Below are positions 1 to 64,000 of a stretch of DNA of 64,000 nt, piece by piece (position 1 is the stretch's first letter; each line of letters opens with the position of its first letter). A program made the translations under genes and the position numbers. The notes beneath the pieces were generated by a model. It did no database searches, had not been told where the DNA came from, and saw only the letters and a list, made by a program, of their open reading frames with translations. The stretch lies in NCBI RefSeq assembly GCF_041146795.1, contig NC_135185.1:11093529-11157528 (forward strand), in the 5' to 3' direction. This DNA is from Maylandia zebra (Eukaryota > Chordata > Actinopteri > Cichliformes > Cichlidae).

Positions 1-660
1 GCGTGCCAGCAGATCGTGTCGGCGCAGACGAGTTTTTGTCGCACGTTTGATTCGGCAGCTATGGGTCAATTCCACTCAGCTTATCTGAGTGTTGGAGGCA
101 AAGGCCCCAGCCTTTCTGCTGCATCTCGCTTCACATTTATCAGTCCCCACAGTATGGAAATTTAAAATAATTAAACTTCTTAATAACATCCACCTTGTTC
201 AGGGAGCATTTGGTATTTTAAAGTAACCTACATTCAGTGACTTGCAGGAGCTAATCCATGTGCATGCGTGCTTTTAAAGCCCCTCAGGTGAATTCACTAA
301 AGCTCTCCTCACTCTGTCTACCCTTGTAGTGGCAATCAATTGGCTGCAGGAGCAGCTCTAAAGCAGATTTCCCTTAAGCATATTTTGCTGCACCCTGGAG
401 TTTCTCACAAATGACATTGGATTGACTGCTCCGCCTTTTGTATTGTCCATTTTGCTTTCTGCAAAGGCTAAATATATTCTTCTAACAGTAGCGAGTAAAA
501 GGAAAGAATTTGTCTTGTTAGGGGTTTGGATACGTACATGCGGGGGGAAGGAAGCAGATTTTGATGCATTATGCCAAAAATACACCAGCAAGTGAATCTC
601 TTTTGTGAAAATACTGAGTGTTCCTGTGGTTTTGTGTTGTCAGCAGTAACTGAAATGTTT
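1..660. other. No gene recognised at left edge
   Basis: Ordinary AT-rich intergenic or intronic vertebrate sequence. No ORF resembles a known family and no repeat ends were recognised. If the exon-like segment starting near 685 is real, this stretch would be the last intron of a plus-strand gene beginning left of the window. Confidence 0.4.
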
Positions 661-684
661 CGCTCTGTCTCCTTGTGTTTGTAG

Positions 685-1113
685 AGGAAACCACGGCAGT
701 CGTTACACTCTTCCAATACTGGATCACAGACATTCTTCCCATGCAGGGAGACAAGAAGACTCGTGCTTTCTCCAACACACCCATGAGACTGCCAGTCGAA
801 CAGACGCAGAGACACTACTGAAGAATCATTTCTACCAAGAATTTTCTTTTTGCTCATACACAGCGTTTGTAAATGATGGACTTGCTTTCAATGCATGAAA
901 TGTTTTATTAAATTCTAAATATGTCAGTTTTGGTTCTGTGCCCAGTCTATTCTTACACCCCGTCTCCTCCGTTTGCAAGAGGAAAACAAAGCCGGTTAAT
1001 CCTGAGCCAGACAAATCCTTCCGCCCATCGTTAGTAAGGCCAAAGTTGTCTTTATCGACCAAACTTTTACTTTCCTACGCTTGTTTAGCGTTTCTGTATG
1101 CATTTTAAATAAA
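685..1113 (+). other. Possible 3'-terminal exon of an off-window gene
   Basis: A pyrimidine-rich tract ending in tttgtag at about 684 is a plausible splice acceptor. After it, one frame reads about 45 residues (beginning ETTAVVTLFQYW, ending TQRHY) to a TGA near 821. Another frame reads about 70 residues to a TGA near 900. An AATAAA follows near 1108, so the layout fits a last coding exon plus 3' UTR. I do not recognise either peptide, and no upstream exon is visible in the window. It could equally be a chance acceptor-plus-ORF in intergenic DNA. A spliced RNA read or an orthologue match would settle it. Confidence 0.22.
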
Positions 1114-1115
1114 GG

Positions 1116-4080
1116 AAACATTTTATTGGTGTTAGCCTGACAAACCCCCATCACATCTTACCCCCTAATTGCCAGAAGAGCAAATGTCAGTTCTACCTCG
1201 AGCATCAGTATTGTTTGCAGATGTTACGACATTTAAACCCAGCCCGTTAACCTAATAGCTCCTCAATTATCTCCAGTACACTCCCCACCAATCCATTACT
1301 GCTCAGCTGTGCCGTGCGCCTCTTCATATTTGCACTTCTGGATAACTACACTGAAATGATGGTCTTCAGGGCAGTTCTACTAATGGGGTGTATGCATATA
1401 TTCATTATGCTGGTGAATGATAAGGGACAGTAATTAGTGCCATTACATAATCCCCAAAGCTACTCTCCTTTATCTAACTATATGCTAAATATGCCAGCAC
1501 ATTGTTGTTGATGGACCTTTTAAACCAGTACCACCTAGGGAGGTAGCTTAACCTTCTGCATCACAATACCTGTCTGCAGCTCAGGTAGCCTATTTTAATG
1601 CATTAACCCATCATGCAATGCCAAGGGACGAGTTCAGGAAAAGGACAAAGACTTATCTCAGCTGGACAGTGACTTTTTGATGGCATGAGGGAGAGCTGTC
1701 TGCCATGTTCCGGCTTTAGAGGAACAATTGCTCCAAACCGGGAATGCACCAGTAGACACTGACAGGTTATATCATACACTGTAATACACACCCTGAGTGT
1801 ATGCGTGTATGACTGAACAATTAGCACGAGGGCTGCCATCTGTGGCCTCCATTCATGGATGGATGCACCAGGTGCTGCATCCGATGGGAGCTCATGGGCT
1901 CATTATGCAGACATTAGCCAGAGGAGAGAATAAGGGCACACATGCTTAAGATAATATAACAGTGATCATTCAGAGATTAGTGCATTTCTTCAGCCATGCT
2001 TAATGGCTCCAAGGATTGCAGTCCAGACCCAAACATCTCAAAGACTGTAAGGTGGATTGTTTTTAAGTTCAGCTCAGTATAAATCCTAACATCTTTGATA
2101 ATCTGCAAGGATTTCCTGCACTTCTGAAAGCAGGTTACTTTTTCCACACATCCACAGAAAAGTTTAAACTTCTAAAGAATTGAGAGATATCCCTGGATTC
2201 GAGACAGCGAGGCTTACCATTTGGCTATCCTCTCAAAAGTGGCCCGTGAACCAGTTGCAGACCTTTTAAGGGAGTTTTTGTGAAGGTTGCGTGTGTAGCT
2301 ACTCAAAACAAGACTGAGGTAACATTTGTGTTGTAGTCATCAAAGCAGAGCTAACCTTAATAATATTCATAAATGCAGCTGATGTGAAGAAAATGGGAAG
2401 AGCAGGACATCTGCTAATCAGAAGGTTGGTAGTTTGATCCGTAGTTGCTCCAGTCTGCATCCTCCTTTTCCCCAGATTTGAAGGATGGGTCGGGTGTATC
2501 CTTCGTGGCCCAACCTTTCCCAGAATTCAGCCAATTCCAATGGCGGCAGCTACTTAGTTTTAATATTACTCTTATTACTCTTTCTGGGTCACAAAATAAA
2601 CTTTTAAGATATTTTCAGGTGCGAATGTAGCTGTAAACTTCAAATATCTGCTCGATTTATCAAGACATCACATATTTGCAAAAGTGCTCCGACGTTTTCG
2701 GAGACGTCTGCTACCCACTAGCTCGATAGCTGACAGGGAGGTCGAGGCTCACTAGAGATGGTGAGAACACCGGACATCGTTTTCAGACCCCCCGCAGTCT
2801 TTCGCTACTCAGGTTAAACATGACATATAAGTCACTTAGATAACTTTAAAAAGTTATTGTTTGGCTTTTTCCAGTGTTTTAGTTGTTCCTGAGTAAATCA
2901 GTTTGGTGAGATTAAAGTTATAGTTTTTACACATCTGAATAAACGTCAAACAGAAAACTGATTAAACAGAAATGTGAGATGGTCGAGAATTTACTCCAGT
3001 GTCCTGATATATTTTAGATAGAAAGGAGCAGATGGCTGAGTTTATCAAACTCCACCAAGACAATCTGCAAATTTCATTAAAAGTATAATAAACTATCATC
3101 TTGTCTTTATTTTCAGTTAGCAGTCCTGGTTTAACCCCATCCTGACATTCATATTTGAGGTTTCCTGGGAAATGTCTCTAAACTCTAAATATTCAATAGA
3201 ATATCAGTTTGTGATTTGACATTTTCTCACACAGCATTTTAAGTGGTATATTGTCTCTGTGCTTAAAGCCCAGTGGGCATCACAAGTTTCCATGACATCA
3301 TGACTTTGCAGTATTATTGCCAGAGTTTGAGATTATTCGCGGATGCGTGAGTCAGGAGGCACAATTGGTTCCTGTTACTAGAGATGGGAAGAAGGTCATT
3401 GTTGGTAACTCTCACCGGAGAGAATTCCTCCCATCCACCGAGAGCGACGTTATCAGCACAGCTACCTCATTATAAGACCTCGCTCTGCACCCGGCACCCC
3501 GAAGCCAGGAAGGATATTAAAGCTTAAAGAAAGTTGCTGACACAGCTAGAGAGGCCACTTTCAACATCAACACACAAAAAACATTCAAATCAACTAAGTT
3601 GGCAGATTTAAATGGGCTCTGGACTGTAAATGACTTCACCTCTTCAGTGTGGGCCTTTTAAAGGAAATGCTGAAGTCAGAAGTCCTTTACACCTGATGCT
3701 AATGTGCCTACATAATCAACAAGTTCTTATTCATCATTTTTGACTTTGTTTTGGCATCAAACTGGAAACAACTCTGAAATTATCCATACATATTCTGCAT
3801 ATAATTCAGACACATATCACTACACTCTATACATTTTATAAAAACCTTGATTATGTTTATAGTTTGATTGAGGTGCAGAAATATGCAAAACAATCGCACA
3901 TATTTAAATATGATTTCGCTCAGTTTGTATTCTTTGGCAAAAGAAGAAGCGAGGATCACCTTTCCCTACACGTCCACCCTTCCTTCTGTGTAGTCTGACT
4001 TCTTTGTCCCTGTGTGCCAGCTCATGTAATCCCCTTAGGCTCACCACCTGCAGCTGTCCTATTATGTAAAGTCAGGAAGG
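1116..4080. other. Intergenic region, nothing recognised
   Basis: About 3 kb with only short spurious ORFs. No transposon ends, RNA gene or splice-supported exon series could be identified. Two short CpG-containing patches (about 2690-2770 and 3400-3500) were noted without an assignable function. Confidence 0.4.
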
Positions 4081-4086
4081 AGACGT

Positions 4087-4092
4087 TATAAA
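4087..4092 (+). promoter_or_regulatory. TATA box of the small two-exon gene
   Basis: TATAAA lies 186 nt upstream of the first ATG (4278) of the two-exon gene. E-box motifs sit on both sides: CACCTGCAGCTG at about 4047 and CAGCTG at about 4120. A TATA box with clustered E-boxes would suit a tissue-restricted promoter, perhaps muscle, but that is inference from motifs alone. Confidence 0.5.
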
Positions 4093-4277
4093 GGCTGACC
4101 AGACTGTCCTACCTCAGACAGCTGAGCTTAGGTGTGCGAACACCCGGACGAACCCTCTATCTCAGTGGGTTTCCCGTCCTGGGAGTCCAGGGAGAGGAGC
4201 TTTAGATAGAGACTGCCAAGAGTCATCTGGCCTTTAATTCATCTGATTTAGCAGGAAGACCAGCGTGGGAAGCTCAG

Positions 4278-5439
4278 ATGTTTTTCAGGCTCCCAAGACT
4301 CACTCCTGGCTACATCAGGCTGCTGCAGGTGAGTGTGAGCCTTTGGTAGGTTCTAAAGGTTTCAGGTGAATATTTAAGAAAATAAGTTTTTCTTTTCTTA
4401 GATTTTAAGTTTTACTGACAAATGCAAGACCTTTAAAATAAAAAGTAGTGCTTTAGTCTGGGATTCATACAGGGGTTAGCATGCTCTGTCTCTGCTGAAC
4501 CACTCCAGAGGGAGGCAGGGGAGAAACTGGTGATAAAATGTTTGCAAGGTGCTGTTTTCATGGGTACGTGCAGAGTTTTATTGACAGTTACAAATCATAC
4601 AGCACACTTGCTTCGCTAAGCCTCGTGCTGCTATTGTGCAGCCATTTTTCTGTGCATTGTCTCAACAGATTCGGTTGTGACAAGATGATGAAACACAGTG
4701 CTATCTTATTATATACGCACAGACCACAATATTTCCAGGCTGCTGTTCCAGTAATTGTAGAACGGCTTATATTTTAGCTCAATAGTAGTAGCGTTTATCA
4801 CAAACAATAGAGAAAGCCTGCGACAGTCCATTGCATTGTAAGTGGAAATGGGAACTGGTTGAGCGAGCTGCAGGAATGGCTTCTTAACTGCCTGGGACAC
4901 AGCTCCATTAGAAACTATGAAGTTAAGTTTCTATTGTTTGCTCCTCCACGTGCTTTATAATTGTCAAGGGCCCACGGAGGAAATTGTCCATGTCGCAAAA
5001 TTGATGAGCTTTTTGTTTGTCAAAAGAGACGGGCCACAATTTAGTAAATGAGAAAAGATGGGGTTTTAATTTCTCCAGGATTGCTGGGAGCACCAGCTGG
5101 AGCTGAGGTGTGCATGTTGTGCCTCGCTTATCGCATTCGTTACTTTTCTTTCAGACGCAGGCCTACCATAATGTGGCCGTGACGCCTCCGGCGGAGAAGA
5201 CCGTGCCTGGTATGGCTATGCTGCTGGGAGCCGTTGGGATCGGGATGTGTGGCTACAGCTCCAAGCAGTTGGCCCTCTACCATCGGCCCTCTTCCCGTGT
5301 CCTGCAGTGGATCGGCACGCACACTGATGCCAGTGCAGTGGCACACAGGATCCCCGTCCTGGATGCGACTCGCCGGGCCGGTGCCTGCCAGGGGATCCCA
5401 CCTCCCTCGTTCGTTGGCGACAAAGTTCCCTCAAATTAG
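4278..5439 (+). CDS. Small two-exon gene, 111-aa predicted membrane or mitochondrial-type protein, family unknown
   Basis: Exon 1 is 4278-4328 and encodes MFFRLPRLTPGYIRLLQ, followed by the donor gtgagtg. Exon 2 is 5155-5439, after the acceptor ttctttcag; phase is 0 and the stop is TAG. The joined protein is 111 aa. Residues 1-20 are basic, amphipathic and free of acidic residues, like a mitochondrial targeting peptide. A VTPPAEKTVPGM segment follows, then a short hydrophobic stretch (about residues 36-50, MAMLLGAVGIGMCGY) and YHRP. A presequence, a PP-containing linker, one hydrophobic helix and a Tyr/Arg-rich end broadly recall cytochrome c oxidase subunit 8, but the family Gly-Trp is missing and the roughly 45-residue C-terminal tail is extra, so I do not assign it. 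A TATA box upstream, matching splice phase and a well-placed ATG support a real gene. No AATAAA was found soon after the stop. Confidence 0.5.
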
Positions 5440-8400
5440 TCTGTGGTGATAGTTTGGCCGGCACCATAGGTTGAGTTCCGGTAACTACGCTCGGTCATGT
5501 CTAAGATTGTAGCTATGCCGGCCCATTGCACCAATGCGGCCCATGTGCTCTCTGAAGACATGCTGCTGTGGATATCTGACTGAACCTATGTGTTGGCGCG
5601 AAACAGTATCATAGAGATATGGAGTTCAGTAACAATAGTTCACATTCTACTGGATTGGTTCACTTATTCACTAATAACTAGGCTGTTTAATGCACAGAGA
5701 GGGCACTAAACAGCATGAATGATGGGATGAGTACGTAACTGGTGCTGGAACTTCCCAGAAACTGTGGCTGAATGTGGCTTGAATGAGCTAGCATGACTAA
5801 TTTGGAGGCATTGTGTGTCTTTTCGAGTACTGAGGTAAAAAGAGAGTGATGCTTGGCAGCGCTCCTCTGTACACAGATGGTTGGCATCTCTCTCTCTCTG
5901 ACCTCCTTTCCATCTTTTCCCAGGCAGAAAGCCATGTGTAAGTGCTTGAGCAGCCCATCCTTGCCCATGACTTCAATTGATTTCCTCTGAGGAGGAGCAG
6001 GTGCCATCCATCAACAAGCCTTGGCATCTTTTGGTGTATTCTGCATTGGCTGTCAATCGAAAGAGAGCAGTCGAAGACATAGGTTGGCTTTGGGGCTGAG
6101 TCGAAACCGGTGCGTCTATTCTGAGGACTTTAAATTCTCTGAGGATTCGGTCAGAGTGGTAAAGCAGAGGATGCTTTTGTGGCTTGAAAACGGCTCTTTT
6201 ATCAGAAGAAAGTGGATCTGTTATCAAAGCGTGGGCCGTGTAAACAACAATTGCACAAATACACTTTGATGAGACACCGCAGGTGGCGGGTAAGCAAGGT
6301 AAAGTGGTGATTTCTGCAGGATAAGTCTGTGCCCTCCGTGGGGATTAACCCTGGTGGAAAACCATTCCTGGTGCACACACTCATTAACCTAATCTGGTAT
6401 TAGAGAGTCAAGGACCCGTAAACAGTTCCTGTGCGTCCAAATATTGTGCCATTCCCCCTGCAGTGTCCACCGTTTGTCTCGCTGTCAGATATGGATGGAC
6501 GAGTCTAGACGTGGTGTTTTCATTCGTGTTAACACCAAAAAAATGTACCAGAGAGAGCGGAGCTGAGACTCGGCGAGACACTGAGCGTGGTTGAGAATGC
6601 GCGCTGTGCCTTATGGATTGCACAAGGTTATACTGTCGTCATTGACCGGCTATTAAATTGAGCCAGTATACTTGAGATTTATCAGATGTGGAGATGGTAC
6701 AAGGTAGGCAACAGAGGGATTCTCCAAAGGAGGATGTAAGAAAGTTTAGTGTTTCGTCAGTTAGAGGTCAGCCAGACCTTGCAGTCCACATTCTCATAGC
6801 CAAAAAGCCATCCTTGTCGCTCTGCCAAATTGGACAAGTGGCTAGTTGTGGCAGGTTGGGAGTTTATAATGGCCCAGTAGTGACCCACCAGTATTCTAGC
6901 ACAGAGGGTCACCAACAAAATGGTCGTAATCCACTCAGGAGCGGGCTAATGGCTCCAACTGGCATCGGATGTTGGACAGTTGCTCACCTTATTCTGGACT
7001 GAGGCTGACACCTATAAACAATTTCATAATTGGGTTATAAAGAGCAGGAATGCTCTGGAGGAAATGTACAGAGTAAACCAAACAGATAGCGCTCAGAATT
7101 ACAGACACGTTTGACTAAAATGTTCTCCACCTGTTTGAAAATTCGGATCGGAAATAATTGGCCGTGCTTTCACGGAACTGCAGACTGCGGTCGCATTCAG
7201 GCATTGCCCTCCTGGGAGTTTCAGAATCAATGTGGACATGGGCTGGAAGCTGTGTAATGCACCTAGCTGCTTTTGATGGATTCTCTTTATACTGCAACAG
7301 TGCACAGTGAGCACAGAGAACTGCGAAAACCTATTGATCTCAATAAGAGAGTGAAGGAGGAGAGCTTGTCTCCTCGCTGCAGCCGGTTCCTGTTTCACTC
7401 GGCATTGTGCAGTCTATGAGGAGAAACTGCCGAGATAGTGCACTGAATAATGGCGATGCTCGAAAACACGTTAGCTCTCGGATTAAAAATGCAAGGGATG
7501 TTTGAAAGCACAGTATTCATCTGTCAGTGTGCTGGATGTCACACATCAGCGCTCATCCATTAGCGTCTGTGAAGCTCTACAAACTTGACTTTAGCTGTGC
7601 CCATTAAAGGAGACTTTTGTTCTGTTAGTAAAGTCATTAATATTTAATGAAAAGATGTTGGACTAGATTCATGAAATAAAAGCACTTTAGTCACAGCTGT
7701 GGCTCAGATTGTTTCTGTGCAATTATGTGAGATGAAATTGTTCTTTTTGTACCAAGAAATAAATGTTTTAGTCAAGATTCAATTCATGCTGTTTGGGTGT
7801 AATTATGCTTCAAGAGATGTGACAGAATTTTACCACAGGAATCACGGCCCTGATGACCTAATCACAAGATAAACTTGTAAGACTGCAGAGAGAGGATGGA
7901 CGCTGATATCCTGGTACTGTGACAGACACAACGTGCAGTGCAAGACCAGAGGCTGTAGACAGACTCACACCGACCAGCACAAGCTGCTTTTAAATATTTT
8001 AGTCAAACACTTGTGCAGATACGTCACAGGGGCTCAACCCGCAACACAGCCGTATTAAATATCTGATGAAGCCAGGCTCTTCCTCCTGTTTCATCTTCAC
8101 AAACTTTATTTGGAGAGAATTGTTGTTTTTGACTAAACACTGAAGCAAACTTGTCATCAGTGTGTGGTGGATTTTGGGGATTCTGCTAAACAACTAAGAT
8201 CAGTGATGTTACCCCCCTGGCAGTGAGAGAAGGGTTACCAACAGATATCTCAACAATGTCATTTCATGTGGAGTCACGATAAAAGTCAAACTATAGTTGG
8301 CCTTAAAAGCAGCTACGACCTACTTACAGATTATACAAATATCACTTTTTTATTACTAATGCAACAGTTTATCAGTGGGGCTCATAGCCCGTCCACGTTT

Positions 8401-9289
8401 ACAAGCCACATTGTAGCATCAGTGTTGTGCAGGCTGAATGTTCAATAATGTGATAAAGAGTTCAGTTTTTTTTAAAATAATAAAGAGTTCTTTGTTTTTC
8501 TGTCACCGCAGGAGGAAAGTGACAAAAAATGAATAAATGAATACAAAAACAAATAAATAATCAGCTAAACTTCCATTTAAAAAAGTAGCATCAGCTCAGA
8601 ATTTCAGTCTTTGTATCTCTGCTTACTATGAACTAGCCCATCTAAGCACATGCTGCTTACATGTGTTTGCCCAGCATCTGTAGTTGTGGTCAGAAGTTTG
8701 AATGCACTCGTTAGCATGAATTTCATGGTAATTTTGGGGCATTTAATGATTTCTTTAAATTACCATTTTTCCACGGTGGAACGACTGTACAGCAACTTTC
8801 ATGAGTTAAAGAAAAAAAACAATAATTAACTGCACAAGTTTGAGTTTATTTGGGATTTTTTCTGATCCACAAAACCTCAAATATACAAGTACACCCCACT
8901 GATAATATTTGGTTAAATGCATCTTAGCAAGGTTGACACAGGTTAATTTAATTTGAAAAAAAAAATTATATATATATTTCAAAATTTATAGATTCAAAGA
9001 TTTGGCCATATGGGCGATTAGTTTAATTAGTAATCTCCTGTGTATGCCAGCTTTTAAATAAATATGTCCAGACCAGAGCTGCTGTGTCTACATATGTGAT
9101 CTTTTAATGTTTTTGTCACTAATGTTTATGCGTAACTTTAGTTTTGCGTAACTGTGGTTTATTTCTTATTGTGTGCATGAGTTAGTCAGAATTAAACTAT
9201 AAAAAATGACTGCATTAGTGCAAAAGCGTAACCAGGAAATAGTTTGAAACACTCAGAACTGAATCATCCCAGGACTCACCGGAGTTATG
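5440..9289. other. Intergenic region with one relic transposon piece
   Basis: This spacer separates the small two-exon gene from the cytospin promoter. Short ORFs occur on both strands but none shows splice signals or family motifs. AATAAA motifs near 7674 and 7759 have no gene model to attach to. The only recognisable item is a probable Tc1-like relic at about 8681-8910. Confidence 0.4.
8681..8910. mobile_element. Probable relic end of a Tc1-like DNA transposon
   Basis: The stretch opens with TAGTTGTGGTCAGAAGTTTG, which resembles the 'ttgtggtcagaagtttacat' terminal repeats of several teleost Tc1 elements. It continues as AT-rich sequence with no coding capacity. The matching right end was not found, so this is a decayed or solo end. 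The assignment rests on motif resemblance only. Confidence 0.4.
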
Positions 9290-10150
9290 TGGGAGCTAAA
9301 CTCTCACCGGGACCGCGTGAATAGTTGGAGAAATATTGGTATGTAAAGTCGGTTCACTGTTCAGCCCGGGGCTGTATGGCACAGCAGGTCAGTGGGTCAT
9401 CCGCTCGAAGCAGTGAGCGGACAGAAACCAACCCATCCCAGAGGCGACAGCAACAGGTTTGTCCTTTCACAGCCTAACTGTGCCCTCCAGTGGACACGTC
9501 CGGTGGATATCGGAGACATTGGTCATCTGCGGTCAGAGTTCACTTCGACTCTTTCTGAGGACTAAAGCCACACGTCTTTGCTTCTTTATCGAGAAGCTCC
9601 CAGGAGTAAAATGTTGCTTGGACCTGACTTTGTCCAACAGCTGCTGCTTTTGCGTTTGTCCATCTGCCCTCGGCGCCTCTCCGTGAAGGAACAGCGGGGC
9701 AGTGCGCTTGGCTGAGCAGCGCTGGAGAAAGCGGGTCGTGGAGAAGAAGAAGAAGAAGAAGCAGAGTTTCCAAAACGCAGAACCGGACGATCTGGGATTG
9801 ATTCTAATCTGTCCAAGGTTTGTACCCACTATTGTTGCCTTTTCACATTGAAGATGACTTTTGAGTGACTTTTTTCCACCCTCAGTGAAGAACTTATATC
9901 GAGTTTGTGGCTGAAAGTTTTTCTCGCGCGTCTGTGGCGCAAACCTGTGACTCTAGAAGAACGATGCTACGTCTTAGTGAACCTCACTGGTTTAACTGCC
10001 AGTTTAAACTCGTGGGTGCTTCTCGGTGACTCGGTTTGCAGTTTCTGTGGATCTGGGGCGCGTTTCTCGTCCTTTTCCACTCACCGAGCACTTACACCGA
10101 CGTGCCAACAGCTTTCTGCCTCATGTGGCCACACTGTAGCGTCCTGCCTG
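9290..10150 (+). promoter_or_regulatory. CpG-rich promoter and 5' non-coding region of the cytospin-like gene
   Basis: CpG dinucleotides are clearly denser here than in the flanks (for example gggaccgcgtg, cagcccggggctg, tctcgcgcgtctgtggcgc, ggggcgcgtttctcg). The region lies just upstream of the first coding exon at 10461. No strong TATA box was seen, as expected of a CpG-type promoter. At least one 5' UTR exon is likely here: a candidate donor (aag|gtttgt) lies near 9818 and the coding exon is preceded by ctattactgcag. A GAA-type microsatellite (9741-9761) falls inside. Exact start sites cannot be read from the sequence. Confidence 0.5.
9741..9761. repeat. (GAA)n microsatellite
   Basis: A short run of GAA/AGA triplets within the probable 5' UTR/promoter region of the cytospin-like gene. 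Confidence 0.8.
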
Positions 10151-10328
10151 TACGTCTGATCTCACTCTGGTGTTTCAGCCTCATTATGTAAAGGTACTGA
10201 TTTTACTATCATTCAAATGAGACTCCATGTAAACTTCCTCAGTCCGCCATCACTGTGAGCGAGGTTGTGTTCACTGGATTATTTCTCAGCTGGATAAAAG
10301 TGCACGACTTCATCCTTTGCTGGATGTA

Positions 10329-10365
10329 CTCTCTCTCTCTCTCACTGTGTGTGTGTGTGTGTGTA
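10329..10365. repeat. (CT)n-(GT)n compound microsatellite
   Basis: A CT run passes directly into a GT run about 95 nt upstream of the first coding exon of the cytospin-like gene. The GT run ends in gtag, so it could in principle act as an alternative splice acceptor. Confidence 0.8.
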
Positions 10366-10460
10366 GGTCACCTCCTCTCTCTCTCTTTGGTCTGGTCTGA
10401 GTGAAAGTGCAACAAGCACCTGCAGGGCCACATCACTGGCCCCATCCCTATTACTGCAGA

Positions 10461-13400
10461 ATGGGCAACTTTTCCACCAAGGACAGCCATGGACCCACAG
10501 GTAGGTCATCCCTCAAACACACACACACTTAATTTACTTTCTTTAAACCAGCTCTGGCGGAATCAGCTCCCTTGAACTTTCCATGCTGTGTCTGAAAGGT
10601 TTGGCAGTGCGCACAGATGGCTGTGTTGTGTTGGCCTCGTGTTTTGAATTGTGTTGAGAAATTTCCAGGAAATCACAAACATCTGATTCATGAAGTACAC
10701 GGAAGTCGGAAGCATGATACCAGAAAAGTGCACGTACTAGAATTCCCAAAAAGTGAAGGTGGATGAAGAGTAATCATGAAACTGAAGGCAGCAGAGAGAA
10801 GAAAGTGGAAAAGCTGTAGGTGTGTGAATGTGTGTGTGTCTGTGTGTGTGCTGAGTTGCAGCAGGAATCTTGGCAGCTCTCCTGTGTTGCTCAGTGAGTG
10901 GTCATTCTCCTCGCGTCCCCGTGTGATTCGTTCTGGCCCTGCCGGGCCAGCTGTGATGAATCGGCAGAATTCCCCAGCTCAGCACAAGGGCAGCGGATTA
11001 ATCATAGGAAGTCTAATGCCATCTGACACACACACACACACATCCACTCTCATTCAGTCAACTTGCCACCCATGCACATGGTTGGACGAGCGCATTAAGG
11101 TCTGGAATGAAGAAATAAAGAGAAGGGTTGGCTTGAGAGTCCTATTAGACAGTCCTGTCATTCTTTCTCGGTGACTTGGCCGTGCAGCAGGTGGTGCATA
11201 ACTTTGCAAATGTTCAAGTGCTGATCTTACATCACTAAAGAAAAACGAAGGAACAAAAAACATTCATTTTGTTCATAGTGAAGCTTTTGTCCAAACAAGA
11301 AAAATGAGCGGGGAAGAGAAGGAAACGCTGCCTACGGGTTCCCACAGCCTCTGGAGTTCTTAACGCTGGCGTGCTGTGACAGGCGGGGAATGCCAAAAAG
11401 TGGAACTCATCATGTGTCAAGTCTGAAAATGAATCGGTAACTGAGTGCTGCAAATACGTGGGAATTGTTTGTCCTGTGTCTGCATGTGTTCCTGAATCGG
11501 GAGCAGTGGTATGGATGAGCAGCGCTAGAGGAATGCTTGTATTACAGCATTCATCGTCAGGGGCACGGCCCGGGCATTGTGCTGGTCAGCATCTAGCGAG
11601 TTCCGTCAACTCGCTAGATGATGTTTTCAGCGTCAGCATGCCTGACTGCTGACGACTGACTGCTTTCTTACTTCGTTCTGTGTCCGCTTCAGTTGTTCAG
11701 TGTATTCCTTCAGTCTGTGTGACCGAGTCACAGATGGAGGCTGTTATTCTGTCACACATGTATGCGATGACTGCTCATGGTCAGAGTTTCAGATACGGAG
11801 GTCGTCGTATGTGCAAATACTCTCTAAGAGCTCTAAACTGCTGTAAACACCCATACTTGGACTTGCGTGATGTGAAGAGATCATGATGTGAGGACGTGTG
11901 CTCCACCCACCTGTTCTTCAAACCTTCTGTTCACAATCAGGAGCAAAGTGTCTTAAAGAAAGAGGAGTTAAAACTGCTTCTTTCAGATAGCGGGTGAGCT
12001 AAGCAGCTGCACCAAGGCTCAGTATAAGAAAAGTGGACTATTTTAAACAAAGTTATTTCAGTACGGTCCAAAAATAAAAGTCGGGCCTGGAAATGAGCAC
12101 AAACTTTAAAGTCCTGCTCCACTCATGAAGTTAAAACCAGAGACCAGGATATGAAATTATTTCAAGAATTGTTCTTAAATTGATGTCTTGTGTGGAAAAC
12201 GTCTGACAGAAATGATTATTCAGCTCAGTTTTTCCCCTTTTTCCCATATTTAGATGCAGTCTTCAAACACAATTTGCTTTTCTCATTTTCTCTCAAATCT
12301 GTTTTTTTAGGGGCTCAGGTGGACAGTTTTCACACTCCACCTACTACGCCACAGAACGATGGTGCTGTTTTCACAACCAGTGCTCCCCAGCTTCCATCTT
12401 CCCCTACGATCTCAGTTTCGTCTCTACCTCCAGTACCGGCGACCACTGGCAAGAAATCGCAGCACGGCACGCCAACTACTCCCAGCGCTCGCAGTCCCCC
12501 TCCAGATTGGAAGCCTTGTCCGCCGGTCAGCGCAAACAGCTCCACGGTCAGCGCTGGAGTTAACCCAGTGAACAGCAAGCCAGCCGGTGCTGTGGCCGTG
12601 AGTGAGAAAGCTACTGTAGGGAGGAATGGTGGTCCTCCTACTTCTACACCCAGGATTCCTGTTACCCCAGAGAAGAGTGTGCCTGTCAGTCCTATAAAGA
12701 GCCCCTCGTCTCTGTCTAGTGCCTCGCCTGTGGTGGGCAGCTCTTTGGGGCAAAACTGGAGAGAAAGGGACAGTGGTCTGAGTCAGTCTCTGCCGCAGTG
12801 TCAGGAACCGAAGGATGGCCAAAGCGAGGAACTGGAGAAGTTGCTGGAGGAGTGTAAGCTAGCTCTGGGAATCCCTGCCAGTGAGGACGGGAGCACAAAC
12901 ACAGCAGGTGAGAGTGAAATCAGTCTTATTATTATAGTACTAGTATTTGAAATTTCAAAATATCCCCTCCCTAAATAAGCACTGCAATAACAACCCCAGC
13001 AGGCTTGTTGTTTGAGTGCTACAACTCTGCATTTCAATGTGGGCCAAACGTTTGTCTGTTTTAAGAAGGGCAAGTCAATTTCCTCGACATTTTTTGTGTT
13101 TTATATGCATGTGATGCTGCCTGACATTTCTGTGACCTTCCTTCAGAGATACTGAAGCATCTGCTGACAGAAGTGAAGAGTCTGAAGAGTACATTAGAGG
13201 TGAGATGAGCTTGAAAGTTTTCTCCTCAGACACCGACCGTGCACTTAACTCTTCCCCCCCAAAGAGACGTTATCCGGTCATTCTCTATAAACTAAAGTTT
13301 GCATATGAATGTGGCAACATTTTGGAGTGAGGAGCTTTGGTACTGGATGCCTTCTAGTCGTAATGACCAGGTTCCAGTCCCCGTGAAGGATGCGTTTGCC

Positions 13401-16400
13401 TAAACCCCAATAAATTGACTTTTTAAAATTCTTGTATGATGACAGGAAGTCTTTGCTTTGATATACACCGGCTAGATTGTAAGCTGTGACCGTAAACGTT
13501 TCATCTGGGGTCCCACTGCCAGTCTTGTGTTGTTTAAAGCCTCTTTTTTCATCAAACTTCATCCTGTAATTAGTCCTGTGTTTTATATACACGACGCACC
13601 TTTGTTGCAGCATAACTGAACGAGTAAAGTGCATGCATTTGTAAACAGGAAGTGATGTACAGGTCAGTGTAATATGACCTGTGAGCCGAGAGGTAACAAT
13701 AACACATACTGTACCATCACAGCCCACACTTTGTTCCCCTTTAACAACAACAGAGTCTTCAAGTGGAGTCTGCTTCACCCCCTGGGGGCTGCAGCTGTGC
13801 TAATGAAGGTCTTCCTGTCCTTCCACAGGAGGAAAGTCGTTGAGATCATTTTCTGTCCAACAAGATAGTTTATCAAGGACGCTCGCCTTTGGTATCACAG
13901 GCAGCTGCACCTTCTGATGAGACAACATGTGACTGTTGTCGGTGCTGTGTAAATAAAAATGAACTGAACTGAATGGCAAACACAAAAGGGTTAATAATAA
14001 TGAAGAAGTGACTTTCAACCTGAAAGGTGGTGCTTGTTCACGAGAGACTCTCCGGCTATGTTCGATATGGATAAAATCAAATTCTGCAGCACTTCTTTAG
14101 TTCATTTTCTCCTTCATTCTGCGATCTTAGGAGGACGGTGATATTCTTGAGTAATTTCCTGTCAGTTACTCGTTCCGATTCCTGACCCTCCCTTGTGCGG
14201 ATTGTAGCCAGAGGCTTCCAGCTTCCTCTAGATCTGCCACAGATTACGACAGCTGGACTATGACAGAACGGCGCCCCTCCCCGTCCCCGTCCCCATCGCC
14301 TTTTCTTCTCTTTCTTCTATCCTCCCCGTCCTCTCGTCTGCTCTTTTATTTTTCTCATGTATTTGAATTATTTTAATTGAACTGCGACTGACGCACGTCG
14401 TCCGTTTTTATCTTCCAGCTCGTCTATTCCGCGCCTCCTTGATGTCAGCTCTGCCTATTTAATATTCAAACTGTCCAAACACTCCTTTCTTTACTTTGTC
14501 TTTCTTCCACTTTCCCACATCCTTGTAAAAGACCTAGAAATATAAGCCTCGCACGGTCCAGCTGAAGCTCAGAGGGACTGTGGTATAACACAGCGAGAGG
14601 GCTCAGTGTTATGGAAATCATGGCAATCCAAACCCGTGTTTACATGAGCCCTCTGTAGGACGATATAAGCTAGCCGGAGCTCAGCTTTATGAACCTTCCC
14701 TGCCTGCTCTGCAGTGCCGAGATCCTTTGTGTGGAGAGCCGGAGAAGGGGAGTGCAGGGCGGAGGAGGGGGTTCACATTCGGCTGTTTCCAAGACAAAAC
14801 TTGTTTTGTTTTGTGCTGTGGTGAGGTAGAAGGGCTGCAGCTTGCAGTGACCCACTGGCCATGTTTTGTGCGTGTGCACACGAAACAAAAGACTTACAAA
14901 CACATGCACCAAGAATTCTTCAGAGGCCTCCCCCCTCCCCTCAGCCCCCAGCTGGGCCTGTTGACCGCTCCACCCCGAGCACAAGACTGAAATGAGCGAT
15001 GGCTCTCCCTCTCTCTCTCATCTCTTCCTTCCTCTGGATGCCTTCAGCCCCCCCTCTCCTCTATTCTGCATTCACCATCCATCTTTTCGTCTGACCCCAC
15101 CTTGCTTAAGCCGTTTCCTCTTCAGATCTGACCCCATTTTTGACCCCTTTTTTTCTTGTAATTTAAGTAGCTGTTATTTTTCCAGTCACACTCAGACAGA
15201 TAAGCCTCCCTGATGTGCTTTCTTCATCTGTCCTCAGCACTGCTTTTCCTAATGCTCCTTATCTGTCTCTGTCTACCCGGCAGCAATAATGTATTTTCCA
15301 TTTCTTTGTAGTTAAACTGAATTCTAAAGAAAGCCACATGATTGCCCATTGTGCAATGAACTGCTAAGGATGTTATCAAATGTACCATCTGTTTGTGCTT
15401 ATGAGCATGACAAGCTTTCAGTTTTCTTAACCAGCAAAAATGAAAATACTCCAATCGTGGCTGTGTTGTGGGGGTGGATGGTCAGATTTGTGTTCCCTGC
15501 TGGAGTCGATCTCAAAGCATTTGGAATCAGTTCCAGGTGAGCGCTGGCCGAGATTTCCTGAAATGATCTCCAGGTTCTCTCTGTTCTCTTTGCTCCTTGA
15601 CAGTCTGCTGCAGTGAAACAGGCCGTGCATTTGGACGCCACAGATCACACGTAGACTGATGGAAGGATGGGAGAAGGGTTCCCGACTCCATTGGGAAGCT
15701 TTTCTTAAATATGCAACTCTCTTGTTAGCTTATGGTTAAGTTATGTTTGAGCATCATTTGCAGAGTTTTTTTGGCCATTTTGCACTGCACATCTGGGAGG
15801 CAAATGTGTCTTAATAAATATATTTGAATTCACACCACAGCTTGGAGAGAGCAGTAATCACTGAGTTGGGATGATTCCCCAAGTTAGAGTGGGCGTGGAG
15901 GTGAAGTAGGGACACATAGTAGTAAACACAGCACAAATCTTCAAGTGTGTGCTGAACTCTTTCCAGGAATTGTCAGGAACGCAGATTTGCATCTAGAGTA
16001 TAGACATGTGTATGTATGCCTGTACTACATCTGGTCCTGCAGCGGGGCATGAGGCCGGGTCCTGGGGTCCTGACAGTCCACACCCTTATCTCAGTGTTAA
16101 CTGAGGAGCACCCCTTCCTGTTTCCTTAAACAGACACGCTCCAGTTGGTGTCCACATCTAGATAACAAAGACTCTGCAAAGACAAGATTCTTTAAGTCCA
16201 CGCGGGTGTTTTTAATAATCCTAAATATAGACTCGGAGAACTCCAAACAGGATTCACTATCCTGCTGATTTCCAAGGAGAGTGTGCTTCGGCTTAACCTG
16301 AGTATATGTATGCGTGTTGGAGAATGAAACGGTGTGGTTTGATGTTGATGTGAAAGAACAGGGGAGGTGTGTGTCTGTGGGAGAGAGGAAAGCAACGTGA

Positions 16401-19400
16401 TATGCATGTGTACGTGTGCGCGCATGCATCCAGAGTAATCAGGTCCAGCTGTGGTCTTGAGTCAGTGGTCAGATGAGGGAACGGCTTGGCTCAGACTCGC
16501 CTCCTCCTCCACATCTTCATCCATTCTTCATCTAATTACCACCCTTCCCAATCCCTCCACTCCTCCACACTCTCGCAGTTCCCCAGCTTACATTTCTCCA
16601 CAGTCTGTGAACTCCCTTTCCTTAAATCTGTGTGTGATTCCAACAACTTCTATTGTCCTCCCTGTCTTCTCTGACGTTTTTCCACATCCCTCTGTTTTTC
16701 TTTTATGATGTTGGTCGCTTAACATTTTTTAATAGTCTGGTATCGTTTACCTCTTGGCTTCATTGGCTCTGAGTGCCTGTTTTGATGTCTGGGGGTAGTG
16801 TTTGTTCATGTCTGCTGCTGCAGGACTATAAGAATGAAAGCTGGAAGCGTTTTTTTACATCACGAAGATATGAAACTGAATCCGAGTTGGGATTTGGTTT
16901 TCCCATGTCCAAAAAAACTGTTTTTGGATCACAGCCACACCAATGGTGTCGCAGAAGGCAGTTTCACAATGTAATCTTTGGTCCGGCTCCCAAAACGTTG
17001 CTTACATTTGCTTTGTTTTTCTGTTTGTGTCAGAGCTTGTTCGGCTTCGAGTCGTTTTTTTTCCCTCCAAGAATGATTTTTAAAAACGAGCAGACCACTT
17101 TTTGTTCTCATGATCGAGTTTTGCCTCATTTGAGTTGGCTTGCCAGCTCCACTCCCCCCCTCGGCTTGCTGAGGCCTGCTGCTCGCTTCAGCTCAACTTG
17201 TCGTCTAATGAGGGCGAAATGGATATTTGATAGTTTATTTGATTGCAGTCATTCTCTGCGGAAAGCTGAGCTGTTTCTTTTTGTCTGTCTGATTAACTTA
17301 AAGCCAACTTTAATCATCTGGATTCTTTATGGCATTATTGTGAAAATAATTTTGATTGCGTGGATTATCCGTTACATTTTTATTATATTTCTCTCAGTCC
17401 TGATCAAAGGTTTAAGGCCACTTGAAAGATGGCAAAAAAAACATATTTTGCATGGTTGGATCTTAACGAGGTTCCAAGTCAAGCTTCAACATACAACAAG
17501 AAGAAAGAGTGAGACAAAACATTTTGTTGAGCATGTAATTTATTGAAACTAAAACAGGCTGTTTTACAGCTGCTCAAAGGTTTAGGGCTACATGCCTTTA
17601 AAGGGCCAAATCTGTGCAAAAATGTAGATTTATTGTCATTTTCTGTCATGACATTCTGATGGCAAAGGCAAAAAATCTTTCCCTTAAGCTCCCCCCTGTG
17701 GTTTGAACTTTTGATCGGGACTGTATGACAGATTATTTACAAAATTTATAGTCAGCTTCTGCTGCACTTGTGTTCAGCTTACCAGTCAGCTGTGCTAGCG
17801 TATGCCCACACAGAACATGGGTGCTGTTTCTTAAATTAGTTGGACAAACTGAGATTTTCCTGCTAATAAAGTATCCTCTGTTTGCTTTCCAGTCAGAGCG
17901 TGGCGAATGGCTGCAGTTCCAGGGTGACCTGCAGGTGGCGGTGGCGGTGGCAGATCGCCTGAGAGCTGAGGCAGAAGAGGAGTTGACGGCGATCCGAACA
18001 GCCCACAAAGACATTGAGAAGGAGCTTTCTGCTGCCCAGCAGAGACAGAAAGAGGCTGATGTGCAGCTGGTTACTCTGAGGGAAGAGTTGAAGGAGAGCA
18101 GGCAAAAACTGGCTAATCTCACCAAGGTCCAGGGCAAAAGTGAAGCCCAGGAACCTTGTCATGAACCTGAGAAGCCAAATGGAGAATCTAACAAGTCTGA
18201 GAGCAAGGAAGAAAGCCACAGAGGCAGGGAGAGGGTGGTGTACAGGTTAGGAGGAGAAGGGCTGGATAGTAAGAATCAGAACGAGGTGGTGAAGAATGTC
18301 GCTGACGAAGAGGCGAAAACAGACTGTAAAGATGTGACTAAGCGCTACCTGAGAAATGTGACCAATGAGGACAGGAACAGAGAGGGGGTGCGATCCAGTG
18401 AAACACGCAGGATGGTGACTACAGAGAGGTCAAGGTGAGAAAACGGTTCGAGCCTAAGCGTACGTCTGTGGAACTGGACAGAGATTTGAAAACAAACCTT
18501 CTCTGCTCCACATCATCTCTGCTAACAATCACCAAACTTGGTCAGGACTGCGGCTGTGCTTTCTCTATAACGTTACTGCATTAAGTTGACCACTTGAAAA
18601 GAATTTAAACAGTCCAATCTACAAGTGGAGCGTGAAGCAGCTGTGTGAGGAGAGTTGATTTGGTTTGTTTTATCCATTCTTTGCTGCAGAAGCCTGTCCA
18701 GATTACCCAGCTCCTCAGAATCCAACACCATGCTGAACGGAGCCTCCCAGTCCAGTTCTGCTGCAACAGCTGCTGCTGCAAACAAGGTGAGACTCATACA
18801 CAGGAAGTGGCTTCATTAGGGTCTGCTTGTTAATGAAGACATGCATACTGTATGCACACACAGCTATACCTAATTAGATACTTTTTTTTTCTTTAAAAGA
18901 ACTTGTTGCAATTAAGAGGTCGAAATCTGGACTGGCAGGACGGCAGGTCAAGTAGTGACGCAGGTGAGCCCACCCACGCCTCATACTACTAAGGAACTAT
19001 GTTTTTAACCATAGTCTCCATGTAGACGATGGGATTAAACCTCATTTTGTTAATTCATTCATAATTTTTAGAGCCAAAAGTGACCATATTGTAAATTTGT
19101 AAATTTGAGCGTCTTAGAGATCTGAGAGCGAGCCTGAAGTAGTGACTAGTTTTTTGGTTGTCGAGGTTTGGTTTGGGAAAATAAAGGTGGCGCTGATGTG
19201 CTGCATAGTGTTGTGGTACAAACTAATGACATGAAAGTACAGCCCTGTTGTTGTTTCTTTTCAGCTGATATCTCTTCCACACAATATATTTATGTGTAAG
19301 TCATAGCTGTTCTTTCTTCATATTCTAATTATGGCGTTAGGTCGTTTTAAATTACTTTTAAATACACACATTTACAAAAAGAGCCTTTAACCGTGTAGAT

Positions 19401-21400
19401 GTTTGTGTTAAGTTAAAATGTGTTGTGCTGTGACTAAGCCTTCCTGCACTGGATGCTCATAGCTTGCTGGTGTGTAACGCAGGGTTGTTTCTTGTCTGCA
19501 GGAAAATGCGAGGAGTCTTTAAACAAGTACAATTCAGCCCTCACCGAGTTGCCGCCCACCAAGTGAGTCCACAGCGACGCTCTGTGAACAGTCACATCCT
19601 TTATAAATCGAACGACTTGTTTGGACTGAAGCAAAATAGATCGTGAAGCTTAAGTAGAGGAAACACTTCTCGTGCGACGTTCAGTTTGCTCTACTGTAAC
19701 TGACTCGAGCGTGCGTGCACGTTTTCAGGTCTCAGGATGGATTCAACCTGCTGCTGCGTCGCCATGGAGGCTCAAAGAGAAACTCGCTGCTCCGCTGGTG
19801 TCAGAGTCGAACCCAAGGCTACAAGGTGACCCTCAAGATGCTTTTATATGTAGTTCAGTTTACAGGTGTGTGTGTGTGGGTTCTTGGTCATTATCTCTAA
19901 ATCTCCACCAAGTATTCCAAACTCTGATAACAGTCCTTTTTTTTTTTTTAAATTTATTTATTTTTTTATTTTTTTATTAAACATTCAAGAAACCTGGAAG
20001 GCTGCACCTGTGCTCCCACTCCACAAAGACGGGGACCCGAGTGATTTAAATTATTACTGCCTGTCTCAAATTGTCCTCCCCTTGCTAAAATATTAGAGCT
20101 CCAGCTGACACTGGTTCTGGAATCAACTTTTACCCTCAGGATTAAATCATGTGACAGATCAACAGCTCCATTGAGTGTTTCCAGTAATATAACTGAAACT
20201 CTCGGTAACCATTAGTATTGAACCTGTCAAAAGCATCTGATCTTGTCATTTTAGTAGAAAAAGTGTTTTTAGATTTTAGATTATCTTTCTGGTAGAACTA
20301 CAGAGGTGTCACGTAACCTCTGCTCGCTGTTTGCAGAGGTGTTCCACAGGGGTCCATCCTTGGGCCCTTTGAATTCACTCTGTATACAAACAATATTATA
20401 TCTGCCCCTCATAAAAAGTTTTGTAAACATTCACTAGTCAAAATATCATTGTAATAATTCATAATTTGTGCACACTTAAATATGGTGATATTATTGATAT
20501 GCATCTTTCTTCATCTGCCTTGAAGCCTCTTGATTCTGTGATTATGTGAAAAGTGAATGGCTCGCCTTAGGTGAGAGACGAGAGCTGAACTGTATGTTTA
20601 TCTACAGCTTACTAACTTCTGACTACAGTTAAATACATGTTTACAGTATCAGGTCACATGCATGTTAACATTAGCTGGCCCTTTTATTCACACTGAACTT
20701 GAAAAACTAATTTAAATAAGGGATGAGCTGCCAAAACCTATGAGACTACCCTCTCTGGTTTCATTCAGACATTTTAAAAAGGTTGTACTTGGACGTGCTT
20801 TTCTTATAATAATCAGTGAACACGTGTAATGTGTTTGAGCTTTTGCACATTTGTTTATAGACCTGTTTAAATAAAGGACTTAATAACAGTGGTAGTCTAA
20901 CAGGTTTTAACACTGAAGTAATGAACATAATAGATTTTTGTATCCTCTCCTCTTCATGCAGAACATTGACATCACCAACTTCAGCAGCAGCTGGGCCGAC
21001 GGCCTGGCGTTCTGTGCCGTCTACCACACCTACCTCCCCTCACATATCCCTTACAGCACCCTCGGCCCCGAGAACAAGGTAGTGCCGGTTTCTGTGTGAC
21101 TGATGGGATGAAGCTACTCGTTTGTGTTAAACTTATCGATTTTACTTCCTTCGTTGTAGAAAGAGAATCTCAGTCTAGCGTTCAAAACAGGAGAGAGCGT
21201 TGGGATTGCGCAGTCTCTGGTAAGACTTTGTGTTTTAACCAATTTCCCATTTTACACACACACGAAACAGATTTTTGTTTGTTGTGCTCATAAATGTGTC
21301 TCTTTAACAGACAGTGGAGGAGATGCTGAGGGCGGGCGGTCCTGACTGGCAGCGGGTTCTGAGCTATGTGGAGAGCATGTACCGCCACTTTGAGATGTAA
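10461..21400 (+). CDS. specc1-like: Cytospin-family (SPECC1/SPECC1L-like) protein, 605 aa, 11 coding exons
   Basis: Cytospins link actin and microtubules in adhesion and cytokinesis. Coding exons: 10461-10500, 12311-12907, 13147-13199, 17893-18434, 18690-18786, 18900-18963, 19502-19562, 19729-19825, 20962-21078, 21160-21219, 21311-21400. All junctions are GT-AG and phases match, giving 1818 nt. The start MGNFSTKD follows ctgcag and fits an N-myristoylation motif. Residues 15-210 are Ser/Thr/Pro-rich. A coiled coil (about 231-310) contains the family block [14 protein letters not shown] charged linker follows. The C-terminal calponin-homology domain (about 498-603) has [36 protein letters not shown] and [10 protein letters not shown]. 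Human SPECC1 and SPECC1L are about 1070-1120 aa, so this form lacks most of the long N-terminal coiled coil. The CH domain marks it clearly as cytospin rather than smoothelin, but which paralogue is unclear. The next gene downstream, cd109-like, is on the same strand. Confidence 0.87.
11026..11041. repeat. (CA)n microsatellite
   Basis: A short CA run in intron 1 of the cytospin-like gene. Confidence 0.75.
11590..11620. repeat. Perfect 13-bp inverted repeat with 5-nt spacer
   Basis: CATCTAGCGAGTT (11590-11602), spacer CCGTC, then AACTCGCTAGATG (11608-11620) is a perfect hairpin or palindromic protein-binding arrangement in intron 1 of the cytospin-like gene. No transposon boundary or target duplication surrounds it. 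Confidence 0.7.
13946..13976 (+). mobile_element. Retroposon-like 3' tail (TGAAC-type repeat)
   Basis: The sequence gctgtgtaaataaaaatgaac followed by tgaactgaat resembles the 3' ends of fish LINE/SINE families, where an AATAAA-like segment runs into a short tandem tail. It lies in intron 3 of the cytospin-like gene. No upstream body could be delimited. Confidence 0.4.
17395..17723. mobile_element. Short Tc1-like non-autonomous derivative (relic)
   Basis: Left end CAGTCCTGATCAAAGGTTT and right end (reverse complement) CAGTCCCGATCAAAAGTTC form imperfect terminal inverted repeats of Tc1 type. A TA follows the right end, but CT rather than TA precedes the left end, so the left junction is decayed. 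It is about 330 bp with no transposase, in intron 3 of the cytospin-like gene. Internally the phrase tcaaaggtttagggctacatg is a second, diverged repeat copy. Confidence 0.6.
19980..20460 (+). mobile_element. Degraded LINE reverse-transcriptase fragment
   Basis: Plus-strand reading gives [14 protein letters not shown] near 20010-20060, matching the 'PL-K-GDPSDLNNYRPIS' block of LINE reverse transcriptases. Further on, 20338-20370 reads [11 protein letters not shown], the conserved GVPQGS(I/V)LGP block. Stops and frameshifts separate them. It is a dead insertion in intron 8 of the cytospin-like gene, in the sense orientation. The clade (L2, Rex or similar) cannot be told from this much sequence. 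Confidence 0.75.
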
Positions 21401-22380
21401 CTGTTGGAGGTACTGTCAAACGGCCCCGCCGCAGATGACACTTCAGAAACGCTGTCAAAGAAGCATAGTTCATCATAATTGTTCCCTGAATACTACTTTT
21501 GCTGGGTGGTTAAAAGCGGATGACTTTCAAAGCTACAGATTGTAACTGAAATAGACTCAGAAACAGCTGTCACAAAAGCCTGTAACCAAAGGATGTAAGC
21601 ACAGATGGGTGTGAGCTGCGTGCACTCGTTTCTGTTCAGACAATAAAACGGACATGCAAAAGTCACATTTTAGCTTTTAAAGTGGATATTATCGTGACCG
21701 CCTTGTGGAAATTTCGGTTATGTGGAACCTTTTTAGCATCTTTCTATTAAAGTGTGTACACGAGTTGCTGTAAATGTCTCCACACTGGTACTTTACAGTC
21801 AAAAAGTACTGTATTAGGTCTTCCATGAAATCTATAATCTTTGGCTTTTATATGTGATGCTTTGCAAAGATTCCACATGTGTTTGGACATTTGAGCACTG
21901 TGTAAATACGCACTTTTGTCAGCACTTTGTTGATGTCAGAATGTAATGTGCAGTAGTTTTGTAAAGGCTGTGTGGGCATTCAGCTGCAAGGCCTCAGTCC
22001 AGGCAGAAACGTGTCTGATGATTTATCTTAGATAAAGTTTCAGTTTTTCAGTAAAAGTTGGCGTTTCCTCACATAAAACACATGTAATCAAAATTTCAAA
22101 GCGCTTCCGTGATGCTAACGAGAGAGCCGGTGCTGTTAAGTTGCTCAGGGATGTGTGTTAAAGAAGCGACACAGCTAAAGCAAATACAAGCCTCCACAAG
22201 ACTGCACATCCGGTTTCAACATCATCTCGCATCACACCTGCATCCTCGCTGATGCGCATCTGGTATTTTTACGACATGTTGGAAACTGTTGACAAAGTTG
22301 TACGTGCCAAAATGAATCAAGTGCTCCTTACATTGTAAGATATGTTTGTATTTAACTAGTGTGAAGAATTATACCAAAGA

Positions 22381-22386
22381 AATAAA
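22381..22386 (+). terminator. Poly(A) signal of the cytospin-like gene
   Basis: AATAAA lies 981 nt after the stop codon at 21400. A nearer AATAAA at 21642-21647 could give a short 3' UTR isoform. Both lie before the cd109-like start at 23431. Confidence 0.5.
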
Positions 22387-23430
22387 CAGTTTATTTGGAT
22401 GAAGTGGCGCCGTGAGTCTTGTTTACTAACCCCACTGTTAGGATTGAAAAGAACAGACACGAAAATCCATTTATGGGCTTTTGGCTCAACATTCTCATCT
22501 CTTCTGTTTTGAACTGGGAGGAGCTCATGTTTGAAATTGGCTTAACCTTGGCTTTACTGCCACCTGCTGGTGAATATAAGGTTATGCATGCTTCTGTTTG
22601 CCTGCATCATGCTGCTATTCCTCAGTAAAAAAATTTTAATTGCCACTTAGTGGCTACAGCACGGTCAGTGTTGCACCCATCATGTCAACTCATAATCACC
22701 GCGATGCTATTTTTACCTCGTTTTCTTTGTCCAACCTGTATTTATGTCTATAAACTTCTAAACAAGCAATTATAAAGACAAAACTCAATGTTTGAAAGCG
22801 CCTGAGATCAGCGGAGAGGGAGGGTTTCAGACAACTGTCGGATCAGTCTCATCACTTCCTCCAGAGACGCAACACCCACTGCCAGCCTGTCGTCCTTTGT
22901 TGTCACGAGATAATTAAAATGTCAAGCCTGTTTATTACATAGCTGAATTGTGCTAATATGGCTTTGTATTCAATTAGTAGGCCACAGAGTCCTGTAATGT
23001 AGCAAAATATTTCCTAAAACAACAGAGATTTGATTGGTGGTCTCCGTTTTCAAATAATATGGTCGTTTTGTGTCTAATACACATGCAGTTTTCTGTTCCT
23101 TGTGACATTTAAGATGATCTCTCCTAGTTATGGATACAATAACACCTCGGTGTGTCTCTCCGGGCTTTGGAAGTGGATTGGAATTGTCTCCACGGACAAA
23201 TGATGCTGGTCTCTCCCCAGGCAAAGGTGTCGAGTGTGTGCACACCCTCCTGCTATGCTTTGTGTGCTGCGTGTGATATGCTTCCTAATCTTCCTATGCG
23301 TGTGAGAGGAGCCCCCTGGGGCCCTGGCAGGAGGACAGGAGGAGGAGCTTGGTCACTCAGGTACAGGTAAAGTGACGCGTTTGCTGTCAGTTTGGAGTCA
23401 GAAGCAAACATTCGAAGCGTGACTGTGAAC
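22387..23430. other. Spacer between cytospin-like and cd109-like genes
   Basis: About 1 kb holding the presumed cd109-like promoter. No TATA box or CpG island is evident. The last 100 nt (gaggaggagcttggtcactc and following) are purine-rich and GC-richer than the rest. No other gene is seen. Confidence 0.45.
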
Positions 23431-26400
23431 ATGAACGCGATCTGGACCCTAGCTGTTTGTTTCAAAGTTGTGAGTTTTGCCGTTTCTGGTCGGACGCAGA
23501 ATTCATCCAGGTAAGTGGTGGAATTTGGTATGAAGGGAGTCGCATTCGTTTCCTGAACGAGAACGCCTGCATTCGTGAATGAATTGATGGCGCACAACCA
23601 CCTCCGTTCGTCAGTAACGCACCTTTCTTTCCTCTGTGCCAGTGCTACGTTGTGTCTGGTCTCAGGTCCAGAGGTGGTGCACGCTGGCACGCCGACTCCT
23701 CTGGCCGTCACCGTGTTCGGAGACTTCCCGGGCACGGTGACAGCTGAATTGGGACGTGGAAGCACCAAAGTATCGCTGACCGAAGACTTCCAAGAAGGTG
23801 ATGTGCAGTCACAAGCCGATTCAAGCTTGAATTAGTTTCTTTTAACTTTCGGGAGGGTTAAAAGGTCATTCTGTTTTAAAGGTTTGACGAGTGTCCTCAC
23901 GCTTCCTCCTGTAAGTATAGTTTTTATTTCTTCTCACGGCAGTAGAGGGGGGAAAAAAAGTCTTTCTGACTGGGATCACAGTGTTAACACTTATGTCATC
24001 GCTCCAGATTCCTGACTCCTTAACCCAGAATTCCCTCTTAAACCTGACGGTGCGGGGCTACAAAGGAAACACTGTCATTTTCACCAACACCACCACCCTA
24101 ACCTTCAGTCCCAGGAATGTGTCCACCTTTATCCAAACTGACAGATCCCGCTACCATCCAGGGGACGCAGTCAAAGTCAGAGCCGTGTGTGTTCAGCTGG
24201 ATAACCATCCATACAAGGACAGAGTGGATCTCTCTGTACGGGTGCGTCTCTATTGTCTGTGTGAAAGAACAAAGCCACAGGAACTCTGTTCTTTTTTCAT
24301 TGCTCACTGGGACCTTGACTGATATTCCTTTCTTACATGCAGGATCCCAGTGGGAATATCGTTGACAGGTGGGAGTCCACGCCCAATCTGGGAATCGTGT
24401 TGCGAGAATTCCCTTTGTCCCAGACGGCTGCTCTTGGACGCTGGGTGATCGCAGCTACTGTGAATGTAGGGTTGTTGTTGTTTTCCCCTCTGCACGCTGT
24501 GATGGACTAAGAAGGAATATCTTCTCATCCGAGCTTCCCTCTTCTTACATGCAGGGTGTGGCTGACGAGAAGCAGTTTGTTGTGGAGCTTCATGGTAACG
24601 TGCATATCGATTTATTCCAAAATAACGGTGATGGTTTATGTTCGATCGGTCAGTTTGAGGATAGACGGCACTGGTTGACCTGAACAACATCAGTGGTTCA
24701 GAGTGAATCATTCTGACAACAGCTGGATGGATTCCTATTACATTTAATGCCTAGGATTTATCCAAATCCTTTTGCGATGCCTTGACTTTCCCTCTAAAAC
24801 GGGAATGTCAAACTCATTTTGCATTGTGAGCCACAAACAGCCCCTGAAGTGGGTCGGACCAGTGAAACTCCCCTTTCTGTCGGTGTAAAGAAGTTTGACT
24901 GCACATTTGATCCCTGAAATATTTTGATATAGGAAAAAAAGACATGCAGTTTCAACTACATGCTGCTGTAGTAAATGAAGGAAATCTGTCAGCCTGATTC
25001 TTTGGGCTTAAATTGATTCCCTCTTTCATATTTTCCATCCTGTCGGGTCAACTGTAGTCTTCGACGGGCCGATTCTGGCCCCCAGGCTTTATATTTGACA
25101 CCCCTGCTGTAGAATCGCCACGTACTTCAGCTCTACATTTTCTAAATGACTTAAAGTCACAGTTCCCAAATGGCAACGTCTGTTCCCTTTGGCGATCTTC
25201 CTGTCACGCCACTCGCTGACATTTTTGTTTTGACGGATCTTCTAATCTTCTTGTTGAGTCTCAGGTCAGCTTGTAATTTTCCCAGCGTCCACTTCTGCAG
25301 TGCTTTGTTCTTGGTATCGAAACTAGGATTAAACTGAGATCTACCAAAATGACCATCCTGTCTCACAGAGCGCCCACACTTTGACGTTCTGATCAAGACG
25401 CCGTCACACATCCTTGCTGGAGATGACGTCTCAGGATCAGTGAGAGCACTGTGAGCTCATCTGGATCATTTCAGCCAATAACATATTTTCATACATATAA
25501 GTGAAGCAAGTGAAGCAGCATTAGTGTGTTTTTCCATTTAGGTACCCTGGTGGACGGCCCTTAGGTGGAACATTAGTTGTTTCTCTGGAGTCTGCTATGA
25601 GCAACACGACCTCTGCTATGCAAACTAAAGAGGTGAAGCTCTCCATGTCCCCTTTTCTTCAGTTTTTCATATCTTTAATCATAAACTGAAACAGCAATAG
25701 AAACTATAAGAGACACTATCTGTCATTTTTAACCTTCGCTTTCAGTTCTACGGATCAACACAGTTTTTCTTCAGCAATGATCAACTCCAGGCTCTGCATA
25801 CTTCATCAGTTAGCAGTGACGGTCGTCCCACTGTGCACGTTACTGTCTCTGTTAACGACAGCACCACAGGTATGACGCATTTTAATAAACCAGCGTTGCT
25901 GCAAGTATAACTTTAACTTCACCAAACAACATAATGTTCTTTGTTAAGGGTTTAAAGTGAACAAAACCGTGAAAGTCCACCTGATGCAGAATGTATTCCA
26001 GCTCACATTCCACGATTTTCCACCCACGCTAAAGCCGTCGTTACACTTCTCTACAAACGTGAGTTATTATTATTATCATAACTCACATGTCAGAGCCTTT
26101 TGGACACAGTATTAGTGCCTCCTCTGTTTCACAGCTCAGGATCTCAAGATACGACAGGAAGCCGCTCAGCTCAGTGGACCTAAAGCACTCTGCTGTGGTT
26201 CAAATCAATCAGATAACGTCTGTGAAAAACGCAGAACCCACAGCTCTGATACTTCCTGTGTCTGAGGACGGGGACGTCCGCATCAGGTTTAAATTACAGG
26301 CTCAAGTTGTGACGCTCTTTATTCAGGTCAGTAATGTAATTCTCCAACACGCAAAGGTGGACTTGCAGAACAATCACAGTTCTGTACTTTTGTTGCTTGT

Positions 26401-29400
26401 AAGAGTTTCAGTAGCGTAAAAGATGACATTAAATTTAAGAGAAATGACTGAAATTAAAAACACGACCTCTGATGTGTTATGTTTTCAGAAGAACAAAGAA
26501 AGATGGAGAACATCAGTTCATAAGTGCACATTTTCTTTATCTTACTGCTATAAATACTGATTTTTAGGCCAGATTTCAGTCCAGTGAGGAGACTCTGAAG
26601 ATTTCCAACAACTTCTCCTCTCCGAGCGACTCGTATGTTCAGATCGCCCCCGGCAACACATCTGCACAGGTATTATATACAAAGTTAATATTTTTAATAT
26701 ATCACAGCTGCATGTATCCAAAATGTAACTATATTTATTTAATTTCCAGATTGGCTTGCCTCTGCAGATAAATGTAGAGAGCACCTTTAACCTGACCAAG
26801 CTTCACTTTGTGGTATGTTTGGTTACATACACAGTGTGTGCATTTGATTTTCTGCATCTTTTCTGCATTAAGGACAAAATGCAACATATTGTAAAGTAAA
26901 ATTAATCTTATGAATTGCAAGAAAATCTTACAGTGGCCAGCACATAAGTGTCTAAGCTTCTAACTGTAAATCATTTCTGTGGCTTTGTTGTGTTACACAC
27001 AATTACTCATTAATGCAGAGTACTATGTGTGTGTTTAAACACTGTTACCGGAAGTTGTGCACCTGTCCGTGACACTTCTTCAACCCAACAATGATTTAGT
27101 AATGTATGTACAGTGGGGCAAAAAAGTATTTAGTCAGCCACCGATTGTGCAAGTTCCCCCACTTAAAATGATGACAGAGGTCAGTAATTTGCACCAGAGG
27201 TACACTTCAACTGTGAGAGACAGAATGTGAAAAAAAAATCCATGAATTCACATGGTAGGATTTGTAAAGAATTTATTCGTAAATCAGGGTGGAAAATAAG
27301 TATTTGGTCACCTCAAACAAGGAAAATCTCTGGCTCTCACAGACCTGTAACGTCTTCTGTAAGAAGCTTTTCTGTCCCCCACTCGTTACCTGTATGAATG
27401 GCACCTGTTTGAACTCATCATCTGTATAAAAGACACCTGTCCACAGCCTCAAACAGTCAGACTCCAAACTCCGCCATGGCCAAGACCAAAGAGCTTTCGA
27501 AGGACACCAGGAAAAGTATTGTAGACCTGCACCAGACTGGGAAGAGTGAATCTACAATAGGCAAGCAGCTTGGTGTGAAAAAATCAACTGTGGGAGCAAT
27601 CATCAGAAAATGGAAGACATACAAGACCACTGATAATCTCCCTCGATCTGGGGCTCCACGCAAGATCTCATCCCGTGGGGTCAAAATGATCATGAGAACG
27701 GTGAGCAAAGATCCCAGAACCACACGGGGGGACCTGGTGAATGACCTGCAGAGAGCTGGGACCAAAGTAACAAAGGTCACCATCAGTAACACACTACAAC
27801 GGCAGGGAATCAAATCCCGCAGTGCCAGACGTGTTCCGCTGCTGAAGCCAGTGCATGTCCAGGCCCGTCTGAAGTTTGCCAGAGAGCACATGGATGATAC
27901 AGCAGAGGATTGGGAGAATGTCATGTGGTCAGATGAAACCAAAGTAGAACTTTTTGGTATAAACTCAACTCGTCGTGTTTGGAGGAAGAAGAATACTGAG
28001 TTGCATCCCAAGAACACCATACCTACTGTGAAGCATGGGGGTGGAAACATCATGCTATGGGGCTGTTTTTCTGCCAAGGGGACAGGACGACTGATCCGTG
28101 TTAAGGACAGAATGAATGGGGCTATGTATCGTGAGATTTTGAGCCAAAGCCTCCTTCCATCAGTGAGAACTTTGAAGATGAAACGAGGCTGGGTCTTCCA
28201 ACATGACAATGATCCAAAACACACCGCCCGGGCAACAAAGGAGTGGCTCCGTAAGAAGCATTTGAAAGTCCTGGAGTGGCCTAGCCAGTCTCCAGACCTC
28301 AACCCCATAGAAAATCTGTGGCGGGAGTTGAAAGTCCGTGTTGCTCGGCGACAGCCCCAAAACATCACTGCTCTCGAGAAGATCTGCATGGAGGAATGGG
28401 CCAAAATACCAGCTACTGTGTGTGCAAACCTGGTAAAGACCTATAGAAAACGTTTGACCTCTGTTATTGCCAACAAAGGTTATGTTACAAAGTATTGAGT
28501 TGTATTTTTGTTATTGACCAAATACTTATTTTCCACCCTGATTTACGAATAAATTCTTTACAAATCCTACCATGTGGATTCATGGATTTTTTTTTCACAT
28601 TCTGTCTCTCACAGTTGAAGTGTACCTCTGGTGCAAATTACTGACCTCTGTCATCATTTTAGGTGGGGGAACTTGCACAATCGGTGGCTGACTAAATACT
28701 TTTTTGCCCCACTGTATTTTGTAGGTGAGCTCTAAAGGCCAGGTGGTAGCTGCTGGGACCCAAAACTCCTCGTCCTTCTCTGTGACCCCAGCGCTGTCCT
28801 GGGCCCCTGCGGCCTGTGTCACCGTTTACTGCATCCTGTCTGACGGCGAGATCATCAGCGACGCAGCACAAATATCCATCAGTCGAGACAGCTATGTACA
28901 GGATCTCGTTTTATTATATTGCTCTAATGAATTCCCAACAGTAATCCTCTTCATCCTGTGCCGTACTCTGTGTGCGTGCTCCCCTCAGGTGTCATTAAAG
29001 TGGAGCAGTGAAAGCGCCCAGCCAGGTGAGCAGGTATCGCTGACTGTGACCGGTCTTGAATCCAGGTCTCAGCTGGCAGTCACGGTAATGGGGACACACG
29101 ATGACGCCCTGCAGCCCGATCTGAACTTTAAAGAGGAAGGGGTATGACCGCAGTAACCATGCTTCCTTCTGTATAAATGCTGATTATGTCTGCAGACAAA
29201 AGCTTAAAATTCATCTGTGAAACATGAGCTCCTGCGAACCTTCGTCAGAAAGTCACCTGTTTTAGATACCGCACGATTTCCTTCATATTGTTCTCCCAGT
29301 CACCCCAGTCACCTCAGTCCCCCAGCACACTGTTCCCAGTTAGATACTGCACGGAAATTGAAAAAGTGATCACTAAACCGGCTCGTCCAGATATAACATA

Positions 29401-32400
29401 TCTGTCTGCTTTGTTAGGAGGTGACTCCTGTTTCTAAGAGCTGGTAACCTCAGTGCTCTGGATTCAGGACCTGAGGCTTAAGGATCGCTGCAATAGAGGA
29501 AACCAAGTGTCACCTTTTCTCACCTCCAAAGCTCTGACAGTCTGTAGAGAGTGTGTGTGTGAGAGAGAGTGTAGGTGTGAGTGTGTGTGAGAGTGTAGGT
29601 GTGAGTGTGTGTGTGTGGTAGAATAGATCATTTAAAAACTGCGATCGCCTCAGATTCCTATAAAGACGCTTAGACTTTACGTCACACCTGACTTCTAACT
29701 CATGTGGTGATCTGACAACAATCCATTTAAAAACTTTCTCGCCCAAACAGATTCACTGTTACCCATTTTTCCTCTTCCTGTCCCACCACAGGACTGTGAT
29801 CTTCAGATCCTGACCAATACGAAATTATACAGGAAAAACCAGCCTGGACCTAAAAATGGTAAAACGGCTGTTTTTTTTTGTAGTTACGATACTGACTTGA
29901 CTTTGCATCTTCAGTGCTATAAATACAATCTCATGGCTTTCAGAAGGACATGCCCCAGAGGTGCACAAGGACTGGCACCACTGGATGGATGGTGCTGAAG
30001 CTTTGCTGTGGTTGAACACTAACGTTAGGTAAGGGCTGAGAGGGGAAGGTGATTCATCTGATCCACTACAGGGAGTGCAGAATTATTAGGCAAATGAGTA
30101 TTTTGTCCACATCATCCTCTTCATGCATGTTGTCTTACTCCAAGCTGTATAGGCTCGAAAGCCTACTACCAATTAAGCATATTAGGTGATGTGCATCTCT
30201 GTAATGAGAAGGGGTGTGGTCTAATGACATCAACACCCTATATCAGGTGAGCATAATTATTAGGCAACGTCCTTTCCTTTGGCAAAATGGGTCAAAAGAA
30301 GGACTTGACAGGCTCAGAAAAGTCAAAAATAGTGAGATATCTTGCAGAGGGATGCAGCAGTCTCAAAACTGCAAAGCTTCTGAAGCGTGATCATCGAACA
30401 ATCAAGCGTTTCATTCAAAATAGTCAACAGGGTCGCAAGAAGCGTGTGGAAAAACCAAGGCGCAAAATAACTGCCCATGAACTGAGAAAAGTCAAGCGTG
30501 CAGCTGCCAAGATGCCACTTGCCACCAGTTTGGCCATATTTCAGAGCTGCAACATCACTGGAGTGCCCAAAAGCACAAGGTGTGCAATACTCAGAGACAT
30601 GGCCAAGGTAAGAAAGGCTGAAAGACGACCACCACTGAACAAAACACACAAGCTGAAACGTCAAGACTGGGCCAAGAAATATCTCAAGACTGGTTTTTCT
30701 AAGGTTTTATGGACTGATGAAATGAGAGTGAGTCTTGATGGGCCAGATGGATGGGCCCGTGGCTGGATTGGTAAAGGGCAGAGAGCTCCAGTCCGACTCA
30801 GACGCCAGCAAGGTGGAGGTGGAGTACTGGTTTGGGCTGGTATCATCAAAGATGAGCTTGTGGGGCCTTTTCGGGTTGAGGATGGAGTCAAGCTCAACTC
30901 CCAGTCCTACTGCCAGTTTCTGGAAGACACCTTCTTCAAGCAGTGGTACAGGAAGAAGTCTGCATCCTTCAAGAAAAACATGATTTTCATGCAGGACAAT
31001 GCTCCATCACACGCGTCCAAGTACTCCACAGCGTGGCTGGCAAGAAAGGGTATAAAAGAAGAAAAACTAATGACATGGCCTCCTTGTTCACCTGATCTGA
31101 ACCCCATTGAGAACCTGTGGTCCATCATCAAATGTGAGATTTACAAGGAGGGAAAACAGTACACCTCTCTGAACAGTGTCTGGGATGCTGTGGTTGCTGC
31201 TGCACGCAATGTTGATGGTGAACAGATCAAAACACCGACAGAATCCATGGATGGCAGGCTTTTGAGTGTCCTTGCAAAGAAAGGTGGCTATATTGGTCGC
31301 TGATTTGTTTTTGTTTTGTTTTTGAATGTCAGAAATGTATATTTGTGAACAGAGGTGTGGACTCGAGTCACATGACTTGGACTCGAGTCAGACTCGAGTC
31401 ATTAATTTTATGACTTTAGACTTGACTTGAAAAAATGTTCTAAGACTTGTGACTTGACTTGGACTTTTACACCAATGACTTGGGACTTGAATTGGACTTG
31501 AACCGGTTTACTTGAAAAGACTTGATATTTTACCCCAAATACAAAATTTAACATGCATATTATATAGAGATTGAAAATGTGACGTCATTCACGGGTAGAA
31601 CCGCAAAGGATTCTGGGAACTCGTGGCAAGCGGTACTAGCGCACGCAGGCTTTCAATTAAAATCAGTTATACAGCGATAAAAAGAAACACAAGAAGCTGT
31701 TGTATTATTAACTGCAATAGCCGGTCGCATGACAGCCATGGGAAGCCGACGGGTAAAGAGATCGGTTGTTATCGGATTACGTCGTTGAAGAGAAATTGTT
31801 CGAGCCATGTTTCCGAAGTAACAAAGAGGCGACGGGTGGCCTGGATTGCAGCCATTCAAAGGTCAAATATAACGTCCCAGAACACTCCAGCTCACAGGTT
31901 AGTCTGCTCCAAGCATTTACACAAAGGTCAGTGTTTTTTAGTAGTTAATACGTCACTTTCATAACATAACTGGTGATATAGGTTACAAGCAAGTCTGGCG
32001 CTGAACAGAAATTGTCGCGCTATGCTCCTTTATTTATTGTGCATAAATAGTGAATTGTCCTGACACAATATTGCGTTTCGCCTCTGTTATTATGGTACAT
32101 TAACAAAAACATATACTTTTATTCACAGGATAAAACAGTTTTTTTGTATCACTAATTGCCCAGTACGATTACAGCATACAGTATTATTGTCACTGCTACA
32201 TTTCTGTGATGCTACCAGAAATTATTTCCACTACTAATTAATTACCGTTGAGCTCAAAGGTTATATTAATAAACGGTTAACGAATGTGTATTTATGACGA
32301 CGATTTGTGAGACTGGTAAACTTATGATACGTACGATGGTCTTTCGTTCTACACGGTGCATTTCAAAGTCCTGCACCCATCTGTCGGTAAACTGTACCTG

Positions 32401-35400
32401 GGCTTGTTGCAGTGACCGGAAGTTACTAAACTTCATGAGTGTGTGCACTCACTCCAAGAACCGTATAATTATAAATATGCATATAAATATGCTACGATGA
32501 GATAGCTGACTTCATCTAACTAGCAAATGTTGTCCAGGCTACGTTGGTGATACAGTTTTTTTAATGTGTATGATATTTTTGTCATGCGATTTTAAAGCCG
32601 GTCCTACAACCGCATCCAAGAATGACATGCAGCTTATCTCAGAACTGTCGGTGAAAATTATTCTTGGAGCTAGGTTTAATTGAGCTGCATTTTAAAGAGG
32701 TGCAATTTCACAATTTGTGTATATTTTCTAAGTTAACTATTTTGTCATGTGTTGAGAAAAACACAGATTTTAAAATTACATGGTCTAATATTTACATTTA
32801 GCATATAACTGCAACATTATTTTTTCGTTGTTTTTTTTTTTAAAGACTCGAAAGGACTTGAAATTCAAAGTTTCAGACTTGTGACTTGACTCGGACTTTT
32901 ACACCAGTGACTTGAGACTCGACTCTGACTTGCCTGACATTACTTGAGACTTGACTTGTGACTTGAGGATAAAGACTTGAGACTTACTTGAGACTTGCAA
33001 AACAATGACTTGGTCCCACCTCTGTTTGTGAATGTGGAGATGTTATATTGGTTTCACTGGTAAAAATAAATAATTGAAATGGGTATATATTTGTTTTTTG
33101 TTAAGTTGCCTAATAATTATGCACAGTAATAGTCACCTGCACACACAGATATCCCCCTAAAATAGCTAAAACTAAAAACAAACTAAAAACTACTTCCAAA
33201 AACATTCAGCTTTGATATTAATGAGTTTATTTGGGTTCATTGAGAACATGGTTTTTGTTCAATAATAAAATTATTCCTCAAAAATACAACTTGCCTAATA
33301 ATTCTGCACTCCCTGTAGTTCACTGAATATTGCTGCTTTTTCCTTTCTCTCAGCAATCGGACTTGGACAAGTGAGAAAATACTCGTTCCAGATGGCATTA
33401 CTGCTATGGGAGCTTTAGCACTGGTGATGTCGGAGAACCTGGGCTTGGTCTTCACTCCTGTGCTGCAAAAGGTAACAAAACACTCTTCACATTTCTGGTA
33501 TTCGTGCTTCCTTCTTTTACGAACGAGGAGTTTTACGAACTGAGATGCTGAGGAGTTATCTTCCCCGACCTTCTTAATAACTCTCGCTTATGTTGTTTCA
33601 TCGACAGCTGACTGTCTCCAAAGATTTTTCCTTGTCTCTGGGCGCCCCATCACTCCTCATCAGAGGAGAGGAGATTGTGTTGGAAGTGAAGATCATCAAC
33701 CATTTGGAGCAGGAGATGGATGTATGTAGGACGCACTTTGTGGTACATTGTAGCTGAATAAGGCTGAGTTTGGTAAATAATCTGACATCTATTGACAGAG
33801 ATCCGAGTCTCTCCCTGTTGCATGAATTATTGCTCACTTCCATCATTTCTGGCACGGCATATTTTCCCTGTTTTTAAAGATTGCGCTTTGCTGTCATACG
33901 TTTCTCTGCATATGTAGGTCATCGTGCTGCTAGCACAGAGCAAGTCCTTTGAGTTTGTTCTGACGCACCGAAAAGATGCATCTGTTATCAATGCTCAGAA
34001 AGTCACCGTGGAGAGTCACGGCTCTGCTTCAGCTCTGTTCCCTGTGAGGCCTTTGGCTCTGGGTGAGGTGGAGATATCTGTGGATGCTGTGTCTGCAGAG
34101 GCCTCAGACAGTCTTGTTTGGAGAGTGATGGTGAAGGTATGATAAAGCAGGGAGATGTCTGAGCATAGGACGGTGCCTGCAACACGATGTCGCTACAAGA
34201 TGTGCTTTTGAACTTATGCGGCACAGTTATTCCTATCATAACACTGAAATGCTTGTTCCTGAAGCCCGAGGGAGTTGAACAGTACTTCTCTCAGACGCTG
34301 TTCCTGGAGATGGAACCGGAGAAACGGAACAAATCCACAGCCCTCTCCTTCTCCTTCCCCCCAAATGTGGTGCCCGGCAGTCAGAGGGCCCGTGTGGTAC
34401 TGGCTGGTAAGTCTGCCGTTTGTCCTCTTACTGTTCGTGCATGCAGTTTGTTTACTTTGAGTCGTTTAGGCATGTATCATAGCAGAAAAGCAGATTTCAG
34501 GTTCAGCTTGTCTTGATAGTCAGCTGCAGGATAAACGTTTCATCTTGCAGAACTGCGGCTTCCTGCTCAGTGAGGCTGTTTTTTTTTCCATCCTTCTGTA
34601 ACGTGTCATTTAAGCCACTTCCCCCGACTTTCAAGGTGCCCATTTAAAAAAAATACTCTTTATATTCCATTCAAAAGTTACCTTATTTGAACACTCGTCT
34701 GGTGAAAGAGACACTTTCTGTTCCCATTCCGGTCTCACCTTCCAGCTCAAATTGCTCAAAAACAAACATGTTGTTCATGTGTTAAATCTTTCCATCCTCT
34801 GTCCTGCTGCTTCTCGCAGGCGATATCCTGGCTTTGTCCATCAACAACTTGGGTTCACTGGTTCAGCTGCCGCTTGGATGTGGGGAACAGAACATGATCC
34901 ACTTTGCTCCAAGTGTATATGTTATCCAGTACCTGGACACTTCAAACCAGGATGACCAAGAGCTCAGGAGAAAGGCTCTAGCTTACATGATGGAAGGTTA
35001 GATGGACCTCGGTCACTCATAAAGATCACTGACCTGGAGAACTAGTTATCACAATATATAAGAACGTCTTCTGAGTGTTAAATTGAAGGTTCTCTGAGCC
35101 CATTAAGGGGTTTGTCACAAGCATTTTTGCTTTTTTGCTGTAAGGTTATCAGAAACAGTTGTCCTACCAGAGAGAAGACGGTTCCTTCAGTGCTTTTGGA
35201 AACAGCGACACCTCTGGCAGCACATGGTAAGGTCACCCGTGTGGTCCATTTTCATAAATGTTTTCTCTAAAATCGCAAATTTTCTGATGCTCCTTCTTCT
35301 CTCTCCTCTCTTCTTTCTCTGGATCCAGGCTGACGGCCTTTGTGCTGCGCTGCTTCCTCCAGGCTCAGCCCTACGTGAAGATAGACCAGAGCATCCTGGA

Positions 35401-38366
35401 CAGGGCTGTGTCTTGGCTCTTAAAACGCCAGGGCCCCCAAGGAGAGTTCAGTGAGGTGGGCAGACTGATCCACACCGAGATGCAGGGAGGGCTGGATAAG
35501 GGCCCGGTGGCGCTGACGGCTTATGTCCTGATTGCACTTATGCAGGATGAAGTCTACACAGTGAGTTAGGGCAGAAATCTATTTTTAAGCTTTCTAGAAG
35601 CTGATACTTAAATGGACAGGATGTCTGCGAATGCTAATAATACTGTATTGGTTTCTCTGTATGAAGGAGATACACGAAGCCAGTGTGTCTCTGGCCAGAA
35701 AGTACCTGGAGGACAAAGTGTCCAGTGAAGTGATTAGTAACTACAGCCTGTGTCTGACGGCTTACGCTTTAGCTTTGGTCAACAGTCCCGTCTCTTTCAC
35801 CGCACTGACTCAACTCGGCAAGAGAGCGGACTACATCGGTGACTCAGCCTTTTTTTCTATCTGAAGCTTTTATAAAAACAGCAACATCCCATCCTTTACT
35901 TACCGACTTATACAGTGGCTGTGTCAGTTAGCCTGTGGTTATTCTCTTAGATGGAGTGATGATGTGGAGTTCGTCTGCAGGCCCGAGGTCACGTAACCAG
36001 AAGCTGCCCTCAGCACAGATCGAGATGGCCTCGTATGTGCTGCTAGCTCACATCAACCGTGGCTCACTCTTTGATGGCATTACACAAATGAAGTGGTTAA
36101 GCACACAGAGAAACCATCTAGGAGGCTACGGAACAACACAGGTGAGACAAACCTCTTTTCCTCTTACTGATTCTCACCTGTGTACAGATATACAGCATAT
36201 TTCAGCTCCGCCATGGATTCTCACAAATATTCCCACATTCTGCCCCTAAAGTCGATATTTATCCACGATGGCTGCATCTTCTGTTCCCTTCCTCAGGACA
36301 CAGTAGTAGCTCTCCAGGCTCTGGCTTCCTACGCAGCGTTCAGCGGTGCCAATGCCATCAACCTCATGGTCAGTGTGTCTTCTCCAGAATCTTCATCACT
36401 GTTTCGAATCAACGCCACCAACTATCGAACATATCAAAGTCAAGAGGTGCATCCGTTACCTGGCGTTAGATGGTTGATATGTACAGTAACTGAAATTTAT
36501 TTAATCTCCAATTTTCATTTCATGTTTCTCAGATTCCTGCTGAAAACAATCTGCATCTAAAAATATCCATGGAAGGCAGAGGCTTTGCCACATTTCAGGT
36601 GCAGTTGTACGGCTTCTCTGTTTCTGTGTACCGCTGTGGTTCCATTTCAGGAATTATTTTTAAGGTACAGATTTGATGAGAAACTGGAACTCGCCCTTAC
36701 ACATCAGGAATGTTTCCTCCATCGTGTTGAGCTCGACAGACGGTTTAACCACCAGCGCGCGAGCAGCATAAACTGCAGCAGCAGCTGTGCGCGATAGCTT
36801 CTCTTAGCACAACGTTGTGCATCATAAATGAAAATGCTGCATCATAATGGATCCCAAGCAATTAACGTCAGACAGCATCTGTCTGCACTGCAGATAAAAT
36901 CGCTGAGAGGAGAACTGAGGTGAAAGGTTAATCTCTCCGTTGTGCTGTTAGTTTTTGTATGAGACGTGTGTTTTCTTTTAACTGTATACTTCAGCTTTTA
37001 ATCGATAATCAAACATTTGTAACTGTTTCCATGACTACAGCTGAACGTCTTTTACCACTTGGAGAGGGAAACTTTTGCAGAGAACCACCAGCAAGCTGCG
37101 GACGAAGCTTTCTCATTACGCATCGATGCTGCTGATGGCAGCGACCGCAATCACATGATGTTGTCTGTATGCACAAGGTGAGCGGTTCACACATGGACAG
37201 TGCGTTTCTATGTACTGTATTTATTTTTATTTGGTTAACCCAGCCTGAAAGGATGGATTAGAAATGAGTAGATCAGAGGGACAGATCGGATTTTGCTCTT
37301 CTGAGTTAAAGTCAGAAAGGCACAGCTGAGATGGTTTGGACACGTGCAGAGGAGGGATGGTGGACGATGGAAGACCTCACAGAATATTCATGAATGTGGT
37401 GAAGGAGACCATGCAGAGGGTTAGTGTGACGGGGGAGGATGCTGGGACAGGGGGAGATGGAGGAAGATGATTTATCCAAGGAGCTTGAAAACAAAATCAA
37501 GTTTCTTGAAGACGTTTTGAGGTGAAACATCCATTACTATGAGCTGGATGACTGAGAACCTACGCAGACAAAAAGATTTATCATCATTTGGTTACTATGC
37601 ATGTTAAACACTCTGAAATTTTTGTCCTCTCCAGATTAAAGGACAGTCAGCTGATACCTCACACAGGTATGGTTATATTGGATGTAGGCCTGCTCAGCGG
37701 GTTCACACTCTCTCCTGAGGCTGCTGTCCAATCAGCTGTTATCAGGAAGGTGGAGACGGCACCCGAGAAAGTCATCCTGTACCTGGATTCAGTAAGTGTT
37801 TGAAGCAGCCTAACGGCAATCAGCGTGAAGCTTTAAAACCCGCTCTATGCGTATTATTTGGGTGTGATATTAACCCCTTTTCATTTGCCCTGCAATGCTT
37901 CACCAGCACTGGTTTCCTACATTAAATGAAAATGCATGTTGATAAAATAGCAGGAATCTGATTACATCACGTGCGTAGTGACATTATTCTGGTGTCATTT
38001 GCAGCTCAACAAGTCAGAGGTTTGTATCAACCTTCCCCTCGTCAGAAACTACAAAGTGGCCCGCGTGCACGACGCTGTGGCACGCGTTTACGACTACTAT
38101 GAGCCAAGTGAGTACGACTGTGAATAGTGTCGTTTTTAAAAAAATATTTAATGTGAATGATCGTATTTTTAATTTCAGCGAGAAACGCGATGAGCACGTA
38201 CAATTCGCGAGGTCTGCCCGGCATGGACTCCTGCTTCTTCTGTGGTGCAAACTGTGATCTCTGCAGGCCTGGAATCACCATCACCATGTCCGCTCAGTCG
38301 ATGGCTGCCTACAGCTTCAGCTGCCTGTTTCTCGGACTCACTGTTTTTCTTGTTTTCGTCGGTTAG
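23431..38366 (+). CDS. cd109: CD109-like GPI-anchored thioester protein (alpha-2-macroglobulin family), 1382 aa, 32 coding exons
   Basis: CD109 is a GPI-anchored thioester protein; in mammals it acts as a TGF-beta co-receptor. Exons: 23431-23510, 23643-23797, 23882-23910, 24008-24241, 24343-24465, 24555-24594, 25369-25450, 25542-25632, 25746-25869, 25949-26058, 26135-26326, 26568-26669, 26750-26812, 28725-28895, 28989-29141, 29792-29858, 29944-30028, 33354-33471, 33608-33721, 33918-34136, 34265-34406, 34820-34996, 35145-35226, 35329-35560, 35667-35838, 35951-36141, 36297-36446, 36533-36598, 37041-37177, 37635-37791, 38005-38107, 38179-38366. Phases agree throughout: 4149 nt, close to mammalian length (about 1445 aa). 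Seen: signal peptide (1 to about 20); [16 protein letters not shown] of the macroglobulin domains; thioester GCGEQ (851-855); IHTEMQGG with His966 at the catalytic-His position; [17 protein letters not shown]; receptor-binding-type C-terminal domain; Cys-rich [12 protein letters not shown]; hydrophobic tail typical of a GPI signal. The weakest boundary is the exon 14 donor (tat|gtacag). Introns 6, 13, 17 and 29 contain mobile DNA; no exon is disrupted. Confidence 0.87.
24800..25106. mobile_element. Degenerate hAT-type MITE in cd109 intron 6
   Basis: The left end reads gggaatgtcaaactcatttt and the right end atttgacacccctg, so the right end inverted starts CAGGGGTGTCAAAT. These match the widespread CAGGGGTGTCAAACTCA ends of non-autonomous hAT elements. 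Internal ggtcggaccagtgaa and gggccgattctggccccc are also typical of this repeat. It is non-coding, and the left TIR is eroded. Confidence 0.6.
27111..28714 (+). mobile_element. Intact Tc1-type DNA transposon (DD34E) in cd109 intron 13
   Basis: The element is 1604 bp and flanked by TA on both sides (27109-27110 and 28715-28716). Terminal inverted repeats are 200 bp each (27111-27310 and 28515-28714) and begin CAGTGGGGCAAAAAAGTATT; by eye they differ at only two positions. Long TIRs of this kind fit the IR/DR class that includes Sleeping Beauty-like elements. A single uninterrupted transposase ORF fills the middle, in the same orientation as the host gene. Near-identical ends and an open ORF indicate a young insertion that may be mobile. 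Its right end is 10 nt from the start of cd109 exon 14. Confidence 0.92.
27476..28498 (+). CDS. Tc1 transposase, 340 aa, DD34E, intact
   Basis: This enzyme catalyses cut-and-paste transposition into TA. The N-terminus (about 1-110) carries the paired-like DNA-binding region, with helix-turn-helix segments around [18 protein letters not shown] and [10 protein letters not shown] and a GRPR-like SGAPRK at 59-63. A basic stretch around 100-120 suits a nuclear localisation signal. The catalytic triad is complete: D153 in WSDET, D244 in [12 protein letters not shown]279 in NPIENLW, with 34 residues between the last two. Total length and triad positions are those of a full-length Tc1/Sleeping Beauty-type transposase. 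There are no internal stops. A 315-aa ORF on the other strand is only its shadow. Confidence 0.95.
28684..28724 (+). promoter_or_regulatory. Splice acceptor of cd109 exon 14, largely transposon-derived
   Basis: Exon 14 begins at 28725 after ...acttttttgccccactg|ta|ttttgtag. Everything up to 28714 is the Tc1 terminal inverted repeat. Only TA plus ttttgtag is native, so the polypyrimidine tract (ttttttgcccc) and any branch point (for example the ctgactaa at about 28688-28695) come from the transposon. Confidence 0.75.
29545..29617. repeat. GT/GA-rich short tandem repeat
   Basis: Interleaved GT and GA runs contain at least two copies of a longer unit, gtgtaggtgtgagtgtgtgtg. It lies in intron 15 of cd109. 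Confidence 0.7.
30287..31303 (+). CDS. Tc1/mariner transposase, 338 aa, DD37E, uninterrupted
   Basis: The N-terminal region has two helix-turn-helix-like segments ([20 protein letters not shown] at about 11-30 and a second around residues 62-105) and a basic linker [14 protein letters not shown]. The catalytic residues are D144 in [12 protein letters not shown]237 in [11 protein letters not shown] and E275 in NPIENLW. There are 37 residues between the second D and the E, which separates this family from the neighbouring DD34E element. A glycine-rich [15 protein letters not shown] loop lies between the first two acidic residues. No internal stop or frameshift, so the protein could be functional even though the element is split downstream of the gene. 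Confidence 0.93.
   Translation: MGQKKDLTGSEKSKIVRYLAEGCSSLKTAKLLKRDHRTIKRFIQNSQQGRKKRVEKPRRKITAHELRKVKRAAAKMPLATSLAIFQSCNITGVPKSTRCAILRDMAKVRKAERRPPLNKTHKLKRQDWAKKYLKTGFSKVLWTDEMRVSLDGPDGWARGWIGKGQRAPVRLRRQQGGGGVLVWAGIIKDELVGPFRVEDGVKLNSQSYCQFLEDTFFKQWYRKKSASFKKNMIFMQDNAPSHASKYSTAWLARKGIKEEKLMTWPPCSPDLNPIENLWSIIKCEIYKEGKQYTSLNSVWDAVVAAARNVDGEQIKTPTESMDGRLLSVLAKKGGYIGR
31350..33024 (+). mobile_element. hAT-like element copy A (8-bp TSD, THAP exon), nested in the DD37E transposon
   Basis: The 1675-bp element runs from CAGAGGTGTGGAC to GGTCCCACCTCTG (imperfect TIR CAGAGGTG) and is flanked by the exact 8-bp duplication TTTGTGAA (31342-31349 and 33025-33032). Such duplications are made by hAT and P superfamily transposases; the CAGAGGTG end favours hAT. 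Both ends carry dense arrays of ACTTG/ACTCG motifs. It encodes only one THAP-domain exon (see 31623-31926) and no transposase core, so it is non-autonomous. It is nearly identical to copy B at 54915-56597. A 9-nt in-frame deletion near 31690 removes the ATG-TCA that begins the THAP domain in copy B. Confidence 0.85.
31623..31926 (+). pseudogene. Orphan THAP zinc-finger exon in hAT-like copy A
   Basis: The ORF from ATG 31623 reads into a C2CH THAP domain: CCIINC (first Cys pair), [10 protein letters not shown] with the conserved Trp, and VCSKH (final C-x2-H). The donor G|gtcagt follows at 31927, suggesting this was the first coding exon of an ancestral transposase or THAP gene. No downstream exon exists in the element. 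Relative to copy B, nine nucleotides including the internal ATG are missing, so it is probably non-functional. Confidence 0.65.
33354..33471 (+). other. cd109 exon 18, first exon after the nested transposons
   Basis: Exon 18 (acceptor tctctcag; reads [20 protein letters not shown]) starts 39 nt after the right end of the DD37E element. Exon 17 ends at 30028, 40 nt before its left end. The native intron would therefore be about 80 nt, comparable to its neighbours, but is now 3.3 kb. The exon itself corresponds to the thioester-family segment with the '[13 protein letters not shown]' pattern upstream of the thioester domain. Confidence 0.8.
34876..34890 (+). other. Thioester motif GCGEQ of CD109-like protein
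   Basis: Codons 851-855 read Gly-Cys-Gly-Glu-Gln. In active alpha-2-macroglobulin, C3, C4 and CD109 the Cys and Gln side chains form an internal thioester that binds targets covalently. The motif is intact, and His966 in IHTEMQGG is 114 residues after the Cys, the position that in C3/C4B directs reaction towards hydroxyl groups. Confidence 0.9.
37305..37545 (+). mobile_element. Degraded LINE 3' coding fragment in cd109 intron 29
   Basis: The plus strand reads [14 protein letters not shown] (about 37322-37363) and, after a frameshift, [19 protein letters not shown]. Both match the widespread C-terminal block of fish non-LTR retrotransposon polyproteins (LRWFGHV-R, VVKEDMQ-VGV-EEDA). A further short tail with gttttgaggtgaaac resembles another dispersed repeat. 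It has stops and frameshifts and no functional coding potential. Confidence 0.65.
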
Positions 38367-39034
38367 ATGGACTTGGACTCACACATTCATATGTACTGGA
38401 TATATATGTGTCTTTTACACAAAACTCATTTTGGCCTCGTCCTATCCAGTGGACTGTTCCTTTGTTTAGTGCTCTCTGCTGTTAACAGTGTCTTCTTTTT
38501 TGTAAAGATGTGAATATGAAATGACTGGTAGTGGAAACGTGTTAAATTTCTTTTTATCTAACACATACTATCTAAAACAGATGCATTTCCATTTAAAGCT
38601 TCTTTAAAGCTACTATGATTCCATAAGTTGAGAAAAATGAACCATTAAATGAAGGAGCGCTGTAGCCGATAGTAGCAAACAGAAAAATTAAGGTGACGTT
38701 TTCCCTCATTTGCACACATGCCCTGTTGTGTCTCTGTTGGCAGGAAATGCAGATGTACTGAGCTGCCCAGAGTCATATAAATGCTAAAAAGGATTATTGT
38801 ACAGCTCTGCAGACTTCCAGCAAATGTCTGACTTGTAGCTTTAATGTTTTTAATCCCTGTTGGTATTCAGTTGAATAACCTGCTGGATTGAAGCAGCACT
38901 CACCTCACGGAGTTTGCAGGTACACTGAAAAAGGGGAAGTAACCAGGTTTGACGTTACTGATGGAATCATTAAAATAATTGTTACTGTATCTCAGAACAA
39001 ATGCATGTTTAAGTTTGCACCACATAAACTCTCT

Positions 39035-39040
39035 AATAAA
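39035..39040 (+). terminator. Candidate poly(A) signal of the cd109-like gene
   Basis: The first canonical AATAAA after the cd109 stop (38366) is here, giving a 3' UTR of about 0.67 kb. An ATTAAA at 38644-38649 is an alternative, weaker site. Which is used cannot be read from sequence. Confidence 0.4.
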
Positions 39041-42000
39041 CTTTCTGCTCATCTGTTTTATAGTGGCAATAATTCACACCACTTTAACACTTACTGGATT
39101 GCATAAAATCTGAAGCTGAACATGACCTTTGACCTCACACTTGGTGACTTGTTCTTTCTTTTAATAAGCTATCGTTGTTTTTTGCATTTTAATGGAAATG
39201 CACGTCTGGTTTTTATGTAAAATATTTTTTGAAAGGCTCATTGGCAAAGTGGTTTCCCTCCAGGGACAATGAAGCTTTTCGGTTCATAAGTAAAAGCAGA
39301 CATGGAAAGCAGAACATTAGATGTCCCACAAAAAGGAAACTGACTCACATCTGGACCTTCAGCTGTTGGTTGTGCAGCCTGTGAGAACATCTCATAAATT
39401 CTTTCCTTGCCTTAATTACTCCCAAGCTAAAGGTAAAGCTCCTGTCGTTCCATTTTTGTGCAGTACATTACATATCCTTAGTGTCTGCACGCTCTTGTGC
39501 TTATCCCACCGGCTCCTCCCCCTAATGCTCACATATGTTGCTGTTTTTAGTCATCATATAATCCAAAATTACTGAAGTGTGGCAGCACACCAGGAGCTTT
39601 CAGCAGTTTAACCTAAACTTACGTAAACCTCACCAGTTACCATCACGTTAACCTGAAAGCTGTTCCATAAAAAGCTCCAAAGCTGCAGTTGTGAATGTCA
39701 AACACTAGATGGCAGTCTTGGTATCATAATAAAGATGGTCTCAAAGTTCAGGCTGGAGCCATAAAAGCTACATTTGTCTTGTTTCTTTAACATTTAATAT
39801 TGCCAATAAAGTCAGCAGTTCTCATGATACAGAGAGGTGATATTAGATATAAAACTCCTCTGCTTACAATAAATGCACCCGTGAGCATTTTAACAAAGTT
39901 ACAGGATGAAATGTTGATGCATCGACCCTGCTGTGTCGTGGGTCATGCTATGAAAACAGCGTCGGGAGCGCATGCGGTGCCCATGATGTCATGCACGTAC
40001 TATGCGTCAGGCCTGACGAGTGCCTAATGTCCTTAACTGACAGACAGCTTAGGATCAGCAAAGCATTCGGTTTTACATTAGCTGCGAGGAAAGAAGCACT
40101 TGGTATGGGAGAGAGCTAAGAGGATTTATAGCTTTAGGAGAATTTCCCCACACCTGGTTGTGAGCAGAAGCAGAAGATTAAAAAGCACACCTTTCCCCCT
40201 GAAATCCCTCCTGTCTGCTTTTGCAGAAGTTTCTGGAATCCATATTTTGGTCTTATCATACCCAGGTCAACATCGAGCCCCAGACTCATAAATCAGATTC
40301 GTGCTGATTCCTTCTCCTCAGTGTGGCTGTACAGAGGTATAACGCTGACTACGCGCCTAGGAGATGCAGATGGGTTAAACTCAGTGAAGGAGATGGTTAT
40401 TTATGAGCTCCATCTCCTGATGGGAGCTAATGCAGCTGCTGCTAGACAGAAGCTGAGTGTAGCTCCGATCAGCGACAGATTTTTTGCATATGAATCTTTC
40501 AAACTCTCCCATCAAAGTGGAAAAGTTAGATGACAGGGATACACACATTTAAGTGCAGTAACCATGTTGCTTTGTATACTCAGCAGCGGTTGTTATATGA
40601 TATACTATAATATTATAATGATAAATTACACGATAACCGCTGCTTTTGTGACCGCAGTTATTCACTTTGGGATGGCGCGGTTAGGAATCGCATCTGGTGA
40701 GTTTGATGCTTTAATCCGGCACAAGTTTTCTTCCAAAAACAGGCAGATAATTGCTCCCCGTGGTCCAGCTCCAGATGACATCAGTAGGAAACAATTGCCA
40801 TCCAAACAAACAACGGCATCATATGGAAAATCGCTGCTGTGGGTGTTGTGACTAAATTCGCGGTGGAAGCAACAACAAAGATGAATGGAAGCTTGGTGTC
40901 CCTGGTGATGCTACCTCAGTGATTCCCCGTCTGCACGGAGAGGAGGATGCTGCGTTTGTTTGGCAAGGAATGCTTCATTCACGAGTAGGTCATGGAAAAT
41001 CCCTCGGAGCTTTCTTCCCACCCGTAGCGAGTGAATATTTACACAACCCCCACGCGACCCCGAACAATCCGGCTCAGACAGACAAATCCATGCAAGAGCG
41101 TGCAGGAGAGGTGGGGGGATCCCGGGCAGCAGAGCAGAGGTCCACTTAGTCAGCCTGCCCGTGGCCTAATCTGAGCATACCAGCATGATATGATCCAGGT
41201 AAAGATGATATCAGACATCAGAGGAGTCTGGTTCATACTTTGTCACCACCAAAGATTATGTTTGGCTACTCGCTCATGTGAATCATTGTCTGTTGATGTT
41301 TGTGTCTGCAATTCACTCTTATTTGTACAAATACGAGCTGCCACAAGCCCAGTGAAGCCACAAGCTATTGCCCAAATCTGGGGCTGTGGATGCATGTCTG
41401 GGCATTCTGCAAGTCTAATAAAAATTCTTAATAAAAACAAATCTTGAAGCAACTGACCGGAGGGTAGAAAGATAAAAAAAAATGTTTAAAATATGTGCAC
41501 AATGACAAAAGATAATCAGTTCCATTCTTTTTATGTATCTTTAATAAGACACAGAAACAATTCTCAGTGAGCTGCTCATTTGATGACAGTGGGGAGAAAA
41601 ACATTCCTGAAAGAGAGAAACGTCCAGCAGAACCAAACAGGAAGGAAACCATCTGTCTGGTCTGGTTGGGGTGAAGAGAAAGTGGAGATAGAAAATATAA
41701 GAAGTGAGAAACAACAGACAGAGCAGGCAGATTAAAGCCAGAGCTGCGTTACTCGCACCAGGAAAAAGGAGACAGAGTTAATGACTGCTGCCTCGTGAAT
41801 AAGCAGACTTTTAGTGTCTCTGGACATCCAGAGGAATGAAAGGTAGGAGTGTTGAGTGTTGGCTGGACTGAGAGGCCGAAGTGATGGGATGCTTAAGCAG
41901 ACGGGATCAGGAAGGGTGAAAATGATGATGAATGATGCTGAAACTGTGACTAAGGTGTGAAGAAAGTGGGTCGATTTTGGAACCACTGATTTACATTTCT

Positions 42001-44380
42001 TTACTCTGACTGTGAGAGAATAACCTCTTCAGCTGGTTCCAGACCTTTTAATATCAAATTATGCTACAAAAGTAGTATTTTTTTCTTATTGTGGTGAAAG
42101 AGCATCACCAGGAAACGCTTCAACAAGACTAGCTTCTGGATTATGATTTATTGATTCAGTCTGGCTCACAATGACTTCTTGACTCATCTCCGGACTTCTG
42201 TTAACTCTTTGCGTGTGAGCTAAAGAGGCAAATGATTCAAATTAAAAGCCAGACATAACTTAACCAGTCATGCACACATGCAAGTGAAGCAAACCCAAAC
42301 TGCAGATGCTGGTGTGACCTCAGGCTCTCGGTTTTCAACTCAGTTTTCACCAGGGTCGGTTTAGCTACCCTGTATTCAACTGTCGCACATTTCCTCAAAC
42401 TCTCTGCCCAATTAGAGTAATCAGAAGCAGATGGATTCAGGTTTCCACCTCGGCTCCTGTATGTGCGTGGGCTAGAGCCTTTGTATTCTCTGTGGACATG
42501 AAGGAGAGCCGGACAGAAGTAAAGTCAAAGCAGTATGTGTATAGTACAAATGTATGTAAAAGCCCCTAGAAAGCAGCACTGTGTTTGCACAGACATATCT
42601 AACTGACACGGGTTATTTATGTGTCTAACCCACAGAAAGAGCGGGAGTTCCTGCAATCTGACGAGGAACCAAACACTGTCTGACTGAGCCGTCTGAATCT
42701 GCGCGATAAACTGCTGTGATTACTTCACACCGAGGACACACACATGCACACCGGCCGTGCATCCCTCAGCTAAACACATGTACACACATGCGCATGTTCC
42801 TGCAGAAGCAGGGATCACGGGACCGACGAACGGCATGAGCTGAGAAAACCCCCACTTTTTTACTCACATATGACACGATGATAATGAACGCTGGAAATGC
42901 TGCTGGAAATACTCCAGTCAGAGTTGAGATGGAGTGTACAGAGTCTGATACGAGCTTCTGTGTTTCGTCGTCTGACAGCGCCTCATTAACTGCACTTTGA
43001 GTGATGCAACCTCACATTTTCTCTCAGTTATAAATCACTGATTAAAGTCAGCCTCACTGAAGGATGGAAAGGGACTAATGTCTTTATCTGACATATTTCT
43101 ACTTTTAATTTACTGTAGCGAGGATGTGCTGTGAGAGAAATTTATACATATATACTTGTTTAAGCAGATTTCAGAGGTATTGCTGTACTTTCGCCTGCAG
43201 GAAGGTGCAAAGGTGACAAAACATGTGTCAGACTTGTTCCTTTGTCCATAATAGTCCACGATGCACTTTTAGCCCTGTTTTTGGAGTCTGCCATCTTCTT
43301 GTTTTGTTTTGTGCCCACAAAAATCTGCTATCAGAGTGATGCACTAAGCCCAATAAGCAAGAAAGAGCTGAAACTCAAAGCTGTTTACGGCTTAAAACAT
43401 ATGGAAAGGTGCTTCAGCCCAAAGATACTTGTGATTGATAAACCGCAGCAGCTACCCCACAGTTTTTATAATATTACCTCTAAGGGTTTCCATATTATTA
43501 ATACATGGCCTGGACAATATTTTTAAAAGTCAAAAACTGGAGTTTCTTGAGGGTCTACCTAAAGTTAGCTCCAAGTATAATTTCCCATAGATTCCCACAT
43601 TAAAATGTTCACCTGTAATGAGCACCAGTTCAGCTTGCTGGGTTGACGAGTCGATGCATGTTAGGTTACTTGATGATTCTAAACTGGCTGCAGATGTTTA
43701 ATAAACTGCTTTGTGTAGAGAATAAAATGGTTAAAATGTGACTTTTAGTCTAAAGTGTTTAAGTGGTCATTAAAGAAAAGGAATATGTAAGTAACAACAA
43801 TTATTGGGGGTTTGGCGACTTTCAGTCACTTTGGTGCCCCCAGTGGTTGCTTTGAGAGAGTAAAAGTGTTTTACCATCTTTTTTTATATGTTGGTGCCTA
43901 TCAGTAGGGATCTGTTGGTGTTGGCATCACTGCACACTGTGACCGAACTCTATGCACCGTTAGAGAGAACATCATCCCACCTCTACAAGTACAGCAAAGC
44001 AGAAATGCAACTTTGGGAGACATCAGTCAACTCCCATTTGCATATTCCCAAACTGCCTCAAAACTTTGGAAACTTTATATTTTGTGGTTGTGCAACTGAT
44101 TCTTACACGAAAGAAAGCCCCAAAATCCCCCCTTAAGATCTCTCTGCTGTCTTTTTGTGTCAGAAAGGCTAACAGAAAATGTCAAACTCTGCCTACTATG
44201 TGTAAGCTCTGCTGCAGACTTGGCTGGTCAGTACCAAGGAAAACATTCTTATGATTTCATAATGTAGCAGTCCACAAATTACTGTGCAGTGTCCACAGCT
44301 CTGTCTGGTCTCACTGGGGCTGTGATTTCACCAGAGCTGATCTCGCTGTCTAAATATTTCCTGTCAGTTTAAAGACTTTT
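39041..44380. other. Gene-poor intergenic region
   Basis: Only short ORFs without splice support. Isolated AATAAA motifs (near 39726 and 39804) have no gene model. No tRNA-like or transposon-end structures were recognised. Confidence 0.35.
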
Positions 44381-44395
44381 CCTGCAGGGCAGACG

Positions 44396-44403
44396 GTATA
44401 AAA
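44396..44403 (+). promoter_or_regulatory. TATA-like box of an unassigned transcription unit
   Basis: GGTATAAAAG is followed about 30 nt later by a GC-rich stretch and, at 44534, by an ATG opening MKKTRQSIDPLLAQGRPR and stopping after about 39 codons (near 44646). It could be a promoter of a retroelement or an unrecognised first exon. No continuation was found. Confidence 0.25.
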
Positions 44404-44723
44404 GTCAGACCCCGAGCGCCGTGCCCCCACATAACAGTCAGTCACAGTGTTACGGGGAGGCCTCCTGAGCTGACACAGACACTGTTGGGTCTGTGTTTCC
44501 ACAAACCCCGCTAATTCTAGAGACTTATTCATCATGAAGAAAACAAGACAGTCGATCGATCCATTACTTGCACAAGGGAGGCCTCGTCTGTGTCCAGCAC
44601 GACAAAGAACCCCAAAATGGTGGCCTCCTCTCGCTGCCTTTTATTGACAAACTTCAAACAATAGTTTACAAAGCACCTCCCCTTGCAACCCCCCTTTGGT
44701 TACAAAGACAAGGCACTGTATGT

Positions 44724-44724
<1 letters not shown>

Positions 44725-44798
<74 letters not shown>
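44725..44798. repeat. Long (TG)n microsatellite
   Basis: About 36 uninterrupted TG units pass directly into a short GA run. Runs of this length are usually highly polymorphic and can form Z-DNA. The flanks (44560-44900) contain no identified gene. Confidence 0.95.
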
Positions 44799-44807
<9 letters not shown>

Positions 44808-44949
44808 CCTCCTGCTGACCAAAGGGTCATAAACCCAGGAAGCTTACATCAAAAGAAACAGATCTTTCAGATAGGATGTATCTACAATAAAACCTCCCCC
44901 AGCACAGAGTGGTTGGAGAGGTGGTCAGAATCAAAGGAATGGCTTTGAT

Positions 44950-47900
44950 CCTACTGCTTAAACTAAGACTGTACAAATTTAAGAAACACAATGGCAACAT
45001 TCAACAATTAGACTTAACAGACACGATAAGCAAAACGAACTCTTTAAAGTGTAAAATGTTATCACTCCACTGCGATTAATGAGCGTGGACAGACTTGGGT
45101 GTAGATGTTATTAGGCAGTGGCACTCAGACACTTTGTCAGCAGGTCATAAAGGGCATGAAGTCCAGACACATCTCAGGTGTAATCTTTGCGAGTCTGCTT
45201 GCCTGAAATGAACGGAGCTCCAACATTATCTTCAGGCTGGAATCGCCGATGTCCACATTCAGAGTCAGGGGTCCATAAATTTTACAGCCTGGCCTGAGAC
45301 CTCATTGCTGAGGCCGCACCGCAACTTTAGCCATGTGGCGGTCCAGGAAAACAGCAGGAAAGGAGAAAAGGAGATTATGTGACAACCGCCGGCGTTATGA
45401 TCTAAAGTGCGCGTCCATATTTTTCTCTTTACAACCCTAATGGAGCATGTAATGACAGTCCTCGCTCATCTCGGCTCTTACGTCCCATTAAAATGTATTT
45501 ATTGGAGATAAAACACAGATTCTGATCTCGGGTGCAGAATTTGCTGCTTCCTACGGCTAAATTGAGGAAAATGTTTTTCTTATTGTTCTACTGGTAATAC
45601 AAGCTGATTCAGTCAGTCTCTGCTTGATAACTGCTGTCTGGGGTGCTGTTTTTGAATCTCACTGACTATCTGTGATATTCAGCCTGGAGCAGCTGAGCAG
45701 TAAAGAGTCATATAGGAATCACTAAACAAATAATTACTCTGTTCTTCTGCTTTGAAACGTAATATTTATTCCTTTAGCCGCAGACAGCATGTGTGTGTAC
45801 ATGTACGAATGAATGAGTAAAGGAAAACTCCACCCACGTGGACGCTGCTGACACATCAAACACCTTAGAGGTAAAGATCACACCCAAACTCATTTTTAAT
45901 TCCTCCTTTGTCTCGTTGTGCTGCTTGGAGACGAGCTGAGCTCCGGCTGTGACAGACAGCCCAGGAATGTCTGTCAGGACAACATATGGGAGCAGCTGGA
46001 AGGACACCAGGCTGGGGGCCGGCACACCAAAATTAGAATCCTCGAATTCCTGTTTCGGAGTATTCCTGCACTCAGGTTTGAAGCACACATTCCAAATAAC
46101 AGGATTTATGTGACGTGTGCTATATAAATGTCACAACATATAAAAGCTCCTGTCATGTAAAAATACTATTCAGCTGCCTTTAAAGGGCCACACCAGTGTG
46201 TCTGCAAGCAGTTTGTCTTCAATTAATAGAAAACATGTTCCCAGTACACATTTTGCTGACCCGTTTGAGTGCATTCAGTGCACTTTTACGATGCTGGTTT
46301 TATTCTTCCCCACATTCAACAGACTCTCGCATTTTCAGCTGTGTGATTGAAAATCAGCCCTGCATTAGCTGCTGTCTGCATTACAGGAGCTTTGTGTGGA
46401 GCTCATTTATTCTTGGACGCTGAAAATGTGCATTGCATGACATTTATGATATTGATCTAATGACACGGGAGGAAATAAAGTTTGGAGCAGTGGGGAAAAT
46501 ACAGAAAATTGTCAGTTTATAAGACGATAAACAACAGATAGGTTCAAATGTAGTGTTTCCCAGACTCTTTTTCCACCATCAGCAATTAAAAGTAACACAA
46601 TAGGCACCGTGATAGACGTCTTAAAGCCACAATTGCCACTGTGGCTGCATGCACGCTTGTTAGCCGTGTTAGTGCAGTGCCCAGACTCTCAGTCTGAAGC
46701 TCCTGGGTTGTGTTGACAGGTACAGCCTGCACTTAAATCTCTGTATTTCCAGGATGGATGGTCCCAAGTTTACGATAAGACTCTGACCTCTACGTGCCCG
46801 CATCCTCCACATCTGAAGTGGCCTGTCTGCTGAAGTCTTCACTTCAGATGTCAGAAGTCCCTACTGACTCCTTGTGATCTGCCCATAGCGTACCCTACAT
46901 GTCAAACTGCTGCATTGCTGGCTGGTGTTGTGGAATTTTACTTTTTCAAACATCTGAAGTCCACATGAAGCCGTCCGCTGCCGTGGCTCTTCTCCAGAAC
47001 TGCGTTTCTATAGATGCCTACGTAGCTGGAAACACTCGTGTTGTGCATGCACGCTTGACTTGTGCGCATGAAAGCACACTCGGAGGATATTTCTTTTGGA
47101 ATAAGCGCGATGGAATCATTACAGTCGACTGCTTCGGCACAAGGTATCCAAAATGGGATGCTAGCACCGTGACAAATTGCAGCAAGTGATGATTTCTTGT
47201 GATTATGAGCTCAGCCGTAAAAGTGAATAATTTGTCATAGAACAAATATAACTAGGCTGTGTTATGTTAACGATGTCATTTCCGTCCAAGCAGTCAAAAA
47301 TGAAAAATCTGCATGTAAGAACTGTGCTCTTACCTGTTGCTGAAGCATCTAATTTACGCTAAGATTCTTTAAGCTAGTTGTGCATACTGAGCCAACCTTT
47401 AATGCTTAAAACCTTTTCATTTCTGTGTTGTACCACTGTCCTGCTTGTGTCCTTTAAACAATTTTTCATGCAAAATATAGAAACATCTACTGGATGGAGA
47501 CAAATGGAGTCGGGGTGCTCGGAGCCCCTTAAATTGCCGAGACAAAGAACAAGGCTTGAAATGTAATAGGTCTGACCTAAATAGATTTTACAGTCGCTCC
47601 GTTTGAGCTCGGGGAGCCGACATGTGCAAAAAACATCGAGCAGAGGTAAGAGGCACGGCACATTATCTTCCTCCTCCTTTACATAGCCTCCCGTGAAATA
47701 TAGTTGGGCTAAGCTCAATGCCATGCAGGCTGCAGCCTGTGGAGACCAGGTGGGAGCTGTGAAACGCAGTCATGCAAAGTCTTACATAACCCTGCACAGA
47801 CGGGCTGTATTTCAGCTTGCACAAACCTAAAGCCCAGCCCCTTTCATCCAGATAACTTTGTAAAAAACAAAGAATGTGCAGAAGGTAACTGTGAAGGAGA

Positions 47901-49500
47901 CGGTAAATTACAGATGAAGTGATGGAAAGTGAGAAAGCTCAAAGGAGAAGAGCGAATGAAAAAGGTGAGGATGTATGGGAGAGGAACGTGAGGCTGGAGA
48001 TAATGAAAAAAGTCTGAGCATCGTTTATCCTCACTGAAGCAGGAGAATTTATGTTGTCTAGAGATGTATGATGGATGCCTGAACCACCAAACCCCGGGGA
48101 AGTGGGATGTGCATCCATCTATGTCAGAAACCACCATCTCCCTCTCTCGGGCCTCTTTCCAGGAGACGCTGCGGAGCCTCCATAGTGAACACAGAAGCTG
48201 CTGAGATTAAGTCATGGAAAATGCGGGACCCCAAAGTTTGTAATTGCTTAATTGTATAGCCTCTCTCTCCCCTCCACTATTCCTCGGGCTGCTCTCTATC
48301 ACTGATGCGAGTATGAACTAGAAGGCTCTGCCTGAGAGGTGTGCATGCATACATGTGCCTGCACATGAATCCTAGCAGTGATTGTTGGAAGTCAGCTGTA
48401 GCTCGCCTGTGACTGGCGGTTCTCTGAATTAGAGCCATTTTTCCACTTCAAACCACAGGACTCACATTCTGGTGTGTTGTTATACAGCCGATGGGGGTGG
48501 AGTTGTGTGTGTGTGTGTGTGTGCAGGGGGCGATTCGTATGTTTTCTCTGGTGTGTAACACATCCAGCTTCTCTGTACACTGACAAGAACAAATGTGCAA
48601 AGAGCAGCTCCATCAGCACAGGTTTGGTTGTCAGTTCTCAGTTGCAGTGACTTTATTTGCCGTGAGCAATAAAAGTCGGTTTTATTGCCTTGTAAAGCTG
48701 TCAAATTATCATTCTTGAGTAGACTTTAATTATTTTTCATATGCCAGTGTGGCGTTTAAATGATTTTTAAACATTCTTTGGCTTTTATAAACCCACAGAG
48801 GTGCTCAGCCTCACAGGAGCCCACCACAGAGGGAAACGCCCAGGTGAGCATCTGCGTTTGCCAGGTTTCCGTGCCATCTGAGCCCTGGATGGCTGTGAAA
48901 GTCAGCACTCCCTGGAGTGTAGTCCAGCAGAACAGTAAAGAAATGGGAAGTATTCATGTTCGCTGGCCTGTGAGATCTCATGATACATACGATTGCTTGT
49001 TCTCAAAGACCGAGGCTCACCAGGAGGAGTGTTTTTTAAATCAATCTCCCCTCAGTGTCTTAACGTCTGAAGGAAGATGAATTCTTTAATAATAATCAGT
49101 CTTCTGTGACCGTTGGGACTCTGCTGGGCTCATGAAACGATTAGAGGGCCTTAGCTGTCTTATAACACAAGAACATCCTCGCTCATCCACCGTGCAGGCT
49201 CTGAGCATTTAAACAGATGCACGAAGGATTTCCTCTCGTCCAAAATTTCCGCCATCCCTGTCAGTTCGGACAAGAGTTATGATGACACACGTCGCTGCTG
49301 ATGTCATGATTGTGTAAAGATTCCAGCAGCAGATTGAAATACCTGCTGCAGACAAACAGCAGGGCTTGCCAAGAACATATGACTTAATTTCATAGAATAA
49401 TATTTACTCTCACTGTGCTCTTCACTTAAATGCAACCTGCAGGCTTTTTAACATGCTTCAGCCCACACGCCAACCAATTACAATCACTCTTTTTATTAAA
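44950..49500. other. Intergenic region, nothing recognised
   Basis: Contains scattered ORFs of up to about 116 codons on both strands, none with family motifs or coherent splice sites. A (GT)n run lies at about 48506-48524. An exon-like 43-nt segment near 48799-48841, bounded by ag and gtgagc, has no partner exons. Confidence 0.35.
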
Positions 49501-49545
49501 AGCACAGATCATGTAACTGTCGTTCTCTAAACCTAAAAGAGAATT

Positions 49546-50154
49546 ATGGATTTGATCAACTGGTCCCTGAGTGCTATTGACACCCTTTTCTCAACGAGAA
49601 GTCGGGGCTCGGGAGAGCCTGAGTGCCCTGGAGGGACTTTCCCTGCCGGTTACACGATGGACGGGTGGCAGAACTGGAGGACCGTGTGCCTGGCGGGACT
49701 GTCGATCGAGGACGCTGAAGATATCTACCTATTCGGAACCATGATAACAGGGTTCATGCTGATCGGCGTTGGCCTAGCCCTGCTTTATCGGAGAAATAAG
49801 AGAGCGGAACCGGCTGTTCAAACCCCCACATGGCTGCCCGCTGGATTCGAAGCGCGGGGACGAGGTGCGACCTCTCACAACGAACGTAATATGGTCAACA
49901 CCTTGGAGACGCTTACTGCTGCTGTGAAGGCTCAAAACAACACCATTGAGCGTATGAGGGGAAACATCAGAGAAAGGCCTGCTCAAAATGACACCCTTGA
50001 GCGACAGTTGGAAAACATCGCAGAACGGATCACTGCAGTTGTGAAGTCTCAGAATCAAAAGACTGACAACACCTTGGAACTGAAGTTTGATACCATCATG
50101 GGGAGGCTCGCAGCTCTTCAACGCGAAGTTGAGGGACCTGTCTCAGAGTGCTAA
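49546..50154 (+). CDS. Intronless 202-aa single-pass membrane/coiled-coil protein encoded in a retroposed unit
   Basis: The ORF starts at ATG 49546, after aaaagagaattatgg, and has no introns. Residues 1-58 contain two cysteines (C27, C48) and Trp-rich DGWQNWRTVC. Residues 60-81 form a hydrophobic segment (IYLFGTMITGFMLIGVGLAL) followed by basic YRRNKR, a classic stop-transfer signal. Residues about 112-195 are polar with heptad-spaced Leu/Ile/Val (NTLETLTAAVKAQ, NDTLERQLENIAERITAVV, NTLELKFDTIMGRLAALQ), predicting a long coiled coil in three related repeats. There is no obvious signal peptide, so a signal-anchor topology is likely. I do not recognise a named domain. The GC-rich codon use contrasts with the AT-rich flanks. 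The downstream sequence ends like a retroposon, so this is probably an element-encoded or retrocopied protein, not a conventional gene. Confidence 0.6.
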   Translation: MDLINWSLSAIDTLFSTRSRGSGEPECPGGTFPAGYTMDGWQNWRTVCLAGLSIEDAEDIYLFGTMITGFMLIGVGLALLYRRNKRAEPAVQTPTWLPAGFEARGRGATSHNERNMVNTLETLTAAVKAQNNTIERMRGNIRERPAQNDTLERQLENIAERITAVVKSQNQKTDNTLELKFDTIMGRLAALQREVEGPVSEC

Positions 50155-50792
50155 AATTCGAGCTGCTCACAAAACAGAAATTAACAATATTCAACATTCG
50201 GACACCACGGCGCCAGCTGCAGGCCCAAGGCTGGAGCCCACCAAAACAACTTCCTGATAACGACTGTGTGATGACTGTTCTTCCCGTCCCATGAAGGCCA
50301 CCTGGGTTGGCTGGCAGACTGTTTACTTAGCCTGATAGAGCGAAGGACACTGTCTCCGCTGAACTCTGGACACGCACACACGTACACTTACACTGATAAG
50401 CACACACTCATCCCCCCTCCCTTCCAAACGCCTTCGATGCTTGTTTCCTGAAGGGGCAGCACGGCGGGTCTGTGTGCCGCGCTGGAATGATAGCGCTGTG
50501 CAGGGTGGCTGCTGTGTTCGCTTCGGATTACTCCTCAACCCCCACCCACCCCTGTGGCTTGTCATGTCTTCACAATGTTGTGCTGTGGACATTTATGTGC
50601 TTCTTGTGCAGAGGAGTTTTTTTTGTTTCCTGTTCTCATGCTGTCCTACCATGGAAGCATAGCATGAGTAGGAGTCTCTTTTTTTCCTCTGGTACTTTCC
50701 CCAGTGTAGTGTACATTTCAATGTTTTTTTCTGATTCTACCAATCTCTGACCTGTATCCCCATGTAATGTTTGTGCTATATGTGTAAGGTCG

Positions 50793-50795
<3 letters not shown>

Positions 50796-50823
<28 letters not shown>
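50796..50823 (+). repeat. 28-nt G homopolymer
   Basis: Uninterrupted G run preceded by cggga, giving more than 30 nt with strong G-quadruplex potential. It lies in the 3' part of the putative retroposon. The exact length may be affected by assembly. Confidence 0.85.
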
Positions 50824-50865
50824 TCCTATTTCACTGCAGGGCAACCTGCATGTGACGAATAAAGC

Positions 50866-50866
<1 letters not shown>

Positions 50867-50900
<34 letters not shown>
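50867..50900 (+). repeat. (TTGA)n tandem tail
   Basis: About eight TTGA units immediately follow AATAAAGC. Interpreted as the 3' tail of the putative retroposon; alternatively a plain tetranucleotide microsatellite. Confidence 0.8.
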
Positions 50901-50901
<1 letters not shown>

Positions 50902-53900
50902 CTGGATGAACCGTGATGGGCTCTGAAGTACCAATAAAATCACAGCTACTCTCAAAGCTGCTCTGCTAACAGTGATAATAAGCTTTTGGGCTTCAAGTAA
51001 GCAACGACAAGTTTAATGCCATCATGCTGCAGATTGTAAAACGGAGAATTTTCCTCTGCACAAAAGCCAAGGCAACATTATTTTTGGTATAACAGTGTCG
51101 GGATGCATTTCCAGCGTTTCCACAGTAAAACGATGCGGTCAGCTTCATCGCAGACAGATTAACATCTCTTCTGGGAAACAAGGTGTCAAACCTATCAGCA
51201 TCGACATGTGGAGTAAAAGCAAACAGCCTGAGAAGGAGCTAACAGCACGGTGAATTTTACGAAAGAATAACGTGAACATTCAACACTTGTGTTCACGTGT
51301 GGTCCCACGGGTCATCGTCTTCTGAACAGACTAAACAGAAACCGCTCAATAACATCAGAGACAAACAGGAAGTTTGAATCACATGAGCATTTATTTAAGT
51401 GTGTTTGTGCAAGTGTGCGAGAGGAATTACTCACTCCCTGGGAATAAATGGACTAAGCACAGATGTTCGTACCAGTAGTTTCACTTTCATATTGAGGGTT
51501 TTCTCATGACTGATTTTTTTATTGGATTGGAGTAATATGAGAGGATGAAGGGGCAGGATGTGATGAGCCGGAAACACTGCAGACCGTGGTGCAAATCACC
51601 TTTAGTCTGACGCTTTATTATCCCCGACTGGTGTACATGTTACCCTGGTTCATGTTTCAGATTTGCTCCAAACCAACATTTTATGGTGTGATTTAGTGCT
51701 TTTTGTGTTTTTTCTACTCGCAGTGGCTTGCAGAGCTGGTAGTATTACGATTAACTAAACACAGCCTTCTCCTCAACAGGAAATATAATATCTTCTTAAA
51801 TGACAGCAGGTATTAAAACTGCATAAAATGTTACTTGCGTTGCATATCAGCAAAGGGCAACATTTTTAATACACTTTCCAGACTCGTGGTGCAGTTTCCA
51901 GGCCTCAACATCTGGAAACAGTCCATCTATTTTCCACATTTCACCTTTCAGACCAGTCAGGAAAATTCTTGAGTTCACCATTAGCTCGTAGCACAAATGG
52001 CTGTTTATCATTTAGGTTAAGAACCACAGTCAGACAGACGTGTAGGAAAAAGATCTCTTTCAGGAGATCCTATGTAGGCCTCTGAAAAACTTTTTAAGAG
52101 GTTCATTAGCAGCGAGCATCGTTAATTGACTCTTCTTCATTAACTGATCATCATCAGTGTGAGACCTCTGCATTTATGTGCATTAACACAATCCTACAAT
52201 CTTCTCAACTATCAAAGTCAATCACTCAAGAAGTTGTGAGCTCTTTCAGGAGAGGGCGTAACAGCAAATTCAAATTGTAGAAGATGGCAGCGTGGTTTAG
52301 ATTTGTGGAGATGTTTGTCCATAAGGCTCATCACCATCAGCCACCTCATTCCAGCTGTCAGCACGGTGGTGTAGGGCTGATGATTTGGGCTTCTTGCAGT
52401 CACTGAGTGGACCGTGAGCTCCTCTCTATACCAAAGTATACTGAGGCCATCTGTCCCACAGCTAAAGCTCGGCCTAATCTGGGTCACAGCAGAGTTAAAC
52501 CCTTCCCATCGCAGCTAAAATGCTGTGATGGGACCTTCAGAGAGCTGTGCATGAACAGATCCCCGCAAGCCTCAATGAAGTGAAGCAGCACTAACACTGA
52601 AGGAGACTGGACCAGAATCCACAGCGATGTGAGAGACTGACAGTCACACAGAAACCGTAACTCACTATTCAAAGGCAGCAACCACTTTAAAACACAACAT
52701 ATTCACTATAATTAAAATTCTAATTATTATACTCAAACCTTTAAAGCTGTGCTGCATGTTTGAGAAGTAGCAACAGAGAAAGTTACGGAGCAGTAAATCG
52801 TTTCAGGGTTTAATTTGCTGTTAGCGACAGCTGATGCTTATCTGAGTGCCACCCCGCAGCCTTAATGTGATTATGAGTTTAACAGGCTGGTGTTTTCTCT
52901 GCACAGCAAAGTATGCAGGGGTGGGGAAAAGGTGAAATCATGATGTCAGCCTGACGGAGTCTGCCACATTAACGGTCTTTGCTTCTGACACAATCCGTCT
53001 GCTGAAACAGTGACCTCATACTTAATTTAACACATGGTGCACAAACCCAAACGGAAGGTGCCGATAGCACCGGCGCAGATGATAAAACGGCCTTTTCCAA
53101 AGCAAAGTGATGAATTGATGCCACTCGGTGAGGTCACGTCACCATTTCTTTCTTCGTACATGTGCAGAAACTTGTGTTGAAAGCAGTTTATCTTGGAAAT
53201 CTGACACCGTGCCGACTACACACAGCACAGAGCTCCTGTGTTTTCAGCGCCCACCAGGCTTCGTGATTACTTTCCAAGCCTTCCATGCATGCAAATTCAG
53301 CTCCCAGGCTTCACTTTCCGCTCATTAAAAGCGGGCCCTCAAACTCAGGTTGAGAACGACAAATCTCTCCGGTCATCACATTTCTCCGCTAAAACAATAC
53401 TGCAGTGTGTCGACTCAGCACTTCCTCCTCTTCCCACGTTTGGGGGCAGGAGCGGGCCTCGCGGTTCTTGTGCTGGGACGTTTTATTGACTGTTGGACAA
53501 AAAAGGTTTGGAGGCGTGTGCGTGCTGCAGGTGGGGATTCAAGTGCAAACACACACACGGGAACACATTACATCACGGCCGGATGCTCATACTCTGGAGG
53601 TCGGGTTACCCGGTGTTGCCCTCGTTAAAGGTTCTCCTCTTTTTCCTTAAAACCCAATTGTGGCGTTTTCGGCTTCGTTTCTCAGTCACGGTGACCTTTA
53701 CAGAGGTCAACTCAAAACCTGGACACAACATGGCTGTGAGACTGTTTTGTGTCCATCAACAGCAACAACAACATAACCATGAACTGAAAATGGCGTTGCA
53801 TGAAGTGGGTTTAAAGGCATGACCTAATTTGGTTGTAGCCAGCCAGCGAAGGATTGCCTCATTGGAGTAAAGTTCAGGCCGCCATTAAGAGCTCATAAAA

Positions 53901-54914
53901 TGACTCGTATGAGATTTTTGCACACCCTGAAGCACCAGGTCACCACAAATAAAGAGTGTATGTCCCACTGCCCCATTTCTTCTTTTTTCAACTCCAATAA
54001 CATCTGAAGATGCAGACTGGTTCACCCGAGAGAGAAGAGCTGTTTATACAGGGTGTGAGTTCAGTGGCTCTGAGGTTTCCATGTGCTGACCCAAAATAGT
54101 GATGACAAGAAACTTGCTGTTGTTTTGAAATAAGTGAGGACATACATCCTCGTTCATTTCAGCCAGGATGTAATTAGATTACATTGTGTACACGGCACAG
54201 TTTTTCCTCTGAGTGGTTCATGAAAACAGAAACGCCGCCTCGCTCATGCTCGTGTTTTTGTTGTGAATGATTACACCACATATTTCAGAGTCAAACCCAG
54301 AGGGTCAAATGACTGACGTGCAGGGAGGACGCAGGAGGAAATGATCACTTCAGAACAGAACAAAGAAGCAGGCCTCAACATTGACGAGATAATTTGGGGA
54401 CAGTTTCATGATCCTGCGTTTCAGACTTTCAGTTTCTGTTGAATGTTCTCTGTTTGTGTTCTTGTTCATATTCTGTGTTCGTAGTTCTCATTGTTAGCTA
54501 TGTTGTAAGCTTGTGTTCCTGTGTTCCCTGCTTCTAGTCTGTGTCTGTTTGGTCTCCCATGTTTACTTCCTGGCGTCCTGGAGCTGCTCTACAAATAGCG
54601 ATACTGTGCTGTGTTAAAGGTCCGTCTGCAGGTAGATTGTGTTACACGTCTGCAGGACTGACACAGCTGTTAGCATGTGACGTGTATCGATGATGAGCTA
54701 ACCTGCCGAAGGCTTTAGCTCTGATGATCTTGTTAGCGGTGGCACGGTCCTGCAGTGATCGAGCATTTGTGGAGTTACTGTTTCCATCTGTGTGTGATTC
54801 AGACCCAGGAAGCCAAAGATATCTAAAATGATAGATAAATGAAAGGCAGTAAACAAACACGGCCTGATTTGTATTAAAAAGCCACATTATTTCTTTTTTA
54901 GGATTATTAAATTG
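50901..54914. other. Intergenic region, no gene recognised
   Basis: Short ORFs only. A stretch at about 54420-54600, T-rich with repeated tgtgtt/tgttc words, resembles a dispersed fish repeat but could not be named. Confidence 0.35.
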
Positions 54915-56597
54915 CAGAGGTGTGGACTCGAGTCACATGACTTGGACTCGAGTCAGACTCGAGTCATTAATTTTATGACTTTAGACTTGACTTGAAAAAA
55001 TGTTCTAAGACTTGTGACTTGACTTGGACTTTTACACCAATGACTTGGGACTTGAATTGGACTTGAACCGGTTTACTTGAAAAGACTTGATATTTTACCC
55101 CAAATATAAAATTTAACACGCATATTATATAGAGATTGAAAATGTGACGTCATTCACGGGTAGAACCGCAAAGGATTCTGGGAACTCGTGGCAAGAGGTA
55201 CTAGCGCACACAGACTTTCAATTGAAATCAGTTATACAGCGATAAAAAGAAACACAAAAATGTCAAGAAGCTGTTGTATTATTAACTGCAATAGCCGGTC
55301 GCATGACAGCCACGGGAAGCCGACGGGTAAAGAGATCGGTTGTTATCAGATTACGTCGTTGAAGAGAAATTGTTCGAGCCATGTTTCCGAAGTAACAAAG
55401 AGGCGACGGGTGGCCTGGATTGCAGCCATTCAAAGGTCTAATATAACGTCCCAGAACCCTCCAGCTCACAGGTTAGTCTGCTCCAAGCATTTACACGAAG
55501 GTCAGTGTTTTTTAGTAGTTAATACGTCATTTTTCATAAAATAATTGGTGATATAGGTTACAAGCAAGTCTGGCGCTGAACAGAAATGGTCGCGCTATGC
55601 TCCTTTATTTATTGTGCATAAATAGTGAATTGTCCTGACACAATATTGCGTTTCGCTTCTGTTATTATGGTACATTGACAAAAACATACTTTTATTCACA
55701 GGATAAAACGGGTTTTTTTGTATCACTAATTGCCCAGTACGATTACAGCATACAATATTATTGTCACTGCTACATTTCTGTGATGCTACCAGAAATTATT
55801 TCCACTGCTAATTAATTACCGTTGAGCTCAAAGGTTATATTAATAAACGGTTAACGAATGTGTATTTATGACGACGATTTGTGAGACTGGTAAACTTATG
55901 ATACGTACGATGGTCTTTCGTTCTACACTGTGCGTTTCAAGGTCCTGCACCCATCCGTCGGTAAACTGTACCTGGGCTTGTTGCAGTGACCTGAAGTTAC
56001 TAAACTTTCATGAGTGTATGCACTCACTCCAAGAACCGTATAATTATAAATATGCATATAAATATGCTACGATGAGATAGCTGACTTCATCTAACTAGCA
56101 AATGTTGTCCAGGCTACGTTGGTGATGCAGTTTTTTTTTTAATGTGTATGATATTTTTGTCATGCGATTTTAAAGCCGGTCCTACAACCGCATCCAAGAA
56201 TAACATGCAGCTTATCTCAGAACTGTCGGTGAAAATTATTCTTGGAGCTAGGTTTAATTGAGCTGCATTTTAAAGAGGTGCAATTTCACAATTTGTGTAT
56301 ATTTTCTAAGTTCACTATTTTGTCATGTGTTGAGAAAAACACAGATTTAAAAATTACATGGTCTAATATTTACATTTAGCATATAACTGCAACATGCTTT
56401 TTTTCGTTTTTTTGAATGACTCGAAAGGACTTGAAATTCAAAGTTTCAGACTTGTGACTTGACTCGGACTTTTACACCAGTGACTTGAGACTCGACTCTG
56501 ACTTGCCTGACATTACTTGAGACTTGACTTGAGACTTGAGGATAAAGACTTGAGACTTACTTGAGACTTGCAAAACAATGACTTGGTCCCACCTCTG
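54915..56597 (+). mobile_element. hAT-like element copy B (8-bp TSD, THAP exon)
   Basis: This 1683-bp element has the same ends as copy A (CAGAGGTGTGGAC to GGTCCCACCTCTG) and a perfect 8-bp duplication TTAAATTG (54907-54914 and 56598-56605). It is collinear with copy A over its whole length with only scattered substitutions and small indels, so both inserted recently. Subterminal ACTTG arrays occupy about 180 nt at each end. They share a stretch (gacttgtgacttgact then ggacttttacacca) in the same orientation at both ends. It encodes one THAP exon and no transposase. Confidence 0.87.
55188..55500 (+). CDS. THAP zinc-finger exon in hAT-like copy B
   Basis: An internal ATG at 55260 begins [19 protein letters not shown], the typical N-terminal start of a THAP domain. 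An upstream in-frame ATG at 55188 would add 24 residues. The C2CH pattern is complete: Cys pair in CCIINC, conserved Trp in [11 protein letters not shown]-x2-H in VCSKH. The frame is open to a good donor G|gtcagt at 55501 (phase 1), after 80 codons from the internal ATG; unspliced it reads on to a stop at 55544. THAP domains bind DNA and occur at the N-terminus of P-element and some hAT-derived proteins such as THAP9 and THAP12, so this is probably the DNA-binding exon of the parental transposase gene. Confidence 0.7.
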
Positions 56598-59500
56598 TTA
56601 AATTGTACTATGCTCTGTTCTTGTTTTTTTGCATCTAATTCAAAGTTACAGAAAGTGCCTAAAGAGGGTCCACGGCATCTGAAATGTCTTATGTGGAAAC
56701 AAAGTGTGCACACAAAGTTTGTGTTGTTTTTTCTGATTTCATTGACTTGATTTCAGTTAGTCTGGTGCTGATATGACGATGAGAACCTGGTGCAGGGACT
56801 GCTCTTATTTCTATGCTGATACACTTCACGCTGCCACGTCATTTGTTGTAGATTTGCAAAAGCAAGGAAAGCAATGAGCATCAGTGAGCCACGCTGTGTA
56901 TTCACTATAATTTCAGCTGTCAGGTTGAGCTGTAAGCAGTGACCGGAGGCTGAGGCAGAGATGTTGGTGCTGAGCTCTTTATTCTTTCTATGGCAGGATG
57001 TCAGTAAACTCATAGAAATGTTGGAGGCATTTCATGAAGAAACAAGTTAAACACAGCACCGCTGGGCGTGTTCTCAGGTTGGCCGGACAATTGATTTGTT
57101 ATTCTTTGCTTCTCCAACTTTTTGAAGAGGTCATGGGTCAAAGTGAGAGCCTGGGGAGAGATGCAGCCTGCTGATTAGATAAACAGTGTGGTGGCAGGAT
57201 CAGGTAAGCCCTGAGAGATGGAGAGACGTTGCAGACTCCCCAGAGGAGGAGGTGGGGGGAACCAAGGTCTGGTAATGGGATCCAGAGTGGTGATGTCATG
57301 AAGAAAGGCAGCCATGTGCATCAGTGTGTGGATGGATATGTGAAGAAACAGCAACTCGGGGAAGATGATCACATTTAACCCTCTAACACTCTACTGCAGC
57401 TTTAATCCTGTTATTGCTAAAACAGGCTGGGTGAGGTCTGTTACAGAGTAAGAGGTTCACACAGAAGCACTCATATTTCTGCTTCTTTAACCTCAGCAGC
57501 TAAAGTGGTGGAGCAGTCCTCATTCTCTAAGGTTTTTACTCAAGTTATTAAAAGCCGTGTACGTTTTATTTGATCATAAGCACAGACTGAGTCTGAGGAG
57601 GTTTTTTGGGGGGGGTGTAAACATTTAGCCAGCAGGTGTCACTGTTCACCTGCAGCGCCTCTGTCACAGTCTCAGCGCGTAGCTGTTCCCTGTCCAGAAG
57701 ATCCTGCAAGAACTACCCCCTCAGGCAAGGTACAGAGGTCAGCGCTTTCATTTTTCACTTTCACCCTCATTTTTCTTCTCTACGTTTCCTCGGTGATGAG
57801 AGACGATAGGTGACAAGAAAGCCTTACTCTTAAATTGGAATCTAGGGTTTGAAAGGAAGGGTCATCTAAGGGGCAGAGGGCCAGCTTTGTTGGAAGACGC
57901 TACAATATTTCAAATTTGAGGGAAAAGGAGCAAACATTGTGAAAGCAGATGCACATAAAACTGACTAAACACGTGGATATTCGTCACGCTGAGCAGCAGG
58001 CTCGCTCGTCCCTCCAATGACATCACTGATGATAGTTTTCTATATCACAAGAGCAGCGGTGTGGTACAGCTGGCACAGTGTCCAACCTTTCCAGCATTTC
58101 TAAAGCAGTTATGTCATTTGGTTTTATTTGAATTCAAGCTGACCGCATTTTATTAGACACACAATAAAATAAAAAGCATTAAGGACTCGTCGACCGAATG
58201 CTGCGTAGCCGACCGCTTTGAAACTGCACTGTGAAAATTATAGTAAAATCCAAGTAAATGCTTTTCAGATGACGTGTGAATATTCAACAAAAGGCAATCT
58301 TTAGTGTTAATTTCATTACGGTAGGAATTAAATTCTGGAAAAAGAGCGGAGAGGTTTTCTGCCATTACATTTCACAATCTTACACTTTGATCTGACCCAC
58401 CGTGAAATCTGGGTCAGGATAGTTATTGAAAAAAATGCCTGTTTAAAAGCCAACTGCAAAAAGAGTTTCACACAAGTGCTGGAGGATTTCTTTATAACCA
58501 GTAGATGATGATGGCCACTTAATTTGGAAAGACTGTTGCTGTGGAGAAGACTATTCCAGATGTGATCACCTTGAATTTGAATGAATCATTTGCCTCATTA
58601 CTTGGACCCCTGGGGGGCTGGGGAGCATTTTGGACCATTTATATGCAAAGACTTCCAGTCACACAATCTTTTGAACTCACGTTGAGGCTGTACACTCACG
58701 CATTGTTTCCTATGAGTGTCTGGTTGTTTCAGGGATAGTAAGCCTCCTTCATTCCTCCAGCTTCTAGTTATTTTTCCAAAGTAATGGGCCTCTGCTCTCT
58801 ATGCTGGATAACTGTTCTAACACAGCTTATGATTAACCTGCTGCTTTCTTAAGTTGTGCGTGTTCTCAAACATATTGTAGCTCCAGCTGACGACACCCTA
58901 TCCCAACACTAACCATTTTGTGGGCTATTCATCGCAGTCAGCTGATGCGGGAGAGGCTGAAAATGTGACGACATGAACTGCAGAATGAGATGGATGTTGT
59001 GTTCTATTTATACACAACTGAGTGACATCACATACTACGTGTGGGTGGGCAGTATAGTGGCTCTCTCATCAACTTTACAGGTCACATGAAGGTTTGGGCA
59101 TCCGGATGCTGCAGGATACACTTACACACATTTTGGCACCAGTTTGACACACCTATACTTAAAGATGCTTCTAGAGATTCTTAATAAAGTTAAGCAGCTA
59201 AAGCTAAGACGAGGAGCTCAGTCTTATTTACCCTCATGATAAAAACCAGACAATCACCTTTCACTTCCTGTACCATACTAAAACTTCAATAGGAAACATC
59301 TGTGTTCTCACATCTGCCTGCATTCCTCTGTGTTTGGGATATAACTGCTGTTTTTTATTTTTTACGTCTCATACTCAATTCTATCATCGTCACTTTGATC
59401 CAGTGCTTTTCTTTCTCGCTCTCTGTCATCTTCTCCTCCAGCACCAGTCTTTGGATTCTGGGAGTCGCGTCCTGTTTCCCACATTCACCGGCCAAATGAT

Positions 59501-62500
59501 GTATCACTAAAACTCTGTACACCCATGAATAGTTTGCTACTTGAAACTGATCTCTCCTTACTGACGTAAACGTTTCTTTGAAATTTTATGATCGTTAGTC
59601 TCACCGTTTGTTTTAGCAGCATCATGATGACCAATCTTACATCTGTGTGATCAATAATTACAGAAACACTTCAACGAGCTTGCCATTTGCCTACTTCTCG
59701 TGTCGAATAATTGCAGGAGGCACAGATACAGAACATGTCTTTAAAAACAATTTCCAAATCCAAAGGAGCTCCTCCCAGTAAGGAAAGAACACAAGAAAGC
59801 AAAACCAGGAACATACACAGACGACACGACAAACTATACACACTCTGGAGGCTAATTAGGGTTAGACACAGGAGTGAAACAACGCACAGGTGAACACAGT
59901 CAGGAGACGACAGACAGGAAGCACGACTAACACATAAAAGGAAACGACTAAAACACAGATACGACTGCAAGCACTTTACAAAGCATCACCATGGACATGA
60001 GACATGGACATGAGACATGGACAGGGGAGGGAGGGACAAACAGAAGCACTAATATTGATAAATATAATGACTGGTGAGAACTGAAACATAGAGAACGAGA
60101 AAACTGAAAACCAGATGAACACAAAATCACAACCTTAAACATAAAACAATAAAACACAAATCTTATATATAACATATGAGTCAAATGTGTTAATTAAAAA
60201 TCGAAAACAACAATCGGAAGTCAAAAGAAACTACAACACAACCCAAAGACCAGAAGCGCTTTTATCTAAACATCGACATCATTCTCACGTTTGTCTCAAC
60301 ATCCAAGAAATCCAAAAGCAAACTGTTGACCACACAGTTTAGGGGCTGACGTGGTGCAGTTAAAATATGTGAAGTGTGTTTGTAAATATTCAGCATAATT
60401 AACAACCCCTGGCTTGGTATGTCATTATTTTTGATGCAGCATGGGAGAAGATGGGCAAAGATGCAGAATCCCGGCTGTTCACAGAAACAGGAGAGCGATG
60501 ATGGGATCAGGAACAACCAGACTAGAACGTTTGTCGTTTAACTTCAGCGTCTGCAAATGTCTCTCTAACCAGAAATTTTAATTTCTCACTGTTTCTGCAA
60601 AGAAGAGACCAAATCATCCCCTTTGAGACTTTTCCATCTTTAGCCTGCCTCATTCGAAGGTTTTCTCTAAGCCTAGCACAGGTTTTATGACAAATGTAAT
60701 CCTTTATGAACAGGCTTTGAGCATTTCTTCGTTGCTAAAATGGAAAAATTGACAATTTCACATATTCAAGTTAAAAATTCACAAAAAAAATAAAACAGAA
60801 ATGAAAATGAAATCAGTTTTTTGCGCTGCAAATGAAACCAAAAAAAGGACCCTGTTATTTATCATTTTTCTGTACTTGCATAAATGTGTAAAAAAGCATT
60901 GATATTTCTAAGAACAGGGCAGTGAAATGTAGATAATTCTGTAATTAAAAAAGGAAAAAAATCTTTTTCTCGAGTATCCTGTTGGACATTTACCTTTAGG
61001 TCACAATGTGATCTTTGGCACACGGGCTGGTTTAAATCTGCCCAAAGGGAGAACATTCCTTCGTTTCAGATTCCCAACATACCAGAGGTCGGATAACCCC
61101 AGCACAATACCCCATTATGGGTTTAAAGACTTCTAATGGTCCATCTCTTTGAGTCGGGGCATGCCAGAGGACTGATCAGAATGTGCAGGACTCGCATGCA
61201 GAAACTTGCATGGAAACCAGCACATTTGTTCATGTTTGTACACAGCAACAACACTCGGTTTATTTGGCTGACTTCTCAGGCTTTCATCACAGCGGCCACA
61301 GATCTCCTCGATGCTATTTGGGTGATAAACAATATGAAGAAGGTCTAATTAATCCTTGTCAAACAATCATGAGAAAAGGGATGAGTAGGCTATTAGAATG
61401 TAATTAAATAATCAAATGTTTACTGTTGTAACATTTTCCAGAAGCTCTCCGAGGAAGACAAGTTGTATTTTTTGTTCTTTTCCCCAGAGAGTAAAAGAAA
61501 AGTAAAAGTTTGAACCGGATGATCCCCAGAAAGCATGTTGAAGAGGATGGGTAATACCAGAGGTCGTCTGTGCACCGATTCCCATGGCAGCGTTTCACTG
61601 TTTAGTCATGGAACTGCAATAAAGCCACAATGGCCTCAATGCTGACTTATTATACCAGTAAGCAAACACCAGTGCTACAGTATTCAGTGTTACGCCCACT
61701 ATTTACCAATCTAAATGGAAACCCCGACTCTCTGCGGCCCTGCTTCAGTGGCTTCTATATAGGGGACATCAATCCATACCAGCAACCAAACCAAAGGGGA
61801 TTTGTGGCCTTCCAGCTCTTAGTTGTGGCAGCGGAAAGGGTTTTAAATGATCCCTCATCCACAAACCCTGAAATTTGCACCATGTAGGCCTCTCCTTTTC
61901 TGTCTGCATAGCATTTTTCTAACTGTTGCAGATGCTCAAAGGGCAGCAGAGCCGAATCCATTTGGCTTCCAGCTGCCAGTCTATAAATTAGCATTCTTTA
62001 CATTCTGTTAATTTATCGAATAGACAGACGTTGTTTCTCTAGACTGCTCCTAGATCCCCTTCTGCATGTTCATTCATCAGGACTGTGGTCTGGATGGAGC
62101 ACACGCACACCCTTTGTATCAAACAAGGACAACTGGAGGTGGGGGATTCGGGCTGAGCGTGAGGCTTGGCTCGTTGAAAGACATTTTCCATTCCTCTGGA
62201 TATGCAGGTCCGGCTCCTCTTTTGCCTGCTTTGTATAATCGGCACCAACACACACAAAAGCTGAGTTTGTTCTCACAAATCCCACATATCCTGGAATTAA
62301 ACACTCAAATGTTTTATGTGAGGACCATTTATGATGTCAAAGCAAACGTCTAAATTTAGCTGCTTGCTCTATTTAAAGATAATGTGCTGTTTATAAGAAC
62401 AATAGACACTTATCCCCAGTTTATAGCTGTGATTTTGTGACATAATTACTGATTAGAGCTTATCATTTAGAACCTACTTTTGAAAACAGTTAAAAGGTAA

Positions 62501-63650
62501 ATCTGCTGTAATTCATAACCTTCTGCTCCCATATATCTCATGACTACACAAGCAGATGATTGTTACCTACTTATCGCATTTGCCTCGGGCTCTCAGAGCA
62601 TTTAAGCATCTTGTAAAGTCTTAAACTTCTCTTACTGTTGCTTTATCTGCAAACGGAGCTATTTTTACATTGAAAAAACTATGATAACTCTACTGTAGCT
62701 CAAATGGCAGACAGATGTATGATCTCAGGCGTCCAGTCATCCTCCAGCTCTCTTTCACAACATTGGCACAGCCAACGGTGCTAATTTGTTTTCAACTCTA
62801 AACGATCAGGGTAATCAAGCATACTGCAAAAAACTAACAAGCCTGAGTTAGTGTGATGTTAGCAGTCAGATAGCCAGCAAGCAGATGATCTGGCTATTTC
62901 TAATGCTGCTGCACATTTTTGTTAGAAATAAGGTTTCTGAGAATTCACAAACTGAAGACACCTAACTGACTATGACCTGTCATCCTCTGGATAGATGCAG
63001 CAGAACTGTGGGTCTAATAAAAGCACAGCATCACTGGAGCTTCCTCCTCACTAAGCTCTGCCATCAAACTGCCAGAGCTGAACTTAGAGGAGGTTTTGTT
63101 GTACTGCTTTCTGCTTAAGCTGGGCAAACACTGTGCAATTATTTCAGTCCTGTTATTCAGGGTTAGAAGTTCATAGGTCATGATGCAGGGTCTCACACTA
63201 TACCGCCCGATGCTCTGATGTGACCTGAGTGCTCACACTGTGCGTCCATAACATGAAGCTTACAACACAAAGTCTGTCTCTCCCTCTCTGTCTTTCACAG
63301 ACACGCACACCACCACCATCAACTTTGCTAAATTGCTAATGAAAAACATTGATCAGGCAGCTGAGATTGAGCAGCAGTGTCCATCCAACTCTTTTCACGG
63401 TTGTTGCGGTCGTGATAATTTTGTGAGGCCACATTAAAAAGGCTCGGATGAGCCAAAGTTCTACAAGTTGTGCCTCCATCGCTTGTGTCCAGATCACACG
63501 CTGCACTGCCGTCTTTTTCACTTTCATTTCTGTTTGCGTGTGCGCAGCGTGAGAGATTACGTTGATAGCCTCACGAGGATTTCAAACAGGTTTGATTTTC
63601 TTGCGACCATATGATTGATGATCGGGAGCTTGTCATGAGGTGTTAATCGC
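56598..63650. other. Intergenic region, no gene recognised
   Basis: About 7 kb of AT-rich sequence with short, unsupported ORFs. The 59.7-60.2 kb segment is purine/AC-rich (repeated aacacag, gacaggaag) and looks like a dispersed repeat in reverse orientation. It includes a small 13-bp tandem repeat at 59991-60023. No splice-linked exons or RNA genes were identified. Confidence 0.35.
59991..60023. repeat. 13-bp minisatellite, about 2.5 units
   Basis: The unit atggacatgagac is repeated in tandem without change. Confidence 0.7.
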
Positions 63651-64000
63651 CAGAGGTGGGACCAAGTCATTGTTTTGCAAGTCTCAAGTAAGTCTCAAGT
63701 CTTAATCCTCAAGTCAGAGTCGAGTCTCAAGTCACTGGTGTAAAAGTCCGAGTAAAGTCACAAGTGTGAAACTTTGAATTTCAAGTCCTTTCGAGTCTTA
63801 AAAAAAAAAACAAAACGGAAAAAGAATGTTGCAGTTATATGCTAAATGTAAATATTAGACCATGTGATTTTTAAATCTGTTTTTCTGAACACATGACAAA
63901 ATAGTGAACAAATTGTGAAAACTGCACCTCTATAAAATGCAGCTCAATTAAACTTAGCTCCAAGAATAATTTTCACCGACAGTTCCAAGATAAGCTGCAT
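63651..64000 (-). mobile_element. hAT-like element copy C, minus strand, cut by window end
   Basis: CAGAGGTGGGACCAAGTCAT at 63651 is the reverse complement of the right end of copies A and B, and the following 350 nt match their 3' regions (CAAGT/CGAGT arrays, then the aattttcaccgacagttc segment). The remainder, including any THAP exon, lies beyond the window. The 8 bp outside it (ttaatcgc) would be the target duplication if the other end matches. Confidence 0.85.

Follow-up and report, generated by a model that had tools for sequence, protein, structure and literature searches.

Upstream of a retroposon-like 3′ end in a 64,000-nucleotide stretch of Maylandia zebra DNA (the window) lies an intact open reading frame (ORF) of 202 codons that predicts a membrane protein, which raises the question of what kind of element carries such a cargo and how it moves. 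A reading made from the letters of the window (referred to as the sequence-only reading) had proposed three possible answers, namely a new type of LINE ORF1, a non-autonomous element, or a retrocopied host gene. The comparison of genomic copies described here makes it probable that the ORF belongs to a family of protein-coding, non-autonomous non-LTR retroposons moved by LINEs in trans, of which the window holds a 5′-truncated member. Of the three proposals, the non-autonomous element fits best; no reverse transcriptase (RT) was seen in the unit. The new ORF1 type has been kept as a working analogy. The retrocopied host gene fits poorly, since the subfamilies have diverged, most of the sampled frames are open, and 3′ ends have been exchanged between copies; a one-off host retrocopy was rejected on these grounds, although a diverged parent could lie outside the best 150 of the 1545 candidates from the ORF search.

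Searching 962 Mb of genome sequence (63 contigs) with the ORF yielded at least 151 matches spread over many contigs, and the comparison of 68 copies revealed a common 5′ end, so that the retroposed, multi-copy nature claimed for the unit was borne out. The best 150 of the 1545 candidates were scored, a ranking that favours intact copies, and a manual count found in-frame stops in 32 rows among the ORF matches listed. The comparison set of 68 copies with the ORF was mostly chosen by ORF score and therefore also favours open frames; it includes the segmental duplicates L007/L032, which have the same flanks, and L020/L021, which have common upstream sequence and identical ORFs. The full unit measures about 1.47 kb and is composed of a 5′UTR of about 146 nt, the ORF, and a 3′UTR of about 700 nt. 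Its 5′ start lies at −136 to −150 from the ATG in 44 of the 68 copies (at −145 to −148 in 41 of these), whereas 16 copies have later, scattered starts and 8 are without a reliable 5′UTR match. The window copy starts at −30 and lacks the first ~116 nt of the full unit (Table 1). An upstream CAG, at one point considered as a splice acceptor, was dropped because most copies continue to about −146.

Starting from other parts of the unit led back to the same structure. Four sites with the window type of tail (tail A) and no listed ORF match beside them all carry the unit, three of them shortened at different points and one cut by the fetch and internally rearranged. Among the best 40 matches to the 5′UTR, 30 run directly into a listed ORF match when compared by eye, 7 more lead to the 3′UTR or tail of the unit, and 3 lead to nothing listed; no in-frame stop is present in 24 of the 30 copies reached in this way. 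When the flanks of 36 other copies were searched for target-site duplications, the mean longest shared word was 4.31, compared with 3.26 after re-pairing (sd 0.33; 300 re-pairings reached at most 4.11). In this set, 5 of the 36 have no match of at least 4 bp, the flanks of L007 are identical to those of L032, and the matches of L006, L007, L032, and L047 touch the element’s own head. Direct or inverted repeats of at least 20 bp were absent from the L003 unit, the sole unit tested, which ruled out an LTR or inverted-repeat element. Searches for tRNA and Rfam families gave no match in the window, where the full 5′ end of the unit is missing. As a separate observation, the L001 unit is interrupted at about +857 from the ATG by a sequence starting AGTGTTGGGGAGTAACGG, which is presumably hAT-like.

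Table 1. Coordinates in the window of the retroposon copy and its parts.
Feature	Position	Strand	Remark
5′-truncated retroposon copy, ~1.39 kb of the full ~1.47 kb	49516..50901	+	homology to other copies starts at 49516
5′UTR remnant, 30 nt	49516..49545	+	
202-aa ORF, predicted membrane span and coiled-coil-like protein	49546..50154	+	ATG to TAA; open in most copies
Cys/Trp segment, codons 21-60 (Cys27, Trp41, Trp44, Cys48), predicted lumenal or external	49606..49725	+	
Hydrophobic span (codons 61-81) and basic RRNKR (codons 82-86)	49726..49803	+	Kyte-Doolittle
Coiled-coil-like tail, codons 113-196, predicted cytosolic	49882..50133	+	weak Pfam matches, periodicity
Internal duplication, two 48-bp copies (49930-49977, 49981-50028)	49930..50028	+	
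First part of 3′UTR, +680 to +850 from the ATG	50226..50396	+	conservation comparison
Exchangeable 3′ module of type A, switch between about +825 and +900	50446..50857	+	
G run	50792..50823	+	
AATAAA (offset +1312)	50858..50863	+	
(TTGA)n 3′ tail	50867..50901	+	

The protein itself largely answers to its first description. The intact ORF with its Cys/Trp N-terminus, one span, and RRNKR is present at 49546–50154, followed by the G run, AATAAA, and (TTGA)n at 50792–50901. Residues 61–81 form the hydropathy peak of the ORF, with a best 19-residue Kyte–Doolittle mean of 2.13; the ORF outside this span is hydrophilic, and both Cys27 and Cys48 lie N-terminal of it. Alignment of 49 open copies revealed that Trp41 and Cys48 are invariant and that Cys27 and Trp44 are nearly so. 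A single-pass membrane protein is predicted on the basis of hydropathy, and the positive-inside rule would place the N-terminus outside or in the lumen and the rod in the cytosol.

The C-terminal part is coiled-coil-like rather than a regular heptad array. Pfam at E ≤ 10 returned 14 families for the ORF, many of them coiled-coil families, the best with an E value of 0.0007 and all below the cut-off; these weak matches fall on residues 113–196, and no RRM, CCHC, PHD, or esterase match was among them. The heptad repeat of about 80 residues proposed in the sequence-only reading survives in part, as the hydrophobic positions of residues 112–202 follow a helical periodicity of 3.6 residues (p = 0.018), whereas a single unbroken heptad frame finds no support over the same residues (p = 0.39). 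Similarly, of the three related coiled-coil segments described there, two could be traced to a DNA duplication (the copies at 49930–49977 and 49981–50028 align with a score of 48, compared with at most 36 in 200 shuffles). Such a rod may self-associate. The best match of the protein among PDB sequences was no better than E 0.45, and in IMG/VR the window protein gave four pattern matches, of which zero were confirmed.

The 3′ ends of the copies are of several kinds. Tail units of 4–7 nt follow the AATAAA in 56 of the 68 copies, and 15 of the 68 carry the unit TTGA, which defines the subfamily to which the window copy belongs. The other 12 comprise 7 copies without AATAAA in range, 3 without a repeat, 1 with an A run only, and 1 (L024) that was misread. 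Two apparent tail types were discarded, namely that of L024, read in a later insertion, and the odd 3′ end of L001, which looks like another insertion.

Bodies and 3′ ends have been exchanged repeatedly. When four tail classes were placed on the ORF tree (57 copies, with 11 unassigned copies left out), 12 tail changes were counted, compared with a minimum of 3 and a shuffled mean of 27.3, and bodies and tails have thus been shuffled. The starred branches of the tree require tail B, the class of 26 of the 68 copies, to have changed at least 4 times and tail A at least 5 times. Individual pairs illustrate the same point: L003 and L006 agree at 98.3% in the ORF and at 78.4% in the 3′ module, L016 and L061 at 97.0% and 76.7%, and L006 and L016 at 93.5% and 97.7%, respectively. 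The switch point between body and tail lies between about +825 and +900 from the ATG.

With regard to the enzyme that moves the unit, no RT was found inside it, either in the long frames listed in 28 copies or in the flanks of all 68 copies probed with two RT fragments, in agreement with the sequence-only reading. When 28 loci were compared pairwise, the sequence common to the copies did not extend beyond the tail. Same-strand RT frames do occur downstream of the ORF in L013 (+2157) and L021 (from +1799), and further RT-coding stretches lie near L020, L009, L010, L011, L015, L023, L024, L026, L056, and L060. None of these, including those of L013 and L021, is common to the copies as part of the unit, and they probably represent separate elements. 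The full-length relatives with RT downstream of the ORF for which that reading had suggested a search were not found among the copies seen. An L1-type ORF1-like frame lies ~1.1 kb upstream of the unit in L020 and L021, and endonuclease/RT frames lie downstream in L021; these frames, as read by eye, suggest that the unit at these loci was inserted into another LINE.

A candidate partner was identified inside the 3′UTR of L020 (G000:C2:10900000-10906500), where a complete LINE has a 5′UTR of 138 nt, one long ORF, and a (TTCTGA)n tail. The ORF matches RVT_1 in Pfam (E 5e-29) together with weak endonuclease matches, and it follows the 5′UTR with no ORF1 in the one full copy read. This single-ORF endonuclease–RT LINE is taken to be Rex1-like. 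The L021 locus is the empty site of the insertion, with a duplication of ~4 bp. LINEs of this type are abundant and young, as a first look gave 1868 candidates, and most of the best 150 scored are 95–100% identical over the first 151 aa, many with frames of more than 1000 codons. Rex1 is absent from the clades that PMC7140322 lists as examples of elements with two ORFs, in line with the single-ORF LINE here.

Alignment of this LINE with the tail-B subfamily revealed a common 3′ end. The last 46 columns of tail B, read in L006, contain 43 identities, 2 mismatches, and 1 gap relative to the LINE 3′ end (score 75, whereas 200 shuffles reached no more than 26). Of the 31 columns just upstream, 27 are identical to the LINE 5′ end (score 40, with a maximum of 30 among 200 shuffles), in a piece that includes the palindromic GCGCATGCGC, which L001 also contains in a stretch of unrelated sequence. 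Tail B therefore resembles what is left of an inserted, internally deleted LINE, and L020 would represent the first stage of such a step. The A tail of the window copy gave no match to the LINE at L010 (score 18, shuffled maximum 23). A side observation concerns the protein of the L020 LINE, whose only ORF begins MWIERVFVLLVAVELLLL, a hydrophobic N-terminus unexpected for an endonuclease–RT protein, with a mean hydropathy of 1.97 over its first 19 residues. This short stretch is kept in the three diverged copies read (L081–L083), and in a copy at 77% identity the first 24 codons show 3 silent differences and 2 replacements, compared with 21 and 31 in the next 122.

Selection on the retroposon ORF seems modest, with a dN/dS of about 0.5. 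The frame is open over at least 190 codons in 61 of the 68 copies, and the ATG is in place in 58 and missing in 10. The dN/dS comparison across copies that the sequence-only reading had suggested gives a divided answer. Pairwise values are 0.48–0.58 over five distance classes and 0.31 in a sixth that consists of a single pair, yet an omega-like ratio is 1.28 for private variants and 0.78 for variants in at least 3 copies (Fisher p = 0.038, 61 open copies only), and residues 1–20 display values of 1.18, 1.08, and 0.87 in three distance classes, i.e., no constraint. Among distant pairs the hydrophobic span has a dN/dS of 0.82 and codons 21–60 the lowest dN of the ORF (0.036), and the coiled-coil codons reach a dN/dS of 0.42 where silent divergence is high. 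An ORF no better conserved than the flanking non-coding sequence, which the sequence-only reading had named as counting against it, is seen in part, and the outcome depends on the copies compared: in comparisons with the five copies that diverge most, the initial 3′UTR block has medians of 0.84–0.87 and exceeds the coiled-coil codons at 0.73–0.80, whereas averaging across every pair among the 68 copies gives the opposite ranking, with 0.905 for the coiled-coil codons and 0.852 for the 3′UTR block.

The two halves of the ORF differ markedly at silent sites, with a dS between distant subfamilies of 0.10 in codons 1–95 (window 49546–49830) versus 0.59 in codons 113–202; silent sites of codons 1–95 are conserved almost as well as the protein. 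The 5′ part may have been homogenised or may hold an RNA or promoter signal, or recombination may have brought in old coiled-coil variants; RNA/DNA constraint or homogenisation could thus explain part of the open frame. The window copy displayed no unusual RNA fold stability, with z values of +0.22 for codons 1–100, +0.20 for the coiled-coil codons, and +2.43 for the 3′UTR block. Other forward frames over the ORF never exceed 65 open codons, and the longest reverse frame has a median of 125 and lies at about codons 77–199 in the window copy. Indels between subfamilies comprise whole codons, largely by construction because the open copies were aligned as proteins. The chance of finding no stop under neutrality, 0.02–0.19 in 12 comparisons, is only moderately small. 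Copies L030, L047, and L056, from three different clades, have CGA-to-TGA stops at codon 152–153, a pattern to be expected if CpG sites decay independently; the remaining broken copies each carry stops of their own, and no stop common to a clade was found among the 7 broken copies of 68.

These data bear on a rival view to which we give a real, though clearly smaller, chance, namely that the ORF is a passenger of LINE-mobilised RNA, a gene or gene fragment captured once whose frame is open mainly because the amplifying lineages are young and because constraint acts on its 5′ part at the RNA or DNA level. Silent sites in codons 1–95 nearly as conserved as the protein, a non-coding 3′UTR block better conserved than the coiled-coil codons in the most diverged copies, private variants that look neutral (1.28), and neutral no-stop probabilities that are not tiny (0.02–0.19) are all consistent with a passenger, and the sampling of copies favours open frames. 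It is harder to reconcile with a dN/dS of about 0.5 that extends to distant subfamilies and drops to 0.42 in the coiled coil, with the lack of a clade-shared stop among the 7 broken of 68 copies and the occurrence of the three TGA codons in three clades, or with the stop-free frames of 24 of the 30 copies found via the 5′UTR with a listed ORF match.

It is doubtful, in turn, that the ORF represents the ORF1 of an autonomous LINE with two ORFs, of which longer copies with RT exist or existed, with the present copies as internally deleted derivatives and thus a true analogue of HAL1. ORF1-only LINE derivatives such as HAL1 are known (PMC5322556), the tails of the unit are LINE-like, and L013 (+2157) and L021 (from +1799) have same-strand RT frames downstream; however, the shared sequence stops after the tail in 28 loci, the RT of L013 and L021 is not in other copies, and the L1-type ORF1-like frame upstream in L020 and L021 makes the unit look inserted into another LINE. 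Moreover, 37 of the best 40 5′UTR matches lead into this unit, and a single ORF, with no ORF1, is present in the LINE whose 3′ end matches tail B. This comparison covers the top-scoring copies, among which a rare parent could be missed. A membrane span combined with a coiled coil also occurs in viral membrane proteins, and a viral envelope-like or other viral membrane gene might have been captured on a retroposon; this is very improbable, given no confirmed relative in IMG/VR, none in Pfam or PDB sequences, and no repeats of at least 20 bp in the L003 unit.

Among known systems, SINEs and other non-autonomous elements with LINE-derived 3′ ends are mobilised in trans, and the present family resembles SINEs in having, for tail B, a 3′ end common to a resident LINE over 46 columns. 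It differs from them in its length of ~1.47 kb and its protein-coding capacity, and no tRNA or Rfam match was found in the window, where the 5′ end of the unit is incomplete. The presumably Rex1-like LINE has the 3′ terminal 46 columns and the 31-column 5′ stretch in common with tail B, but is of the autonomous type, with one ORF bearing endonuclease and RVT_1 matches. The telomeric HeT-A and TART elements of Drosophila offer a precedent for a division of labour in which one element supplies the structural protein and the other the RT; in contrast to these, the unit here is non-telomeric, no Gag was found, and any help of its protein to a LINE is conjectural.

The nearest parallel is HAL1 (‘half-L1’), a mammalian non-autonomous, LINE-dependent element with ORF1 only and nearly 2,100 human copies (PMC5322556). 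Like HAL1, the present family is a non-autonomous retroposon with an ORF but no RT inside the unit, and for tail B it has a 3′ end common to an autonomous LINE; tail A, the window type, was not traced to a LINE. In HAL1 the ORF1 comes from its own L1, whereas here the tail-B LINE has no ORF1, and the protein here has a hydrophobic span and no RNA-binding domain in Pfam. LINE ORF1 proteins have been classified into types I–V (PMC4120745), and the passages on LINE–membrane links name the coiled coil as their most commonly shared feature (PMC5940361), propose lipid or membrane association for some of them (PMC5478143, PMC5940361), report L1ORF1p to be free of fusion-peptide-like hydrophobic sequences (PMC5940361), and describe the ESCRT dependence of human L1 and yeast Zorro3 as well as esterase ORF1 proteins that bind lipids (PMC5478143), observations that have led to the suspicion that LINE particles use membranes. 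Those passages mention no protein of ORF1 type that spans a membrane. The protein here resembles the ORF1 proteins covered there in its coiled-coil-like part and differs in its hydrophobic span, and it differs from types I–IV in having no RRM, CCHC, PHD, or esterase match in Pfam.

If the family is indeed a LINE-mobilised, protein-coding retroposon, LINE machinery would act in trans on a transcript of ~1.47 kb, probably of Pol II type, and copy it into new sites via target-primed reverse transcription. Because of the common 3′ end, the likely helper of the tail-B subfamily is the abundant single-ORF endonuclease–RT LINE; sequence support for a helper concerns tail B only. Repeated exchange of bodies and 3′ ends may give access to different helpers, and the ORF would be kept open along successful lineages under modest constraint. 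The product is predicted to be set in a membrane, with its N-terminus facing the outside or the lumen and its rod self-associating on the cytosolic side. As a working idea, it could serve as an accessory comparable to ORF1 and bring together either the RNA of the element or the LINE particle at the ER or the nuclear envelope. A bolder extension, which we consider a long shot, is a split membrane-based system in which an ORF1-less LINE with a hydrophobic N-terminus is complemented by a separate retroposon supplying a membrane-anchored coiled-coil protein in trans. The two proteins would then meet at the ER or nuclear membrane, and membrane attachment would be a built-in step of LINE copying.

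Among the titles and abstract openings listed in searches of the open-licence literature, none pointed to a retroposon of fish whose ORF encodes a membrane span; Repbase or Dfam may already contain the family. A multi-copy retroposon that keeps an open membrane-protein frame while repeatedly swapping its 3′ end would provide a natural, testable case of membrane involvement, and the element shows how a protein-coding retroposon can acquire a LINE 3′ end. Should the ORF be a passenger, the family would still be a clear example of modular 3′-end exchange on a protein-coding non-autonomous retroposon.

Aside from this unit, several other features were noted in the window. Two long open frames of Tc1/mariner transposase type lie at 27476–28498 and 30287–31303, both with DDE_3 in Pfam and the former also with HTH_SB and HTH_Tnp_Tc3_2. 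Two similar stretches at 31623–33012 and 55188–56585 have related short frames and the same 33-bp tandem array in each, and the latter has a THAP match in Pfam. Exon-like frames at 23981–29144 match MG2 (below the cut-off) and the alpha-2-macroglobulin bait region, and the first Tc1-type frame lies between them.
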